From contig NZ_JAAFZU010000034.1 of assembly GCF_018263905.1 (NCBI RefSeq), positions 19,079 to 83,078 on the forward strand: DNA of 64,000 nt, written 5' to 3'. Position 1 is the stretch's first letter, and the number at the start of each line of letters is the position of its first letter. Below the pieces are notes generated by a model. The model was given only the letters and a program-made list of their open reading frames with translations. It was not told the origin of the DNA and ran no database searches. Shown here piece after piece: positions 1 to 64,000 of this stretch. The position numbers and the translations under genes are program-made. The stretch comes from Loktanella sp. SALINAS62 (GTDB lineage Bacteria; Pseudomonadota; Alphaproteobacteria; Rhodobacterales; Rhodobacteraceae).

Positions 1-139
1 CACCGCCGCCTTCCATGCGGGCGATGATCTGTTCGATCGGACCACCGGGGACGAACTGGATCAGGGCAAAGTTGATGATCATGATCCCCAGCAACGTGGG
101 AATCACCAGCAACAACCGTCTTAGGATATAAGCGCCCAT
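1..139 (-). CDS. yejB: YejB-type ABC permease, N-terminus only
   Basis: This is the first 46 codons of an inner-membrane permease, read leftward and cut by the window edge. The protein starts [20 protein letters not shown], followed by a hydrophobic first membrane segment and FVPGGPIEQ, which closely resembles the start of E. coli YejB (microcin C/peptide importer). The ATG lies two bases after the stop of the binding-protein gene, so the two are co-transcribed and probably translationally coupled. Function beyond peptide-type import is inferred from the family. Confidence 0.85.
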
Positions 140-141
140 CG

Positions 142-2043
142 TTACTGGGTGTCGCTGCCGGTCATGATCCCAAGCTCTGCCGCGCGGTCGCTGTCATACC
201 ACCAGAAATCAAGCTCTCCGAGCGCGAAGGGGGGCAGTTCGTCGGGGTGATCGTAGATGTCATAATAGGCGACCGTATGCACCGGTTTGAACCATTGCGG
301 GACATTGAACCGCAACGACCGCAACGCGCGGTCCAGCGCATGCACAGCGGTTGTCATGTCTTCGGTTGTCTGGGCATCCACGACCGTCTTTATCACCGCG
401 TCGATGCCTTCGTTTTTGAGGTACATCAGGTTGCGGCTGCTGTCTTCGGCGGTTTCGCTGCCGAACCATTGATACAGCCCTTGCGACGGCTCCAGCCCCA
501 TCTGAATCCCGTGTGTCACCATATCCCAGTCACCCGACCGGCGACGTTCGGTTTCCTGTGGCGGATCAACCCGGTTCAACACCGCGTCAATACCCAGCCG
601 CTTCAGGTTCTGGATGTAGGGGTTCAGGATGCGGTCCCAGCTGGGGCTGCTTTCCAGAAATTCGACGCGCAGAACTTCGCCATTCTTGCGCCGCATCCCG
701 TCATCGCCCGCGATCCAGCCTGCTTCGTCCAGCAAGGCAGAGGCGCGGCGCAGGTTTGCGCGGTCCAACTGGCGGGTGGATGATGTGGCGGGCATCGTGA
801 CCTCTTCGGTCAGGATGCTGGCGTCGAACAGGCCCTGATCGACCAGCGGCTGCAGGATCGCACGTTCGCCATCGGACGGGACGCCGGTCGCTGCCAGATC
901 GGAATTGGACCAAAATCCAGTCACACGGTCATAGATGCCGTAGAACAGCGTTTCGTTCGACCATTCGAAATTGAACATCAGGCCCAAAGCTTCACGCACC
1001 AGCGGGTCCTGAAATTTCTCGCGCCGCAGATTGAAGATGAACGATTGCGCCGAAGCAAGGCTGCCGTCGGGCAGTTCGGTCTTTATCACGCTGCCGTCCT
1101 GCACGGCTGGAAAATCATAGGCCGTGGCCCATTGCAGCGACGAAAATTCATTCCGGAACCGGTAAACGCCGGCCTTGAAACCCTCTAGCGCGACCGATGC
1201 ATCCGCGAAATATTCAAAGCGGATGGTATCGAAATTGTGCCGACCCACGTTCAGCGGCACATCGGCCCCCCAGAAATTCGGGTTGCGGACGTAGGTGAAC
1301 CGTTCGCCATAGCTGAAATCACCCAGCATATAGGGGCCGGTGCCCATCGGCGGGGTTTCCCATTTTTCATCCAGCCTGCGACCTGTCCGTTCCCATTCCG
1401 CCTTGGAAAATGGCGAAAAGATCGACGCCAGCCCGACACGGTCGCGCAGCGGGGCTTCGTCCGTGAACGTGTATTTGAACCGGTAGGTATCCAGCACTTC
1501 CAGATCGGAAATCTGGTCGCTGACCACGGCCAGAAATTCCGGCAGTCCCTGTTCCATAAACACGTTGTAAGTGAACGCCATGTCTTCTGCCGTCAGCGGC
1601 GTGCCGTCTGAAAACGTGATATCGTCCCGCAGGTTTATGATGATGTAGGACAGATCTTCGGGGTATTCGATCGTGGTGCACAGGTAGCAATACAGCGTCG
1701 TCGGATCGTCTGCCGTGGCGATCATGATGTCTTCGAACGGCAGGGTCGACAGCACGGCGGCGTCGCCCTTGCGCGTGAAAGAGTTGAAGCTGTCAAAGGT
1801 GCCCAGACCGGCTTGCGACATTTCGCCGCCCTTTGGCGCATCGGGATTAACATAGTCCAGATGCGTCATGTCCGGACCGTATTTGTAGTCACCGAAATAC
1901 GAATAGGCATGGGTTTTGATCAGCGTATCATCCTGTGCCGCAGCATCCCCGGCCGTCAGGACGGCCCCCAGCAACAGCGTAGACCCCAGCAGGATACCGC
2001 GGGTCCGGTTGAACTGACGGCGAAGGCAGATGGCATCGGTCAT
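142..2043 (-). CDS. yejA: YejA-type extracellular solute-binding protein (family 5)
   Basis: This 633-residue periplasmic binding protein belongs to SBP family 5 and should feed peptides to the YejB-type permease encoded next to it. An N-terminal signal peptide (basic residues, a hydrophobic stretch, then AAAQDD at about 35-40) is followed by [12 protein letters not shown] and the [10 protein letters not shown] signature typical of YejA proteins; the length also fits. It is the promoter-proximal gene of the operon. Unlike four other ABC operons in this window, there is no hairpin between it and its permease. E. coli YejA is linked to microcin C and peptide uptake; the substrate here is not known. 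Confidence 0.88.
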
Positions 2044-2146
2044 TGAAATCTCCGGTCAGGGCATCGTTTTGTTACGCTAGCCCTACGGCGGTGCAGGCTT
2101 CAAGTTGAGAATATGTAATCTATCTACAAGGTGATCGGCGCACAAA

Positions 2147-2174
2147 AAAACCGCGCCTTGCAGGGCGCGGTTTT
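2147..2174 (-). terminator. Rho-independent terminator of the cytochrome c gene
   Basis: A perfect 11-bp stem (arms AAAACCGCGCC and GGCGCGGTTTT, 6-base loop) lies just after the cytochrome gene. Read leftward it ends in a run of seven T residues. The right arm also gives four T residues on the other strand, but no gene enters from that side. Confidence 0.85.
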
Positions 2175-2196
2175 CGAAATAAGGTCGCGGATAAGA

Positions 2197-2724
2197 TCAG
2201 CTTCCGGGGTTTGTCGCCAGATAGGCGATCAGATCGGCGCGATCGGCTGGGTCGGACAGACCGGAATACGACATTTTGGTGCCCGGTGCATAACCTGCCG
2301 GGTCTTCAAGGAACGCATACAGTTCTTCTTCTGACCAGACGTCGGCCGCTTCTACCAGCGCACCGGAATAAGCGTAGTCACCCACTGCGGCGACGTCACG
2401 GCCGACCACGTCGTAAAGGTGGGGGCCGACACCGTTCACACCGTCGTCCAGTGCGTGACACGCGCGACAGTTGCGGAACACGCCTTCACCAGCGGACGCG
2501 TCGGCCACAGCGAACGCTTCTTCGAACGACACGGTGACGACTTCTTCTGCGGGTTCGCCATCGCCGGCTTCGGGCACTTCAATCACATAGCCTTGTGCGT
2601 GATCTTCGCCGTGGTCGCCGCCACCGGAATAGATTGCCTCGGCAGCCCAGCCACCCAACAGGAAGACCAGTAAAGTGCCACACACCCCGCCAAGGGCCTT
2701 CGTCATCGTCATTGTGTCGAACAT
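2197..2724 (-). CDS. Membrane-anchored c-type cytochrome (CycM / c-y type)
   Basis: This 175-residue cytochrome c is probably tethered to the inner membrane and carries electrons towards the terminal oxidases. Residues about 8-30 form an uncleaved-looking hydrophobic anchor. An acidic linker (about 34-65) follows, then a class I haem domain with CRACH at 86-90 and the likely axial methionine at 151 in GTKMSYSG. This layout matches CycM/cytochrome c552 of Paracoccus and cytochrome c-y of Rhodobacter. The gene is a single unit with its own terminator and is divergent from pheA. The family call is firm; the electron-transfer partner is inferred. Confidence 0.88.
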   Translation of the reverse strand: MFDTMTMTKALGGVCGTLLVFLLGGWAAEAIYSGGGDHGEDHAQGYVIEVPEAGDGEPAEEVVTVSFEEAFAVADASAGEGVFRNCRACHALDDGVNGVGPHLYDVVGRDVAAVGDYAYSGALVEAADVWSEEELYAFLEDPAGYAPGTKMSYSGLSDPADRADLIAYLATNPGS

Positions 2725-2860
2725 GTCGCGTTCTACCTCGCATTAAGTCGTTGCCGCCGTGTAGCCGTTTTCACCTCGTTAGTGCAAGGTATACTGGCGC
2801 GTCGAAACGCCCCAAACGGCGTAAGCACGTCACGCTTATCATTGCAGGAAAGATCACATC

Positions 2861-3703
2861 ATGGCGCAGAAAATCGCGTTTCAGGGCGAATTGGGCGCCT
2901 ATGGGCATCAGGCCTGCCTGGAAGCCCGCCCCGATTTCACCCCCCTGCCCTGTGCCACATTCGATGACACGCTTGCAGCCGTCAGGGACGGGCACGCCGA
3001 TCTGGGCATGATCGCAATCGAAAATTCGACCTATGGCCGCGTCGCCGACGTGCATTCGCTGCTGCCCGAAAGCGGGCTGCATATCGTCGATGAAACCTTT
3101 GTGCGGGTGCATGTGAACCTGCTGGGCGTGCCGGGGGCCACGGTTGCGGATGTGAAACAGGCATTCGGTCACGTGGTGATCCTGCCGCAATGTGCGGGTT
3201 TCCTGCGCGAACATGACATCAAGGGCATCGTCAGTTCCGACAACGCCCGCGCCGCGCGTGAAGTGGCCGAAGCCCGCGATCCGTCCCGCGCCGCACTGGC
3301 ATCTGCACTGGCCGCCGACATCTACGATCTGGACGTGCTGGCCGCCCATATCGAAGACCACGACCGCAACACGACACGATTCGTCGTCATGTCGCGCGAC
3401 CCCGACCACACAAGACGCGGTGATGGTGTCATGGTCACGTCTTTCGTGTTTCGCGTCCGCAATATTCCTGCCGCACTTTACAAGGCGATGGGCGGTTTTG
3501 CGACCAACGGCGTCAACATGACCAAGCTGGAAAGCTACATGGTCGGCGGCACGTTTCTTGCCACGCAGTTCTACGCCGAAATCGAAGGCCACCCCGAAGA
3601 CCCTGCCGTGGCCCGCGCGCTGGAAGAGCTGGATTATTTCACCGACCACCTGCGCCTGATCGGCGTCTTTCCCGCCGCGCCACGCCGGTTCGAGGTCAGC
3701 TAA
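2861..3703 (+). CDS. pheA: Prephenate dehydratase
   Basis: This 280-residue enzyme converts prephenate to phenylpyruvate in phenylalanine synthesis. The catalytic domain (about 4-180) starts IAFQGELGAYGHQA and carries the hallmark TRF motif at 172-174. A C-terminal ACT domain (about 190-270, GALYKAMGGFA-like and LESYMVGG) should bind phenylalanine for feedback inhibition. It is a stand-alone dehydratase without a chorismate mutase domain. A good ribosome binding site (AGGAAAG) precedes the ATG. The 3' end overlaps the convergent SRPBCC gene by 8 bases. Confidence 0.95.
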   Translation: MAQKIAFQGELGAYGHQACLEARPDFTPLPCATFDDTLAAVRDGHADLGMIAIENSTYGRVADVHSLLPESGLHIVDETFVRVHVNLLGVPGATVADVKQAFGHVVILPQCAGFLREHDIKGIVSSDNARAAREVAEARDPSRAALASALAADIYDLDVLAAHIEDHDRNTTRFVVMSRDPDHTRRGDGVMVTSFVFRVRNIPAALYKAMGGFATNGVNMTKLESYMVGGTFLATQFYAEIEGHPEDPAVARALEELDYFTDHLRLIGVFPAAPRRFEVS

Positions 3704-4169
3704 GCGTCGGCTTGTCGCGGCTTTCGATGGTTTCCGCAAAATCGGCGACACGTTTCTTGAAACGGTTCGTCAGGTTGGCCTTTGCCAGTTTCAGCGATTG
3801 CAACAAGAGCCGGGCAGACAGGCTGGTCGCGCTTAGTTCAATCGACATCGACATACGTGTCTTGCGTTGCGACAGCGGCAACAATTCAACGCGGCTTTGC
3901 CCGTTCAGACCGTTGGCGACAATCGCGATATCCAGCAGGTTCGGCTTTTCCAACCGGGCCACTGTTGCCTGAACCCGGCGCGCCCTGCCGCGAAACGTGA
4001 AACTTATATCCCATGATGTGCCAACCGCGGCAGCGCCGCTTTCGGCCGTCGTGCGCCGAACTTCTGCGCCGCGCCGGATCATCTGGCGCTCAAATCCATC
4101 AAAATCAGTGACTTGTGCAAAAACGACGTCGATCGGTGCATTGATGTCTTCACGGGCGCTGAATTTCAT
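3696..4169 (-). CDS. SRPBCC (START/Bet v1-like) family protein
   Basis: This 157-residue protein has the helix-grip start of the SRPBCC superfamily: MKFSAREDINAPIDVVFAQV, followed by DFDGFERQMIRRGA. Such proteins bind hydrophobic ligands or lipids, and several resemble polyketide cyclases. No signal peptide or membrane segment is visible, so it is probably cytoplasmic. It lies downstream of nudC on the same strand and converges on pheA with an 8-base overlap. The ligand and role are unknown. Confidence 0.75.
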   Translation of the reverse strand: MKFSAREDINAPIDVVFAQVTDFDGFERQMIRRGAEVRRTTAESGAAAVGTSWDISFTFRGRARRVQATVARLEKPNLLDIAIVANGLNGQSRVELLPLSQRKTRMSMSIELSATSLSARLLLQSLKLAKANLTNRFKKRVADFAETIESRDKPTLS

Positions 4170-4217
4170 GGAATTTCCTTTGTGGGTGCACTGCGTTCGA
4201 CCTGGCCCGATGCTGCG

Positions 4218-5162
4218 TCAGTCAAGCGTATCGGCCAGCCAGCTTTCCAACAAAAAATGTGCAATTGCACCGGGGCGTGCAGGTTTGATGTCGCTGTGTT
4301 GCCCCGCGAATACATCCGCCATCTCTTCGCGTGTGACCCAGCGCGCGTCTTCAATTTCGACGGGATCAATCTGGATATCGCGGGTCAGCGCCACGCCGCG
4401 CATGCCGCACATCAAAGACGCGGGAAAGGCCCAGGGCTGGCTGGCCAGATAATCCACCTCGCCCACACGCACGCCGGATTCCTCGAACACTTCGCGGCGC
4501 ACGGCGGCTTCTAGCGTTTCACCCGGTTCGACAAAGCCCGCCAACAGCGAATACATCCCGTCTGGCCAACCGGGCGAACGCCCTACCAGCACAGCATTGC
4601 CATGGGTGATCAACATGATGACGACCGGATCGGTGCGCGGGAAATGATGCCGTCCACAGTCCGGGCAGTTGCGTTGCCACCCCGCCGACGCCACGGTGGT
4701 TACAGCACCGCAGTTGGCGCAAAACCCGTGCGACCCATGCCACGCGAACATCGACCGTGCCATCGCGGCCAATTCCGCATCGGTCCGCGACAGGACGGTC
4801 ATCGCTGCACGCAGTTCGACGAACCGCGCGTCATCGGTCAGTGCCGGATGGGTCTGTTCGGTCTGGTCAAGAAAACTGTCCAGATGCGTGCCGTCCAGAT
4901 CGGCGGGTGTCCAGCCCGACAGGTCGGCGGCAAACACCGCGCGCCCGGCGATCCGCGCCAACAACAGATAGAACGGTCCCGCATCCGATAGGACGGGATG
5001 ATCCGACCGCAAACGCACAAGCGCGCCATCCGCGATCAAAGGTTTGCCACGCCAAAGCGCGACCACATCCGAATCGTTGTAGTGGCTTTCCCACTGGGCG
5101 CGCCATTCAGCGGCGCGATCCAGATGCGCACCGCCGAATGTGACTGTCTCTGCTCTTTTCAT
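4218..5162 (-). CDS. nudC: NAD(H) pyrophosphatase / NAD-cap decapping Nudix enzyme
   Basis: This 314-residue Nudix hydrolase cleaves NADH to NMNH and AMP; in E. coli NudC also removes NAD caps from RNA. A zinc ribbon is formed by C148, C151, C166 and C169. The Nudix box spans about 209-231 (GFVEPGETLEAA, then REVFEESGV), and the NudC signature SQPWAFPAS is at 241-249. The length fits the alphaproteobacterial family, which has a longer N-terminal domain than E. coli NudC. It is divergent from the nucleotidase gene next door, so two nucleotide-cleaving enzymes share one upstream region. Confidence 0.93.
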   Translation of the reverse strand: MKRAETVTFGGAHLDRAAEWRAQWESHYNDSDVVALWRGKPLIADGALVRLRSDHPVLSDAGPFYLLLARIAGRAVFAADLSGWTPADLDGTHLDSFLDQTEQTHPALTDDARFVELRAAMTVLSRTDAELAAMARSMFAWHGSHGFCANCGAVTTVASAGWQRNCPDCGRHHFPRTDPVVIMLITHGNAVLVGRSPGWPDGMYSLLAGFVEPGETLEAAVRREVFEESGVRVGEVDYLASQPWAFPASLMCGMRGVALTRDIQIDPVEIEDARWVTREEMADVFAGQHSDIKPARPGAIAHFLLESWLADTLD

Positions 5163-5254
5163 AGGCTATGGAATGACACGCACCGGAACAAAGCTCAATC
5201 GAAACAGGTCATTGTCCACGATTTCGACACAGTTAACACGCAAGGGTTGCGGTC

Positions 5255-7123
5255 ATGATGATACCGGTTCTTGTTCAGTCTATGATCGATCCGACACGCG
5301 ACATTGCACAGGCGCGTTTGCGCGTCCTGCTGACGACCGATCTGCACATGCGGCTTGGCAGTTACAACTATTTCACCGGGCAGGAAGATCCGGGTGCGGG
5401 CTTGTTCTACCTTGCACCACGGATCGAAGCGGCGCGCGCCGCCGTTGACGCATCGCTGTTACTAGACGGTGGGGATTTTTTGCAAGGCACACCGCTGGCC
5501 GACGAAATCGCAGCCATGGGCACGCTTCCGCACCCCATGATAGCAGCGTTCAATCACCTGCGTTACGACGCGGTGACGCTGGGCAACCATGAATTCGAAT
5601 ATGGGCTGGATTACCTGCAAAAGGTCATCGACGACTGCCACGCGCCCGTGGTGTCCACGAATGTACGCACAGGCCCGACGGACAGCTTTGTCGCGCCGTG
5701 GGCGTTGATCAAGCGGTCGGTGGCGTGTTCTGACCGGCAGACCCGCGATCTGACCATCGGCATCATTGGGTTTGCCCCGCCCCAGATCACGGAATGGAGC
5801 GCGGACATTCTGAACGGTGTGCTGCACATCGAAGATGCCATATCCGCAGCTTTGACGCATATACCGCAGGTGCGGCGCGCTGGGGCCGATATCGTGATCG
5901 CGTTGTGTCACGGTGGGCCTGATACGACCACACACCGGACCCGGATGGAAAATCCTGCATCTGCGCTGGCCGGATTGCAGGGGATCGACGTGGTCCTGAT
6001 GGGGCATCTGCACCGGACCTTTCCCGGACCTGAATTCGCCCATATGCCCGGCACCGATTGTGTGCGGGGCACCATCCACGGCACGCCTGCGATGATGCCG
6101 TCCTGTCATGGGAAAGCGTTCGGTCAGATGGACCTGAGTTTGACGCTGGATGGCGGCGGGAACTGGGCGGTGGCCGATCACACGGTCCAGATGATCGGTG
6201 CGGAAAAAGGCTTGACCGTTGGCGCGTCAGACATGGCGCGGGCGTTGATGCCGCAACTTGCCGCGCCCCACGCGGCAACCGTCAAGCGGCTGGCAGAACC
6301 GATCTGTGATACCCCCATTGCGCTGACCAGCTATTTTGCGGCGATCGGACGGGACGAAACCGCAGATCTGCTGGCGCGGGTGCAGGCCGACGTGATCCGC
6401 AACCATCTGCGCGGCACCCCGTTTGCGGACTTGCCCGTGCTTTCCAGCACAGCCCCGTTTGCGGCAGGCGGTCATGGCGGGCCCACGAATTATCTGAACA
6501 TCCAGCCCGGTCCGGTCCGGCTGCGCGACTGCACTGCAATGGCCCCATTCGACAATCCGGTCTGCGCGGTCCTGCAGCGGGGCTGGCAAATCCGTGCCTG
6601 GCTGGAACGTTCCGCCGCCTATTTCAATCGGCTGGAACCGGGCCAGGCGGATCAGCCATTGGTGTCGGGTCACATCGCGTCTTATCATTTCGACACCATA
6701 CACGGGCTGGAATACGTGATCGATCTTCAGTGCGATGCGCAGGCAGCGCCGCTTTTGAGTTTCGAAAAAGGACGCATCCGTGATCTGACCCTGAACGGTC
6801 AGCGCCTGAATGACGATACATTGGTCGTGGTGGCCACCAATGCCTATCGTGCGCGTGGGGGTGGATATCTGGTGACAGCCGACGAAAACGATATCGTTCA
6901 TACCAGCCGCAAAGGCCTGCGCGAATTGCTGATCACAGCCCTGACGCTTGGTCAGGTCACCCCGCGTTCGCCCCGTAGGGTCTGGCGTTTCGCACCGATG
7001 CCCGGTGCGTCAGTGCTGTTCGGCAGCAGCCCGCGGGCCAAAGCATTGGCCCATCACATCCCCGGACTGACCGCGTTGGACATCACCACGGACGGTTTCG
7101 CGCAATTTCGACTTGCACTTTGA
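5255..7123 (+). CDS. CpdB-like 2',3'-cyclic nucleotidase / 5'-nucleotidase family, no signal peptide
   Basis: This 622-residue two-domain phosphoesterase has an N-terminal calcineurin-like metallophosphatase domain with TTDLH, LLDGGDFLQG, TLGNHEFEYGLDYL, ALCHGG and LMGHLHR. A C-terminal 5'-nucleotidase substrate domain follows (about 350-560; APFAAGG and the ATNAYRARGGG loop). It resembles E. coli CpdB, which hydrolyses 2',3'-cyclic nucleotides and 3'-nucleotides in the periplasm. Here no secretion signal precedes the phosphatase domain, and an in-frame stop at 5234-5236 rules out a longer start. It may therefore act in the cytoplasm. AAGGG precedes the ATG. Confidence 0.87.
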   Translation: MMIPVLVQSMIDPTRDIAQARLRVLLTTDLHMRLGSYNYFTGQEDPGAGLFYLAPRIEAARAAVDASLLLDGGDFLQGTPLADEIAAMGTLPHPMIAAFNHLRYDAVTLGNHEFEYGLDYLQKVIDDCHAPVVSTNVRTGPTDSFVAPWALIKRSVACSDRQTRDLTIGIIGFAPPQITEWSADILNGVLHIEDAISAALTHIPQVRRAGADIVIALCHGGPDTTTHRTRMENPASALAGLQGIDVVLMGHLHRTFPGPEFAHMPGTDCVRGTIHGTPAMMPSCHGKAFGQMDLSLTLDGGGNWAVADHTVQMIGAEKGLTVGASDMARALMPQLAAPHAATVKRLAEPICDTPIALTSYFAAIGRDETADLLARVQADVIRNHLRGTPFADLPVLSSTAPFAAGGHGGPTNYLNIQPGPVRLRDCTAMAPFDNPVCAVLQRGWQIRAWLERSAAYFNRLEPGQADQPLVSGHIASYHFDTIHGLEYVIDLQCDAQAAPLLSFEKGRIRDLTLNGQRLNDDTLVVVATNAYRARGGGYLVTADENDIVHTSRKGLRELLITALTLGQVTPRSPRRVWRFAPMPGASVLFGSSPRAKALAHHIPGLTALDITTDGFAQFRLAL

Positions 7124-7163
7124 CAGCCGCCGGGTTGCGCAGCATGTTTCCCCGGCCTATATC

Positions 7164-7266
7164 GGGTTCGAGGGGTTGATGCGGGCGAGTGCTTCGCCAA
7201 CCTGGTCAGGACCGGAAGGTAGCAGCCACAACGAATTCCGCTTGGGTCGCTGTCAACCTCTCACCC
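7164..7266 (+). ncRNA. ffs: Signal recognition particle RNA (4.5S RNA)
   Basis: This is the small bacterial SRP RNA, which binds Ffh and targets membrane proteins. The conserved apical core reads CAGGACCGGAAGGTAGCAGC, with the GGAA tetraloop at about 7214-7217. Relative to E. coli, the base pair next to the tetraloop stem is A-U instead of U-A, a compensatory change that supports the fold. The outer stem pairs GAGGGGTTGA (7170-7179) with TCAACCTCTC (7253-7262), extended by GGGT/ACCC. The exact ends are estimated from this pairing. It lies between the nucleotidase and rsgA. Confidence 0.93.
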
Positions 7267-7354
7267 ACCGTCATCGCGCCACGCGGACCGAAGGAGGCCG
7301 ATCTTGTTCATCGCTGTCCCCTTTGTCCGACTGCACTGATTGCCGGGGCGTTCT

Positions 7355-8386
7355 GTGTCCGACCCGTTAACACTGGAAACACTGGGTTGGACCGACCATT
7401 TTGCCGATCAGATCAGCGACGCCACAGGCACCCCGGCGCGTATCGCATCCGTGCACCGCAAACGTCTGGCTGCACTGACCGTCGATGGTCCGCTTAATCT
7501 GGTTCTTGACCCCGGCCTGTCGACCGCCACCATCGCTGTGGGTGATTGGGTGCTGTGCGATCCGTCAGCTGCGCGCGTGCTGCACCGTCTGGACCGTCAG
7601 ACATCGCTGCAACGCGGCAAGGAATATGCCACCGGCGAACGTCAGTTGATCGCGGCCAATATCGACACGCTGTTCATCACCACGTCCTGCAATGCGGATT
7701 TCAACCTCGCCCGTCTGGAACGTTATCTGGCGCTTGCCCATGACGCAGGGATCACACCCGTGATCCTGCTGACCAAGGCCGATCAGGCGATGGATGCCGC
7801 ACTCTATGTGGCAGAGGGGCGGACGCTGGGCGCGGACCTGCCCGTCGTTGCATTGAACGCCAAGGGCCGCGACGTGGCACAGGTACTCGCCCCGTGGTGC
7901 AGGCCCGGCCAGACTGTCGCGATGGCGGGATCGTCGGGCGTTGGCAAAACCACCATCGCCAACGCGCTGACCGGTGCCAATGCCGCCACCCAGGACATCA
8001 GGGAAGACGACGCACGCGGACGCCACACCACCACCGGGCGCAGCCTGCACCGTTTGCCCAATGGCGGCTGGCTGATCGACACGCCCGGCATGCGCGGTCT
8101 GGGGGTCGCGGATGTGGCGTACGGGATCGACGCGACATTTCCCGAAATCAGCGCGCTGACCGATCTGTGCCGGTTCCGTGATTGCAAACACGAGGCAGAG
8201 CCGGGGTGCGCCGTGCTGGCCGCAGTCGATGCAGGTGACGTGTCCGCAGACCGTCTGTCGCGTTACCGCAAACTGCGCCACGAAGATCACGTCGCAACCG
8301 AAACCACCGCCGAAACCCACGCGCGCAAGAAACGCCTGTCAAAAGCCGTCAACAGCCCGGAAAAAGGCCCAAAGAAACGTCGTTAA
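7355..8386 (+). CDS. rsgA: Ribosome small-subunit-dependent GTPase A
   Basis: This 343-residue circularly permuted GTPase helps the 30S subunit mature. An OB fold comes first, then the G4 motif LLTKAD, then G1 (GSSGVGKT) and G3 (DTPGMRG), in the permuted order typical of RsgA. A C-terminal zinc knuckle (CRFRDCKHEAEPGC) and a basic tail follow. I chose the GTG at 7355 because GGGG lies 8 bases upstream; a TTG at 7340 is an in-frame alternative. Confidence 0.94.
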   Translation: MSDPLTLETLGWTDHFADQISDATGTPARIASVHRKRLAALTVDGPLNLVLDPGLSTATIAVGDWVLCDPSAARVLHRLDRQTSLQRGKEYATGERQLIAANIDTLFITTSCNADFNLARLERYLALAHDAGITPVILLTKADQAMDAALYVAEGRTLGADLPVVALNAKGRDVAQVLAPWCRPGQTVAMAGSSGVGKTTIANALTGANAATQDIREDDARGRHTTTGRSLHRLPNGGWLIDTPGMRGLGVADVAYGIDATFPEISALTDLCRFRDCKHEAEPGCAVLAAVDAGDVSADRLSRYRKLRHEDHVATETTAETHARKKRLSKAVNSPEKGPKKRR

Positions 8387-8465
8387 ATCGATCTGTTTCA
8401 GGAATTGGCACCATGCGGACCGTCGTGATGCTTTTCTTTCTGCGTCGCCAATCTAAAATTCCTGC

Positions 8466-8852
8466 ATGGCCAAGGACAACACAAAATCGGCGCAGGATCG
8501 CACCCAGTGGGCAGAGGACCGGACTGACTGGGCCGAAGACCGCACGATCCTCGCAGCAGAACGCACCTATGCGTCATGGTTGCGAACGGGGCTCACGTGC
8601 ATCGCGATCGCGCTGGGGCTTCAGGCCGTCTTTGGTGCAGTGCAACCCCTTGGGCTGGCCAAGCTGGTGGCGTCGATTTTCCTATGCGCCGCGCTTGGCA
8701 TTTTCTGGAATGCGTATCGCCGGGCCCGCGCCACGCTGAAAATCCTGCAAAGCCGCGATGCGACGCCGCAATCGACGCGCACATATACTGTAATGACGAT
8801 CATCTTGATGGCTGGAACACTCGCAACAGGTGTCGTCCTGTGGTTGCTCTAG
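8466..8852 (+). CDS. DUF202 membrane protein (YidH-like)
   Basis: This 128-residue protein has the DUF202 signature LAAERTYASWLRTG followed by three predicted membrane segments (about 44-62, 67-85 and 108-127). The family has no firm function. The hydrophilic N-terminus carries tandem near-copies of the signature's first half: QWAEDRT, DWAEDRT, then LAAERT, spaced seven residues apart. It stands alone between rsgA and dnaX. Confidence 0.8.
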   Translation: MAKDNTKSAQDRTQWAEDRTDWAEDRTILAAERTYASWLRTGLTCIAIALGLQAVFGAVQPLGLAKLVASIFLCAALGIFWNAYRRARATLKILQSRDATPQSTRTYTVMTIILMAGTLATGVVLWLL

Positions 8853-8899
8853 CACGGGCCGGCGCGTAGGTTCATCGCAGACCCAACCGAAAGCGTCCC

Positions 8900-10651
8900 A
8901 TGTCAGATCAGCCCGCCTATCAGGTGCTCGCCCGTAAATACCGGCCGGAAACCTTTGCTGACCTTGTCGGGCAGGATGCGATGGTCCGCACGCTGAAAAA
9001 TGCCTTTGCCGCCGACCGGATCGCGCAGGCCTTTATCATGACGGGGATTCGCGGCACCGGTAAAACGACGACCGCACGGATCATCGCCAAAGGCATGAAC
9101 TGCATCGGGCCGGACGGCAACGGCGGGCCGACGACCGAACCCTGCGGCATCTGCGAACATTGCACGGCGATCATGCAGGGCCGCCACGTCGACGTCATCG
9201 AAATGGACGCAGCATCCAACACCGGCGTGCAGAACATCCGCGACGCGATCATCGAAACGGTCAGCTACCGCGCGGTTTCTGCCCGTTACAAAATCTTTAT
9301 CATCGACGAAGTGCACATGCTGTCGAAATCGGCGTTCAACGCGCTGCTCAAGACGTTGGAAGAACCGCCAGCGCACGTCAAATTCATCTTTGCGACGACC
9401 GAAATCCGGCAGGTGCCGGTTACGGTCCTGTCGCGCTGCCAGCGGTTCGACCTGCGCCGGATCGAACCCGATGTGATGATCGGCCTGTTGCGCCGGATCG
9501 CGGGTGCCGAAAACGCCAATATCGCGGACGATGCGCTGGCCTTGATCACCCGTGCCGCCGAAGGGTCGGCGCGCGATGCCACGTCGCTGCTGGATCAGGC
9601 GATCAGCCATGGTGCCGGTGAAACCACCGCCGATCAGGTCCGCGCGATGCTGGGGCTGGCCGACCGGGGCCGCGTGCTGGACCTGTTCGACATGATCCTG
9701 CGCGGCCACGCGGCAGACGCGATGCTGGAACTGTCCAACCAATATGCCGAAGGCGCCGATCCGATGGCGATTCTGCGTGATCTGGCCGAAGTCACCCATT
9801 GGGTCAGCGTCATCAAGATCACCCCCGACGCCGCCGAAGACCCGACCGTCGGGCCAGATGAACGCACCCGCGGTCTGGCGATGGCGCAGGAACTGCCGAT
9901 GCGCGTGTTGTCGCGGATGTGGCAGATGCTGCTGAAATCGCTCGAAGAAGTGGCGATCAGCCCGAACGCGATGATGGCCGCCGAAATGGCCGTGATCCGC
10001 CTGACCCACGTGGCCGACCTGCCCACCCCCGAAGAACTGGTCAAACGGCTAAAGGACGCGACACCGCCGCCCGCTGGCCCCGGCGGCAGCGGTCCGCGTG
10101 CGGCAGGCGCCGCCCCGTCTGCGACCAGCGCCGTGTCGCGTACGCACGCCCCGACCCACAGCGGCCCGTCCGGTCCATCGGCCAGTCTGGCCCCGCAACT
10201 GGCCGCCGACGCCTTGGCCCATTATGCCCGGTTCGAGGATGTGGTCGATTTGATCCGCCACCACCGCGACGTCAAATTGCTGGTCGAGGTCGAAACAGGC
10301 CTGCGGCTGGTCGCCTATCGCCCTGGCCGGATCGAGGTCAACCCAACCGCCGATGCGGCAGCCGATCTGACGCAACGTCTGGGTGCGCGATTGCAGGCCT
10401 GGACCGGTAATCGCTGGGCGATCAGCGTAACCAGCGACGCCGGAGAACCCACCATCGCCGAAGTGCGCGACGCCGCCGACAGCGCGCGCACCACAGCCGC
10501 GCGGGCCCATCCGCTGGTTCAGGCCGTCTTTGACGCCTTTCCCAACGCGCGTATCGCCGAAATCCGCACCGAAGAGGACCGCGCCGCCGAAGCGGCAGGC
10601 GATGCCCTGCCCGAAGTCGACGAAGAGTGGGACCCCTTCGACGACGACTGA
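8900..10651 (+). CDS. dnaX: DNA polymerase III subunit gamma/tau
   Basis: This 583-residue clamp-loader subunit has an AAA+ core with Walker A at 49-57 (GIRGTGKTT), zinc-binding cysteines at 68, 82, 85 and 88, Walker B/DEVH at 136-139 and the SRC sensor. A proline/alanine-rich linker (about 390-440) and a C-terminal tau domain follow. I saw no A-rich slippery site that would make a short gamma form by frameshifting. It is the first gene of the widely conserved dnaX-ybaB-recR group. Confidence 0.96.
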   Translation: MSDQPAYQVLARKYRPETFADLVGQDAMVRTLKNAFAADRIAQAFIMTGIRGTGKTTTARIIAKGMNCIGPDGNGGPTTEPCGICEHCTAIMQGRHVDVIEMDAASNTGVQNIRDAIIETVSYRAVSARYKIFIIDEVHMLSKSAFNALLKTLEEPPAHVKFIFATTEIRQVPVTVLSRCQRFDLRRIEPDVMIGLLRRIAGAENANIADDALALITRAAEGSARDATSLLDQAISHGAGETTADQVRAMLGLADRGRVLDLFDMILRGHAADAMLELSNQYAEGADPMAILRDLAEVTHWVSVIKITPDAAEDPTVGPDERTRGLAMAQELPMRVLSRMWQMLLKSLEEVAISPNAMMAAEMAVIRLTHVADLPTPEELVKRLKDATPPPAGPGGSGPRAAGAAPSATSAVSRTHAPTHSGPSGPSASLAPQLAADALAHYARFEDVVDLIRHHRDVKLLVEVETGLRLVAYRPGRIEVNPTADAAADLTQRLGARLQAWTGNRWAISVTSDAGEPTIAEVRDAADSARTTAARAHPLVQAVFDAFPNARIAEIRTEEDRAAEAAGDALPEVDEEWDPFDDD

Positions 10652-10706
10652 CCTTGCGGCGCCACCCAGGCACCCCTAGCTGATAATGAACAAAAGGAGG
10701 CACACG

Positions 10707-11051
10707 ATGCTTAAAGGACTAGGCGGACTTGGCGATATGGCCAAAATGATGAAATCCGCGCAAGAAATGCAGGCCAAGATGGCCCAGATGCAGGACGATA
10801 TGGACAGCATCATCGTCACGGGCGAATCCGGTGCCGGGCTGGTCAAGGCCACAGCCACTGCAAAGGGCGAATTGACGGGTCTGGACATCGATCCCAGCAT
10901 TTTCAACGGCGACGACAAGGAAGTGGTCGAAGATCTGATCCTTGCCGCGATCAAGGATGCACAATCGCGCGCAAGCGCCCGCGCCCAAGAAGAAATGGGC
11001 AAAATTGCAGAAGATTTGGGCCTGCCGGCTGGCATGAAACTGCCGTTTTAG
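10707..11051 (+). CDS. ybaB: YbaB/EbfC nucleoid-associated protein
   Basis: This 114-residue DNA-binding protein has the YbaB/EbfC fold: an N-terminal coiled region (KMMKSAQEMQAKMAQMQDDM), a central sheet with GLVKATATAKGELTGLDIDP, and a C-terminal helix. The start at 10707 is set by a strong AGGAGG 6 bases upstream; an earlier ATG at 10686 lacks this. It lies between dnaX and recR, the usual position in bacteria, where it is thought to help chromosome maintenance or recombination. Confidence 0.94.
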   Translation: MLKGLGGLGDMAKMMKSAQEMQAKMAQMQDDMDSIIVTGESGAGLVKATATAKGELTGLDIDPSIFNGDDKEVVEDLILAAIKDAQSRASARAQEEMGKIAEDLGLPAGMKLPF

Positions 11052-11124
11052 GACCATCACGCTGCAACACCCCGTCCTGTATACGCTTGTCAAAGGCGCG
11101 GCTTTCGTCCGCGAACGCCGCTAG

Positions 11125-11718
11125 ATGTCAGACACGCCCCCAGAAATTGACGACCTGATCGCCCTGATGGCCAAGCTGCCGGGGCTGGGGCCACGGTCTG
11201 CCCGGCGCGCCGTGCTGCATCTGGTGAAAAAACGTGCCATGCTGCTGGTGCCACTGGCGGATGCGATGCAAAAGGTCGGCGCAACGGTGCGCGAATGTCT
11301 GAACTGCGGCAATATCGCAACTAGCGATATCTGCACGATCTGCGCGTCGGAACGTCGGGCCACCGGCGAAATTTGCGTGGTCGAAGATGTCTCCGACCTG
11401 TGGGCGATGGAACGCAGCCAGCAATTCAAAGGACGCTATCATGTCTTGGGCGGCACACTGTCGGCACTGGATGCCGTCGGGCCAGAGGATCTGCGCATCC
11501 CACGGCTGTTGGATCGGATCAAATCCGAAAACGTGACGGAAATCATTCTGGCGCTTGGGGCCACCATCGACGGCCTGACAACGGCGCATTACATCGCAGA
11601 CCAACTGCCGGAAATCACGGTCACGTCGCTCGCCCAAGGTGTCCCCGTCGGCGGAGAGCTGGATTATCTTGACGACGGGACGATCACCGCCGCCCTGCGC
11701 GCGCGCCGCGCATTGTAA
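11125..11718 (+). CDS. recR: Recombination mediator RecR
   Basis: This 197-residue protein acts with RecF and RecO in loading RecA at gaps. It has an N-terminal helix-hairpin-helix ([17 protein letters not shown]), a four-cysteine zinc finger ([16 protein letters not shown]), and a Toprim domain starting [14 protein letters not shown]. The length is standard. It is the last gene of the dnaX group and is followed by a hairpin terminator. Confidence 0.96.
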
Positions 11719-11753
11719 CCCCCCGCCGCTTGGCAAAGGCCCAGCAAACAAAA

Positions 11754-11780
11754 GACCCGCCTGCGTGATGCAGACGGGTC
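11754..11780. terminator. Bidirectional terminator between recR and the DUF1013 gene
   Basis: The arms GACCCG (11754-11759) and CGGGTC (11775-11780), with an inner CTGC/GCAG pair, form a hairpin between two convergent genes. Read leftward it is followed by TTTTGTTTG, so it should stop the DUF1013 transcript well. The rightward tail (ATTATCATT) is weaker. Confidence 0.75.
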
Positions 11781-11815
11781 ATTATCATTGAGGTCTTGGA
11801 AACAAGCCGCTGTTG

Positions 11816-12613
11816 TCAGCGCCGCATATCGCTGTCGTCGTCATCCTCGTCTTCGTCGTCGTTGCGCGCATCGACGTCGTCGGGCAGATTGAAAAAGCTG
11901 TCGGCATCACGCACGTCGCGGTTATCGGCGACTTCTTCTTCTTCTTCGGGCTGTTCCGTCAGGGTAAAGGTTTCCAACCCGGCGATAGAGGTCGGCATCC
12001 GCGCGTCCGGTGCCGCGCCAAGACTGCTTTCGGTGCTGACCAGCTTGCGACGTTCATCATCGGTCATTGCCCCACCTTCGGCCGCGCGCTTTGCGTTAGC
12101 TTTTTGCACAGCGGCGTCCAGTTCGGACTGCTTGCACAGGCCCAGCGCCACGGGATCAATCGGTTCAAGGTTGTTGATGTTCCAATGCGTGCGTTCGCGG
12201 ATCGCCTGAATGGTCGGCTTTGTGGTCCCGACCAGCTTGCTGATCTGTCCGTCCGACAATTCGGGATGGAATTTCACCAGCCAGTAGATCGACGCGGGGC
12301 GGTCCTGCCGCTTTGACAGAGGGGTGTAGCGCGGACCGCGGCGTTTTTCTTCACCGACGGCGGCCTTGTAGAATTTCAGCTTCAGCTTGTGGGACGGGTC
12401 CGCCATCGCGCGGTCCAGCTCGTCCTGCGCCAACTGGTTGTTGGAAATCGGGTCAAACCCTTTGACGCCCTGCGCCACGTCACCATCCGCGATGCCCTGC
12501 ACTTCCAGTTCGTGCATGCCACAGAAATCTGCGATCTGCTTAAAGGTCAGCGTGGTGTTGTCACACAGCCAGACAGCTGTTGCCTTGGCCATGATCGGTT
12601 TGTTGTCAGCCAT
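11816..12613 (-). CDS. DUF1013 family cell-cycle regulator (TrcR-like)
   Basis: This 265-residue cytoplasmic protein belongs to the alphaproteobacterial DUF1013 family, described in some members as the cell-cycle regulator TrcR. Conserved blocks visible are MAKATAVWLCDNTTLTFKQI, FCGMHELEVQGIADG and a helix-turn-helix-like stretch LSDGQISKLVGTTKPTIQAI (about 130-150). The last 50 residues are very acidic and low in complexity. The ATG at 12613 follows AGGAGAAAG; the frame stays open further upstream, but without a comparable site. Target genes are not evident here. Confidence 0.82.
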   Translation of the reverse strand: MADNKPIMAKATAVWLCDNTTLTFKQIADFCGMHELEVQGIADGDVAQGVKGFDPISNNQLAQDELDRAMADPSHKLKLKFYKAAVGEEKRRGPRYTPLSKRQDRPASIYWLVKFHPELSDGQISKLVGTTKPTIQAIRERTHWNINNLEPIDPVALGLCKQSELDAAVQKANAKRAAEGGAMTDDERRKLVSTESSLGAAPDARMPTSIAGLETFTLTEQPEEEEEVADNRDVRDADSFFNLPDDVDARNDDEDEDDDDSDMRR

Positions 12614-12741
12614 CGTCTTTCTCCTGCATTTGACAAGCCTGTCCCGCGCCCTTGAGGGGGCTGACCGCGTGGGCCGGGTTCGCATTGTCGGGGAACTTGG
12701 CTGCTATATAGTCGGCACGAGGCAAATTGGAAAGACCGCAA

Positions 12742-13368
12742 ATGTTCAAATGGATGACGGCCCTGACTTTGCTTGCGCAGCCCCTAGCGGCGGATGAAGC
12801 AGGTGATTTCGATTACTATGTGATGGCGTTGTCGTGGTCGCCAAACTGGTGCGATCAAGAAGGCCGCGCACGCAATTCCCCGCAGTGCGCGCCCGACGCG
12901 GATTACGGCTGGGTGCTGCACGGACTATGGCCGCAATACGAAAACGGTTATCCGCAGGATTGTCAGGTCGCTTACACCCCGCCGTCGCGCCGCCAGACTG
13001 CCGCGATGGCCGACATCATGGGGACCAGCGGGCTGGCGTGGTATCAGTGGAACAAGCACGGTACCTGTTCGGGATTATCGCCGCAGGCCTATTTCACGCT
13101 GGCGCGGGACGCCTATGACAGCATCGCCATTCCGCAAGCGTTTCGCGCGTTGACCCGCGACGTCACCCTGCCCGCATCATTGATAGAGGAGGCATTTATT
13201 GACAAGAACCCCGACCTGTCGCCCGACGGCGTGACAATCACGTGCCGCAGCGGTGCCATTCAGGAAGCGCGGATCTGTTTGACAAAGGATCTGACCCCAC
13301 GTGACTGCGGCGCGGATGTGGTGCGGGATTGCACCCTGCAAAGCGCGGCTTTCGGGGCGATCAACTGA
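12742..13368 (+). CDS. Ribonuclease T2 family protein, exported
   Basis: This 208-residue exported endoribonuclease cuts RNA through a 2',3'-cyclic intermediate. A signal peptide (1-17, ending QPLAA) precedes a domain carrying both active-site blocks: HGLWPQ (His60) and WNKHGTC (His106 with Lys105). Six or more cysteines suggest disulfides, as expected for a periplasmic enzyme. The ATG at 12742 has GGAAAG upstream, better than the TTG at 12727. The stop overlaps the ATG of the next gene by one base, so the two are co-translated. RNase T2 products match the substrates of CpdB-like enzymes. Confidence 0.9.
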   Translation: MFKWMTALTLLAQPLAADEAGDFDYYVMALSWSPNWCDQEGRARNSPQCAPDADYGWVLHGLWPQYENGYPQDCQVAYTPPSRRQTAAMADIMGTSGLAWYQWNKHGTCSGLSPQAYFTLARDAYDSIAIPQAFRALTRDVTLPASLIEEAFIDKNPDLSPDGVTITCRSGAIQEARICLTKDLTPRDCGADVVRDCTLQSAAFGAIN

Positions 13369-13739
13369 TGTGGCATCTGCGCCCCGGCGATGATGTGGGT
13401 CCGCTGGATGACTGGCCCTTTGACAGCCCCGTCAGCGATTACGTGATCCTGTCCGGCACACCGCGCGCCAGTGGGCGGCTGTTCGACGGCGGGCCGGGTC
13501 ACGTGACCCGCGCCGGGATCTGGCGCTGCACGGCGGGCGCATTCACCTGCACCGAACAAGGGACAGAGATGATGACGATCCTGTCCGGCAATGGCCAGAT
13601 CCGCGACCACGCGACCGGCACCATCACCGCATTCGCCGCCGGCGACGTGCTGTTCAGCATGGATGGCCGCCGTGTCACATGGAACATCGACAGCGATGTG
13701 ACCAAGGTTTTTTACGCCATGAAACCGGGCGGTTACTGA
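13368..13739 (+). CDS. Cupin-domain protein (DUF861-like)
   Basis: This 123-residue protein has a small beta-barrel cupin fold: TEMMTILSGNGQIRDHATG in the first motif, then AGDVLFSMDGRRVTWNI in the second, resembling the DUF861/EutQ-type cupin_3 group. The usual metal-binding histidines are not clearly present. It begins inside the stop codon of the RNase T2 gene. Its function is unknown, and the link to RNase T2 may only be transcriptional. Confidence 0.75.
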   Translation: MWHLRPGDDVGPLDDWPFDSPVSDYVILSGTPRASGRLFDGGPGHVTRAGIWRCTAGAFTCTEQGTEMMTILSGNGQIRDHATGTITAFAAGDVLFSMDGRRVTWNIDSDVTKVFYAMKPGGY

Positions 13740-13776
13740 TTGAAGTTGTGCCGGAATTTCCGTCGCAAATTTAGCC

Positions 13777-14679
13777 CTATTGCACAAAAGGACCGGGATC
13801 GAACGCGTGCAGTGCCCTGTCCGCGTCCATCGGTGTCTTGCCCGCGCGTTGCAGCCGTGTGATCCGCACGGCACCGTTTCCGCAGGCGATGGTCAGGCCG
13901 TCCCCCAGCACCTGCCCCGGCTCGCCCGTTGCATCGACAACCGCGCTGCCCAGCAGTTTGACCCGTTCCCCGCCGATGTCGCACCACGCGCCGGGTGCAG
14001 GCGACAACCCCCTGATATGGGCGTCGATGTCTGCTGCGGGGCGGGTCCAGTCGACACGCGCCTCTGCCTTGTCGATCTTGGCGGCATAGGTCACGCCGTC
14101 GTCGGGTTGCGGTGATTGGCGCAGGTCAGCAAGTGCGGCCAAGGCTTCGACAATCAGGCGCGCACCCATGGTGGACAACCGGTCGTGCAGCGTGCCAGTC
14201 GTGTCATCGGGTGTAATCGGTGTCGCCTCGCGCAACAGGACGGGACCGGTATCCAGCCCTGCCTCCATCTGCATGATGCAGATGCCGGTCTGCGCGTCGC
14301 CCGCCATGATCGCCCGGTGGATCGGGGCAGCCCCACGCCAGCGCGGCAACAGCGATGCGTGGATATTCAGACAGCCGTGGGTGGGCGCGTCCAGCACCGC
14401 CTGCGGCAGGATCAAACCATAGGCCACGACAACCGCAACATCCGCCCGCAAAGCGGCAAAATCCGCCTGTGCTGCGTCCGATTTCAGCGACACCGGATGG
14501 CGGACCGTCAGGCCAAGCTGTTCCGCACGTTGTTGCACCGGGCTTGCACGTTCCTTTTTGCCGCGTCCGGCAGGGCGTGGCGGTTGGCTGTAAACGGCGA
14601 CCACATCATGTCCGGCATCAACCAGTGCCTGCAGCACCGGGACCGAAAAATCCGGCGTTCCCATAAAGACAATACGCAT
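13777..14679 (-). CDS. fmt: Methionyl-tRNA formyltransferase
   Basis: This 300-residue enzyme formylates initiator Met-tRNA using 10-formyltetrahydrofolate. The N-terminal domain starts [20 protein letters not shown] and carries the signature [20 protein letters not shown] with the catalytic Asn/His; a C-terminal OB-like tRNA-binding domain follows. In many alphaproteobacteria fmt sits beside def and truA. Here truA is 2.6 kb away and def is not in the window. Confidence 0.96.
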
Positions 14680-14755
14680 ATGACGCCCCCCGTTGCCCGT
14701 GTTGCGGCCAACCTAGCGTGTCGTGCAGCGATGGCTAGCGGCGAAGTGATCGGTT

Positions 14756-15733
14756 CTAGCTGCCAAACAGCCCCGTCAGCGCGCGTTGCACCAGCCCCGT
14801 GACCGACGGACGTTTGACCGCCTGAAACGGCAGGGGGCGGCAGACCTCTATCGCGGCGACACCGACGCGGGCGGTCAGCGCGCCGTTCACGATGCCTTCG
14901 CCGAACCGGCGCGACACCTTTGACAACAGACCACCACCCGCGACAGAGCTGATCAGGTCGTCACCCACCGCGACGGCACCCGTCGCCACCAGATGCGACA
15001 GAACCGTGCGGACCAGCCGCAGACTGCCCAGCGTGCCGGACCGCCCGCCATAGATTTCCGCAATCCGCCGGATCATGCGCACGTTTGCCGTCAGCGCGGT
15101 AAACACATCCGCCAGCGCCAGCGGCACCACCGCTGTCACCAGCGCCACCTGCCGCGCTGCGGCCTGCACCTCTGTCACCGCGCGGGTGTCCAGCGGGACC
15201 AGCAGGCTGCGTTCGGCCAGTTCTAGCAAGCCGTCGGCATCCATCATTTCAGGCGCGCGGTTAGCCAGCTGCGCGCGGCCCCAACTGGTGTCGGGGCGGC
15301 CAGCGTAAAGCCCTGTCAGGTGGTCCACGACCTTGCGCGCGGCTTTCAGATCGTGGCCCGCATGGGCGGCGGCGGCTTCGGCCTGCACCCGGTCGATGCG
15401 ACGCAGGCGGCTAAAGGCCTGCAATTCGCGCAGTACGACGGCAATGCAGACGCAGGCGAACAACACCAGCAGGCCGGTGAACAGCATCCCCAGAATAGGG
15501 TTGGCCGCGATCAAGCCGTTGATGTAATTCCACGCCGCCAGCGACACCATGAACCCCAGAATGGCCAATAGCAGCGACCAGAACCAGCGGGCCAGCGGGC
15601 TGCGCCGCCGGGTGCCCAGCGCCACGACGGTCTGCATCGCAGCACCCTGTGGCGCGTCATCGACAATGGCCGGTGCGGTCGCCGGGGTCTGGTCCGACGG
15701 CGCGTCAAGGTCGATCAGCACCGGCCCCTTCAC
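14756..15733 (-). CDS. ycjF: YcjF-like membrane protein (TIGR01620/UPF0283)
   Basis: This 325-residue inner-membrane protein belongs to the YcjF family. Two membrane segments lie at about 47-72 and 78-102, after an acidic N-terminus. A long cytoplasmic part with amphipathic helices follows, including TAVVPLALADVFTALTANVRM. It starts with GTG, which overlaps the stop of ycjX by 4 bases, so the pair is translationally coupled. In E. coli ycjX and ycjF are also adjacent and stress-induced; the molecular role is unknown. Confidence 0.85.
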   Translation of the reverse strand: MKGPVLIDLDAPSDQTPATAPAIVDDAPQGAAMQTVVALGTRRRSPLARWFWSLLLAILGFMVSLAAWNYINGLIAANPILGMLFTGLLVLFACVCIAVVLRELQAFSRLRRIDRVQAEAAAAHAGHDLKAARKVVDHLTGLYAGRPDTSWGRAQLANRAPEMMDADGLLELAERSLLVPLDTRAVTEVQAAARQVALVTAVVPLALADVFTALTANVRMIRRIAEIYGGRSGTLGSLRLVRTVLSHLVATGAVAVGDDLISSVAGGGLLSKVSRRFGEGIVNGALTARVGVAAIEVCRPLPFQAVKRPSVTGLVQRALTGLFGS

Positions 15734-17154
15734 AGCCGGTCCCCGATCAAAAACTCTGCCGCCTTGTCCAGCCGGATATGCGGCGGGCCCTCGCCCGGTT
15801 TCAGTGTCAGATGCGCGGGCGCAAAACGCATGACCTTGTAATCGCCTTCACCCCAGGTTTCTGCCCCCGAACGCGCGGGCGCCAGCAGATGCGCGGGATC
15901 GGTCGGCAATTCGCCGGGATGGAACGCGGCCTGTTTGCCGCCGTCCAGCAGTCGCCCGCGCACAACATCCAGCGTGCCGCCCTGATGGTCGATGGTTTCC
16001 TCGACCGTGGTGCGCAGTGCCGCGATCGACATTGCCTCTGTCCGCGCACCTGCGAAATCGGCGCGGTCCTGCGCGTCGCGCAACAGCGCCTTTGTGATCG
16101 CGGTCAGTTGCGGGTGCTGGCTGTGGTGCAGATGGTCGGCCTTGGTCGCGGCGAACAGGATGCGTTCGACACGGCGGCCCTGAAAGATGCGACTGATAAA
16201 GCTGTTTCGCCCCGGATTGAACGCGGTCAGAATCTCGGCCATCGCGCTGCGCAGATCGTCCAGCGCGCGCGGACCTGCGTTGATCGCACCCAGCACGTCG
16301 ACCAGCACGACCTGCCGGTCGATCTTGGCGAAATGATCACGAAAGAACGGGCGGACGACATGCTTTTTATAGGCTTCGAACCGGCGGGCAAATTCACGCG
16401 CCAGCGACCCGCGCGGCGTGTCGCCCGCTGGCAACGGCGCAAAGGTCAGCACCGGGCTACCCGCCAGATCGCCGGGCAGCAAAAAGCGGCCCGGCGTGCA
16501 ATCCGAAAATCCGTCGGCGCGGGATGCTTGCAGATGGGCGGTATAGGCATCGGCCAGCACCCGTGCCGCGGGTTCATCCAGTTTGGCGGCAGGATCGGCA
16601 GCCGCCAGCGCCGCCAGATAGGCATCGCCCAGCGGGCGTCCCTTGGCGCGGGTCAAGGCCGCCTGCGACCATTGATCATAGTCCTGATCGAGCAGCGCCA
16701 GATCCAACAACCATTCGCCCGGATAATCGACGATATCCAGATGCACGGTGCGCGGTCCCTGTATCCCCGCAAGCAGCCCCGACGGCTGCACGCGCAACGA
16801 CAACCGCAGTTCCGAGATATGGCGTGTGCCGTCCGGCCACTGCGGGTCGGCGGCGGTCAGATCGTTCAGATGGCTTTCGTAGTCAAAACGCGGCAGCGTA
16901 TCGTCAGGCTGCGGTTGCAAATAGGCGGTCTGGATCGCACCCGTCGTCGCCGCACGCAGTTGCGGCATCCGCCCCCGGTTCATCAGGTTCGCCACCAGTG
17001 ACGTGATGAACACCGTCTTGCCCGCCCGCGACAGGCCAGTGACGCCCAGCCGGATGACGGGATCGCTGAACGGGGCCGTCAGGGGCCGCGTCACCGCGCC
17101 CGCCATGTTGCCCATGCCGCGCGCAATCTGGTCGGTAAAATCGGTCAGGCCCAA
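15730..17154 (-). CDS. ycjX: YcjX-like predicted GTPase (DUF463)
   Basis: This 474-residue P-loop protein has Walker A at about 40-47 (GLSRAGKT), a G3-like DYPGEWL and the YcjX blocks [12 protein letters not shown] and [13 protein letters not shown]. No membrane segment is visible; it probably works with the YcjF membrane protein encoded after it. I place the start at the TTG at 17154, preceded by AAGGGG. A longer open frame upstream would run into truA, lacks a ribosome binding site and does not look conserved. Confidence 0.87.
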
Positions 17155-17246
17155 ACGTGTCCCCTTCTGCTGCGCCCACAGATAGGGGCTGCGGCGGGGA
17201 TTGGGTAGGGATTGATTTACCTGACGGCGGCTCTTACGACCGGGAC

Positions 17247-18020
17247 ATGCCACGATATGCGTTGAAAATCGAATACAACGGCGCGCCGTTTTCAGGCTGG
17301 CAGCGGCAGGCGCAACAGCCATCCGTGCAGGCCGCGATAGAGCATGCGCTGGCGAAACTGGAACCCGGCCCGCATACCATCGCGGCGGCGGGTCGGACCG
17401 ATGCGGGCGTCCATGCCACGGGTCAGGTGGCACAGTGCGATTTGTCCCGCGACTGGGACCCGTTTCGGCTGTCAGAGGCGCTGAATTATCATCTTAAACC
17501 GCATCCCGTCGCGGTGCTGGATTGCGCTGTGGTGGACGACAGTTGGCACGCGCGGTTCAGTGCCGTTGAACGCCGTTATCTGTTCAAGCTGATGGCACGC
17601 CGCGCGCCGCTGACCACGGACGCAGGACAGATGTGGCGCGTGATGCAGCCGCTGGATATCGCGGCCATGCAGGCGGGGGCAGATCACCTGCTGGGACGGC
17701 ACGATTTCACGACGTTTCGCGCGGCAGGCTGTCAGGCCGACAGTCCTGTGCGGACCTTGGATGAGCTGACGATTGCGCAACAGCCAACCCATAGCGGCCA
17801 GCTGATCCATATTCACGTGCGCGCGCGGTCTTTTTTGCACAATCAGGTCCGCAGTTTTGTCGGGACGCTGGAACGGGTTGGGTCCGGGCAATGGGAACCT
17901 GACGATGTGCGGACCGCCTTGCTGGCAAGGGATCGCAGCGCCTGCGGTCCCGTCTGTCCGCCGTCTGGATTGTATCTGGCGGGCGTCAAATACCCGGTGG
18001 ACCCCTTTGCAGCGGACTGA
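17247..18020 (+). CDS. truA: tRNA pseudouridine(38-40) synthase
   Basis: This 257-residue enzyme modifies U38-U40 in tRNA anticodon stems. The N-terminus [19 protein letters not shown] and the catalytic block [16 protein letters not shown], containing the essential Asp, are clear; [15 protein letters not shown] and the C-terminal [11 protein letters not shown] complete the family pattern. The start at 17247 is the methionine in front of the conserved sequence. It is divergent from ycjX with only 92 bases between the start codons. Confidence 0.95.
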
Positions 18021-18150
18021 CACGCAGGCGAACGCCACACACACATTCCCGTGTAATCCGGCGACGCCCTGCTGCCATGACATACCAGTCATTTGCGTTT
18101 GCTGTTCGATGCACTAAAACCATGGGTAATTCTGGGGTTGTGGGTCGGAC

Positions 18151-19953
18151 ATGATGAAACGGATTTTGCTGGCCGCAGGCCTTTGGGCGGTTTCGACCGT
18201 GGCCGCGCAGGCACAGACAATCACCCTGAACGCCCCGGCAGCCGACGACGACCTGACGACCTTGCTGCGCGATGCATCGCTGTCGCTGTCCATTCAAGCG
18301 GACGAAGAGAGCGAAAAGGCACCGCAGGATTATGTCGCCGCCGCCCGTGCCGATTACCGGCGGCTGCTGACGGCGCTTTATGCAGCCGGTTATTACAGCC
18401 CTGTCATTTCCATCGCCGTCAACGGTGTTGAAGCGTCGCGTATTCCGCCGCTCGACGGACCGTCGGTCATCAATACCGTAACGCTGGACGTACAGCCCGG
18501 CCCGCTATTCACCTTTGGTCAGGCCGACATTGGCCCGGTCGCACCGGGCACCGAATTGCCCGAAGGCTACGCCGTCGGTGAGGATGCAAAGGCCGACGTG
18601 ATCCGACAAGCCGCCAGCACCGCGCGGACCCGCTGGCAGGAACTGGGCTATGCCAAGGTGCGTGTCGCGGATCAGCAGATTACCGCGCTGCACAGCCAGA
18701 ACCTGCTGAATGCTGACGTGCGTCTGGACACAGGCCCACAGCTGACCTTTGGCGACCTGACCATCGTGGGAAACGAAGACGTGCGCACCGCAGCCATCCG
18801 CCGGATCGCGGGTCTGCCCGTAGGGGCCGTCTATTCCCCCGAGACACTGACCGAAGCGGCGAACCGCCTGCGCCGCACCGGCGCCTTTGACAGCGTCGCC
18901 CTGACCGAAGCCGAAGAAATCGGCCCGAACGACACCCTGCCGATCACCGCCACAGTCGCGGAAAGCCTGCCGCGCCGGATCGGTTTCGGTCTGGAATTGT
19001 CGTCGGTCGAAGGGGTGCGTGTCTCGACGTTCTGGATTCATCGCAACGCGTTTGGAGGGGCCGAAAACTTTCGCGTCGATGCCGCCGTGGCAGGTATCGG
19101 CGGCACCACGGGCGGGACCGATTACACCCTGTCAACCGCGCTGAAAGTGCCAGCCATCTATGGCCCAAAGACGGATTTCACCTTTACCACATCACTCAGC
19201 CGCGAGGACGAGCCGGAATTTCTGGCAGATCAGTTCGCGACGCAGGCGCTGGTCAGCCGCCTGATAACCGACGATCTGGAAATCGAAGGCGGTCTGGGTC
19301 TGCTGGTCGCACGCGAAGAAACCAATTTCGGTGACCGCGATTACGTGCTGGCGACCGCACCGCTGGCGGCGACCTATGACAGGCGCAACAGCGAAACCGA
19401 CGCTACATCGGGCTATTATCTGGCCGCATCCGCCACACCGTTCATCGCACTTGATGGCGGCGAAAGCGGCGCACGGGCATTTCTGGACGGACGCGGCTAC
19501 GTCAGTTTCGGCACCGACGACCGTTTCACGATTGCAGGCCGGGCGCAGGTCGGCACGGTCACCGGACCGGACATTGATCAGGCACCGCAGGATTTCCTGT
19601 ATTATTCAGGCGGCACCAGCACCGTACGTGGTCAGGGTTATCAATCGCTGGGCGTGCCGCTGGTCGTCAACGGCGAGGACGTGCTGGTTGGCGGCAAGTC
19701 CTTTGCAGGCGCCCAGATCGAGGCACGGGTCGGCGTCACCGATGCGATCAGCGTCGTTGGATTTTACGATTACGGCTATGTCGGGGCCACGTCCACGCCG
19801 TTGCAGGACGGGGCCGACCATTCAGGTGTCGGGCTGGGTGTGCGCTATGACACCGGCATCGGCCCGATCCGTCTGGACATCGGGACACCGGCCAGCGGTG
19901 ACGATCAATTCAAGTCAGTCGAAGTCTACATCGGGATCGGGCAAGCGTTTTGA
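18151..19953 (+). CDS. tamA: TamA-type outer-membrane assembly protein (BamA/Omp85 family)
   Basis: This 600-residue outer-membrane protein has a signal peptide (1-22, ending AAQAQ). POTRA-type domains follow (about 30-290; LTFGDLTIVGNEDVRTAAIR), then a 16-strand-type Omp85 barrel that ends in aromatic Phe (IGIGQAF). The barrel carries the lid-lock type segment VRGQGYQSLG. TamA works with TamB in moving proteins or phospholipids between the inner and outer membranes. The next gene starts inside its stop codon, confirming a coupled pair. Confidence 0.93.
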   Translation: MMKRILLAAGLWAVSTVAAQAQTITLNAPAADDDLTTLLRDASLSLSIQADEESEKAPQDYVAAARADYRRLLTALYAAGYYSPVISIAVNGVEASRIPPLDGPSVINTVTLDVQPGPLFTFGQADIGPVAPGTELPEGYAVGEDAKADVIRQAASTARTRWQELGYAKVRVADQQITALHSQNLLNADVRLDTGPQLTFGDLTIVGNEDVRTAAIRRIAGLPVGAVYSPETLTEAANRLRRTGAFDSVALTEAEEIGPNDTLPITATVAESLPRRIGFGLELSSVEGVRVSTFWIHRNAFGGAENFRVDAAVAGIGGTTGGTDYTLSTALKVPAIYGPKTDFTFTTSLSREDEPEFLADQFATQALVSRLITDDLEIEGGLGLLVAREETNFGDRDYVLATAPLAATYDRRNSETDATSGYYLAASATPFIALDGGESGARAFLDGRGYVSFGTDDRFTIAGRAQVGTVTGPDIDQAPQDFLYYSGGTSTVRGQGYQSLGVPLVVNGEDVLVGGKSFAGAQIEARVGVTDAISVVGFYDYGYVGATSTPLQDGADHSGVGLGVRYDTGIGPIRLDIGTPASGDDQFKSVEVYIGIGQAF

Positions 19954-22900
19954 AAAAGTATCTTGTTATCGCAGCCGTCACAGCCTTGCCCTGTACCGCC
20001 ATCGCGCAGGATGACGAGGGCGAAGGTTACCTGACCCGTCTGATTCAGGAAAATTTATCCGGCGACGACCGGATCGTCGATATCCAAGGCTTTGAAGGGG
20101 CGTTGTCGTCCGAAGCGACGGTCGAACGGATCACGGTGGCCGACAGCGAAGGGGTATGGCTGACGCTGGAAGACGTCACGCTGGACTGGAACCGCAGCGC
20201 GTTGCTGCGCGGACGGATCGACGTGCGGGAACTTAGTGCGGAATTGATCCGCGTGGACCGCGGGCCGATCACCTCTGCCGTAGACGATCTGCCCGACGCA
20301 GAGGCACAGCCGTTTTCGCTTCCAGAGCTGCCTGTGGGGATCAATCTGGATACACTGGATATTGCCCGCATCGAATTGGGCGAACCCATTCTGGGCGAAG
20401 CGCTGGCACTGTCGCTGCAAGGCTCTGCCGCGCTGGCGGGTGGTGAAGGCACGGCAAATATTACCGCCACACGGCTGGACGGTCAGACCGGCGTGTTTGA
20501 AATCGAAGGGTCGTACGACAACGAAACACAGATCCTTGGCCTGAACCTGCGGATCGAAGAAGGCGACGACGGACTGATTGCAACACTTGCCGATATTCCC
20601 GACACCCCGCCGTTGTTGCTGACGCTTCAGGGCGAAGCGCCGATCAGCGAATTTGCCGCCGAACTGACCCTAGCCACATCCGGCCAAGACCGGATCACCG
20701 GCAATTTCGCGATTGACCAGACCGATACGCAAACCGGGTTCGCGCTGGATATCGGCGGCGACATCACGCCGCTGCTGGCCCCCGATTATCAGGACTTTTT
20801 CGGCAACGACGTGTCGCTTGTCGCAACCGGTGCGCGGTCGGAAAACGGCGCGTTCTTTCTGTCCGACCTAAATCTGCAGGCGCAAAAACTGAACCTGCAA
20901 GGCGAGGTCCGTGTCGGTCCCGATGGCTGGGCGGAATTCATCGACCTGACCGGCACCGTGGCGGATAGCAGTGGCGAAAGCGTGCTATTGCCCATCGGCG
21001 GTCCGCGCACGTATGTCGACAACGTCGATCTGTCGATCCAGTTCGACGACAGCACCGGCGATGACTGGACCGCTGCATTCGACATCGACGGTTTCGACCG
21101 TCCGGGTCTGGGCATCGGCCAGATCACCCTGAACGGCGGCGGCACCATCCGCGAAGAAACCCCGACCGACGGCGGGCTGTTCACGGCCGACCTGCAATAT
21201 GCGGCCAGCGGGCTGCAATTGGACGACGCAGGCGCGGCAGAGGCGTTTGGCGACAGCGTGAACGGCCGGATCGAAGTGATCCACAATGACGACGACCCGA
21301 TCGAAATTCCAACCCTGACGCTGACCGGACCCGGCATCGAACTGGACGCCGAAGCGACCATCGACACCAGCGGCGATACGCCAGTGGTGCAGACACGATT
21401 GACGTTTGACGCCGATGCCATCGGTCGTTTTTCCACCCTTGCCGGGCGCGATTTGAACGGTGCGGCGCAGGCGACCGTCAATGCGATGCTGCAGCCGCTG
21501 GACGGCATGTTCGATGTGACCATCGACGCGCAGACCGAAGATCTGGCCGTGGATATCGCACAGCTTGACCCGGTCCTGTCCGGGCCCGGTACAGTGCGTC
21601 TGAACGCCGTGCGCGACACCGAAGGCACGCGTATCCCCACCCTGCGGATCGAAACGCCACAGGCATTGGTCACGGCCCGCGCAAATCTGACCAGCACGAT
21701 CAGCACCGGGACATTCGACGTATCCGTCCAGAATGTCGGGCTGATCGTCGACGGGTTGAACGGGCCTGCGCAGATCACGGGCGACGCAGACCGCGATGAC
21801 ACGGGCACCGTCAATTTTGACATGCGGGGCAGCGCACCCGATACCACATTCAACGCAAGCGGCACGGTCGTCCCGTTCGACGAAACCCAACAGGTGAACG
21901 CCACCATCAATGCGACGCTCGGCGACCTGTCGCTTTATCGTGACATCAGCGGTCAGGATTTGTCCGGTGCTGTTCAACTTGCCGTCGATACCACACTGCT
22001 GGTCGATCTGACCGATTACACAGCGCAGATCGATGCCACGACGCAAGACCTGCAAACCGGATTCGATCAGGTCGATCCGCTGCTGATGGGCGATGGATCG
22101 CTGTCGGGCACGGTCGGCTACACCGCGGATACGCTTTACAGTGTCGACGACCTGAACCTGCAAACGCCGCAACTGTCGCTGACCGGCGATCTGTATGGCG
22201 GGCTGACGGGACCGGCAAATGCGGATGTGGACCTGCGGATTTCGGACGTGGGACTGATTGTCGACGGGCTGACCGGCCCGTTGTCCGCATCGGTCGAAGC
22301 GGACCGCGCGGCGGATGACACCGCACGCGTCGTGCTGGATGCCACTGGCCCCGGCGTGGACGTGGACGCCGATGTGCAGATCGCAGCACCACAGGACGAC
22401 TACCGCATCACCGGCATCATCGACGCCGCGATCCCCGACCTTGCGCCCTATGCCGCGCTGGCGGGGCAGGACGCCATTGCGGGCGGCGTTGACCTGCGGG
22501 TCGACGGCACGCTGCTGCCGGACCTCAGTCTGTTTGACGTGACGCTGAATGGCACGACACAGGATATCGCCACCGGCATCGCGCAGGTCGATCAATTGAT
22601 GGCCGGACAGGGCCGCATATCTGGCGGGGTGGCCCGCACGGGGCCGGATGCATTTGCCGTGGACGATCTGGATGTCGCAACACCGCAATTCACGCTGGCT
22701 GGCAATGCCGCTGGCGGCCTGACAGGGCCGCTGAACGCGGATATTCAGGCGACGCTGAACGACGCCGGCGCCTTGGCCCAGGGGCTGAACGGCGCGCTGG
22801 CGCTGGACCTGACCGCATCGCGTAACGCGGCAGGTACGGCGCAGGTCGATCTGACAGCGGATGGCAGCGGCACCGATGTGGCCATCAACGCCAGCATTGC

Positions 22901-24737
22901 CCCGCAAGAGGACGACTATCGCGTGGCGGCGGACATCGACGCCGATATCACCCAACTGTCCCAATTCGCCGGACTGATCGGTCAGCCCGTGTCTGGGGGG
23001 CTGTCGGTCACGGGCAACGTCGAACTGCTGCCCGACCTGTCGTTCGTCGATGTGCAGGCCCGCGCCGAAACCCGCCAATTGGCCATCGGAAACCCGCAGG
23101 TTGATCAACTGCTGGCAGGCAGCGGCACCGTCACGCTGGATGCGACAAAGCAGGGTGACGACATCAGCGTGCGTGCGTTCGATGTGCAGTTCCCGCAGGT
23201 CAGCGCATCCGGCGCATTGACGGCCGGTGCCGGCGGATCTGCCACTGGCCAGATACAGGCCCGGCTGGCCGATGTGGGACTGTTCACCGACGCGCTCAGC
23301 GGACCGGTCACGGCCGAAGGCGAGATCGGGCGCACCGACGGCGGTGCCTATACGCTGGATCTGGACGCCACGGGACCGGGCGGTATTCAGGTCAGCGCAG
23401 ACGGGCAGATCGCCCCGGATTTCACCCTGAATATCGACGCGGATGGCAGCGTTCCGTTGGGCCTAGCCAATCCGTTCATCGACCCACTGCGACTGGCGGG
23501 GACCGCAACCTTTGACCTGTCGGTCAACGGCCCCCCTGCCCTGACGTCGGTGTCCGGGCAGATCGCGACCTCCGGGACCCGGCTGGCCATTCCTGCGATC
23601 TCTCAGGCACTGGAAGACATTTCCGGCACCGTTGCACTGAATGGCACGACGGCGCAGGTCGACATCACAGCTGCGGTGCAGTCGGGCGGCCAGTTGACGC
23701 TGACAGGACCCGTGGCACTGTCGGACGGTTACGATGCCGGGCTGTCGCTGGCGCTGCGCGCCGTCACGCTGCGTGATCCAAACCTGTATGAGGCGATCCT
23801 GAACGGGCGTGTGACGGTTGATGGCCCACTGGCGGGCGGGGCCGTCATCGGCGGCGACGTGCAGTTGAGCGAGGCGAATATTCAGGTGCCGTCCTCTGGC
23901 GTCGGGGGCTTGGGCGAATTGCCAGAGGTGCGCCACCTGAATGCCAGTCCCGCCGTGCGGCGGACGCTTGACCGGGCTGACGTGGCGCTGTCGGGTGAAC
24001 CGGTGACGGAAAACGGCGGCGATGGCGGTACCGGTCCGGTCTATCCACTGGCCCTGACCGTCACGGCGCCGAACCAGATCTTTATCCGGGGCCGCGGTCT
24101 GGATGCCGAACTGGGCGGGGAACTGACACTGGGCGGAACCACCGCCGATATCGTGCCGGTCGGACAATTCGACCTGATCCGGGGCCGCATCAACATCCTG
24201 CAACAGCGCTTTGACCTGACCGAAGGGTCCGCCAGCTTGCAGGGCGATTTCGTACCCTATCTGCGGCTTGTCGCGGCGACGGAAACCGACAGCGGCACCG
24301 TCGTCCGGATCATCGTCGAAGGCCCGGCTGACGATCCCGAAGTCCGGTTCGAATCCACCCCAGACCTGCCCCAGGACGAGGTGCTGTCACGGCTGATCTT
24401 TGGTCGTGACCTGTCCGAAATCTCGCCTTTGCAGGCGGTGCAACTGGCCGCCGCCGTGGGCGAGTTGGCTGGACGCGGCGGCGGCGGGTTGATTGACGGC
24501 TTCCGGTCCGATCTGGGGCTGGACGATTTCGATGTGACGACGGATGCGGATGGCAACGCTGCGCTACGCGCGGGGAAATACCTGTCGGACAACCTGTACA
24601 CAGACGTCACGATCGGCAGCGACGGATCGACGGAAATCAACCTGAATCTGGACATCACCGACGAGATCAAAGCCAAGGGCACCGCAGGCGCCGATGGCGA
24701 AACCAGTATCGGGATCTTTTTCGAACGGGATTACTAG
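19950..24737 (+). CDS. tamB: TamB, inter-membrane assembly/lipid transport protein, with ~171-residue repeats
   Basis: This 1595-residue protein is anchored at the N-terminus (MKKYLVIAAVTALPCTAIAQ) and spans the periplasm as a long beta-rich groove. The TamB/DUF490 domain occupies the C-terminal about 350 residues, including VGQFDLIRGRINILQQRF and the final IGIFFERDY that should contact TamA. The middle holds four repeats of about 171 residues, marked by VGLIVDGL-type motifs at 595, 766, 938 and 1108. The start is a TTG overlapping the tamA stop (TTGA). The 3' end overlaps oppF by 4 bases. Confidence 0.93.
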   Translation: MKKYLVIAAVTALPCTAIAQDDEGEGYLTRLIQENLSGDDRIVDIQGFEGALSSEATVERITVADSEGVWLTLEDVTLDWNRSALLRGRIDVRELSAELIRVDRGPITSAVDDLPDAEAQPFSLPELPVGINLDTLDIARIELGEPILGEALALSLQGSAALAGGEGTANITATRLDGQTGVFEIEGSYDNETQILGLNLRIEEGDDGLIATLADIPDTPPLLLTLQGEAPISEFAAELTLATSGQDRITGNFAIDQTDTQTGFALDIGGDITPLLAPDYQDFFGNDVSLVATGARSENGAFFLSDLNLQAQKLNLQGEVRVGPDGWAEFIDLTGTVADSSGESVLLPIGGPRTYVDNVDLSIQFDDSTGDDWTAAFDIDGFDRPGLGIGQITLNGGGTIREETPTDGGLFTADLQYAASGLQLDDAGAAEAFGDSVNGRIEVIHNDDDPIEIPTLTLTGPGIELDAEATIDTSGDTPVVQTRLTFDADAIGRFSTLAGRDLNGAAQATVNAMLQPLDGMFDVTIDAQTEDLAVDIAQLDPVLSGPGTVRLNAVRDTEGTRIPTLRIETPQALVTARANLTSTISTGTFDVSVQNVGLIVDGLNGPAQITGDADRDDTGTVNFDMRGSAPDTTFNASGTVVPFDETQQVNATINATLGDLSLYRDISGQDLSGAVQLAVDTTLLVDLTDYTAQIDATTQDLQTGFDQVDPLLMGDGSLSGTVGYTADTLYSVDDLNLQTPQLSLTGDLYGGLTGPANADVDLRISDVGLIVDGLTGPLSASVEADRAADDTARVVLDATGPGVDVDADVQIAAPQDDYRITGIIDAAIPDLAPYAALAGQDAIAGGVDLRVDGTLLPDLSLFDVTLNGTTQDIATGIAQVDQLMAGQGRISGGVARTGPDAFAVDDLDVATPQFTLAGNAAGGLTGPLNADIQATLNDAGALAQGLNGALALDLTASRNAAGTAQVDLTADGSGTDVAINASIAPQEDDYRVAADIDADITQLSQFAGLIGQPVSGGLSVTGNVELLPDLSFVDVQARAETRQLAIGNPQVDQLLAGSGTVTLDATKQGDDISVRAFDVQFPQVSASGALTAGAGGSATGQIQARLADVGLFTDALSGPVTAEGEIGRTDGGAYTLDLDATGPGGIQVSADGQIAPDFTLNIDADGSVPLGLANPFIDPLRLAGTATFDLSVNGPPALTSVSGQIATSGTRLAIPAISQALEDISGTVALNGTTAQVDITAAVQSGGQLTLTGPVALSDGYDAGLSLALRAVTLRDPNLYEAILNGRVTVDGPLAGGAVIGGDVQLSEANIQVPSSGVGGLGELPEVRHLNASPAVRRTLDRADVALSGEPVTENGGDGGTGPVYPLALTVTAPNQIFIRGRGLDAELGGELTLGGTTADIVPVGQFDLIRGRINILQQRFDLTEGSASLQGDFVPYLRLVAATETDSGTVVRIIVEGPADDPEVRFESTPDLPQDEVLSRLIFGRDLSEISPLQAVQLAAAVGELAGRGGGGLIDGFRSDLGLDDFDVTTDADGNAALRAGKYLSDNLYTDVTIGSDGSTEINLNLDITDEIKAKGTAGADGETSIGIFFERDY

Positions 24738-25744
24738 GCGCTGACCGCCAGCACGTTTTCCGGTTCGTGATACGGACAGGCGACAAGATGGCCCGGCGCG
24801 ACTTCCAGCATCGGGGGGATCGCCTTGGCGCAGCTTGGCTGTGCCTTGGGGCAACGGGTGCGGAACACGCATCCCGATGGTGGGGAAATCGGTGACGGCA
24901 ATTCCCCGTCCAGCGTCCTGCGCGCGCGTTTGCGTTCCAGTACAGGATCGGGGATCGGCACCGACGCAATCAGCGCCTGCGTATAGGGATGTTCGGGCCG
25001 CATCGTGATTGTTTGCGCCTCGCCAACTTCCATCTGACGGCCCAGATACATCACGACGACGCGGTCGCTGATATGTTTTACCACCGACAGATCGTGCGCG
25101 ATGAAAATCATCGACAGCCCCATGTCGCGCTGCAATTCGCGCAGCAGGTTCACCACCTGCGCCTGCACCGACACGTCCAGCGCAGAAACCGGTTCGTCAC
25201 AGATCAACAACTTTGGCTTCAGGATCAGGGCACGCGCGATGCCGATGCGCTGGCACTGACCACCGGAAAATTCGTGCGGATAGCGGTTCACAAGGTTCGG
25301 CAGCAGGCCCACGCGTTGCATCATGTCCTGCACCCGCGCCTTGCGGTCGGCACGGCTGACGTTCGGTTCATGTGTGACCAGCGGTTCGGCGATGATGTCC
25401 CCCACGGTCATGCGCGGGTTCAACGCCGCCAGCGGGTCCTGAAAGATCATCTGCACATCACGGCGATGCACGCGGCGCTGGCGCGGGGTCATGTCGGCCA
25501 GATCGTGGCCTTCGAAATTGATCTGTCCGCCAGACGACGGCACGGTGCCGACGATGGCACGGGCCAGCGTTGATTTGCCAGACCCGGATTCACCCACCAC
25601 GCCCAGACATTCGCCCGGTTGCAGATCGAAAGACATATCACTGACCGCGTGCAATTTCAGCGGCTGGGTCCAGGGCCAGGCACCACGCGGACGGATGTCG
25701 AATGTCACGGACAGGTTGCGGAGCGACAAGATTGGATCGGTCAT
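24734..25744 (-). CDS. oppF: Oligopeptide ABC transporter ATPase OppF
   Basis: This 336-residue ATPase is the second of the pair that drives the Opp importer. It has Walker A GESGSGKST, the signature FSGGQCQRIGIARAL, Walker B LLICDEPVSALD and the H-loop IAHDLSVV. The C-terminal oligopeptide-type extension has cysteines in CVFRTRCPKAQPSC, which in this group can bind an iron-sulfur cluster. Its start overlaps the oppD stop by 4 bases. It ends against tamB. Confidence 0.92.
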   Translation of the reverse strand: MTDPILSLRNLSVTFDIRPRGAWPWTQPLKLHAVSDMSFDLQPGECLGVVGESGSGKSTLARAIVGTVPSSGGQINFEGHDLADMTPRQRRVHRRDVQMIFQDPLAALNPRMTVGDIIAEPLVTHEPNVSRADRKARVQDMMQRVGLLPNLVNRYPHEFSGGQCQRIGIARALILKPKLLICDEPVSALDVSVQAQVVNLLRELQRDMGLSMIFIAHDLSVVKHISDRVVVMYLGRQMEVGEAQTITMRPEHPYTQALIASVPIPDPVLERKRARRTLDGELPSPISPPSGCVFRTRCPKAQPSCAKAIPPMLEVAPGHLVACPYHEPENVLAVSA

Positions 25745-26709
25745 GCTGACACCTCCTCTTTGGACACGTGGCAGGCGCGGCGGCGGTTTCCATCAAAGGC
25801 CAGCAATTCCGGCGGGATACGGGGACAGACGTTCTGGACGTATCCACAGCGTGCCGAAAACGGGCAGCCCTGCGGCAAACGCGACATATCAGGTGGTTCA
25901 CCGGCGATGGTCAGCAATTCATCGTCGTCGCGGTCCAGACGCGGCACCGCGCGCAAAAGACCCTTGGTATAGGGGTGTGTCGGATCGGCAAACACAGGAT
26001 CGGTGGGTCCGTCTTCCATGATCTGGCCGCCATACAGGACCAGCGTCCGGTCGCAAAATCCCGCGACGACGCCCAGATCGTGGGTGATCAGGATGATGGC
26101 GGTGCCGAAATCGTCACGGATTTCGGCCAGCAGCTGCATGATCTGCGCCTGCACCGTCACGTCCAGCGCGGTCGTCGGTTCATCCGCGATCAGCAGACGG
26201 GGGCGGCACAGCAGCGACATGGCGATCATGATCCGCTGACGCATCCCGCCGGAAAATTCGTGCGGATAGGACCGGATGCGGTTGCGTGCATCGGGAATTT
26301 TCACCGCGTCCAGCATCCGCACGCTTTCGGCGATCGCGTCCTTTTTCGACACACCGTTATGCAGGGTCAGCACCTCGGCCATCTGGTCGCTGATCCGGAT
26401 ATAGGGGTTGAGTGACGTCATCGGGTCCTGAAAGATCATGCCGATCTGTTTGGACCTGACCTTGTTCATCTGGCGTGGCGTCAGCGACAGCAGGTCGGTG
26501 CCGTCGAAATTGACCCGGCCAGACGCCCTGCCGTTGCGCGCCAGCAGTCCCATAAGTGCAAAGGCGGTCTGGCTTTTGCCTGACCCGCTTTCGCCGACGA
26601 TGGCCAGCGTTTCGCGTTCGTCGAGCTGAAAGTTCACGCCGTTTACGGCATTCACATCCCCGTCCGCGGTCGAAAAGGTCACCCGCAGGTTGTCGATATC
26701 TAAAAGCAT
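25741..26709 (-). CDS. oppD: Oligopeptide ABC transporter ATPase OppD
   Basis: This 322-residue ATPase has Walker A GESGSGKSQTAF, signature FSGGMRQRIMIAMSL, Walker B LLIADEPTTALD and an H-loop in LITHDLGVV, plus the C-terminal cysteine-bearing OppD/F domain (CPFSARCGYVQNVCP). I chose the ATG at 26709 (MLLDIDNLRVTF); longer starts upstream are not conserved in style. It is coupled to oppF by an ATGA overlap and lies 25 bases after oppC. Confidence 0.92.
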   Translation of the reverse strand: MLLDIDNLRVTFSTADGDVNAVNGVNFQLDERETLAIVGESGSGKSQTAFALMGLLARNGRASGRVNFDGTDLLSLTPRQMNKVRSKQIGMIFQDPMTSLNPYIRISDQMAEVLTLHNGVSKKDAIAESVRMLDAVKIPDARNRIRSYPHEFSGGMRQRIMIAMSLLCRPRLLIADEPTTALDVTVQAQIMQLLAEIRDDFGTAIILITHDLGVVAGFCDRTLVLYGGQIMEDGPTDPVFADPTHPYTKGLLRAVPRLDRDDDELLTIAGEPPDMSRLPQGCPFSARCGYVQNVCPRIPPELLAFDGNRRRACHVSKEEVSA

Positions 26710-26734
26710 CGGCGGTCCTAAAAGTCCTGTGTTG

Positions 26735-27661
26735 TTACCGATCCTTGGGATCGAGTGCGTCGCGCAGGCCGTCGCCCACAAAGAAGAAGCCGAAGATCGT
26801 CAGGACGAAGAACCCTAGCGGAAAGAACAGCTGCCACAGCACGCCATAAGCCATGTTCGACGCCCCCTGAGAGATCAGCGCCCCCAGCGACGTGTTGGGT
26901 TCCTGCACGCCCAGCCCCAAAAAGCTGATGAAGGATTCAAAGATGATCATCTGCGGCACCAGCAGCGTGGCATAGACGATCACGATCCCCAGCAGGTTCG
27001 GCACGATGTGGCGCATGATGATCTTGAACGGGGCGACGCCAGTGGCGTGGGCGACCTCTACGAATTCCTTGTTCTTGATGCTCAGTGTCTGGCCACGCGC
27101 GATCCGTGCCATATCCAGCCACGAAATCAGACCGATCCCCAGAAACAGCATAAAGATAGACCGCCCGAAGATCACCAGCATCAGGATCAGCACAAACATG
27201 AACGGGATCGACATCAGCACGTCGACAAGCCGCATCATCACATCATCGGTGCGCCCGCCCGCATAGCCCGCAACCGCGCCGTAAAGCGTGCCGACGATGA
27301 CCGCGACCAACGCACCGACGATGCCGACCATCAACGAAATCTGCGTGCCCTGCACCACGCGCGCAAACAGGTCGCGCCCACTGGAATCGGTGCCGAAATA
27401 ATGACCGGTTTCGATGGACGGCACACCTTTTTGCATGTTCGCACCGATCAGCGTGAAATCGATCATGTCGCGTTCGTATTGCGCGATCAGCTGACCGAAC
27501 AGCGCAAAGAACGCGATCACGATCAGGATAAATGCCCCGGCCATCGCGGCCTTGTTGCGCACGAACCGGCTGCGCGCATCGGCCCACAGCGACCGGCCCT
27601 GCACTTCGGCCAGATGGGACACCTCGATCAGGCGTTCGGCGTCGGATGAATAGGCTGGCAT
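26735..27661 (-). CDS. oppC: Oligopeptide ABC transporter permease OppC
   Basis: This 308-residue inner-membrane permease has an N-terminal soluble stretch, about six membrane segments and the permease EAA-like loop (EVAHATGVAPFKIIMRHIVPN) that docks on the ATPases. The DppC/OppC hallmarks GTDSSGRDLFARVVQG and ISQGASNM are present. GAGGGAGG stands just before the ATG at 27661. It lies 11 bases after oppB. Confidence 0.92.
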   Translation of the reverse strand: MPAYSSDAERLIEVSHLAEVQGRSLWADARSRFVRNKAAMAGAFILIVIAFFALFGQLIAQYERDMIDFTLIGANMQKGVPSIETGHYFGTDSSGRDLFARVVQGTQISLMVGIVGALVAVIVGTLYGAVAGYAGGRTDDVMMRLVDVLMSIPFMFVLILMLVIFGRSIFMLFLGIGLISWLDMARIARGQTLSIKNKEFVEVAHATGVAPFKIIMRHIVPNLLGIVIVYATLLVPQMIIFESFISFLGLGVQEPNTSLGALISQGASNMAYGVLWQLFFPLGFFVLTIFGFFFVGDGLRDALDPKDR

Positions 27662-27672
27662 CGGTGCCTCCC

Positions 27673-28596
27673 TCAATACCGGATTTTCGGGTCGATCCAC
27701 GCGTAAAGGATATCGACCACGAGGTTGAACAGGATCGTCAAAGCACCGACCAGAATGGTGATGCCCATGATGACGGAATAGTCGCGGTTAAACGCGGAAT
27801 TCACGAAAAACACCCCGATCCCACCGGTGGAAAAGAAGATGTCGATGATGACCGATCCGGTGATCATGCCCACGAACGCCGGTCCCAGATAGCTGATGAC
27901 GGGCAGCATCGTGGGCTTCAGCGCGTGCTTGAAAATGACGCGCCGCATCGGCAGCCCCTTGGCTTTGGCCGTGCGGATAAAGTTCGAATTCAGCACTTCG
28001 AGCATGGACGACCGCGTGATCCGCGCGATGGACGCCATATAGGATGTCGACAGCGCGATGACGGGCATGACCAGATATTCCCATTGCCCGCCGTTCCAGC
28101 CGCCGCCCGGTAACCAGCCCAGCCATAGCGTAAAGATCAGCAGCAGGATCGGCGCCATCACGAAGTTCGGCAAAACCTGCGCGCCGATGCTGATGCCGAC
28201 GGCCAGATAATCCAGCCAGCTGTTCTGCTTGATCGCCGCCGCAGCCCCCAGACCGACGCCCACGACCACGGCCAGCAGGAACGACCAAAAGCCATAGGTC
28301 AGCGTCACGGGAAAGCCCTGCGCGATTACGTCGTTGACGCTGCGGTCTTCGTATTGGAACGAGGGTCCGAAATCGAAATGGACCACCACGTTCCAGACGT
28401 AGTTGACGATCTGTTTCCAAAATGGCTGATCCAGCCCGTATTTCGCTTCGATATTCGCCAGCACCTGTGCGGGCAGCGGGCGTTCGGAATTGAACGGGCC
28501 GCCGGGGGCCGCGTACATCAGGATGAACGACAGGACGACAAGGATCAAAAGCGTTGGAACCGCAATCGCGAGCCGTCGAAGGATAAAGCTGAACAT
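27673..28596 (-). CDS. oppB: Oligopeptide ABC transporter permease OppB
   Basis: This 307-residue permease starts MFSFILRRLAIAVPTLLILV and has YAAPGGPFNSERPLP after the first membrane segment, exactly as in OppB proteins. The coupling loop RTAKAKGLPMRRVIFKHALK is near residue 205-225. It forms a heterodimer with OppC. The gap to oppA holds a 10-bp-stem hairpin, probably setting a lower expression level than the binding protein. Confidence 0.92.
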   Translation of the reverse strand: MFSFILRRLAIAVPTLLILVVLSFILMYAAPGGPFNSERPLPAQVLANIEAKYGLDQPFWKQIVNYVWNVVVHFDFGPSFQYEDRSVNDVIAQGFPVTLTYGFWSFLLAVVVGVGLGAAAAIKQNSWLDYLAVGISIGAQVLPNFVMAPILLLIFTLWLGWLPGGGWNGGQWEYLVMPVIALSTSYMASIARITRSSMLEVLNSNFIRTAKAKGLPMRRVIFKHALKPTMLPVISYLGPAFVGMITGSVIIDIFFSTGGIGVFFVNSAFNRDYSVIMGITILVGALTILFNLVVDILYAWIDPKIRY

Positions 28597-28634
28597 GCGC
28601 CGGACATCCCGCGAATTGTTGCCATAAAACAGTT

Positions 28635-28667
28635 ACGCCGTGCCCCCGGCTTGCGAAGGCACGGCGT
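28635..28667 (-). promoter_or_regulatory. Hairpin between oppA and oppB
   Basis: The arms ACGCCGTGCC and GGCACGGCGT form a perfect 10-bp stem with a 13-base loop, starting 16 bases after the oppA stop. No T-run follows, so it is more likely an mRNA-stabilising or partial-termination element than a full terminator. Confidence 0.7.
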
Positions 28668-28682
28668 TCAGGTAGCGCGGGA

Positions 28683-30314
28683 TTATTCCGCTGCGACCTT
28701 GTACAGATCCTTGGAATACCAGTTCTGTTCAAAGTTGTTGACCGGCCAGTTCTTGATCTGCTCGTTCAACATGTCCACGGCGGCGTAGTGATAGATCGGA
28801 ATCACCGGCGTTTCTTCGGCGATGATTTCTTCGATTTCCGTATATTGGACGTTGGGGTCTTCGGACGTTTTGGCGGTGGCCAGCAGTTCGTCGACCCGTT
28901 CGTTGACATATTTGGAATCGTTGTAGCCCGATCCGGACTGCATCAGATCAAGAAAGGTCGATGCTTCGTTGTAGTCGGCACACCAGCCACCACGGGCCAC
29001 GTCAAAGTCACCGGTGCCACGCGCATCCAGAAACGTCTGCCATTCCTGATTGGACAGCGTGGTTTCGACACCCAGCGTCTGTTTCCACATCTGGCTGATC
29101 GCCACGGCGACGGCCTGATGCGATTCAGACGTATTGTAGACCAGATCAACCGTCAGCGGGTTGTCGGGACCGAAACCAGCGGATTCCAGCAGCGCCTTTG
29201 CTTCGGCGTTGCGTTCTTCCTGCGTCATGTCGGCCATCGGGATGGTGGGCGGTTCAAACCCGGCAGTGGCCCAATGCGTGAAGTAATAGGCAGGCTTTTG
29301 TCCGCCAGCCAGCACGGCATCCACGATGATGTCGCGGTCAATGGCCATCGACAGCGCATTGCGCACGGCGGGGTCCTTGAATTCTTCTGGTCCGTTGTCG
29401 CGCAGGTTGAACATATAGTAATAGCTGCACGCCTCTGGCACGCTCATGGCTTGCTGGGGGTATTGTTCGGACAGGCGCGGGAACTGGCCTGCGGGCACGT
29501 CGGTGCGGTCCAGCTCTCCGGCCAGATAACGGGTCAGGGCCACGTTTTCATCCGCGATCACCAGCTTTGTGACGGAATCAAGCGTGGTGTTTTCGTTGTC
29601 CCAGTATTGGTCGTTGCGCGTGCGGACCAGACGTTCGCCGGGAACGAATTCGGACATCACGTAGGCGCCGTTCGACACCATGTTGCCGGGGCGGGTCCAG
29701 TCCGACCCGAATTCTTCGACGTTCGACTGCAACACCGGGAATGTCGTGCCATGCGTCAGCATCTGCGGGAAATACGGCAGCGGCTGCGACAGGCGGACCT
29801 CTAGCGTGGTATCGTCGATGGCGGTGACGCCCAACGCATCGGGTTCCATTTCACCCGCGATAACGGCAGAGGCATTTTCCAGCGACATCAGTTCGATGAA
29901 CCACGCATAGGGACTGGCCAATTCGGGCGATGCAGCGCGTTTCCACGCGTATTCGAAATCGGCAGCGGTCACCGGTTCACCGTTCGACCATTTGGCATTA
30001 TCGCGCAGGTTGAACGTATAGGTCAGGTTGTCGTCGGATACGGTGTGATCCAGCGCCACACCCGGCACCAGTTCGCCGGCTTCGTTCTGATTATACAGAC
30101 CTTCAAACAGGTCACGCACGACGTCAGCGCCGTCGACGTCTTCGACTTTGCCGGGGTCATAGGACGGGCTTTCGTCACCGACGCGGTAGATAAAAGTTTG
30201 CTCTGCGGCCAGTTCCGTGCCTTCGGGAACAGCGTTCTGGGCAAAGCCTGCGGTGCCTGTCAGCATCAGCACGGCGGCGGTGGAAGCCATCAGTTGGCGT
30301 TTGGTCATGGTCAT
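28683..30314 (-). CDS. oppA: Oligopeptide-binding protein OppA
   Basis: This 543-residue periplasmic family-5 binding protein delivers oligopeptides to OppBCDF. The signal peptide ends in GTAGFAQ at about 26. The mature part has YRVGDESPSYDPGKVEDVDG, KWSNGEPVTAADFEYAWKR, ASPYAWFIELM and PGNMVSNGAYVMSEFVPGER, close to enterobacterial OppA/MppA. The start at 30314 lies behind GGGGAGAAT. It heads a five-gene operon in the order A-B-C-D-F. MppA-like binding of cell-wall peptide cannot be excluded. Confidence 0.92.
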   Translation of the reverse strand: MTMTKRQLMASTAAVLMLTGTAGFAQNAVPEGTELAAEQTFIYRVGDESPSYDPGKVEDVDGADVVRDLFEGLYNQNEAGELVPGVALDHTVSDDNLTYTFNLRDNAKWSNGEPVTAADFEYAWKRAASPELASPYAWFIELMSLENASAVIAGEMEPDALGVTAIDDTTLEVRLSQPLPYFPQMLTHGTTFPVLQSNVEEFGSDWTRPGNMVSNGAYVMSEFVPGERLVRTRNDQYWDNENTTLDSVTKLVIADENVALTRYLAGELDRTDVPAGQFPRLSEQYPQQAMSVPEACSYYYMFNLRDNGPEEFKDPAVRNALSMAIDRDIIVDAVLAGGQKPAYYFTHWATAGFEPPTIPMADMTQEERNAEAKALLESAGFGPDNPLTVDLVYNTSESHQAVAVAISQMWKQTLGVETTLSNQEWQTFLDARGTGDFDVARGGWCADYNEASTFLDLMQSGSGYNDSKYVNERVDELLATAKTSEDPNVQYTEIEEIIAEETPVIPIYHYAAVDMLNEQIKNWPVNNFEQNWYSKDLYKVAAE

Positions 30315-30571
30315 GGGATTCTCCCCTGTCAGCGGGCTGTTATTCGCCCTGTGTCGGATGGGTCGTGCACGAATTGGTCGCGGCGATGGGTTATCTTTTG
30401 ACCATTTGGACAAGGTTGCAAGCCCTGGTTGATCGCATCGGCGTGACTGCGCCCTGACGTCGCGGCACTTATTTTATTGCACATCAGATGAATGATTTTT
30501 CGCAATTTACGCTCTTAATTCGACCACATAGATTAATGATCTTACTCTTCTGACCACGGACACATTCTGCA

Positions 30572-31144
30572 ATGACCGATCTTTCGCTCGAATCCCGCGA
30601 CGGACTGCCCGATGCGCTGCGCGTACTACTGGACAGCTACCCCCGCGAAGGCTGGACACGCGACCCCGGGTTCAACGGATTGATCAGCTTTTGGCTGGAC
30701 CGTCACATGATGTTCCGCCGTCTGATGGCTGAAATGCAGTCGGGCACGGAACGCCTGTTGGATCGCAAGGACGACCCGCAGGGGTTTGCCCGACAGTTGT
30801 CGCGCTATGGCGGGATGTTCGTGAACGGGCTGCACGAACACCACATGATAGAGGATTCTCATTACTTCCCCCGGCTGCAACTGAAGGATGATCGCATCGC
30901 CAGAGGATTTGAAATTCTGGACGCCGACCACCACGCGCTGGACGGACATCTGAACGCCTTTGCCGAAGGCGCGAACGCAACCCTTCGCCAGATCGACGAC
31001 CGCGACCGCCTGCAAAACGAGGCGGGCGCGTTTCGTGACCGCCTGAACGAAATGGCGCGCCTGCTGAACCGCCATCTGGTCGACGAAGAAGAACTGATCG
31101 TGCCGGTGATCCTGAAATTCGGCAGTGACGATCTCGGCGGCTGA
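30572..31144 (+). CDS. Hemerythrin HHE-domain protein
   Basis: This 190-residue cytoplasmic protein is predicted to be all helical, with histidines and acids spaced as in the HHE hemerythrin-like family: H45 on the first helix, HEHHMIED at 88-95, DADHHALDGH at 117-126 and HLVDEEE at 168-174. These would bind a di-iron centre for oxygen, NO or redox sensing. It is divergent from oppA and converges on mtlK with a 4-base gap. No partner is obvious. Confidence 0.85.
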   Translation: MTDLSLESRDGLPDALRVLLDSYPREGWTRDPGFNGLISFWLDRHMMFRRLMAEMQSGTERLLDRKDDPQGFARQLSRYGGMFVNGLHEHHMIEDSHYFPRLQLKDDRIARGFEILDADHHALDGHLNAFAEGANATLRQIDDRDRLQNEAGAFRDRLNEMARLLNRHLVDEEELIVPVILKFGSDDLGG

Positions 31145-31148
31145 CGCG

Positions 31149-32618
31149 CTAAACCCCGGTGTAGCGCGCCAGTGCTGCGGCGGTCCCGTGTTCGTGGATG
31201 AAAGCCAGCCACGCGCCGAAGGCTGCGGCGAACGCGGCGTTTTGCGACAGGTCGCCGTAAAACCGCGTCTGCGCCAGCCAAGCCTGCGGGTCCAAACGTG
31301 CCGCCTGTGCCGCGATCACCAGCGCGTCCCAATGCGGATCGTTGGCGGCGATTGTGCTGCCATCCTCGCGGGTGCCTTCGCACATCCGCGCCCACAACGC
31401 CTCGACCAGGGCCAGACCGTCGATCGATGTGCCGGTTTTCAATGCGTCACGCACAACGGGCAGCAGAAAACCCGGATGACGCGATGATCCGTCAAAGGCG
31501 ACGCGGCGCACCGTGTCGTGGATTTCGGGATTGGAAAAACGGCGGTCGATCAGATCCACGTATGCCTGCGGGGTCATGCCCGGCACGGCTGCGACGTGCG
31601 GCACGATCTCGTCTTCCTCTACCTTGCGGAACAGGGCGTGAACCTGCGGGTTGGCCATACATTCGGCGATGGTTGCAAGGCCCAGCAATTCGCCCGCGTT
31701 GGATATGATCTGATGACCCGCGTTCAAGAGGCGCAGCTTCATCGCCTCGAACGCGTGCACATCGTGGGTAAAGGTCGCGCCGACCTTGTCCCAGTCGGGC
31801 CGTCCGGCGCAAAACGCGTCTTCGATCACCCATTGGCGAAAGTTTTCGTGCGTGACCGGCGCATTGTCCGCGACACCGAATTCGCGCACCAGCGCCAGCT
31901 CTGCCGGGCCGGTCGCGGGCACGATACAATCCACCATCGCATTTGGGAACGTGGCGTTCGTGTCGATCCAATCGGCAAGGTCAGTGTCGGTCATACGCGC
32001 CAGCCCGACGACGGTCCGGCGCAGGATATGGCCGTTGCCCTGCAGGTTGTCGCAGGACTGACAGGTGAACGCCCCTGCCCCCGCCGCACGACGCGCACGC
32101 AGGGCCGCCACCATCGCGCCAAAAGCGGTGCGCGGGCTATCGGGATGCGCCGCATCATGTCGTATGTCGTCATGGTCCGCATCGAATCCGCCATCGGCAG
32201 TCTGGTAATAGCCGCCTTCTGTCACGGTCAGCGATACGATCCGAATGACCGGGTCGGACATACGCGCGATCAGCGCGCCGTTGCCGTCCTCGACCGGCAG
32301 AAAATCAATCATCGACCCAATGACTTCGGCAGATTTGCCGGCGGGGTCCAGTTCGATCAGTGTGGTCAGACAGTCCTGGCCCAGCAAACGGTCGCGCTGT
32401 GCCGCGTCGGGCGCACGCACACCGGCGCCGACGATGGCCCAGTCGTGCGCCAACCCCATGTCCATCAGACGGTGCAGATACCACGCCTGATGCGCACGGT
32501 GAAAATTGCCCAGCCCGATATGCACGATCCCCGGCGTCAGCGCGGCACGGTCATAGGTCGGGCGCCGCACGCTTTCGGGCAAATCGGAAAGTGCTGCATC
32601 GGACAGTTGAATGGTCAT
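31149..32618 (-). CDS. mtlK: Mannitol 2-dehydrogenase (polyol dehydrogenase)
   Basis: This 489-residue long-chain dehydrogenase oxidises D-mannitol (and often D-arabinitol or sorbitol) to the ketose. The NAD-binding start has IVHIGLGNFHRAHQAWYLH, and the catalytic set Lys294, Asn299 and His302 lies in KLRLLNAGH, as in Pseudomonas mannitol dehydrogenase. It is the last gene of the smo operon, 20 bases after smoS. The fructokinase gene mtlZ that follows it in Rhodobacter sphaeroides is absent here. The start at 32618 is the first residue of the conserved domain. Confidence 0.92.
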   Translation of the reverse strand: MTIQLSDAALSDLPESVRRPTYDRAALTPGIVHIGLGNFHRAHQAWYLHRLMDMGLAHDWAIVGAGVRAPDAAQRDRLLGQDCLTTLIELDPAGKSAEVIGSMIDFLPVEDGNGALIARMSDPVIRIVSLTVTEGGYYQTADGGFDADHDDIRHDAAHPDSPRTAFGAMVAALRARRAAGAGAFTCQSCDNLQGNGHILRRTVVGLARMTDTDLADWIDTNATFPNAMVDCIVPATGPAELALVREFGVADNAPVTHENFRQWVIEDAFCAGRPDWDKVGATFTHDVHAFEAMKLRLLNAGHQIISNAGELLGLATIAECMANPQVHALFRKVEEDEIVPHVAAVPGMTPQAYVDLIDRRFSNPEIHDTVRRVAFDGSSRHPGFLLPVVRDALKTGTSIDGLALVEALWARMCEGTREDGSTIAANDPHWDALVIAAQAARLDPQAWLAQTRFYGDLSQNAAFAAAFGAWLAFIHEHGTAAALARYTGV

Positions 32619-32638
32619 GGGAATGGTCCTTTCCGGCG

Positions 32639-33409
32639 TCAGCTCATCCACTGGCCGCCGTCGACGTTGTAACATTGGCTTACGATGTAATCGCTGTCGG
32701 CGCTTGCCAGAAAAACCGCCATCGGCGCAAGATCGGATGGCTGTGCATAGCGACCGGCAGGCACGCCGGCCTCGACCTCTGCGCGTTTTTGGCCTTTGGC
32801 CTTGCCTTCTAGTGTGGCGAACATGGCGTCGACGTGATCCCAGTGGGCACCGTCCACGACGCCGGGCGCGATGGCATTCACGTTGATGCCGTGGCGGATC
32901 AGGTCCAGTCCTGCGCTTTGCGTCATGGAAATCACCGCCGCCTTTGTCGAACAATAGACCAGCACCAGCGGTTCGCCCCGCCGACCGGCCTGCGACGCCA
33001 TGTTGATGATTTTCCCGCCGTGACCCTGTGCAATCATCTGTTTCGCGGCGGCCTGCATGGTGAACAGCGTACCTGCGATATTGACCGCGTATAGCCTGTC
33101 AAAACTGTCGCGTGTGATATCGACAGTGCGGGCGGCGTCGAACAGGGCGGCGTTATTGACAAGGATATCCAGCTTGCCAGTGCGGTCCACGACCGCGGCG
33201 ATGGCTGCGTCGATGCTGGATTGATCGCTGACGTCCAACTGCACCGCATAGGCGCCCGCACCGATCCCGGCGGCCGCTTCGCGTGCTGCGTCAAGGTTGA
33301 TGTCCGCAATGGCCACGACCGCACCTTCGGCAACATAGGCTTGTGCGAACCCCAGGCCGATTCCGCGCGCGGCACCGGTAATCAGGGCAGATTTGCCGTC
33401 AAGTTTCAT
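32639..33409 (-). CDS. smoS: Sorbitol dehydrogenase (SDR family)
   Basis: This 256-residue short-chain dehydrogenase oxidises sorbitol to fructose (and galactitol to tagatose in Rhodobacter). It has the nucleotide motif TGAARGIG (11-18), NNAA (85-88), and the catalytic triad Ser139, Tyr152 and Lys156. Long stretches such as [16 protein letters not shown] and [15 protein letters not shown] read like SmoS of R. sphaeroides. It overlaps the smoK stop by 4 bases and precedes mtlK. Confidence 0.93.
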
Positions 33410-34410
33410 GCGATCCGCAGCCCCTGTGCATCGAAACGATGGATTTTGTCGGCTTGCGGTTCCAGATGGATCGTGTCGCCATGTGTCAGGCCGATCTCTC
33501 CGCCCGCGCGCACAGTCATCGGTTCGGAAATGCCGTCCACATGCACGTGAAAGAACGTGTCCGACCCCAGATGTTCAGCGATGCCGACACGGCCGCTAAA
33601 GGTGCCGCCGCCATCGACGACATCCAGATGTTCGGGCCGGATGCCCATCGTGGCGCAGTCGTGCCGGTCCGCATGCGCGCCCGCGAGCAAGTTCATCTTG
33701 GGGCTGCCGATGAAGCCCGCGACAAAGACATTGCGCGGTGCCTTGTACAATTCCAGCGGGCTGCCGACCTGTTCGATATGACCCGCACGCAGCACGACGA
33801 TCTTGTCGGCCATGGTCATGGCTTCGACCTGATCGTGGGTCACATAGATCATGGTGGTTTCCAGCGACTTGTGCAGTTCGGAAATTTCCATCCGCATGCC
33901 GACACGCAGCGCCGCATCAAGGTTCGACAGCGGTTCGTCGAACAGGAACGCGGCCGGTTCGCGCACGATGGCCCGCCCGATGGCGACGCGCTGGCGCTGG
34001 CCACCCGACAACTGGCCCGGACGGCGGTCCAGATAATCGGTCAGGTTCAGCGCCGTGGCCGCCTTGGCGATGCGGCGGTCCTGTTCGGCCTGATCCATGC
34101 CCGCCATTTTCATCGGAAACGCGATGTTTTTGCGCACCGACATATGTGGATATAGCGCGTAGCTTTGGAACACCATCGCCAGCCCGCGTTTGGCGGGCGG
34201 CAGGTCTGTGGCGGGTTTGCCATCAATGCGGATTTCGCCACCCGTCACGTCCTCTAGCCCCGCGATCAGCCGCAGCAGGGTGGATTTGCCACAGCCCGAT
34301 GGACCGACGAATACGACAAATTCGCCGTCCTCGATCGTCAGGTTCAATGGCGGGATGACTTCGACGTCGCCAAATTTCTTCTGCACGTTTTCAAGTGTGA
34401 TACGACCCAT
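33406..34410 (-). CDS. smoK: Polyol ABC transporter ATPase
   Basis: This 334-residue MalK/UgpC-type ATPase powers the sorbitol/mannitol importer. Walker A is GPSGCGKST (about 36-44), the Q-loop is in [13 protein letters not shown], the signature is [14 protein letters not shown], Walker [12 protein letters not shown] and the H-loop [16 protein letters not shown]-terminal TOBE-type regulatory domain contains GIRPEHLDV. Its stop overlaps the smoS start. Confidence 0.92.
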
Positions 34411-34458
34411 GAGCGGTGCTCCTTTTGCTAACTCTGGCGCTTGCGCGACATCAGGGTG

Positions 34459-35289
34459 TTATTTGACGGCGCCAAAAGTCAGACCCCGGACAAGTTGTTT
34501 CTGGCTGAACCAACCCATGATCAGGATCGGTGCGATGGCCATCATCGAAGCCGCCGACAGTTTGGCGTAAAACAGTCCTTCGGGGGCGGAAAAGCTGGCG
34601 ATGAATTTTGTCAACGGTGCTGCCGACACGGTGGTCAGCAGGATCGTCCAGAACGCTTCGTTCCACGCCAGAATGATGTTCAGCAGAATGGTCGATGCGA
34701 TCCCCGGCAGCGCCATCGGCGTCAGCACATACAGGATTTCCGACTTCAGGTTCGCCCCGTCCATCCGTGCCGCTTCCAGAATGTCGACCGGGATTTCGCG
34801 GAAATAGGTGTACAGCATCCAGACGATGATCGGCAGGTTGATCAGCATCAGGATCACCACCATCAGAATCCGACTGTCCAGAATACCAAAGTATTTTGCG
34901 ATCAGCACCAGCGGATAGAGCACGCCGACGGCGGGCAGCATCTTGGTCGACAGCATCCACAGCAGCACGTCCTTGGTCCGTTTGCCGGGCACGAACGCCA
35001 TGGCCCATGCGGCAGGGACGGCGATGATGATGCCCAGCAGCGTGGAACCCAATGCGATGATGATCGAATTTGTCAGCGCCAGCGGATAATTCGACCGCTC
35101 CAGCACGTCGGTGTAGTTCACCGTCGTCCAGTCGAACAGAAACCAGACGGGCGGGTCCGCGATGGCCGTCGCTTCGGATTTGAAGCTGGTCAGAAACGTC
35201 CAAAGGATCGGAAAGAAGATCAGCAGGCCGATGCCCCATGACAGGGCGGTCCACATGATCTTTTTGCGTGTCGTGATTGCGCGTGCCAT
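34459..35289 (-). CDS. smoG: Polyol ABC transporter permease
   Basis: This 276-residue CUT1-type permease of the MalG class has six membrane segments. The EAA loop is EIPVDILEAARMDGANLKSE, with the short C-terminus (RGLTFGAVK) usual for this subunit. The length equals that reported for SmoG-type subunits. It lies between smoF (13 bases) and smoK (48 bases). Confidence 0.9.
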   Translation of the reverse strand: MARAITTRKKIMWTALSWGIGLLIFFPILWTFLTSFKSEATAIADPPVWFLFDWTTVNYTDVLERSNYPLALTNSIIIALGSTLLGIIIAVPAAWAMAFVPGKRTKDVLLWMLSTKMLPAVGVLYPLVLIAKYFGILDSRILMVVILMLINLPIIVWMLYTYFREIPVDILEAARMDGANLKSEILYVLTPMALPGIASTILLNIILAWNEAFWTILLTTVSAAPLTKFIASFSAPEGLFYAKLSAASMMAIAPILIMGWFSQKQLVRGLTFGAVK

Positions 35290-35302
35290 GATCCGGTTCC
35301 CT

Positions 35303-36169
35303 TCAGTTATCGAGGTTCTTGCCGACGATACGCATCAGGAACAGCGCAACGATGTTGGCAAGGATGACAGCGATGATGCCCCCGGCAGAGCCCAGACCGA
35401 TGTTCTGGCTTTCCAGAACGCGCTGATAGACAAGATAGGTCAGCGTGCGGGTGCCGAATGCGCCATTGGTCGTCACAAAGATTTCCGCAAAGATCGACAG
35501 CAGGAAAATCGTCTGGATCAAGATGACCACGGTGATCGCGCGCGACAGGTGCGGCAGGATGATATACCAGAACCGCGACAGGCCCGGCGCGCCATCCATT
35601 TCGGCGGCTTCCAGCTGTTCGGATGACAGCGACTGCACCGCCGTCAACAGGATCAGCGTGGCAAACGGCAACCATTGCCACGCGACGATCACGATGATCG
35701 ACAGCAGCGGCGCCTGTGACAGGAAATCATAGGGCTGCAGGCCCAGTGCCGCGTAAAGATAGGAAAACAGACCGTTATCGACGTTGAAAAACATGTTCTT
35801 CCACACCAGTGCAGACACGGTCGGCATGACGAAAAACGGCGCGATGACCAGAATACGTACGATCCCCTGCCCGAACATCGGCTGGTCCAGCAACAGTGCC
35901 AGCAGGACCCCCCCGACAATCGTGATGCACAGGATGCCGCCCACCATCTGCAATGTGGTGACTACCGACGATATGAACGAAGACGACGTGAAGAACGAGA
36001 CATAGTTGTCAAAGCCGATCCACGGCTCGAACGTTGCGCGCAACGGTCGGTAATCGGCGAACGAAAAATACAGCGTCATGCACAGCGGCACCAACATCCA
36101 CACCAGCAGCACGAAAACGGCTGGGGCGATCATGATCCGTGCGGCTGCCTTGGAATGTTCTGTCGCCAT
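35303..36169 (-). CDS. smoF: Polyol ABC transporter permease
   Basis: This 288-residue CUT1-type permease of the MalF class starts with a basic cytoplasmic end, then six predicted membrane segments. The coupling loop LSSEQLEAAEMDGAPGLSRF faces the ATPase SmoK. The ATG follows GGAGG. A 137-base gap with a stable hairpin separates it from smoE. Confidence 0.9.
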   Translation of the reverse strand: MATEHSKAAARIMIAPAVFVLLVWMLVPLCMTLYFSFADYRPLRATFEPWIGFDNYVSFFTSSSFISSVVTTLQMVGGILCITIVGGVLLALLLDQPMFGQGIVRILVIAPFFVMPTVSALVWKNMFFNVDNGLFSYLYAALGLQPYDFLSQAPLLSIIVIVAWQWLPFATLILLTAVQSLSSEQLEAAEMDGAPGLSRFWYIILPHLSRAITVVILIQTIFLLSIFAEIFVTTNGAFGTRTLTYLVYQRVLESQNIGLGSAGGIIAVILANIVALFLMRIVGKNLDN

Positions 36170-36260
36170 GATGGCCTCCTCCGACAGAATGGGTCAGGAC
36201 CTTGCGAAGGCCATGGCGACGGCCTGCGAAAACACCTGAATTTTTGCTGCTAAGCATGTG

Positions 36261-36286
36261 CCGGGGGCAGACAAAGCCGCCCCCGG
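36261..36286 (-). promoter_or_regulatory. Hairpin between smoE and smoF
   Basis: The arms CCGGGGGC and GCCCCCGG form a perfect 8-bp GC stem with a 10-base loop, starting 20 bases after the smoE stop. No T-run follows. It fits an element that raises the binding-protein to permease ratio. Confidence 0.7.
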
Positions 36287-36306
36287 ACTGGTGATGAAAC
36301 TGCGGC

Positions 36307-37629
36307 TTAGTAGCCCGCTGCTTCCATTTCTTCGGTGGTCAGCTGTTGTGCGGCTGCCAGCGCTTCCTCGGCGGACTGCTGTCCTGCCAGCGCGGCAGAG
36401 AACTGCTGACCGACCTGCGTGCCGATGCCCTGGAATTCAGGGATCGCGACGAACTGCACGCCGGTATACGGGACCGGATCGACAGTTGGGTTGGTCGGAT
36501 CAGCCGAATTGATGCTGTCCAGCGTCATCTGTGCAAACGGGGCAGCGGCCAGATACTCTGGGTTCTCGTAGAGAGAGGCGCGTGTACCCGGTGGGACGTT
36601 GGCCCAGCCTTCGTTTTCAGCAACCAGTTCCGAGTATCCCTGACCCGTGGCCCAAGAGATGAAGGTCTTGGCAGCATCGACGTTGTCCGAAGACGACGGG
36701 ATCGCCAGCGACCACGCCCAGAGCCAGTTGCTACGCTTGCCCAAACCGTTGTCGGGTGCCAGTGCGAAACCGACCTTGTCCGCAACCTGAGAGTCGTCGG
36801 GGTTGGTCACGAAAGAGGCCGCGACAGTCGCATCAATCCACATGCCGCACTTGCCCTGCTGGAACAGCGTCAGGTTCTCGTTGAACCCGTTATTGGCAGC
36901 ACTGGCGGGACCGGATTCTTCCATCATGTCCAGATAGAAGTTCAGGGTGTTCGACCATGCTTCGGAATCGAACTGAGCGTTCCAGTCTTCGTCGAACCAG
37001 CGTGCCCCGAAAGAGTTCGCCATGGCGGTCAGGAAGGCCGCGTTTTCGCCCCAGCCGGCCTTGCCACGCAGGCAGATGCCGTTGATGTCGTTTTCGCGGT
37101 CGGTCATGGCTGCTGCAGCTTCGCGGATGAATTCCCACGTTGGCGCATCGGGCATTTCCAGCCCGGCCTCTTCCATCAGGTCGGTACGATACATGACCAT
37201 CGACGATTCACCGTAGAACGGTGCGGCGTAAAGTTCGCCGTCGACGCTAAGCCCGCTTGCGACGGCAGGCAGCAGATCGCTTTCGTTCCAGTCTTCGGAC
37301 ATGCCGTCGGACAGCGACACCAGCCAGTCGTTTTGTGCCCAGATCGGAACTTCGTAGGTGCCGATGGTGATCACGTCATACTGACCGCCACCGGTCGAGA
37401 TGTCGGTGGTCACGTTCTGGCGCAAAACGTTTTCTTCGAGTGTCACCCATTCAAGCTGGATGTCGGGGTTCTGTTCGCTGAAATCGTCAGTCAGACCCTG
37501 CATCCGGACCATGTCGCCGTTGTTCACGGTCGCAATGGTCAGCGTGGTGGACTGTGCCGCAGCCGCCGACGCCAGACCGACAGTCAATGCCAGACCTCCG
37601 GCAGTACCGAGCAAAAAGTGCTTTGTCAT
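36307..37629 (-). CDS. smoE: Polyol (sorbitol/mannitol) binding protein
   Basis: This 440-residue periplasmic family-1 binding protein is the first gene of the smo operon. A signal peptide (1-26, ending ASAAAAQ) precedes TLTIATVNNGDMVRMQGLTD, and PFYGESSMVMYRTDLMEEAG and RGKAGWGENAAFLTAMANSF are typical of the SmoE/MtlE polyol binders. The assignment is supported by the following transporter, sorbitol dehydrogenase and mannitol dehydrogenase genes in the known smo order. Confidence 0.92.
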   Translation of the reverse strand: MTKHFLLGTAGGLALTVGLASAAAAQSTTLTIATVNNGDMVRMQGLTDDFSEQNPDIQLEWVTLEENVLRQNVTTDISTGGGQYDVITIGTYEVPIWAQNDWLVSLSDGMSEDWNESDLLPAVASGLSVDGELYAAPFYGESSMVMYRTDLMEEAGLEMPDAPTWEFIREAAAAMTDRENDINGICLRGKAGWGENAAFLTAMANSFGARWFDEDWNAQFDSEAWSNTLNFYLDMMEESGPASAANNGFNENLTLFQQGKCGMWIDATVAASFVTNPDDSQVADKVGFALAPDNGLGKRSNWLWAWSLAIPSSSDNVDAAKTFISWATGQGYSELVAENEGWANVPPGTRASLYENPEYLAAAPFAQMTLDSINSADPTNPTVDPVPYTGVQFVAIPEFQGIGTQVGQQFSAALAGQQSAEEALAAAQQLTTEEMEAAGY

Positions 37630-37652
37630 TTTGGATTCCCTCCCAAGAATTT

Positions 37653-37666
37653 TTTACACGCGTTAA
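37653..37666. promoter_or_regulatory. Candidate operator upstream of smoE
   Basis: TTTACACGCGTTAA is an imperfect palindrome 24 bases upstream of the smoE start. The same pattern, TTTAC-N4-GTWAA, occurs in front of the neighbouring LacI-family gene. Two matches are suggestive only. Confidence 0.4.
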
Positions 37667-37744
37667 GACTAAGCGGGCGGCCAAGCGTGCGTCAACACAA
37701 TTTTTGGCCGTGAAGGTGCTGCAACGCCCGTACGGCAGCTGCCA

Positions 37745-38782
37745 TCAGGCGGATTGACGGATCTTCAATTCGCTGTCTATCAACCTAACTTCTTGTTCAA
37801 GCGGTAGGTTCCGGTTCTGCATTTTGTAAATCAGACGCTCTATTGCGGCCTGCCCGATGGCACCGACATTCTGCGCCACCGTGGTCAGCGCAGGGACCGT
37901 GAACGGGCAAAGCGGGTAATCATCATGCCCTGCGATTCTCAGCCCGCCGCGGCGCTGCGCGCCCGGTTCCAAACCGTATTGCGCCGCGGCACGCAACGCA
38001 CCGATTGCCACACGGTCGTTCACGCACAGGATCGATTGATCCAGATACTGCCCTTTGGAAAAGGCCGCGCCAAGCGCTGCAAGCCCGTGTTCTTCGTAAT
38101 GCGACAGATCGTCGATCTGGGTCTGCGCGAACACCACGGGTTCGTGGCCCAGTTCGGTCATGCGCTTGCGATAGGCACGTTCACGTTCGCCTGCGTTAAA
38201 GTTGCCCGGTGGCATCGCCAGAAAAACCGGCGGCGGACCCACCCGGCACAGGTAATCCACGATGGCGCCAGTGGCCTGCAGATGGTCCGACCCGACATAA
38301 TCAACATCCATCAGCGTTTTCGGTCGCGAATCCATCAAAACAAACGGCAGCTTCGCCTTTAGCCGCGCATAGGCCCGCAGGTCGGTCTGTTCCCCCAATG
38401 GGGTGACGATCGCGCCATCCACGCTCATGGATAGCAGCGTTTCGACGGCCCGGGATTCGGTCAGTGGGTCCGAATGGGAACACTGCGTGATGACGGTAAA
38501 GCCCGCATGCATCGCCGCACGTTCGACCGATTCCAGCAGTTGCGTAAAGAACAGGTCGTTCAGATAAGGGATGATCACGCCGATGATGCCCGTCGATTTT
38601 CGATTCATCCGCGTCGCAAAGAAGTTGGGCACATATTCGACCCGCGTGAGCCCGCGTTCGATCTTTTCGACAGAGGATCGGCTGACGCTGGTAGGGTCTT
38701 GGAAATAGCGCGACAAGGTGGGACGCGACACGCCAATGGCGACTGACAATTCTTCCATCGTGTGAATTTCGGGGCGATTCAT
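37745..38782 (-). CDS. LacI-family transcription regulator, probable smo regulator
   Basis: This 345-residue repressor-type protein has a helix-turn-helix (about 8-30, TMEELSVAIGVSRPTLSRYF) and a hinge region. A periplasmic-binding-protein-like sensor domain follows (TGIIGVIIPYLNDLFFTQLLE, DGAIVTPLGE, CVNDRVAIGALRA). The first helix reads GVSRPTLSRYF instead of the common VSxxTVSR pattern, so operator sequences may differ from standard LacI sites. The ATG at 38782 has AGGAG upstream. It lies directly upstream of smoE on the same strand, so polyol control is likely. Confidence 0.87.
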   Translation of the reverse strand: MNRPEIHTMEELSVAIGVSRPTLSRYFQDPTSVSRSSVEKIERGLTRVEYVPNFFATRMNRKSTGIIGVIIPYLNDLFFTQLLESVERAAMHAGFTVITQCSHSDPLTESRAVETLLSMSVDGAIVTPLGEQTDLRAYARLKAKLPFVLMDSRPKTLMDVDYVGSDHLQATGAIVDYLCRVGPPPVFLAMPPGNFNAGERERAYRKRMTELGHEPVVFAQTQIDDLSHYEEHGLAALGAAFSKGQYLDQSILCVNDRVAIGALRAAAQYGLEPGAQRRGGLRIAGHDDYPLCPFTVPALTTVAQNVGAIGQAAIERLIYKMQNRNLPLEQEVRLIDSELKIRQSA

Positions 38783-38847
38783 GGCGCGGACTCCTTTTGG
38801 CGTGGATAAAGGAACCACGACGGCAAAACAAATCTCATTCCATTTTT

Positions 38848-38859
38848 TTACGCCAGTAA
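38848..38859. promoter_or_regulatory. Candidate operator upstream of the smo LacI-type gene
   Basis: TTACGCCAGTAA (one more T and A outside) matches the TTTAC-N4-GTWAA pattern found before smoE. It sits 66 bases upstream of the regulator start, in the gap shared with the divergent ureohydrolase gene, and could serve autoregulation. Confidence 0.4.
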
Positions 38860-38953
38860 AGTAATTTCCTGCGCGCCCGGCTCGGCCTTTGTTGCTGCGG
38901 GCGTCGACCTTTGCCAGACTCGCGGCCAGCAGACCCTGACAAGGCAGAGAACG

Positions 38954-39931
38954 ATGACTGACCACAACCAGCCGCTGGGTGGCAATGCCATGCCACGTTT
39001 CGGCGGCCCCGCCACGATGATGCGCTTGCCCGCACAGGACAGCGCCGCCGGACTGGACGCCTGTTTCATTGGTGTGCCGCTTGACACCGGTACATCCAAT
39101 CGCCCCGGCACACGTCTGGGACCCCGCCAGATCCGCGATGAAAGCCGGATGCTGCGCCCCTACAACATGGCGACGGGTGCGGCACCATTCGACAGCTTGC
39201 AGGTTGCCGACATCGGGGATGTGCCGATCAATACCTTTGATCTGAAAAAGTCCGTCCAGATCATCGAAGACCATTATCAGTCGATCCTGACCCATGACGT
39301 GATCCCGCTGACGCTGGGCGGCGATCATACGCTGACCTGGCCGATCCTGCGCGCGATCAAGGACAAACACGGGCCTGTGGCCCTGATCCACGTTGATGCC
39401 CACGCCGACACAAACGCCGATATGTTCGGTGAAAAAGTGGCGCATGGCTGCCCGTTCCGCCGCGCCCACGAAGACGGATGCCTGATCGACGACAAGGTGT
39501 TTCAGATCGGCCTGCGCGGGACCGGATATGCGCCTGCCGATTTCGACTGGGGCCGCGACCGGGGGTGGTCCGTCATCCCGGCAGAAGCGTGCTGGTTCCG
39601 ATCGCTTGCCCCCCTGATGACACAGATCAGGGACCGGATCGGCAATGCGCCTGTCTATCTAAGCTTTGATATCGACAGTCTGGACCCCGCCTATGCACCC
39701 GGCACGGGCACGGCGGAAATCGGTGGGCTGACATTGCCGCAGGGCATGGAAATTGTGCGTGGTTGCGCGGGCCTGAACATCGTCGGGGCCGATCTGGTCG
39801 AAGTGTCGCCACCCTACGATATGGCTGGAAACACTGCCGTCGCGGGTGCGGGCCTGTTGTTCGAAATGCTGTGTGCCCTGCCGGGTGTGCCGCGCACGGC
39901 CACGACACCACGGTCCGATATCGTGTTCTAA
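38954..39931 (+). CDS. Agmatinase-family ureohydrolase
   Basis: This 325-residue manganese enzyme hydrolyses a guanidino compound to urea and an amine. All metal ligands are visible: His125 (GGDHTLTW), Asp148, His150 and Asp152 (DAHADT), Asp239 and Asp241 (SFDIDSLDP). The PGTRLGPRQIR segment fits the agmatinase/guanidinobutyrase/guanidinopropionase branch. The substrate cannot be decided from sequence alone. It stands alone between two LacI-type regulators, divergent from the first and convergent with the second. Confidence 0.87.
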   Translation: MTDHNQPLGGNAMPRFGGPATMMRLPAQDSAAGLDACFIGVPLDTGTSNRPGTRLGPRQIRDESRMLRPYNMATGAAPFDSLQVADIGDVPINTFDLKKSVQIIEDHYQSILTHDVIPLTLGGDHTLTWPILRAIKDKHGPVALIHVDAHADTNADMFGEKVAHGCPFRRAHEDGCLIDDKVFQIGLRGTGYAPADFDWGRDRGWSVIPAEACWFRSLAPLMTQIRDRIGNAPVYLSFDIDSLDPAYAPGTGTAEIGGLTLPQGMEIVRGCAGLNIVGADLVEVSPPYDMAGNTAVAGAGLLFEMLCALPGVPRTATTPRSDIVF

Positions 39932-39938
39932 TCCGGCT

Positions 39939-40964
39939 TCAATCGCGGCAGATATCGGCCATGGTCGGCTTGTCCAGATACTGCATCAGCCGGGCATCCG
40001 GGTCCATGACCTGCGCCATTGCGGCCCGCGCCAGAAAATCACCGGCGGCGGATACATCTTCGGAAATTGCCAGAACCTCTGGCCAGACCCGCCGCATGAA
40101 ATTCAGCGCCTCTTTGGTATAGATATCAACGTCGTGCCCCATGGTCAGGCCATTGGCCAGCAGCGCGGCACCGACGGCCAGCGCCGAATTGGTCGATCCG
40201 GTGATGACGCCATCGGGCACGTCCTTGCCTTGCAGCAGCGCGCCGAATTTTGCCTGCACGTCTGTGACGGGCGAATCACTGTTGAAACCGGTGACGACCA
40301 TCAGATCGACGCCCTGTGCTGCGGCCTCGGCCTTGCATCCGGCCACCATCGCCTGCGCATAGCTTTGATCAATCGGCGGTGCGACCAGCGCAAGTTTGCG
40401 CCGCCCCCGCCGCGCCAGTGTGCGCACGCCCAGTTGCCCAAACGCGGCATTGTCGAAATCGAACCACGCATGTTCATCGCAGCGCGCGGATCGGCCATGG
40501 GTCGCAAACGGGAATTTGCGGTCCAACAGATACTGGACGCGCGGATCTTCCGGTTTGATCTGGTTGAAGATGACGGCATCCGCCGACCCGGTTTCCACGA
40601 TATAGCGAATCGGCTTCATCGGGTCTTCGTCCGCAAAATATGGGGTGATGATCAGATGGAACGGGGTGTTGCGCAGTCCGGCTGCAACCGATGAAATCAG
40701 TTTGGCGGTGTGGTTCATCACGTCATGTTCGGTCGACATGACCAGTGACACGACATTCGTGCGCCCGGTCCGCAGCCGCACCCCTGCCCGGTTCGGAACA
40801 TAGCCGATTTCATCCGCGACGGCGCGCACACGGGCGCGGGTATCTTCGCTGATATCCAATGCGCCCGACAGCGCACGCGACACGGTCGGGACTGCAAGAC
40901 CCGTCAGGCCCGCGATCGTTTTCAGCGTCGGTGATCGCCGTTTTGAAGGCGTCAGATCGTCCAT
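39939..40964 (-). CDS. LacI-family regulator, probable repressor of the glycosidase operon
   Basis: This 341-residue regulator has a classical LacI headpiece (PTLKTIAGLTGLAVPTVSRALSG, then YVPNRAGVRLRTGRT) and a sugar-binding-protein-like domain. I prefer the ATG at 40964, with AGAGGGG upstream, over 40991. It is divergent from the oligosaccharide ABC operon and is separated from it by 165 bases that hold a perfect 16-bp palindrome. It is therefore probably the operon's repressor, released by an imported sugar. Confidence 0.88.
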   Translation of the reverse strand: MDDLTPSKRRSPTLKTIAGLTGLAVPTVSRALSGALDISEDTRARVRAVADEIGYVPNRAGVRLRTGRTNVVSLVMSTEHDVMNHTAKLISSVAAGLRNTPFHLIITPYFADEDPMKPIRYIVETGSADAVIFNQIKPEDPRVQYLLDRKFPFATHGRSARCDEHAWFDFDNAAFGQLGVRTLARRGRRKLALVAPPIDQSYAQAMVAGCKAEAAAQGVDLMVVTGFNSDSPVTDVQAKFGALLQGKDVPDGVITGSTNSALAVGAALLANGLTMGHDVDIYTKEALNFMRRVWPEVLAISEDVSAAGDFLARAAMAQVMDPDARLMQYLDKPTMADICRD

Positions 40965-41064
40965 GCGGCACCCCTCTGGTTCACCGTCCATATCAGTCAG
41001 GCGCGGACATTTGCCAATTTTTCATGTGCTTCTTCATATTTTTTATAGTTGCTAAAAAATAGTC

Positions 41065-41080
41065 TTGTTTGCGCAAACAA
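41065..41080. promoter_or_regulatory. LacI-type operator palindrome
   Basis: TTGTTTGCGCAAACAA is a perfect 16-bp palindrome with the central CG step typical of LacI/PurR-family sites. It lies 49 bases upstream of the binding-protein start, in the gap with the divergent LacI-family gene. AT-rich sequence upstream, including TTGCCA at 41011 and CATATT at 41035, could be the promoter, placing the operator just downstream of transcription start. Confidence 0.75.
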
Positions 41081-41129
41081 CTTCAGAGTAGCCTTCCTAC
41101 AACGATTTAGATTCTGGGAGGAGACAATC

Positions 41130-42359
41130 GTGAAGCTGACTACAAAGTTACTTTCTGCGACGGCCATCTGTGCCGCGACCGGCGTCAGCGCCGCCGATCT
41201 AGAGGTGATGCACTGGTGGACGTCAGGCGGTGAAGCCGCTGCCGTGACCAAGTTTGCAGAAGCCTGGTCCGCGACCGGCAATACATGGATCGACGGCGCA
41301 ATCGCCGGTGGCGGCGATACCGCGCGTCCGATCATGGTCAGCCGGATCATCGGTGGCGATCCACCCGCTGCATTTCAGTTCAACCACGGTCGACAGGCCG
41401 AAGAACTGATCGAGGCCGGTCTGCTGCTTGACCTGACCGACGTCGCCGAAGCCGAAGGCTGGGCCGATATCGTGACCCCCCCAGCATTGCTGGATGCCTG
41501 CACCGTCGATGGCCGCATCTATTGTGCGCCGGTCAATATCCATTCCTGGCAGTGGATGTGGCTGTCCAACGACGCCTATGCCAACGCCGGGCTGGACGTG
41601 CCGACCACATGGACGGAATTCGCTGAATCCGCCCCAGCCCTAAAAGAGGCAGGGATCACCCCGCTGGCGATGGGCGGTCAGTCCTGGCAGCAGAACGGTT
41701 CGTTTGGCGTGATGGCGCTGGCACTGGCCGGAGAAGAGGCATGGCTGGAAGTCAACCGCGACAAGAACGCGGAAACAGTCATGGGACCGGACTATGCCCG
41801 TGTTTTCGAAGCGTTTGGTGCCGCACGTGAATTTTCCGACGGTCTGAACGTGCAGGACTGGAACCAGGCGACTGCGGCCGTCATCAACGACACCGCAGGC
41901 GCGCAGATCATGGGCGACTGGGCACAGGGCGAATTCGCCATGGCCGGTGAAGTCGCGGGCGAGGATTATTCCTGCCTGCCCGGTCTGGGCGAAGTCGCGA
42001 TTCTGGATACCGGCGGCGATGCGTTCTACTTTCCAAAGCAGGACGACCCCGAAATCGAAGCCGCACAAAAAGAGCTGGCAGCCCTGCTGCTCAGCCCCGA
42101 AGTGCAGGTTTCGTTCAACTCTGCCAAGGGATCGCTGCCGATCCGCGGCGATGTCGACCTGACATCGGTGAACGAGTGCACGCAAAAGGGTCTGGACCTG
42201 CTGGCCAATGGCAACATCGTCCCGAACGGTGAAACCTTCCTTGCACCGGACACGATCACGCAGCTCAACGACCTGATGACCGAATTCTGGAACACACCTG
42301 CCATGACCCCGGCAGAAGTTCAGGAACAGTATTCCGACATCATCGCGTCTGCGGAATAA
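41130..42359 (+). CDS. Sugar ABC transporter binding protein (CUT1)
   Basis: This 409-residue periplasmic family-1 binding protein has a signal peptide (about 1-21, ending GVSAA) before DLEVMHWWTSGGEAAAV, the hallmark of glucose/oligosaccharide CUT1 binders. The rest (PVNIHSWQWMWLSNDAY, MGDWAQGEFAM) fits the same group. The GTG start at 41130 is set by GGGAGGAG just upstream. It heads a nine-gene operon with glycosidases, so the ligand is probably a plant- or alga-derived oligosaccharide. Confidence 0.9.
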   Translation: MKLTTKLLSATAICAATGVSAADLEVMHWWTSGGEAAAVTKFAEAWSATGNTWIDGAIAGGGDTARPIMVSRIIGGDPPAAFQFNHGRQAEELIEAGLLLDLTDVAEAEGWADIVTPPALLDACTVDGRIYCAPVNIHSWQWMWLSNDAYANAGLDVPTTWTEFAESAPALKEAGITPLAMGGQSWQQNGSFGVMALALAGEEAWLEVNRDKNAETVMGPDYARVFEAFGAAREFSDGLNVQDWNQATAAVINDTAGAQIMGDWAQGEFAMAGEVAGEDYSCLPGLGEVAILDTGGDAFYFPKQDDPEIEAAQKELAALLLSPEVQVSFNSAKGSLPIRGDVDLTSVNECTQKGLDLLANGNIVPNGETFLAPDTITQLNDLMTEFWNTPAMTPAEVQEQYSDIIASAE

Positions 42360-42372
42360 CGACACCGCACCG

Positions 42373-42399
42373 GAACGGGCCGCCATTTGCGGCCCGTTC
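42373..42399 (+). terminator. Attenuator-like hairpin between binding-protein and permease genes
   Basis: GAACGGGCCGC and GCGGCCCGTTC form a perfect 11-bp stem with a 5-base loop 13 bases after the stop codon, followed by TTTCCTT. It looks like a leaky terminator that lets only some transcripts continue into the permease genes. Confidence 0.72.
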
Positions 42400-42454
42400 T
42401 TTCCTTGACGGCGCGATGCCCATCGGCCGATCCAGCCAACCCTTGGAGGGTTCC

Positions 42455-43384
42455 ATGACCATGACTGACAGCCGCCCCGACGCCGGGCGCAGCGCGGTGA
42501 CGCGCAGGCCTATGCGCCTTTTCCGCAATCTTTCCTCCAAGCTCGCGCTGATGCCGCTGATCTTTACAGCCGTCGTGATCTTTCTTGGCGGCACGATCTG
42601 GACCATCGTCTATTCATTCACAAGCTCTGGCCTGTTACCCCGACTGAACTGGGACGGGCTGTCACAATACGAACGCCTGTGGTCGTCGCGCAAATGGATC
42701 GTGTCGATCGAAAATCTGGCGATCTATGGGTTCTTTAGCCTGATCGGCACGCTGGTCGTGGGGTTCACCCTTGCAGCCCTGCTGGACCGCAAGATCCGCG
42801 GAGAGGCCGTGTTCCGGTCGATCTTTCTGTATCCCTTTGCGCTGTCGTTCATCGTCACCGGGTTGGTTTGGCAGTGGATTCTGAACCCCGAACTGGGGTT
42901 GCAGAACGTGGTGCGCGAATGGGGCTGGACGTCATTCAATTTCGACCCGCTGAACAACCCCGAAATCGTCATGTTCGGCCTGCTGATCGCCGGGCTGTGG
43001 CAGGGAACCGGGCTGATCATGTGCATCATGCTGGCCGGTCTGCGCGGCATCGACGAGGATATCTGGAAAGCCGCCCGCGTCGACGGGATCGGCACCGTCA
43101 AAACCTATATCCGGATCATCATCCCGATGATGCGCCCGGTCTTCGTGACCTCTCTGGTGCTGATCGGGGCAGGAATCGTGAAACTGTATGATCTGGTCGT
43201 CGCCCAGACATCCGGCGGACCCGGCATCAGTTCCGAGGTGCCCGCCAAATACGTCATGACCGCGATGTTCGGCGGTCAGAATCTGGGACAGGGCTTTGCC
43301 GCATCGACCATGATGCTGGTGATGGTCTTTATCATCCTGATCCCTTGGGCTTATCTCGAATTCGGAGGCCGCAAGAATGGCTGA
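42455..43384 (+). CDS. Sugar ABC transporter permease 1
   Basis: This 309-residue CUT1 permease of the MalF class has a cytoplasmic N-terminus, six predicted membrane segments and the coupling loop DEDIWKAARVDGIGTVKTYI. The ATG at 42455 lies behind GGAGGG. The next permease starts 8 bases before its stop, so the two are coupled. Together with the next gene it forms the membrane channel for the oligosaccharide. Confidence 0.9.
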   Translation: MTMTDSRPDAGRSAVTRRPMRLFRNLSSKLALMPLIFTAVVIFLGGTIWTIVYSFTSSGLLPRLNWDGLSQYERLWSSRKWIVSIENLAIYGFFSLIGTLVVGFTLAALLDRKIRGEAVFRSIFLYPFALSFIVTGLVWQWILNPELGLQNVVREWGWTSFNFDPLNNPEIVMFGLLIAGLWQGTGLIMCIMLAGLRGIDEDIWKAARVDGIGTVKTYIRIIIPMMRPVFVTSLVLIGAGIVKLYDLVVAQTSGGPGISSEVPAKYVMTAMFGGQNLGQGFAASTMMLVMVFIILIPWAYLEFGGRKNG

Positions 43385-44321
43385 TATCGGTATCCTTGCC
43401 GCCACCAAATCGGCGGAACATCCCGTCTATCGCATGATTGATGGCCCGCGCGGCGCGAAACCCAAAAACCGGTTCAGCCGCGCCAATATCATCGTCTACG
43501 GCACGCTGTTCGTCGTGGCACTGTATTACGCGCTGCCGCTTTACGTGATGATCGTGACATCGCTGAAAGGCTTGCCCGAAATCCGTGTGGGCAATATCTT
43601 TGCCCCACCGCTAGAAGTGACGTTCCAGCCCTGGGTCAAGGCATGGCAAGAGGCTTGCACCGGGATTAACTGCGATGGCCTGTCGCGCGGGTTCTGGAAT
43701 TCGGTGCGCATCCTGATCCCGTCGCTGATCCTGTCGGTGGCGATTGCATCGATCAATGGCTATGCGCTGTCGATGTGGAAATTCCGCGGGTCAGAGGTGT
43801 TTTTCACCATCCTGATGATCGGTGCCTTCATCCCCTATCAGGTGATGCTGTACCCAATCGTGATCCTGCTGCGCGAAGCGGGGCTTTACGGGTCGCTGAC
43901 CGGGCTGGTGCTGGTGCACGTGGCCTTTGGCATGCCGATCAACACGCTGTTGTTCCGTAATTATTTCGCATCCATCCCCGAAGAGTTGTTCAAGGCCGCC
44001 CGCGTCGACGGTGCCGGGTTCTGGGCGATCTTTTTCCGGATCATGTTGCCGATGTCGCTGCCGATCTTCGTGGTGGCCGTGATCATTCAGGTGACGGGCA
44101 TCTGGAACGACTTCCTGTTTGGCGTGACCTATATTTCGTCGCCCGATCGCTACCCCATGACCGTGCAGTTGAACAACATCGTCAACTCTGTCCAAGGGGT
44201 CAAGGAATACAACGTGAACATGGCGGCGACCCTGCTGACCGGGCTTGTGCCGCTGGTCATCTACTTCGCCTCCGGCAAACTTTTCGTGCGCGGCATCGCT
44301 GCGGGTGCTGTCAAAGGATAA
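43377..44321 (+). CDS. Sugar ABC transporter permease 2
   Basis: This 314-residue CUT1 permease of the MalG class has the EAA loop IPEELFKAARVDGAGFWAIF and a C-terminus RGIAAGAVKG. A segment with two cysteines (EACTGINCDG, about 91-100) sits in the first periplasmic loop, as in glucose-type permeases (GtsC group). It overlaps the first permease gene and lies 4 bases before the ATPase gene. Confidence 0.9.
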   Translation: MADIGILAATKSAEHPVYRMIDGPRGAKPKNRFSRANIIVYGTLFVVALYYALPLYVMIVTSLKGLPEIRVGNIFAPPLEVTFQPWVKAWQEACTGINCDGLSRGFWNSVRILIPSLILSVAIASINGYALSMWKFRGSEVFFTILMIGAFIPYQVMLYPIVILLREAGLYGSLTGLVLVHVAFGMPINTLLFRNYFASIPEELFKAARVDGAGFWAIFFRIMLPMSLPIFVVAVIIQVTGIWNDFLFGVTYISSPDRYPMTVQLNNIVNSVQGVKEYNVNMAATLLTGLVPLVIYFASGKLFVRGIAAGAVKG

Positions 44322-44325
44322 TGCA

Positions 44326-45410
<1,085 letters not shown>

Positions 45411-45414
<4 letters not shown>

Positions 45415-47795
45415 CCCTTACCCCATTGCACGGGATCTGGTCCGTGCAGTCATCCGATGGCGTTTATCGGGCCGATATGGCGCTGCCCGGCGACATCGTA
45501 ACCGGACTGCACGACGCCGGGCTGATCCCCGATCCCTATGCGGGACAGAACGAATACGATCTGCGCTGGATCTGCGAAACCGACTGGACCGCGCGCCGCA
45601 GCGTGACCCTGACCGATGCCGACATCGATCTGGTGCTGTCGGAACTGGACACGGTGGCGCAGGTCCACGTCAACGGCACACTGGTGCTGGACGCGGCCAA
45701 CGCATTCCGCACCTACCGCGTGCCGTTGGGCGGCGTGGCGCAGGTGGGCGACAACGACATCGCAATCACCTTTCGCTCGCCCGTCGCGGCGGGCAAGGCG
45801 GTGTCGGATGCGCACCCTTTTCCGGTGCCGTGGTCCAAGAACTGCCCGATCCCCTATGGCAACTTTTTACGCAAACCGGCCTGCGATTTCGGCTGGGACT
45901 GGAACATCGCACTGGCGACGTCCGGCATCTATGGCGCCATGCGGCTGGAACCCAGTGCCGCCGCCCGCATCGACCGTCTTGCCATCTCGCAGGACCACAG
46001 CGACGGGGTGTCCGTCACGATCAGCGTGTATACCGCCAACCATGACGGCGCGGTGACGGTCGCACTGGCCGAAGAAACCGTAACCGCCCATACCACAAAC
46101 GGCGTCTGCACGGTCACGATCACGGTCGCAAACCCGCAGTTGTGGTGGCCCGCGGGTCAGGGCGCGCAGCCGCTTTATGATCTGACGGTCACGGCAGGCG
46201 ATGCGGTGGCGACCCGCCGGATCGGGTTGCGCCGGATGGAATTGCTGGCCGAACCCGACGCCGCAGGTCTGGGGTTCAAGATCCGGGTCAATGGCCGCGA
46301 CATATTTTGCAAGGGGGCCAACTGGATTCCCGCCGATGCGCTGCCGGGCCGGATCACTGACGCCAAGACGCGCGATCTGCTGCAATCCGCCGTGGACGCC
46401 AATATGAACATGGTCCGCATCTGGGGTGGCGGGCGGTATGAGCCTGACAGCTTTTACGACGCCTGCGATGAACTTGGCCTGTTGGTCTGGCAGGATTTCA
46501 TGTTCGCCTGCAATCTTTACCCGTCCGATCCGGTCTATCTGGCCGAAGTGCGGGCAGAGGTGCATGACAACGTCGCACGGATGCACCACCACGCCTGTCT
46601 GGCGCTGTGGTGCGGCGACAACGAACTGGTCGGCGCGCTGACGTGGTATGATGTCAGCGTGGCCGACCGCGACCGTTACCTAGTGAACTACGACCGGCTG
46701 AATCGCTGTATCGAGGATGCGCTGCGCGACACCGATCCAGACGCGAACTGGTGGCCGTCGTCACCGTCCACCGGCCCGCTGTCGTTCGGCGACGCATGGC
46801 ACGACGACAGCAGCGGCGACATGCATTTCTGGTCGGTCTGGCACGAAGGGCGCGATTTCGACCACTACCGCGATGTGTCGCCCCGGTTCTGTTCCGAATT
46901 CGGATTCCAAAGCTATCCGTCGATGGATGTGATCCGCCAGTTCGCCGATCCGGCGGATTTCAACATCGCCGCACCCGTGATGGAAAGCCACCAAAAGAAC
47001 GACGGCGGCAATGCGCGGATTGCCGAAACCATGTTCCGCTATTTCCGCTTTCCGGTGGATTTCGAAAACTTTGTCTATGTCTCTCAGGTCCAGCAGGCGC
47101 TGGCGATCAAGACCGCCGTCACCCATTGGCGCGGGCTGAAACCGCATTGCATGGGCACGCTGGTCTGGCAGTTGAACGATACATGGCCCGTCTGTTCTTG
47201 GGCGTCGCTAGACTATGGCGGCGGCTGGAAAGTCCTGCACCATCTGGCACGCGAATTTTATGCGCCTGTCACGGTAGTCGTGATGCCGGACGGGGATGAA
47301 CTGGTATTGCGCGCTGTCAACGACACAGGTGCAGCGCTTGACGTCAGCGTCACCGCCCATGCCTGCGCGATGGACGGGACAGCGCGCGAACTGGGCCGGG
47401 GATCGGCGCAGGTGGATCACGACGCCACCGAACTGATGCGCGTCGCCGCCAGCGACCTTGGCCCGCAGGACATGCTCGCCTTTGGCTGGACCAGCAGCGA
47501 TGGGCAAAAGGGCGGCGATGTCTTTGCCCCCCGCCCCTACAAGGCTTATGACCTGCTCCCCGCCCGTCTGGCCTGTGACACGCTGTTCGACGGCCAGCAC
47601 TGGACCGTGTCGATCACGGCGCAGGCGATGGCGTTTTTCGTCACGGCAGAGGCTTCTGTGCCGGGCCGTTTCGACCGCAATGCCGTCCACCTTGGGCCCG
47701 GCCATACCGTCACACTGCGGTTCACCCCGGCGGACGCCGACGCCACCCCCACATTCACGCTGCGCGACCTGCACAGCGCCACTTACCAAACCTGA
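45411..47795 (+). CDS. Glycoside hydrolase family 2, beta-mannosidase type, cytoplasmic
   Basis: This 794-residue GH2 enzyme has no signal peptide, so it should act on imported oligosaccharides. A jelly-roll sugar-binding domain (about 1-170) with YDLRWICETDW and an immunoglobulin-like domain (about 170-270) come first. A TIM barrel follows, with acid/base Glu405 in WCGDNE and nucleophile Glu496 in FCSEFGFQSYPS. FGWDWNIALATSGIYGAM and MNMVRIWGGGRYEPDSFYD are typical of beta-mannosidases. It starts with a GTG overlapping the ATPase gene. Another beta-glycoside specificity is possible. Confidence 0.88.
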
Positions 47796-47805
47796 AGGAC
47801 CCGAC

Positions 47806-48549
47806 ATGACCGGATTTTCCTACCAACTGTATAGCTCGCGCAATTTTGGCCCACTGGCCGAGACGCTGAAAATGCTGGCCGATCTGGGCTATGCCCACGT
47901 CGAAGGCTACGGCCCCGTCTACGAAGACATCGACGCCACGCGTCAGGCGATGGCCGACACCGGACTGACCATGCCATCGGGGCATTTTGCCTTTGACCTT
48001 GTCGAAAACAACCGGGCAGAGGTGACGCGCATCGCGCGCGGTCTGGGGATTAACAAGATCGTCGTTCCATTCCTGATGCCCGCCGATCGTCCCACCGATG
48101 CCGCAGGCTGGACCGAGTTTGGCCAGCGTCTGGCAGCGGCGGGCAAACCGTTGCAGGATGACGGGTTCGCATTCGGCTGGCACAACCACGATTTTGAATT
48201 CGTGCCCCTGCCCACCGGCGAACGCCCCATCGACCTGATCCTGGCCGATCCTGCCGTCGGTTTTGAATTCGACGTGGCGTGGGCCGCCGTCGCGGGCACC
48301 GATCCGGGCAGCGTCATTGACCAGTATGGCGACCGCCTGATTTCCGCCCACGTCAAGGACCGCGCGCCCGCCGGTGAAAACGCCGACGAAGACGGCTGGG
48401 CCGACGCGGGCCACGGCACGTTGGACTGGCCCGCGCACTACGCCGCACTCAAGTCTGCAGGCTGCGATCTGTTCATCATGGAACACGACAAGCCCGCATC
48501 CGACAAACGGTTCGCCGAACGCGCGCTGACCTATATGAATTCGCTGTAA
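47806..48549 (+). CDS. Sugar phosphate isomerase/epimerase family protein
   Basis: This 247-residue TIM-barrel protein of the AP-endonuclease-2 superfamily has SYQLYSSRNFGPLAETLKML, GWHNHDFEF, VGFEFDVAWAAVAG, SAHVKDRAP and a late LFIMEHDKP, giving the Glu/Asp/His metal site of xylose-isomerase-like sugar isomerases and epimerases. Related genes often stand next to Gfo/Idh/MocA dehydrogenases, as here (12 bases away). The exact substrate is unknown. A ketosugar isomerase, epimerase or 3-keto-sugar lyase are all possible. Confidence 0.82.
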   Translation: MTGFSYQLYSSRNFGPLAETLKMLADLGYAHVEGYGPVYEDIDATRQAMADTGLTMPSGHFAFDLVENNRAEVTRIARGLGINKIVVPFLMPADRPTDAAGWTEFGQRLAAAGKPLQDDGFAFGWHNHDFEFVPLPTGERPIDLILADPAVGFEFDVAWAAVAGTDPGSVIDQYGDRLISAHVKDRAPAGENADEDGWADAGHGTLDWPAHYAALKSAGCDLFIMEHDKPASDKRFAERALTYMNSL

Positions 48550-48561
48550 GGACATCACCCC

Positions 48562-49695
48562 ATGACCATGAACATCGGTCTGATCGGCTGTGGAAACATC
48601 GCTGCCGCCTACCTTGGCCTTGCGCCGACCTTCAGGGATATCCGCTTTGTCGCGGTATCCGACATGAACGAAGACACCGCCCGCGCCCGCGCCGAAGAAT
48701 TCGGCGTTGAGGCACGGACCGTCACCGACCTTTTGGCGTCCGACGACATCGACATCATCGTCAACCTGACCATTCCGGATGCGCATTACGACGTGACCAA
48801 GCGCATCCTTGACGCAGGCAAGCATGCCTATACCGAAAAACCGTTGGTCCTGACGCTGAAGCAGGGCAAATCCCTGACCGATCTGGCCGCAGCCAAAGGT
48901 TTGCGCATCGGGTCGGCACCCGATACGTTTCTGGGCGGCGCGCACCAGCAGGCCCGTCACATCATCGATGACGGCGGCATCGGTCGCGTGACATCCGGCA
49001 CCGCCCATTTCATGGGGCCGGGCATGGAAATGTGGCATCCCAACCCGGACTTCTTTTTCATGCCGGGTGGCGGTCCCGTGCTGGACATGGGGCCGTATTA
49101 CATCACCAACCTTGTGCAATTGATCGGCCCGGTGAAACGGGTCGCTGCACTGGCGTCGTCTGCGCAGACCGAACGCACCATCACATCGCAGCCGCGCGCG
49201 GGTGAAACGATTCCGGTGCAGACGCCGACCACGATCCACGCGCTGCTGGAATTTGAAAACGGCGCCGCGATCACGCTGAATGTCAGCTGGGACGTCAAGG
49301 CGCACCGCCACGCGAACATGGAACTTTATGGGACCGACGGCACATTGTTCGTGCCCGACCCCAACCATTTCGGCGGCACACTGGAACAATCCGACGCCAG
49401 CGGCACCATTACCGAAGTGCCGGTCTGGGATCATCCGTTCGGAAAAATCAACTGGGAACTGGACGGCAAGATGCCGCGCGCCAATTACCGCACTGCGGGT
49501 CTGGCCGACATGGCCGCCGCGATCACGGCGGGACGACCCCACCGCTGCGGGCTGGATCTGGCCGTGCATGTGACCGACGTGATGACCAGCATCCTGAAAT
49601 CCGGCGAAACCGGAAAATTCGTCGATATGACCACAACCTGCGACCGGCCCGTGGCCCTTGGCCCCGACGACGCCCGCGCATTACTGAAAGACTGA
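48562..49695 (+). CDS. Gfo/Idh/MocA-family NAD(P)-dependent sugar dehydrogenase
   Basis: This 377-residue oxidoreductase has a Rossmann start (NIGLIGCGNIAAAYLG, with YTEKPL near residue 93-98 carrying the catalytic Lys) and a C-terminal sheet domain for sugar binding. FFFMPGGGPVLDMGPYYITN is the usual substrate-site segment. It could oxidise a sugar ring hydroxyl, for example to a 3-keto sugar, or a polyol. No signal peptide is present. It lies between the isomerase and aldo/keto reductase genes with gaps of 12 and 3 bases. Confidence 0.87.
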   Translation: MTMNIGLIGCGNIAAAYLGLAPTFRDIRFVAVSDMNEDTARARAEEFGVEARTVTDLLASDDIDIIVNLTIPDAHYDVTKRILDAGKHAYTEKPLVLTLKQGKSLTDLAAAKGLRIGSAPDTFLGGAHQQARHIIDDGGIGRVTSGTAHFMGPGMEMWHPNPDFFFMPGGGPVLDMGPYYITNLVQLIGPVKRVAALASSAQTERTITSQPRAGETIPVQTPTTIHALLEFENGAAITLNVSWDVKAHRHANMELYGTDGTLFVPDPNHFGGTLEQSDASGTITEVPVWDHPFGKINWELDGKMPRANYRTAGLADMAAAITAGRPHRCGLDLAVHVTDVMTSILKSGETGKFVDMTTTCDRPVALGPDDARALLKD

Positions 49696-49698
49696 ACC

Positions 49699-50742
49699 AT
49701 GACCTATGTCCCCGCCGAAGACCGCTATGACCGCATGACCTATCGCCGTTGCGGGCGATCCGGGCTGAAATTGCCTGCTGTGTCGCTGGGGCTGTGGCAC
49801 AACTTTGGCGGGGACACACGGCACGACATCAAACGCGATATGTGCCGCACCGCATTCGACCACGGGATCACCCATTTCGATCTGGCCAACAACTATGGCC
49901 CGCCCCCCGGCAGCGCCGAAGAAGCATTCGGTGAAATCCTGCGGACCGATTTCGCAGGCTACCGGGACGAGCTGATCATCAGTTCCAAGGCGGGGTACAA
50001 TATGTGGGACGGCCCCTACGGCGAATGGGGCAGCCGCAAGTACCTGATCGCATCCTGTGACGCCTCTTTGAAACGTATGGGGCTGGATTACGTCGATATT
50101 TTCTATTCGCACCGCTTCGACCCCGACACCCCACTGGAAGAAACGCTGGGCGCCGTCGCGGACATCGTGAAATCGGGCAAGGCGCTTTATGCGGGCATTT
50201 CCAGCTATAACACCGAAAACACGCGTCAGGCCGAACAGATCCTGCGCGACATGGGCGTGCCCCTGCTGATCCACCAGCCCAGCTACAACATGTTCAATCG
50301 CTGGGTCGAAACAGACGGGTTAAAGGACACGCTGAACGATCTGGGCGTCGGGTCTATCGCGTTCACCCCACTGGCGCAGGGGATGCTGTCGACGAAATAC
50401 CTGAACGGGATTCCCGACGACAGCCGCGCCGCGCAGGACAAATCGCTGGACAAGGGGCTGATCACCGAACGCGCGCTGGACAGCATCCGCGGCCTGAACG
50501 ACATCGCCGCCGCGCGCGGTCAGACGTTGGCACAGATGGCCATCGCTTGGGTGTTGCGCGACGGCGGCATCACAACCGCCCTGATCGGGGCCAGCAAACC
50601 ATCGCAAATCGAAGATTGCGCCGGGGCGACAGCCAACCTCGACTTTACCGCAGACGAACTGGACCGGATCGACGCACTTGCGGGCGATCAGGCGATCAAC
50701 CTTTGGGCACAGTCCAGCCTGTCCGACAACGCACCGGAGTAA
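49699..50742 (+). CDS. Aldo/keto reductase (YghZ/AKR14 type)
   Basis: This 347-residue aldo/keto reductase has catalytic Tyr66 (NNYGPPPGSAEEAFG), Lys97 (SSKAGY) and His138 (YSHRFD), and Asp61. It closely follows the E. coli YghZ/GprA pattern, an L-glyceraldehyde-3-phosphate reductase with broad aldehyde specificity. In this operon it may reduce a sugar aldehyde or recycle cofactor for the neighbouring dehydrogenase. Gaps to both neighbours are 3 bases. Confidence 0.9.
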   Translation: MTYVPAEDRYDRMTYRRCGRSGLKLPAVSLGLWHNFGGDTRHDIKRDMCRTAFDHGITHFDLANNYGPPPGSAEEAFGEILRTDFAGYRDELIISSKAGYNMWDGPYGEWGSRKYLIASCDASLKRMGLDYVDIFYSHRFDPDTPLEETLGAVADIVKSGKALYAGISSYNTENTRQAEQILRDMGVPLLIHQPSYNMFNRWVETDGLKDTLNDLGVGSIAFTPLAQGMLSTKYLNGIPDDSRAAQDKSLDKGLITERALDSIRGLNDIAAARGQTLAQMAIAWVLRDGGITTALIGASKPSQIEDCAGATANLDFTADELDRIDALAGDQAINLWAQSSLSDNAPE

Positions 50743-50745
50743 CCC

Positions 50746-52332
50746 ATGATCCGCAATCCCATCCTGCCGGGGTTCAATCCCGACCCGTCGATCTGTCGGG
50801 TCGGCGATGACTATTACATCGCCACATCGACCTTTGAATGGTTTCCCGGCGTTCAGATCCACCACAGCCGCGATCTGGCGAATTGGACGCTGGTGGCCCG
50901 CCCCCTGAACCGGGCCGCGCTGCTGGACATGCGCGGCAACCCCGACAGCGGCGGCATCTGGGCGCCGTGCCTGTCCCACGCGGACGGCAAGTTCTGGCTG
51001 GTCTACACCGACGTCAAACGGCTGGAAGGCGACTGGAAGGACGCGCACAACTATATCACGACCTGCGATACCATCGACGGCGACTGGACCGACCCGTGGT
51101 ATATCAATTCCAGCGGTTTCGATCCGTCGCTGTTTCACGACGATGACGGCCGCAAATGGTTCGTCAACATGCAGTGGAACCACCGCTGGGCCGGGTCAGG
51201 GGTGAACCCGGCCAATGACCGCTTTGACGGTATCCTGTTGCAGGAATGGACGCCAGATCGCGGGTTGTTCGGCCCCGTGACCAATATCTACCCCGGCACC
51301 GACCGTGGCCTGACCGAAGCGCCGCATCTGTTCCGCCGCAACGGCTGGTATTACCTGACAACCGCCGAAGGCGGCACCGGTTACGACCATGCCGTCACGC
51401 TGTCCCGGTCCCGCCAGATCGACGGCCCGTATGAAGATCACCCCGACAAGCATGTCATCACGACCCAGGGTGCCACGGATCATCCGATCCAGCGCGCAGG
51501 CCACGGGCAATACGTTGAATCCCCCGACGGCACGGCATGGCACACCTATCTGATGGGGCGCCCGGTGATGCACGACGGCAAACCGTTCTGCGCCACGGGC
51601 CGCGAAACCGGCATCGCGCGCTGCGTCTGGCGCGACGATTGGCTGTATCTGGAAAACGGTGGATTGCTGCCGTCCGCGACGGTCGACCACAGCGCCGACA
51701 GCACCCCGCGCGTGGCACTCGCCTACGACCGGTTCGACAGTCTGCCGCCGGAATTCCAGTGGTTGCGGAGCCCGAACCCCGACCGTCTGTTCCGCTGTGC
51801 CGACGGCGCACTGATCCTGACGGGCCGCGAAAGCATCGGCAGCTGGTTCGAACAATCGCTTGTCGCGCGCAGGCAAGAAGATCAGGCCTATGACGCTGCA
51901 ACCACCGTGGATTTTACGCCGACCGTCTATCAGCAGGGCGCGGGGCTGATCACATATTACAACCGGCATAAATTCCACGGTGCCTTTGTAACGTGCGAGG
52001 ACGGGCAGCGGTGCCTGACCCTGATCTCTTGCAACGGTGACTGGCCAGCGGGGCATCTGGATCATCCGATCGCGCCCGTCCCGATCCCTGATGGGCCGGT
52101 CACGCTGTCGGTGCAGGTGAACGGTGCCGCGCAGCAGTTCTACTATGACATGGGCGACGGCCCGCAAAAGCTGGGCCCGGCCCGCGATGCGTCGCATGTG
52201 TCTGACGAAGGCGCGCAGGGTGAACATGCATCGTTCACGGGCGCATTCGTCGGCATGATGGCCTATGACATCACCGGACAGGGGGTAGAAGCACGGTTCA
52301 CCCGGTTCGCCTATACCCCGCGCGGGGTGTGA
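50746..52332 (+). CDS. Glycoside hydrolase family 43, beta-xylosidase type, cytoplasmic
   Basis: This 528-residue GH43 enzyme has a five-bladed propeller with the expected acids: Asp13 (FNPDPS, general base), Asp126 (GFDPSLF, pKa modulator) and Glu191 (TEAPHLF, general acid). A C-terminal beta-sandwich (about 330-528) completes the XynB-like architecture (GH43 subfamily 11 type). No signal peptide is present, so it would split beta-1,4-xylo-oligosaccharides, or possibly arabinosides, after import. It is the last gene of the operon and is followed by a GC hairpin. Confidence 0.9.
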   Translation: MIRNPILPGFNPDPSICRVGDDYYIATSTFEWFPGVQIHHSRDLANWTLVARPLNRAALLDMRGNPDSGGIWAPCLSHADGKFWLVYTDVKRLEGDWKDAHNYITTCDTIDGDWTDPWYINSSGFDPSLFHDDDGRKWFVNMQWNHRWAGSGVNPANDRFDGILLQEWTPDRGLFGPVTNIYPGTDRGLTEAPHLFRRNGWYYLTTAEGGTGYDHAVTLSRSRQIDGPYEDHPDKHVITTQGATDHPIQRAGHGQYVESPDGTAWHTYLMGRPVMHDGKPFCATGRETGIARCVWRDDWLYLENGGLLPSATVDHSADSTPRVALAYDRFDSLPPEFQWLRSPNPDRLFRCADGALILTGRESIGSWFEQSLVARRQEDQAYDAATTVDFTPTVYQQGAGLITYYNRHKFHGAFVTCEDGQRCLTLISCNGDWPAGHLDHPIAPVPIPDGPVTLSVQVNGAAQQFYYDMGDGPQKLGPARDASHVSDEGAQGEHASFTGAFVGMMAYDITGQGVEARFTRFAYTPRGV

Positions 52333-52337
52333 TGCAG

Positions 52338-52365
52338 CAGGGGCGGTCCATCGCGTCCGCCCCTG
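52338..52365. terminator. GC-rich hairpin between convergent operons
   Basis: CAGGGGCGG and CCGCCCCTG form a perfect 9-bp stem with a 10-base loop, 5 bases after the GH43 stop and 10 bases before the end of the convergent permease gene. No T-run follows on either strand, so termination efficiency is uncertain. Confidence 0.55.
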
Positions 52366-52375
52366 CCCCTGTGAC

Positions 52376-53134
52376 CTATCCCGGCGCGCGTTCTGCCCAT
52401 CCGGCAAAGATTTTTTCCAGAAATACCACTGCGTAATACAAAACGATGCCCAGCACCGCGAGCGCGATCAGCACCGCGAACATCAGCGGATAATTCCCGT
52501 TGGTTTCCCCGGATTTGAACAACGCGCCCAGTCCCCGCCCGTGCGGGCTGACGATTTCCACAAGGTTCGTGCCGATAAACGCCAGCGTCGCCGCGACCTT
52601 GAGCGCGCCAAAGAATTCCGGCAGCGTCTTGGGCAGGGCAATCTTGCGAAAGATGGTGAAATTCGACGCACCCAGCGCCCGCAGGATATCGCGATATTCC
52701 GGTTCCAGTGTCGACAGACCAATACCCACCGACACGGCGATCGGAAAGAACGAAATCATAAATGCCATCAGCACCGTGTTGAAATCATGCTGACCGATGA
52801 ACAACAACGCGATGACCGGCACCAGCGTCGCCTTTGGCACAGCGTTGAACCCCACCAGCAGCGGATACAACGCGTCACGCGCGACCCGCGAAAACCCGAT
52901 GATCATCCCCAAAAGCGTGCCGAAAACCACCGCCAGCAGCAGCCCCACGACCGTCCGCCACAGCGTCTGCCAGCCCATGATCAAAAACAGGTCGCGGTAT
53001 TGCCAGAACGCCGGCGGCAAATCGGATGGTGACGCCATTTTGTAATTGGGCCAGCCGTTCGCCCAGACCAAAAGCTCCCACAGGCCCAGGAACACAAGGA
53101 TGGACATGACCGGGACGGCAACCTTGTTGAACAT
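52376..53134 (-). CDS. ABC transporter permease (SsuC/TauC/ThiX type)
   Basis: This 252-residue permease of the nitrate/sulfonate/thiamine-precursor class has about six membrane segments and the coupling loop LEPEYRDILRALGASNFTIF. FNAVPKATLVPVIALLFIG and GRGLGALFKSGE are typical of the group. It is the last gene of a three-gene operon with an NMT1-type binding protein and an ATPase; its start overlaps the ATPase stop. The substrate is unknown. Confidence 0.88.
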   Translation of the reverse strand: MFNKVAVPVMSILVFLGLWELLVWANGWPNYKMASPSDLPPAFWQYRDLFLIMGWQTLWRTVVGLLLAVVFGTLLGMIIGFSRVARDALYPLLVGFNAVPKATLVPVIALLFIGQHDFNTVLMAFMISFFPIAVSVGIGLSTLEPEYRDILRALGASNFTIFRKIALPKTLPEFFGALKVAATLAFIGTNLVEIVSPHGRGLGALFKSGETNGNYPLMFAVLIALAVLGIVLYYAVVFLEKIFAGWAERAPG

Positions 53135-53955
53135 CAGTGCGCCCCTTCGTGCCGGCCTTGGGCAATCTTGATCTGGTCGCGCAGGATGTGCAGCATATCC
53201 GCGACCTTTGGCGTATAAAGCACGTCCAGCGTGCGGTCTTCGGGCAGGTCCACGGGCATCACGTATTGTGTCCGCGCAGGCCGTCCCGACAGAACGATCA
53301 CCTGATCACCCAGAAACACGCTTTCGCGCAGATCATGTGTGATCAAGACGGTGGTGAACGGTTCCGCCCGACGCAGATCGCGCATCGTTTGCCACAGGTC
53401 TTCGCGGGTAAAGGCATCCAGCGCGCCGAATGGTTCGTCCATGATCAACACCTCTGGCTTGTGCACCAAAGACCGGCACAGCGACGCGCGCTGGCGCATG
53501 CCGCCGGACAGTTCGGACGGGCGTTTGTTTTCAAAACCCGTCAGTCCGACCATGTCGAGCAGGTCCATCGCCCGCGCCACCCGGTCCGCGCGCGACATGC
53601 GCGTTGCCACGATTTCCAGCGGCAAAATGACGTTTTCAAGAATGGTGCGCCATTCCAGCAGAACGGGGTTCTGGAACGCCATGCCGACCGTCTTGCGCGG
53701 TCCCTTGACCAGTTCGCCATGCAGATAAACCTGCCCCTCATCGGGCTTCATCAATCCCGCGACCAACCGGGTCAGCGTGGATTTTCCGCAACCCGATGGG
53801 CCGACGACAGCGGCGAACGTGCCCTTTGGCACAGCGACATCCAGACCATCCAGCACGGGCAAAGGTCCGCTCGCGGTCGCATAGGCGTGTTTCACGCCTT
53901 TGATTTCAATCAGGTTTTCGATTTCAATTCCCCCGGTGCGATCCGGGCCACCCAT
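53134..53955 (-). CDS. ABC transporter ATPase (SsuB/TauB/ThiZ type)
   Basis: This ATPase of up to 273 residues has Walker [10 protein letters not shown], signature LSGGMRQRASLCRSL, Walker B LIMDEPFGALD and H-loop LITHDL. The domain proper begins LIEIKGVKHAYATASG, about 14 residues inside the frame. The only ATG (53953-53955) falls in the tetraloop of a hairpin and has no clear ribosome binding site. The real start may be a non-ATG codon just before LIEIKG, such as the CTG there with GGGGGA 13 bases upstream. Confidence 0.85.
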   Translation of the reverse strand: MGGPDRTGGIEIENLIEIKGVKHAYATASGPLPVLDGLDVAVPKGTFAAVVGPSGCGKSTLTRLVAGLMKPDEGQVYLHGELVKGPRKTVGMAFQNPVLLEWRTILENVILPLEIVATRMSRADRVARAMDLLDMVGLTGFENKRPSELSGGMRQRASLCRSLVHKPEVLIMDEPFGALDAFTREDLWQTMRDLRRAEPFTTVLITHDLRESVFLGDQVIVLSGRPARTQYVMPVDLPEDRTLDVLYTPKVADMLHILRDQIKIAQGRHEGAH

Positions 53956-53968
53956 GCGGGCGGCCCGG
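53943..53968 (-). promoter_or_regulatory. Hairpin between binding-protein and ATPase genes
   Basis: Read leftward, CCGGGCCGCCC and GGGTGGCCCGG pair over 11 bp (one G-U) around a GCAT tetraloop, starting 6 bases after the binding-protein stop. It covers the ATG of the next gene. It resembles the hairpins behind other binding-protein genes in this window. Confidence 0.7.
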
Positions 53969-53974
53969 TTGCGA

Positions 53975-54982
53975 TCAGTTCAGCATGCGCGCATCGGACG
54001 CCGGCAGATAGCCGGGGTCGAAATACAGCGCGGCATCGGGGGCGTTGACGAATTCGTAAACGCTTTTGGTTTGTTCGATCGCGCTGGCCATGCGGGCGTC
54101 ATCAATCCCGCCAATGCCATTTTCAGCCACGTAATCGGTCAATACGTTGGCATCGATCGCCATTTGCAGGCGTTGCGTTTCCAGTGCCGCATCGGCTGCC
54201 GGATTACGTTCCATCAACGCTGCAATCGCAGCATCAGGTGTGGCGATGGCATCTTTCCACCCCATTGCAATGGCGGTCAGAAAGCCGGTCACTGCTTCAG
54301 GATTTTCAGCCGCGAAATCGGTATTCACGATCACCGCGTTGCCATAGAGATCGACGCCGTGGTCGGCCATCAGCAGGGTGGTGATATCGTCCTCTGCCAC
54401 ACCCAACCGGGTCAGGTTCAGCACGGATGAGAATGAAAAGCCTGTGATTGCGGCGACGTTACCTTCGGCAAGCATCGGTTCCCGGGTTGGGAAACCGACC
54501 GGTTCAACGGTGATCGCGTCCATATCAAGGCCTGTTTCCGTGGCAAAGATCGGGAACTGCGCCCAAGCGCCGTCGGGCGGCGGGGCGCCCAAAACCTTGC
54601 CTTCCAGATCGGCGGGCGTCTCGATGCCCAGCGATTTGCGGCCGACCACGGCAAAGGGCGGCTTGTCATAGATCATCATGACGGCCGTCACCGGGGCGCC
54701 GGGGTTCTGATCCAGAAACCGCATCAGCGAATTGATGTCGGCAAAGCCCACGGGAAATGCGCCGGTCGCGACCTTGGGGATCGCATCAAGCGATCCCGCA
54801 CCTTCGCTGATTGTGACGGTCAAACCCTGATCCGCGAAATACCCGGCATCCAGTGCGTGAAAATACGGTGCGGCCGGGCCTTCGAATTTCCAGTCCAGCG
54901 CAAAGGGCATATCGGTCTGCGCCAAGGCCGGACCTGCCAGAAGCGTTGCCGCCACAGCCAAAAATGAATTGTGAAATGTCAT
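53975..54982 (-). CDS. NMT1/THI5-type ABC binding protein
   Basis: This 335-residue periplasmic binding protein has a signal peptide (1-21, ending GPALAQ), then PFALDWKFEGPAAPYFHALD, GYFADQGLTVTI and KVATGAFPVGFADINSLMRF. These are typical of the NMT1/THI5/SsuA family, which binds pyrimidines such as thiamine precursors, sulfonates and other small molecules. The ATG at 54982 lies behind GGGGAC. It heads a three-gene operon. No thiamine-pyrophosphate riboswitch was seen upstream, so thiamine precursor uptake is only one option. Confidence 0.87.
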   Translation of the reverse strand: MTFHNSFLAVAATLLAGPALAQTDMPFALDWKFEGPAAPYFHALDAGYFADQGLTVTISEGAGSLDAIPKVATGAFPVGFADINSLMRFLDQNPGAPVTAVMMIYDKPPFAVVGRKSLGIETPADLEGKVLGAPPPDGAWAQFPIFATETGLDMDAITVEPVGFPTREPMLAEGNVAAITGFSFSSVLNLTRLGVAEDDITTLLMADHGVDLYGNAVIVNTDFAAENPEAVTGFLTAIAMGWKDAIATPDAAIAALMERNPAADAALETQRLQMAIDANVLTDYVAENGIGGIDDARMASAIEQTKSVYEFVNAPDAALYFDPGYLPASDARMLN

Positions 54983-55290
54983 GTCATGTCCCCGATTGAT
55001 AAAGTCAGACTGAACGCTATCGGCGGCGCGATAGGGGCAAAAGTATCGCCGCACCCGCGCTTCAACATTTGGCCAGCTGAAAGTTTATTGCTTAATTTAT
55101 AATACGATTAAGCAGATGATGCCGCTATTTTAGGCATATTGCAAGCGCGCCGCCCTGCATGATCCACTGCGATTGCGGCGTCCGGTCCGGAATCTTCGCG
55201 CTGCGTATCGGAACGCTGCGCCATTTTTTCCGACGCCCGTCCCCCAGCAATGTCCGCGCAGATCGTCGAACCCGGATGCCCGAACCGTCA
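54983..55290. other. Intergenic control region of the NMT1-type operon
   Basis: This 308-base gap has no convincing gene. The part next to the operon is AT-rich and holds a perfect inverted repeat (55089-55114) over a likely promoter. The part near the LdtR-like gene is GC-rich and shows only weak hairpins; a 74-codon open frame there has no family features. No riboswitch consensus was recognised. Confidence 0.6.
55089..55114. promoter_or_regulatory. Perfect 8+10+8 inverted repeat, probable operator/promoter
   Basis: TGCTTAAT (55089-55096) and ATTAAGCA (55107-55114) are perfect inverted arms around a 10-base AT-rich spacer. Read towards the operon, the spacer contains TATTATAA, a plausible -10 element, so a protein bound to the arms would block RNA polymerase. 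It lies 107 bases upstream of the binding-protein start. Confidence 0.6.
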
Positions 55291-55803
55291 TCAGTAGATA
55301 TAGCGGATCTGTTCAGTCCAATAACGTTCCATCCGGCGCAATGATGCATTGATGTCGTCGATCCGGACCTGATCCATCACGCCATCATCCAGGAGCCCTG
55401 CGGAATGTGCGGCAAACAAACCGGCCACCACCCGGTGGATATCACGCCCCTTGTCGGTCAGGCGCACCCGGACGGACCGGCGGTCAATTTCGGACCGCTG
55501 GTGGTGCATGTATCCATATTCCACCAATTTTTTCAGGTTATAGCTGACGTTCGACCCCTGATAGTAGCCGCGCGTTTTCAGTTCCCCGGCGGTGACTTCG
55601 TTGTCACCGACATTGAACAGCAACAAGGCCTGCACCGGGTTTATTTCCTGCACGCCGATCCGTTCAAATTCGTCTTTGATCACGTCCAGCAGCAGCCGGT
55701 GAAGCCTTTCGACCAGCAAAAGGCTGTCCAGATAGCTCTCCATAAACGACATCGACGCGGACGGGCGCTGCGGTCCGGTTTCAAGTTTGGCATGCAAGGT
55801 CAT
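55291..55803 (-). CDS. LdtR-like winged-helix (MarR-type) regulator
   Basis: This 170-residue dimeric-type regulator has a winged helix (about 60-125). The blocks RLHRLLLDVIKDEFERIGVQ, NPVQALLLFNVGDNEVTAGE, YYQGSNVSYNLKKLVEYGY and DRRSVRVRLTDKG match the alphaproteobacterial LdtR group, which in Liberibacter controls an L,D-transpeptidase and osmotic tolerance. I chose the ATG at 55803; a TTG at 55845 is possible. Its target here is unknown. It could bind the inverted repeat downstream, but that is inference. Confidence 0.85.
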   Translation of the reverse strand: MTLHAKLETGPQRPSASMSFMESYLDSLLLVERLHRLLLDVIKDEFERIGVQEINPVQALLLFNVGDNEVTAGELKTRGYYQGSNVSYNLKKLVEYGYMHHQRSEIDRRSVRVRLTDKGRDIHRVVAGLFAAHSAGLLDDGVMDQVRIDDINASLRRMERYWTEQIRYIY

Positions 55804-55861
55804 TATGCGGTTCCCGAAGGCAGGTTTCGCAACACCGTCCGCCAAAAGATGAAAATTTCCG

Positions 55862-56140
55862 TTAAGCGTGGCGGGGACTTGTCAATCCGTGCGCCAGTTC
55901 GGCAATATCCGCGACCAGCGATGCAAACCGTTGCGGAGGATCTTCCTGACGGGATACCCAGCGATAGATGTCCAGATCACTTTCATCCAGCAGGGCGTCA
56001 TAGCGTTGCAAATCCGCCATGTCATAATCCGCCAGCTTTTCGGCGGCAAAGGCCGACAGGATCAGGTCCATTTCCTTGATGCCCCGGCGCATCGAACGCA
56101 TGGCAAGCCGTTTGCGGGCCGTGTCCGCGGTTTCGGTCAT
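55862..56140 (-). CDS. sdhE: FAD assembly factor SdhE (succinate dehydrogenase assembly)
   Basis: This 92-residue small helical protein promotes covalent attachment of FAD to succinate dehydrogenase. The signature RRGIKEMDLILSAFA contains the essential RGxxE, followed by YDALLDESDLDIYRWVS. The ATG overlaps the stop of the XRE gene by 4 bases, so it is translated from the same message. Succinate dehydrogenase genes are not in the window. Confidence 0.92.
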   Translation of the reverse strand: MTETADTARKRLAMRSMRRGIKEMDLILSAFAAEKLADYDMADLQRYDALLDESDLDIYRWVSRQEDPPQRFASLVADIAELAHGLTSPRHA

Positions 56141-56529
56141 CGTGCGATATCCAGCACGCGGCGCAGGCGCTTTTCAAGCCGCGCCAAGGTTTCTGCGTCG
56201 CGGGCCATCGACACCCGCAGTTCGCGCATCTGCGACAGCAGCGTGCCAACTTCGGCGGGCAGTTCGCTGCCTTCTTCGGGGGCGGACACGCCTTCACCTT
56301 CGCCAGACAGCAGCCAGCGCAGCGACACGTTCAGCATCCCCGCAAGCATCTGTAGCCTGTTCGCGCGTGGTTCCTTAAGGTCTTCTTCCCAAGCTGCCAG
56401 CGTCGATGTTTTCACGCCCAGCTTCTTGGCAAGATCCTCGCCCGTCATGCCTGCCGCATCGCGTGCGGCGGTGAGACGGTCACCAAAGGTTGCGGCATCG
56501 TCGCTGTACCACTGATTATCGTCCATCAT
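56137..56529 (-). CDS. XRE-family helix-turn-helix regulator
   Basis: This protein of about 130 residues has a Cro/CI-type DNA-binding domain (FGDRLTAARDAAGMTGEDLA, then KKLGVKTSTLAAWEEDLKEP and the LAGMLNVSLRWLLSGEGEG end). A C-terminal helix (about 95-130) may allow pairing. Several methionines compete as the start (56535, 56529, 56526). I prefer 56529, because AAAGG sits at a better distance. It overlaps sdhE and is divergent from the aminotransferase gene by about 75 bases. Confidence 0.85.
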   Translation of the reverse strand: MMDDNQWYSDDAATFGDRLTAARDAAGMTGEDLAKKLGVKTSTLAAWEEDLKEPRANRLQMLAGMLNVSLRWLLSGEGEGVSAPEEGSELPAEVGTLLSQMRELRVSMARDAETLARLEKRLRRVLDIAR

Positions 56530-56571
56530 TTCCATCCTTTGCTTGCCTCTGTCCTTATCGGCAACCTATGA

Positions 56572-57807
<1,236 letters not shown>

Positions 57808-57877
57808 AATGAACCAACACACTGGCGGACGATGGCCGCACCTGTATAGTTAACGCGGCAAAAGATGGGCGGGCCAG

Positions 57878-58306
57878 ATGGGCGCAGACCTACCAGACTA
57901 TTACTTTCGGATCCGTGAAAATGGCGCGGTGGTGTTTCGCGTGGATACCGAAAACCGGCAACGCCGGATCGAAATGGATCAGCTGGCCGTGATCAACGTC
58001 CGCAACGGAGAGGTCAAACCCCACGGCGACACCGTTTTGTCAGATGGGGACATCGCCGCCATTCAGGCGTGGCTGGATGAACGGGTGGCCCTGCTGGCGC
58101 GCCGCGATATCGACGATATCCACCGCGCGATCGACTATCTGAACATCACGACCCAATGGGTGCAATCAAAGGCCAGCGACGGCCAGTTGGAAGACGTGAC
58201 AGACCCGCTGTTGCTGGCAATGCACGATTTGCGGACCGTGCTGGTGCGCAAGAAAGCCGACCGCCTGCTCAGCCGTGCAGATGGCGGCAAGGCTGACGAA
58301 GACTAG
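57878..58306 (+). CDS. Hypothetical protein
   Basis: I do not recognise this 142-residue protein. It is soluble and charged, with no signal peptide or membrane segment. The first half looks beta-rich (YYFRIRENGAVVFRVDTENR, IEMDQLAVINVRNGEVKPHG). The second half looks helical (about 65-135; WLDERVALLARRDIDDIHRA) and may form a coiled coil. It lies 70 bases after the aminotransferase gene and overlaps the convergent DedA gene by 4 bases. Codon use and GC match its neighbours, so it is likely a real gene. Confidence 0.65.
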   Translation: MGADLPDYYFRIRENGAVVFRVDTENRQRRIEMDQLAVINVRNGEVKPHGDTVLSDGDIAAIQAWLDERVALLARRDIDDIHRAIDYLNITTQWVQSKASDGQLEDVTDPLLLAMHDLRTVLVRKKADRLLSRADGGKADED

Positions 58307-58911
58307 CTGCGACTGCGTGCCCACAGGCGGCGCGTGACGCGCCAGACGTAAAATCCCAGGATGCCCAGTAGCAAAATGTTCGTGACCGGGTTCAGAAATG
58401 CGGCGACGCGATCATAATTCGCGGACAGCAAATAGCCCGCCGCGATCAGCGCCGCGTTCCATAGGGCAGATCCCAGCGTGGTATAGATGAAAAACCGTGT
58501 CAGCCCCATGCCGGACAGGCCCGCAGGCACCGAAATCAGCGTGCGGACACCCGGCACCATGCGCCCGAAAAACACCGCCGCCTTATCGTGGCGGTCGAAC
58601 CATGCCACAGCCCTGCGAATATCCTCCACCTCAAGCGTCAGCCAGACGCCATGCCGGTCGATGAAATCCTCAATCCGGCGCTGGCCCAGCATCTGCCCCA
58701 CCAGATACCATAGATACGCGCCCAGAACCGCGCCGATCGTTCCCAAGATGAAGACCGCAATCAGCGACATCCGGCCCTGTGCGGCCTGAAATCCTGCCAG
58801 CGGCATGACCAGTTCGGATGGAATGGGCGGAAATACGTTTTCCAGCAACATGACCAGCCCAACGCCAAAGGCGCCCGCTGCGTCGATCAGTCGGGTAATG
58901 AAATCAAACAT
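58303..58911 (-). CDS. DedA-family membrane protein
   Basis: This 202-residue inner-membrane protein has the DedA pattern: ENVFPPIPSELVMPLAGF with its early acidic and proline residues, FFGRMVPGVRTLISVPAG with the conserved arginines, and about five membrane segments. DedA proteins recycle polyprenyl-phosphate or phospholipids across the membrane and support envelope integrity. The ATG at 58911 lies inside the last codons of the MATE gene, so translation is coupled; a TTG at 58920 is an alternative. Confidence 0.9.
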   Translation of the reverse strand: MFDFITRLIDAAGAFGVGLVMLLENVFPPIPSELVMPLAGFQAAQGRMSLIAVFILGTIGAVLGAYLWYLVGQMLGQRRIEDFIDRHGVWLTLEVEDIRRAVAWFDRHDKAAVFFGRMVPGVRTLISVPAGLSGMGLTRFFIYTTLGSALWNAALIAAGYLLSANYDRVAAFLNPVTNILLLGILGFYVWRVTRRLWARSRS

Positions 58912-60298
58912 GCTGCCCAACCTTTTCCCGACCCGGCAGTTCCATCAGGGGGCGCCGCTTTCGCCCGGCGATGAACCGCCAGCACAGGCAGACGGCAGCC
59001 ACAGCCAGCCCAACGACCAGCCCCAACCACAACCCTTGCGGTCCCCAACCCAACGTGAACGCCAGCAAATAGCTTAACGGGATCGCCACAACCCAATAGC
59101 TGAATGCCGCAATCACCATCGGCACGACCGTATCCTGTAATCCGCGCAACAACCCCAGGGCCACGACCTGCGCGGCATCGACGATCTGGAACAAGGCCGC
59201 CATCGCCAGCAACGTCGTCCCCAGCGTCAGGATCATCGGCAACGAAGGGGCCTGTGGATCGACGAAAAACGAAATCAGCGTCCGGGGGATCGCCAGAAAC
59301 GCCACGATCGTCAGACACACGAACGCACCCGACAGGACAAAGGACGCAATGGCGCCACGGCGCAACCCGGTCTCGTCCCGGCGGCCCACAGCACGCCCTG
59401 CCCGCACGGTGGCGGCTTGCGATATGGCGATATGCACCATGAATGTCAGGCTGGCTAGTTGCAGCGCGATCCCGTGGCTAGCCAGCGCAACCTCGCCGAT
59501 CCAGCCCATCATGATGGAACTGGCGGTGAACAAACCGCCCTCTGCCAGTGACGTGATCCCGATCGGCAATCCCAAACGAAACACCCGCGACATGATCTGC
59601 GGATCGGGGCGGAACGGGTTTCTCAGCAGTTCCTGCTCTGGCAGCTTTCGCAGAATATAGATCACCAGCACGATCAGCGTCCCGGCCTGCATCAGCACAG
59701 ATGCGATGGCCGCACCCCTGATCCCCATTTCCGGCGCACCGAAATTGCCAAAGATCAGCAGATAATTCACCCCGACGTTCAGGACGGCGGCGGCAACGGT
59801 GGACCAGAAAATGAATGCCGTCAGTTCCAGTGCGACCAAAAAGGATTTGAGCGTCATCACGATCAGCGCGGGGATCATGCCCAAAATCGCAATGACCAGA
59901 TAATCCGCCCCTGCCGCCGCGACTGCGGGCGTTTGTCCGATTGCCAGCAGGATCGGTTCGGCCACGAAAAACGGGATCGACACCACACCACCGTAAAAGA
60001 TCGACAGCCAGACCGCCATGCGGGTCACACGGCGGGCTGTGCGTGTATCGCCTTCTTCGGCGGCGGTGGCGACCAGCGGTGTGACGGCTTGCGCAAAACC
60101 GGCACCGACGATGAAGATGACAAACAACAGCGATGTCGCCAGTGTCGCTGCCGCCAGTGCCGTCACGTCATACCAGCCCAGCATCAGCGTGTCCGTGATA
60201 TGAATTGCGAATTGCGCAAGATTGCTTGCCATCAGGGGCGCGCCAAGACGCAGCAGCGCGCGGAAATGGCCGGTGTATGTCATGGTGGGCGTCATCAT
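58904..60298 (-). CDS. MATE-family efflux transporter (NorM-like)
   Basis: This 464-residue transporter has twelve predicted membrane segments in two similar halves. It shows LGAPLMASNLAQFAIHITDT at the first segment and GLPIGITSLAEGGLFTASSI at the start of the second half, typical of NorM-type cation/drug antiporters. Its stop overlaps the DedA start by 8 bases. The drug or metabolite exported is unknown. Confidence 0.9.
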   Translation of the reverse strand: MMTPTMTYTGHFRALLRLGAPLMASNLAQFAIHITDTLMLGWYDVTALAAATLATSLLFVIFIVGAGFAQAVTPLVATAAEEGDTRTARRVTRMAVWLSIFYGGVVSIPFFVAEPILLAIGQTPAVAAAGADYLVIAILGMIPALIVMTLKSFLVALELTAFIFWSTVAAAVLNVGVNYLLIFGNFGAPEMGIRGAAIASVLMQAGTLIVLVIYILRKLPEQELLRNPFRPDPQIMSRVFRLGLPIGITSLAEGGLFTASSIMMGWIGEVALASHGIALQLASLTFMVHIAISQAATVRAGRAVGRRDETGLRRGAIASFVLSGAFVCLTIVAFLAIPRTLISFFVDPQAPSLPMILTLGTTLLAMAALFQIVDAAQVVALGLLRGLQDTVVPMVIAAFSYWVVAIPLSYLLAFTLGWGPQGLWLGLVVGLAVAAVCLCWRFIAGRKRRPLMELPGREKVGQHV

Positions 60299-60319
60299 GT
60301 CCGACGACTTATGCCCGTT

Positions 60320-60338
60320 GCGCTGGCCCGTCCAGCGC
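60320..60338. terminator. Hairpin downstream of the transglycosylase gene
   Basis: GCGCTGG and CCAGCGC form a 7-bp stem with a 5-base loop between the transglycosylase stop and the MATE start. No T-run follows, so it may be a weak terminator or an mRNA end structure. Confidence 0.45.
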
Positions 60339-60343
60339 CTGCG

Positions 60344-61144
60344 TCATCCCCGGTTCGGAAACACCTGCTGCAGTTCGGCGTCGAACTGTGCCCATGAAAT
60401 GGAAGACTTGTTTCCGGCATAGCCGTGGTAGTGCGATTTCCCCGTCGAATTTGGCAAACCAGCCCAGATCCGGGCCAGATTGTTCATGAAACGGTGGCGC
60501 CCCATGTCACCGGCACGCACATCGTCCAGACCCGCCTCTGCCAGCAGGACATCGGCCAGCCGGTCCTGCAGGGCGGGGGAAAACAGGTCCCGTTCAGACG
60601 TCCCTGTGACGCGCACAAGACGGCGCAGGGTGGACGGGATGAATTGATAGCGTCCGATGGCGTGGTTTTGCCGCGGTGTGGCGTCGATCCACGCAAAGAT
60701 ATCCCCGACGGTCATCTGTGTGGGGCGGGCCGGTGGCATCACGCGCGCGCCGTAAACTACGGCGTCATAACCATCGCGCCGGGATTCCGCATACCCGATG
60801 ACCTGCCGCAGGACCTGCACATCGCGCGCGCCTGCCTGCCCCCGCAGCATGATCCGTTGGTCCGGTACGATCAGCGGGCTGACGGCGGCAACCCTGCGTC
60901 GATCGTTTTCTGCCGGTCGCGGTGCGGCGGGTGCAAACAGGCTATTGCCCGCCTGCCCCGCAAACAGACTGGGCGTACGTGTCAGTGCAGCCGGTCGCGG
61001 GGTGGGTTCGCGCGATACGATCAGCGGCCCGCGTTTTTGCAAGAAAGCGGCAGGCTGCGTGTCAGCCTTTGGTTGTTCGGGCCATAGGATCACAAGGGTG
61101 ACAGTTGCGGACAGCACCGCTGCGAATAGGTGTTTCAAGATCAT
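60344..61144 (-). CDS. Exported lambda-R-like (GH104) lytic transglycosylase homologue
   Basis: This 266-residue protein has an N-terminal membrane anchor or signal (2-21), a proline-rich linker (about 25-100), and a C-terminal domain resembling phage lambda endolysin R. The matches are VIGYAESRRDGYDAVVYGAR with likely catalytic Glu120, AIGRYQF at 162-168, and LARIWAGLP at 223-231. Lambda R cleaves peptidoglycan as a lytic transglycosylase. Here the enzyme should act in the periplasm under its own signal, with no holin or phage genes nearby. Catalysis is inferred from motif similarity. The leader has a hairpin over the ribosome binding site. Confidence 0.75.
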   Translation of the reverse strand: MILKHLFAAVLSATVTLVILWPEQPKADTQPAAFLQKRGPLIVSREPTPRPAALTRTPSLFAGQAGNSLFAPAAPRPAENDRRRVAAVSPLIVPDQRIMLRGQAGARDVQVLRQVIGYAESRRDGYDAVVYGARVMPPARPTQMTVGDIFAWIDATPRQNHAIGRYQFIPSTLRRLVRVTGTSERDLFSPALQDRLADVLLAEAGLDDVRAGDMGRHRFMNNLARIWAGLPNSTGKSHYHGYAGNKSSISWAQFDAELQQVFPNRG

Positions 61145-61148
61145 TGGC

Positions 61149-61176
61149 CCGCCTGTCTTGGTAAAGGAACAGGCGG
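61149..61176 (-). promoter_or_regulatory. Leader hairpin covering the transglycosylase ribosome binding site
   Basis: Read leftward, CCGCCTGT and ACAGGCGG form a perfect 8-bp stem with a 12-base loop. The right arm contains the purine-rich GGCGG that sits 4-8 bases before the ATG at 61144. The hairpin could limit translation, or serve as a terminator of the upstream epimerase gene, though no T-run follows. Confidence 0.5.
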
Positions 61177-61213
61177 ACCATGTGATGCAGAAGTTTAGAT
61201 TTCGTGTCCCCGC

Positions 61214-62098
61214 TTAGCCCTTGAGCACATCGCGCCAACTGTGTTTCGGCGCAAAGCCAACCATCTTTTTGGCCTTGTTGTTGGCATAGAACGTCTCATT
61301 CTGGCCCATATCTCGGGTCTTTGGCACGCCTTGATAGAAGCGTTCCATGACCTCATCGGTGCTCAGGTTCACGCTCATGTCGTCGTTGGATACGTTGAAC
61401 ACCTCGTACCCCAGACCATCGGTGTTCAGACAACATTCGACCATCTGCGCCAGATCGCGCGCGTCGATGTAGGCAAAGATATTGCGCCGCCGCAGGGCCG
61501 GATCATCCATGAAAGCGGGGAACATCTGTTCGTATTCGTGCGGCTCGATCACATTGTTGATCCGCAGGCCATAGATATCAGCCCCCGTGCGGGCCTGAAA
61601 CGACCGCGCCGTCACCTCGTTCACGACCTTGGACATGGCATAGCTGTCCTGCGGCACCGTCGGGTGTTCTTCGTCGATGGGCACATAATCGGGCTTTATC
61701 TCGCCGTCCCAGAAACAGATGCCATAGGTGGTTTCGGACGAGGCAAAGATGACCTTGGGGATGCCCAGTTTCGCCGCCGCGTTCAGCACGTTGTAAGTGG
61801 ACATCGTGTTGTTGCGATAGGTTTCGCCGTCCGGCACCAGCATGATCCGTGGCACGGCGGCAAAATGCACCACAGCATCATAGCGGGGCACACCGGTGCC
61901 GGGGTCCAGCTCGTCAAAATCGGCGTAGTTGTGCATCGCGTCGATCACTTGCCCCGCGTCGGTCAGATCGACCCGCAGCGCGCGATCATCCGCATCGGCG
62001 GCACTGTCGATATTCGTGACCTGATGGCCCGCATCCCGAAGATGCTGCACCGCATAGCGCCCGGCCTTGCCGCTGCCGCCTGTAAAGAAAATACGCAT
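61214..62098 (-). CDS. NAD(P)-dependent epimerase/dehydratase family protein
   Basis: This 294-residue extended SDR has the dinucleotide motif TGGSGKAGR (6-14) and the catalytic YxxxK as YAMSK at about 173-177. The Ser/Thr partner is in FASSETTYG. INNVIEPHEY and FAYIDARDLAQMV are substrate-side blocks. Members act on nucleotide sugars or uronates; the substrate is not clear. It lies 21 bases after the 2-hydroxyacid dehydrogenase gene on the same strand. Confidence 0.85.
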   Translation of the reverse strand: MRIFFTGGSGKAGRYAVQHLRDAGHQVTNIDSAADADDRALRVDLTDAGQVIDAMHNYADFDELDPGTGVPRYDAVVHFAAVPRIMLVPDGETYRNNTMSTYNVLNAAAKLGIPKVIFASSETTYGICFWDGEIKPDYVPIDEEHPTVPQDSYAMSKVVNEVTARSFQARTGADIYGLRINNVIEPHEYEQMFPAFMDDPALRRRNIFAYIDARDLAQMVECCLNTDGLGYEVFNVSNDDMSVNLSTDEVMERFYQGVPKTRDMGQNETFYANNKAKKMVGFAPKHSWRDVLKG

Positions 62099-62119
62099 CG
62101 GCGTCTCCTGTTTTTGGTA

Positions 62120-63070
62120 TCAAATTGTACGGATCGGGTCACCCGCCTGAAAGGCGCGGATCGCCTCGACCGTCTGGGTATAGAAGACGCGGAACGTCTC
62201 CTGTGTGGTATAGCCAAGGTGCGGCGTCAGCAGCAGCCTGCCCGAAGCAATCAGGTCGGGGTCGCGCAGTGGATCGTCCATCGGCAGCGGTTCCACATCG
62301 AACACATCCAGCCCCGCCATCGCCGGACGCCCCGCCGTCAGCCCGTTCAGCAGGGCGTCGGTATCCACCAGCGGCCCGCGCGAGGTGTTGATGAACACCT
62401 GTCCCTGACGCGCTGCGGCAAAGGCATCGGCCCCCACCAGCCCGCGCGTGCGATCCGACAGCACCATATGCACAGACGTCACATCGGCCCGCGCCATCAG
62501 GTCGGGCAGGCTGTCCATGCGGGCGACGTCGAGTGCGGCACAGCGGTCCGCCGTCAGGTTGGGCGACCATGCGACGATGTCCATGCCCAGCGCGCGGCCC
62601 AGCGTCGCCATCTGCGCACCGATGTTGCCGAGCCCGATCAGCCCCAGTGTCAGCCCGGCGACATCGCGGCCCAGCCCGACCTGCCAGCCTTTGGCGTGCA
62701 GGGCGCTGACCTCTGGCAGCAGGCGGCGGTTCAGCGCCAGCATCATCAGCACGGCCAGTTCCGATGTGGTCGTCTTGCGGCTTTCGGTGCCGCAGACTGT
62801 CACGCCCGCAGCGCGCGCCGCATCCAGATCAATGCTGGCGTTGCGCGGCCCCGACGTCACGATCAGCCGCAGCGCAGGCAGTGCGGCGATCAGGTCGGCG
62901 TCCATCGGCGTGCGTTCGCGCATCAGGCAAACCACGTCGTAGCCCGCCAGCTTGTCCGGCAGATCATCCCGCGCGATGGGGTCGGCAAACACATCGACCT
63001 GCCCCAGCCCGTCCCAGTCGGCCAGCCGCAATGCCGCGCGCGCATAATCGTCCAGTACCGCGATTTTCAT
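62120..63070 (-). CDS. D-2-hydroxyacid dehydrogenase family protein
   Basis: This 316-residue NAD-dependent dehydrogenase has the GLGNIG nucleotide loop at about 146-151. The family's NTSRGPLVD, the Glu in DVFDVEPLP and the His in LTPHLGYTT supply the catalytic Glu and His. The catalytic Arg is probably in VTSGPRNASID. It could reduce hydroxypyruvate, glyoxylate or another 2-ketoacid. It is divergent from parE and precedes the epimerase gene. Confidence 0.9.
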   Translation of the reverse strand: MKIAVLDDYARAALRLADWDGLGQVDVFADPIARDDLPDKLAGYDVVCLMRERTPMDADLIAALPALRLIVTSGPRNASIDLDAARAAGVTVCGTESRKTTTSELAVLMMLALNRRLLPEVSALHAKGWQVGLGRDVAGLTLGLIGLGNIGAQMATLGRALGMDIVAWSPNLTADRCAALDVARMDSLPDLMARADVTSVHMVLSDRTRGLVGADAFAAARQGQVFINTSRGPLVDTDALLNGLTAGRPAMAGLDVFDVEPLPMDDPLRDPDLIASGRLLLTPHLGYTTQETFRVFYTQTVEAIRAFQAGDPIRTI

Positions 63071-63193
63071 GTCATCCCTCCCCGGTCAGACCACATCTAT
63101 CGCGTTTGCCCCGCCTGACCACAAGTCCCGCCGCCCATTGCCGCCGGGCGCGCTGGCTCTTAGACTGGCGCAAACCAAAGCAAAGAGCAGCAC

Positions 63194-64000
63194 ATGTCCG
63201 ATCTTCTGTCCGGCAAGACCACATCCACCTATGACGCCTCCTCGATCCAGGTGCTGGAGGATATGGAACACGTGCGCCTGCGTCCGGGCATGTATATCGG
63301 CGGCAAGGACGAACGGTCCCTGCATCACATGGTGGCGGAAATCGTCGACAACTCCATGGACGAAGCGGTCGCCGGACACGCCACATGGATCGAGATCGAA
63401 CTGCACGCCAACGGCCATGTCAGCGTGCGCGACAACGGGCGCGGCATCCCCACCGATCCGCACCCCAAGGACCCCGCCAAATCCGCGCTGGAAATCATTT
63501 TCTGCACCCTGAACGCGGGCGGCAAGTTTTCCGGTGACAGCTATTCCACCTCGGGCGGTCTGCACGGCGTCGGGTCTTCGGTCGTGAACGCCCTGTCCGA
63601 CCATTTGCGGGTCGAGGTCGCGCGCAACAAGGAACTGTTCGCGATGGAATTTTCGCGCGGCGTTCCGCAGGGCAAGCTGGAAAAGATCGGCGCGGCCCCC
63701 AACCGACGCGGCACCGCCGTCACATTCCACCCTGACGAGGAAATTTTCGGCAAGCTCAAGCTGAAGCCAAGCCGCCTGTTCCAGATGGCCCGGTCCAAGG
63801 CGTATCTGTTTTCCGGCGTCGAAATCCGCTGGAAAACCGACATCGACGATGGCGACACACCCACCACGGCCACGTTCAAATTTCCCGGCGGCCTGTCGGA
63901 TTACCTGAACGAAACGCTGGCGGGGTCCACCACCTATTCCGACCGGCCCTTTGCGGGCACCGTCGATTTCACCGAAAAATTCGGCGTCCCGGGCAAGGTG
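63194..64000 (+). CDS. parE: DNA topoisomerase IV subunit B, N-terminal part
   Basis: The first 269 codons of this GHKL-type ATPase subunit are present; the gene is cut by the window end. The ATP site has EIVDNSMDEAVAGHA, RDNGRGIPTDPHPKD and STSGGLHGVGSSVVNALS. The wording PTDPHPKDPAKSALEIIFCT favours alphaproteobacterial ParE over GyrB. The enzyme separates linked daughter chromosomes together with ParC. Confidence 0.93.
   Translation, partial: MSDLLSGKTTSTYDASSIQVLEDMEHVRLRPGMYIGGKDERSLHHMVAEIVDNSMDEAVAGHATWIEIELHANGHVSVRDNGRGIPTDPHPKDPAKSALEIIFCTLNAGGKFSGDSYSTSGGLHGVGSSVVNALSDHLRVEVARNKELFAMEFSRGVPQGKLEKIGAAPNRRGTAVTFHPDEEIFGKLKLKPSRLFQMARSKAYLFSGVEIRWKTDIDDGDTPTTATFKFPGGLSDYLNETLAGSTTYSDRPFAGTVDFTEKFGVPGKV

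Follow-up and report, generated by a model that had tools for sequence, protein, structure and literature searches.

How does a domain of the phage lambda endolysin R type come to be encoded on a bacterial chromosome behind a segment of the export type, and what would it do there? The locus that raises this question lies in the window, by which we mean the whole 64,000-nucleotide stretch of Loktanella sp. SALINAS62 DNA that was analyzed. The open reading frame concerned begins with an ATG codon and encodes 266 amino acids.

60344..61144, minus strand: coding sequence of a predicted exported-type GH104 (lambda-R-like) lysozyme or lytic transglycosylase (assigned from the ORF, fold match, phrog_90 and family distribution)

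We consider it probable that the product of this gene is a lytic transglycosylase of the cell envelope, of the lambda-R / GH104 type and under host regulation, which would act on the cell's own peptidoglycan. Its immediate flanks are an NAD-dependent epimerase gene (61214-62098) and a MATE transporter gene (58904-60298), beyond which a VTT/DedA protein is encoded; all four genes share one strand (identities from Pfam, with which the three neighbors were scanned). None of nine neighboring proteins matched a PHROG of the lysis category (cut-off E 0.001): two had no match, and the rest fell under unknown function, transcription regulation or nucleotide-sugar epimerase. Neither the Pfam scan of three neighbors nor the PHROG scan of nine placed a holin or spanin gene beside the window gene. 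An earlier note, made from the sequence alone, had stated that no holin, spanin or phage gene lies near, and the epimerase, MATE and VTT neighbors, together with the PHROG result, bear this out as regards lysis genes.

Fold, family and catalytic residue

60347..60835, minus strand: catalytic GH104-type domain, residues 104-266, with Glu120 at the position of lambda R Glu19 (models and alignments)

From residue 103-104 to the C-terminus, the protein was modeled as a confident, mainly helical domain, with pLDDT mostly >90. Structural comparison with lambda R, which the earlier note had proposed as a check, yielded a GH104-type fold. Using the model built on a 15-row alignment, the best Foldseek match in the PDB was lambda lysozyme (1am7, E 4.9e-4). 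With VIA-align, lambda lysozyme 3d3d was aligned at Z 12.2 over 134 residues (3.0 Å) with this model, and at Z 11.2 over 137 residues (3.5 Å) with a model built on 62 rows, while the baseplate structure 8kea of cyanophage A-1(L) scored Z 12.9 and 12.3, respectively. After three phage structures, the rows from rank 4 onward began at Z 7.2 (15-row model) and 6.8 (62-row model), and the lambda-lysozyme matches of both models stood well above these values.

At the sequence level, identity to lambda R was 19-22%. Both proteins nevertheless belong to one sequence family, as they matched the same stretch of phrog_90 (“endolysin”): the window protein at E 2.7e-17 (profile 650-791) and lambda R at E 3.9e-62 (profile 651-811). 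The window protein had no match in Pfam or NCBIfam, which says little, because lambda R itself has no match there either. The lambda R pattern reported in the earlier note was located in the C-terminal domain, namely Glu120, AIGRYQF (162-168) and RIWAGLP (225-231). Glu120 was invariant in all 15 aligned relatives. In the wider domain alignment, the same column also contains lambda R Glu19; of 79 bacterial rows, 75 have Glu there, one has Asp and three have a gap, whereas 16 of 17 phage rows have Glu. The window protein thus carries a glutamate at the position of the catalytic residue of lambda R.

Several known proteins can be set beside it. Lambda endolysin R (GH104; PDB 1AM7, 3D3D) shares the fold, the catalytic glutamate, the GYD, GRYQ and IWA-LP motifs and phrog_90. 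Unlike the window protein, which is of the exported type, chromosomal and equipped with a conserved linker motif, lambda R has neither N-terminal segment nor linker and is encoded in the S-R-Rz cassette. The tail/baseplate lysozymes are alike in domain type, and such a domain of Agrobacterium phage Atu_ph07 was the best viral fold match (E 3.2e-10), but both this domain and that of 8KEA belong to large virion proteins. Rhizobium phage Paso encodes a protein annotated as a SAR endolysin transglycosylase (QOE32135.1; Foldseek E 6.7e-9), with a GH104-type domain and an annotated N-terminal membrane segment; in contrast to the window protein, it is phage-encoded and branches outside the bacterial clade described below. 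A plasmid protein of Pukyongiella litopenaei, annotated as “glycoside hydrolase family 104 protein”, is 51% identical over query residues 112-262, but belongs to a plasmid lineage and is known by annotation only.

Bacterial GH104 genes are already known as genome annotations. GH104 is counted among the peptidoglycan-lysis families in a survey (PMC3541169), and a Yangia genome paper lists one GH104 gene, given as hypothetical (PMC5259889). Among the titles listed in a limited literature search, by which absence is unproven, none concerned the function of a Rhodobacterales GH104 gene. What appears to be new is the lineage-specific exported-type GH104 form, its linker motif and its putative gene-specific element.

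N-terminal segment and linker

61064..61144, minus strand: N-terminal export-type segment, residues 1-27 (hydrophobic helix at residues 2-19 in the model; hydrophobic N-termini of relatives)
60836..61063, minus strand: disordered linker, residues 28-103 (pLDDT; 11 prolines in 76 residues)
60914..60970, minus strand: conserved linker motif SLFAGQAGNSLFAPAAPRP, residues 59-77 (shuffled-linker test; 15-row alignment)

The domain is preceded by the arrangement described in the earlier note, a signal or anchor segment followed by a proline-rich linker. A helix at residues 2-19 was present in both structure models. The N-termini of relatives are also hydrophobic, although the rule by which start codons were chosen for the 77 loci favors such starts; two loci (L109 and L118) received a non-start codon by fallback and are still counted. 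The segment may be either a cleaved signal or a signal anchor. An AxA-like cleavage pattern was observed in 72 of 76 loci, and is uninformative on cleavage because shuffled residues gave nearly the same figure (69.9 of 76). The window's own candidate site, P-K-A at residues 25-27, is a poor one. With respect to a SAR-type arrangement, in which a weakly hydrophobic N-terminal signal-anchor-release segment stays uncleaved, the helix at 2-19 was observed, and the AxA-like pattern does not discriminate.

In the first model, pLDDT was <50 across most of residues 25-101, and in the model from the deeper alignment it rose to about 58-78 per 10-residue block of the linker. Within this otherwise variable region, the linkers of the family carry a conserved motif of the form SLFxGxxGxSLFAPxPxR, which the earlier note did not mention. 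A bipartite pattern of the SLF...[LF]F-A-P type occurred in 42 of 63 linkers, compared with 0.17 expected after shuffling, and S59, F61 and P72 were invariant in all 15 aligned relatives. The linker counts use 63 of the 76 loci; the other 13 did not fit the pattern applied, 11 of them having a Glu with a variant motif, one an Asp (L112) and one nothing visible (L127). The conserved linker motif mostly lies 32 to 67 residues before the catalytic glutamate, often near 45, and 61 residues before it in the window protein. Docking and autoinhibition are guesses at the role of the SLF...SLFAP motif.

Distribution and phylogeny

The gene was detected in all nine genomes of the window's genus, in 17 of 61 relatives, and in 76 of 295 genomes sampled from its bacterial family (75 of 294 genera). 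The family matches consist of 66 strong and 10 weak ones (<100 bits, fragments included). The remaining 219 genomes had no match, and the lineage can therefore do without the gene. A class-wide sample of 337 genomes, which includes at least 5 genomes of that family, produced three matches at E 1e-10, every one in the same family as the window.

Two locations were apparent within the genus. The order epimerase - gene - MATE - VTT is common to four genomes (G000, G002, G004 and G005), and in the other five (G001, G003, G006, G007 and G008) the gene stands next to one of the malic enzyme/PTA kind, as identified by Pfam for G006. The two locations occupy separate parts of the domain tree.

The earlier note had suggested a phylogeny as a means of recognizing a stable family in Rhodobacterales. 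In a tree of 96 domains, 76 bacterial rows formed one clade with none of the 17 phage rows inside, at a support of 99/98 from a bootstrap that had not settled, and with a very long lambda R branch. L028, being almost identical to L027, was not included in the tree, and three divergent copies from genome G036 fell outside the main bacterial clade. Among 50,697 phage records, 176 matched the window protein; every match was below 60% identical and extended over less than 80% of the query. The phage relatives include tail/baseplate lysozymes as well as the protein annotated as a SAR endolysin. The conserved gene order within the genus, the single bacterial clade apart from the phage rows and the distance of the phage relatives support the view that this is a stable chromosomal host gene in its bacterial family. 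The suggestion of a domesticated endolysin in the earlier note is therefore upheld as regards the stable chromosomal family. Its other half, descent from a phage endolysin, is no more than plausible: the clade is separate from the 17 sampled phage rows, the lambda branch is very long and the phage relatives comprise both tail/baseplate lysozymes and endolysins.

A conserved DNA element upstream of the gene

61192..61207, minus strand: conserved upstream element ACACGAAATCTAAACT, consensus about AAACGAAATNTCAAC, with CA 10 nt on (held-out matrix test; core lying 61 nt before the ATG)

The follow-up analysis revealed a feature absent from the earlier note. In many family members, a sequence of about AACGAAATNTCAAC lies roughly 57 to 68 nt upstream of the start, with CA 10 nt later. 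A weight matrix was built from seven loci of the window's genus and applied, at a threshold of 12 bits, to 66 loci outside it. In total, 19 of the 66 reached the threshold, whereas random pieces of these loci would lead one to expect 0.11. A stricter control, the regions upstream of other predicted ORFs in the same loci, gave 3 of 700, which corresponds to 0.28 expected. Most of the matches (16 of 19) were positioned between -55 and -70. The element is widespread and not universal, since the other 47 loci remained below 12 bits.

Further targets of the element were sought in three ways. A strict pattern gave five matches in the nine genus genomes, all five upstream of the GH104 gene (reversed control, 1). 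A loose pattern gave 21 matches, 7 at the GH104 gene and 14 elsewhere; the latter showed no excess over the reversed control (19). A sequence-only model was trained on 24 sites upstream of GH104 genes, and it is thus a test of uniqueness rather than of discovery, which a loosely conserved regulon could escape. When this model was run over the 295 family genomes with strict filters, 15 of the best 20 matches listed lay at the GH104 gene, as established by inspecting their positions by hand. The other five were in genomes with no GH104 match, at per-genome E values of 0.008-0.03, which is about chance level for 295 genomes; at E 5, some match was found in 146 of the 295. No second conserved target of the element was found by the strict and loose patterns in nine genomes or among the best 20 matches of the model across 295. 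The simplest reading of the sequence data is that the element is a putative gene-specific regulator site.

In the information profile, the 20 nt preceding the element showed no block of conservation. An RNA-structure reading of the element was dropped: the leader alignment yielded no consensus structure, and Rfam gave no match up to E 1 over window positions 60900-61500. Of the 25 element-bearing loci, alignment A2 of the leaders omits L078 and L115, and alignment A4 omits L115. The sites of CtrA, FnrL, EcfG, RpoH and sigma-54 did not fit the element by eye. A CenR regulon was also rejected. The CenR site is described as a TGA-N8-TGA direct repeat (PMC9275681), and this repeat is absent within 150 nt upstream of the window gene and present, on either strand and at scattered positions, in 6 of the 25 element leaders. 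Passages from another paper on CenR (PMC9561847) and from one on GafA (PMC9638019) likewise offered no motif that could be matched to the element. In the window, no GTTC-N7-GTTC stands upstream of the gene, and SOS control was discarded there. Boxes of this LexA type were seen 121-123 nt upstream of the start at three loci (L030, L033 and L034, from genus genomes G006, G001 and G007), and SOS control is possible in that sub-lineage.

A hairpin at the start codon

61145..61180, minus strand: hairpin with a 13-bp stem and 10-nt loop, abutting the ATG, with the only SD-like purines in its 3' arm (stem search and leader fold)

The leader hairpin placed by the earlier note at 61149-61176 is real and slightly longer, extending from 61145 to 61180 and reaching the ATG. 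Folding of the 115-nt leader gave a z of -2.49, equaled in 4 of 200 shuffles, and a stem as strong occurred at 0.03% of 3080 random positions. Accessibility of the start region in the window was 0.32, whereas the median of the 76 loci was 0.42; with rank 10 among them, the window value is low and not extreme, and start accessibility was unremarkable across most of the family. Since a start-adjacent stem that strong is present in only 3 of 76 loci, those of three close genomes (the window, G004 and G005), the hairpin does not belong to the basic layout of the family; the next best score among the 76 was 21.0, versus 31.5 and 28.5. In the window and its two close relatives, the hairpin may lower translation.

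G004 and G005 keep the hairpin with one compensatory difference, T-A versus C-G. All 11 counted pairs were kept in the three genomes with one two-sided change, a result reached by 156 of 500 shuffles, and covariation among three sequences is a weak sign of selection. The G002 leader, which folds into a different, imperfect hairpin, received a score of zero when stems were searched for strictly. The hairpin was rejected as a genomic repeat: its own genome contains a single match besides the site itself, at up to two mismatches.

Another ATG lies at the foot of the hairpin (61179-61181). In G004 and G005 (L027 and L028) it is in frame and would add a 12-residue extension, MVRPILNYSGRA. In the window it is 37 nt off and out of frame, and would open a short overlapping ORF.

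Proposed function and alternative explanations

From the computed architecture, fold, catalytic-residue alignment, distribution, phylogeny, element and hairpin, we infer how the enzyme may work. The N-terminal segment would send the protein to export, after which it would reside in the periplasm, either released or tethered at the inner membrane. The SLF...SLFAP motif of the flexible linker may dock the enzyme onto a partner or onto the sacculus, and the C-terminal domain would cleave the MurNAc-GlcNAc bond, with Glu120 as acid/base. The mechanism of lambda lysozyme ends in 1,6-anhydroMurNAc, and the window protein would presumably leave the same ending. The level of the enzyme would be set by the upstream element, a conserved candidate control element that accompanies the gene in many lineages, and locally also by the start hairpin. 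Because the gene is stably kept on the chromosome, the enzyme may serve growth, division or the repair of the envelope.

If this is true, a phage-type muralytic domain would have become a cell-wall enzyme of the host, equipped with a control element of its own. The locus would then provide a tractable case of how lytic activity is tamed: by export, by a docking or inhibitory linker motif, by gene-specific regulation and, in some lineages, by a hairpin at the start. It is unusual for an element to recur across genera at a near-fixed distance while searches yield no second conserved target, and the binder of this one could be fished for directly. A bolder version, which we offer as a tentative and rather doubtful extension, is that a dedicated regulator, protein or RNA, recognizes the element and has this lysozyme as its sole conserved target in the family, so that a one-gene circuit would move between loci, and that the linker motif docks to a specific envelope partner.

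An exported endolysin-type domain might also be turned against its own cell. According to such an explanation, which we find unlikely, a recruited endolysin would lyse a subpopulation on a special signal, as in the release of gene transfer agents (GTA), under restraint by the hairpin and the element. The coupling of an endolysin-type domain to an N-terminal membrane segment, as annotated for the phage Paso protein, is in its favor, as are the strong start hairpin in three genomes and the occurrence of the LexA-type boxes within 300 nt upstream at 3 of 77 loci, where 0.68 would be expected. However, the other 74 loci have no such box within that distance and none is near the start of the window gene, no lysis-category neighbor was found among nine, the location is stable within the genus, and a Dinoroseobacter study names another endolysin/holin pair for GTA release (PMC6473078).

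The enzyme might instead clear peptidoglycan for a trans-envelope machine, such as a flagellum, pilus or conjugation apparatus, to which it would be dedicated. Plasmid homologues, many of them from Rhodobacterales, are 44-60% identical over the catalytic domain (best 20 of 39), 16 of the 39 matching plasmids are predicted to be conjugative, and the conserved linker motif suggests docking. As weak counter-evidence, no shared machine genes were recognized beside the chromosomal copies in 45 of 50 neighbor clusters, most of them unnamed by the search; we judge a dedicated role of this kind quite unlikely. The proposal that the gene is no host gene, but the remnant of a recent prophage insertion, is most improbable. 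It draws on the frequency of this domain type in phages, as the 176 matching records indicate, and both the gene order and the tree already contradict it: four genus genomes share one gene order and the other five another, the 76 bacterial rows form their clade without the 17 phage rows, and no lysis-category PHROG occurs among the nine neighbors. The envelope lytic transglycosylase under host control remains the preferred reading.

Gene settings and additional copies across the family

The neighbors of the gene vary across lineages and point to no particular pathway. At 17 of the 77 loci, the gene is near that of a putative 2OG-Fe(II) oxygenase (PF13759, by Pfam on one member). In other genera (L036, L038 and others), it stands amid what we take to be ribosomal protein genes, in clusters of up to 16 of the 77 loci. 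Ribosomal-protein-like and 2OG-Fe(II) oxygenase surroundings are an odd setting for an envelope enzyme.

Additional copies were observed in two genomes. The three divergent copies of G036 (L042 and L043) are located within a single 109-kb contig (C68). In G003, another GH104 copy, unlike the first, lies on contig C62 (L039), adjoining genes that we presume, from their appearance, to encode ATP synthase subunits.
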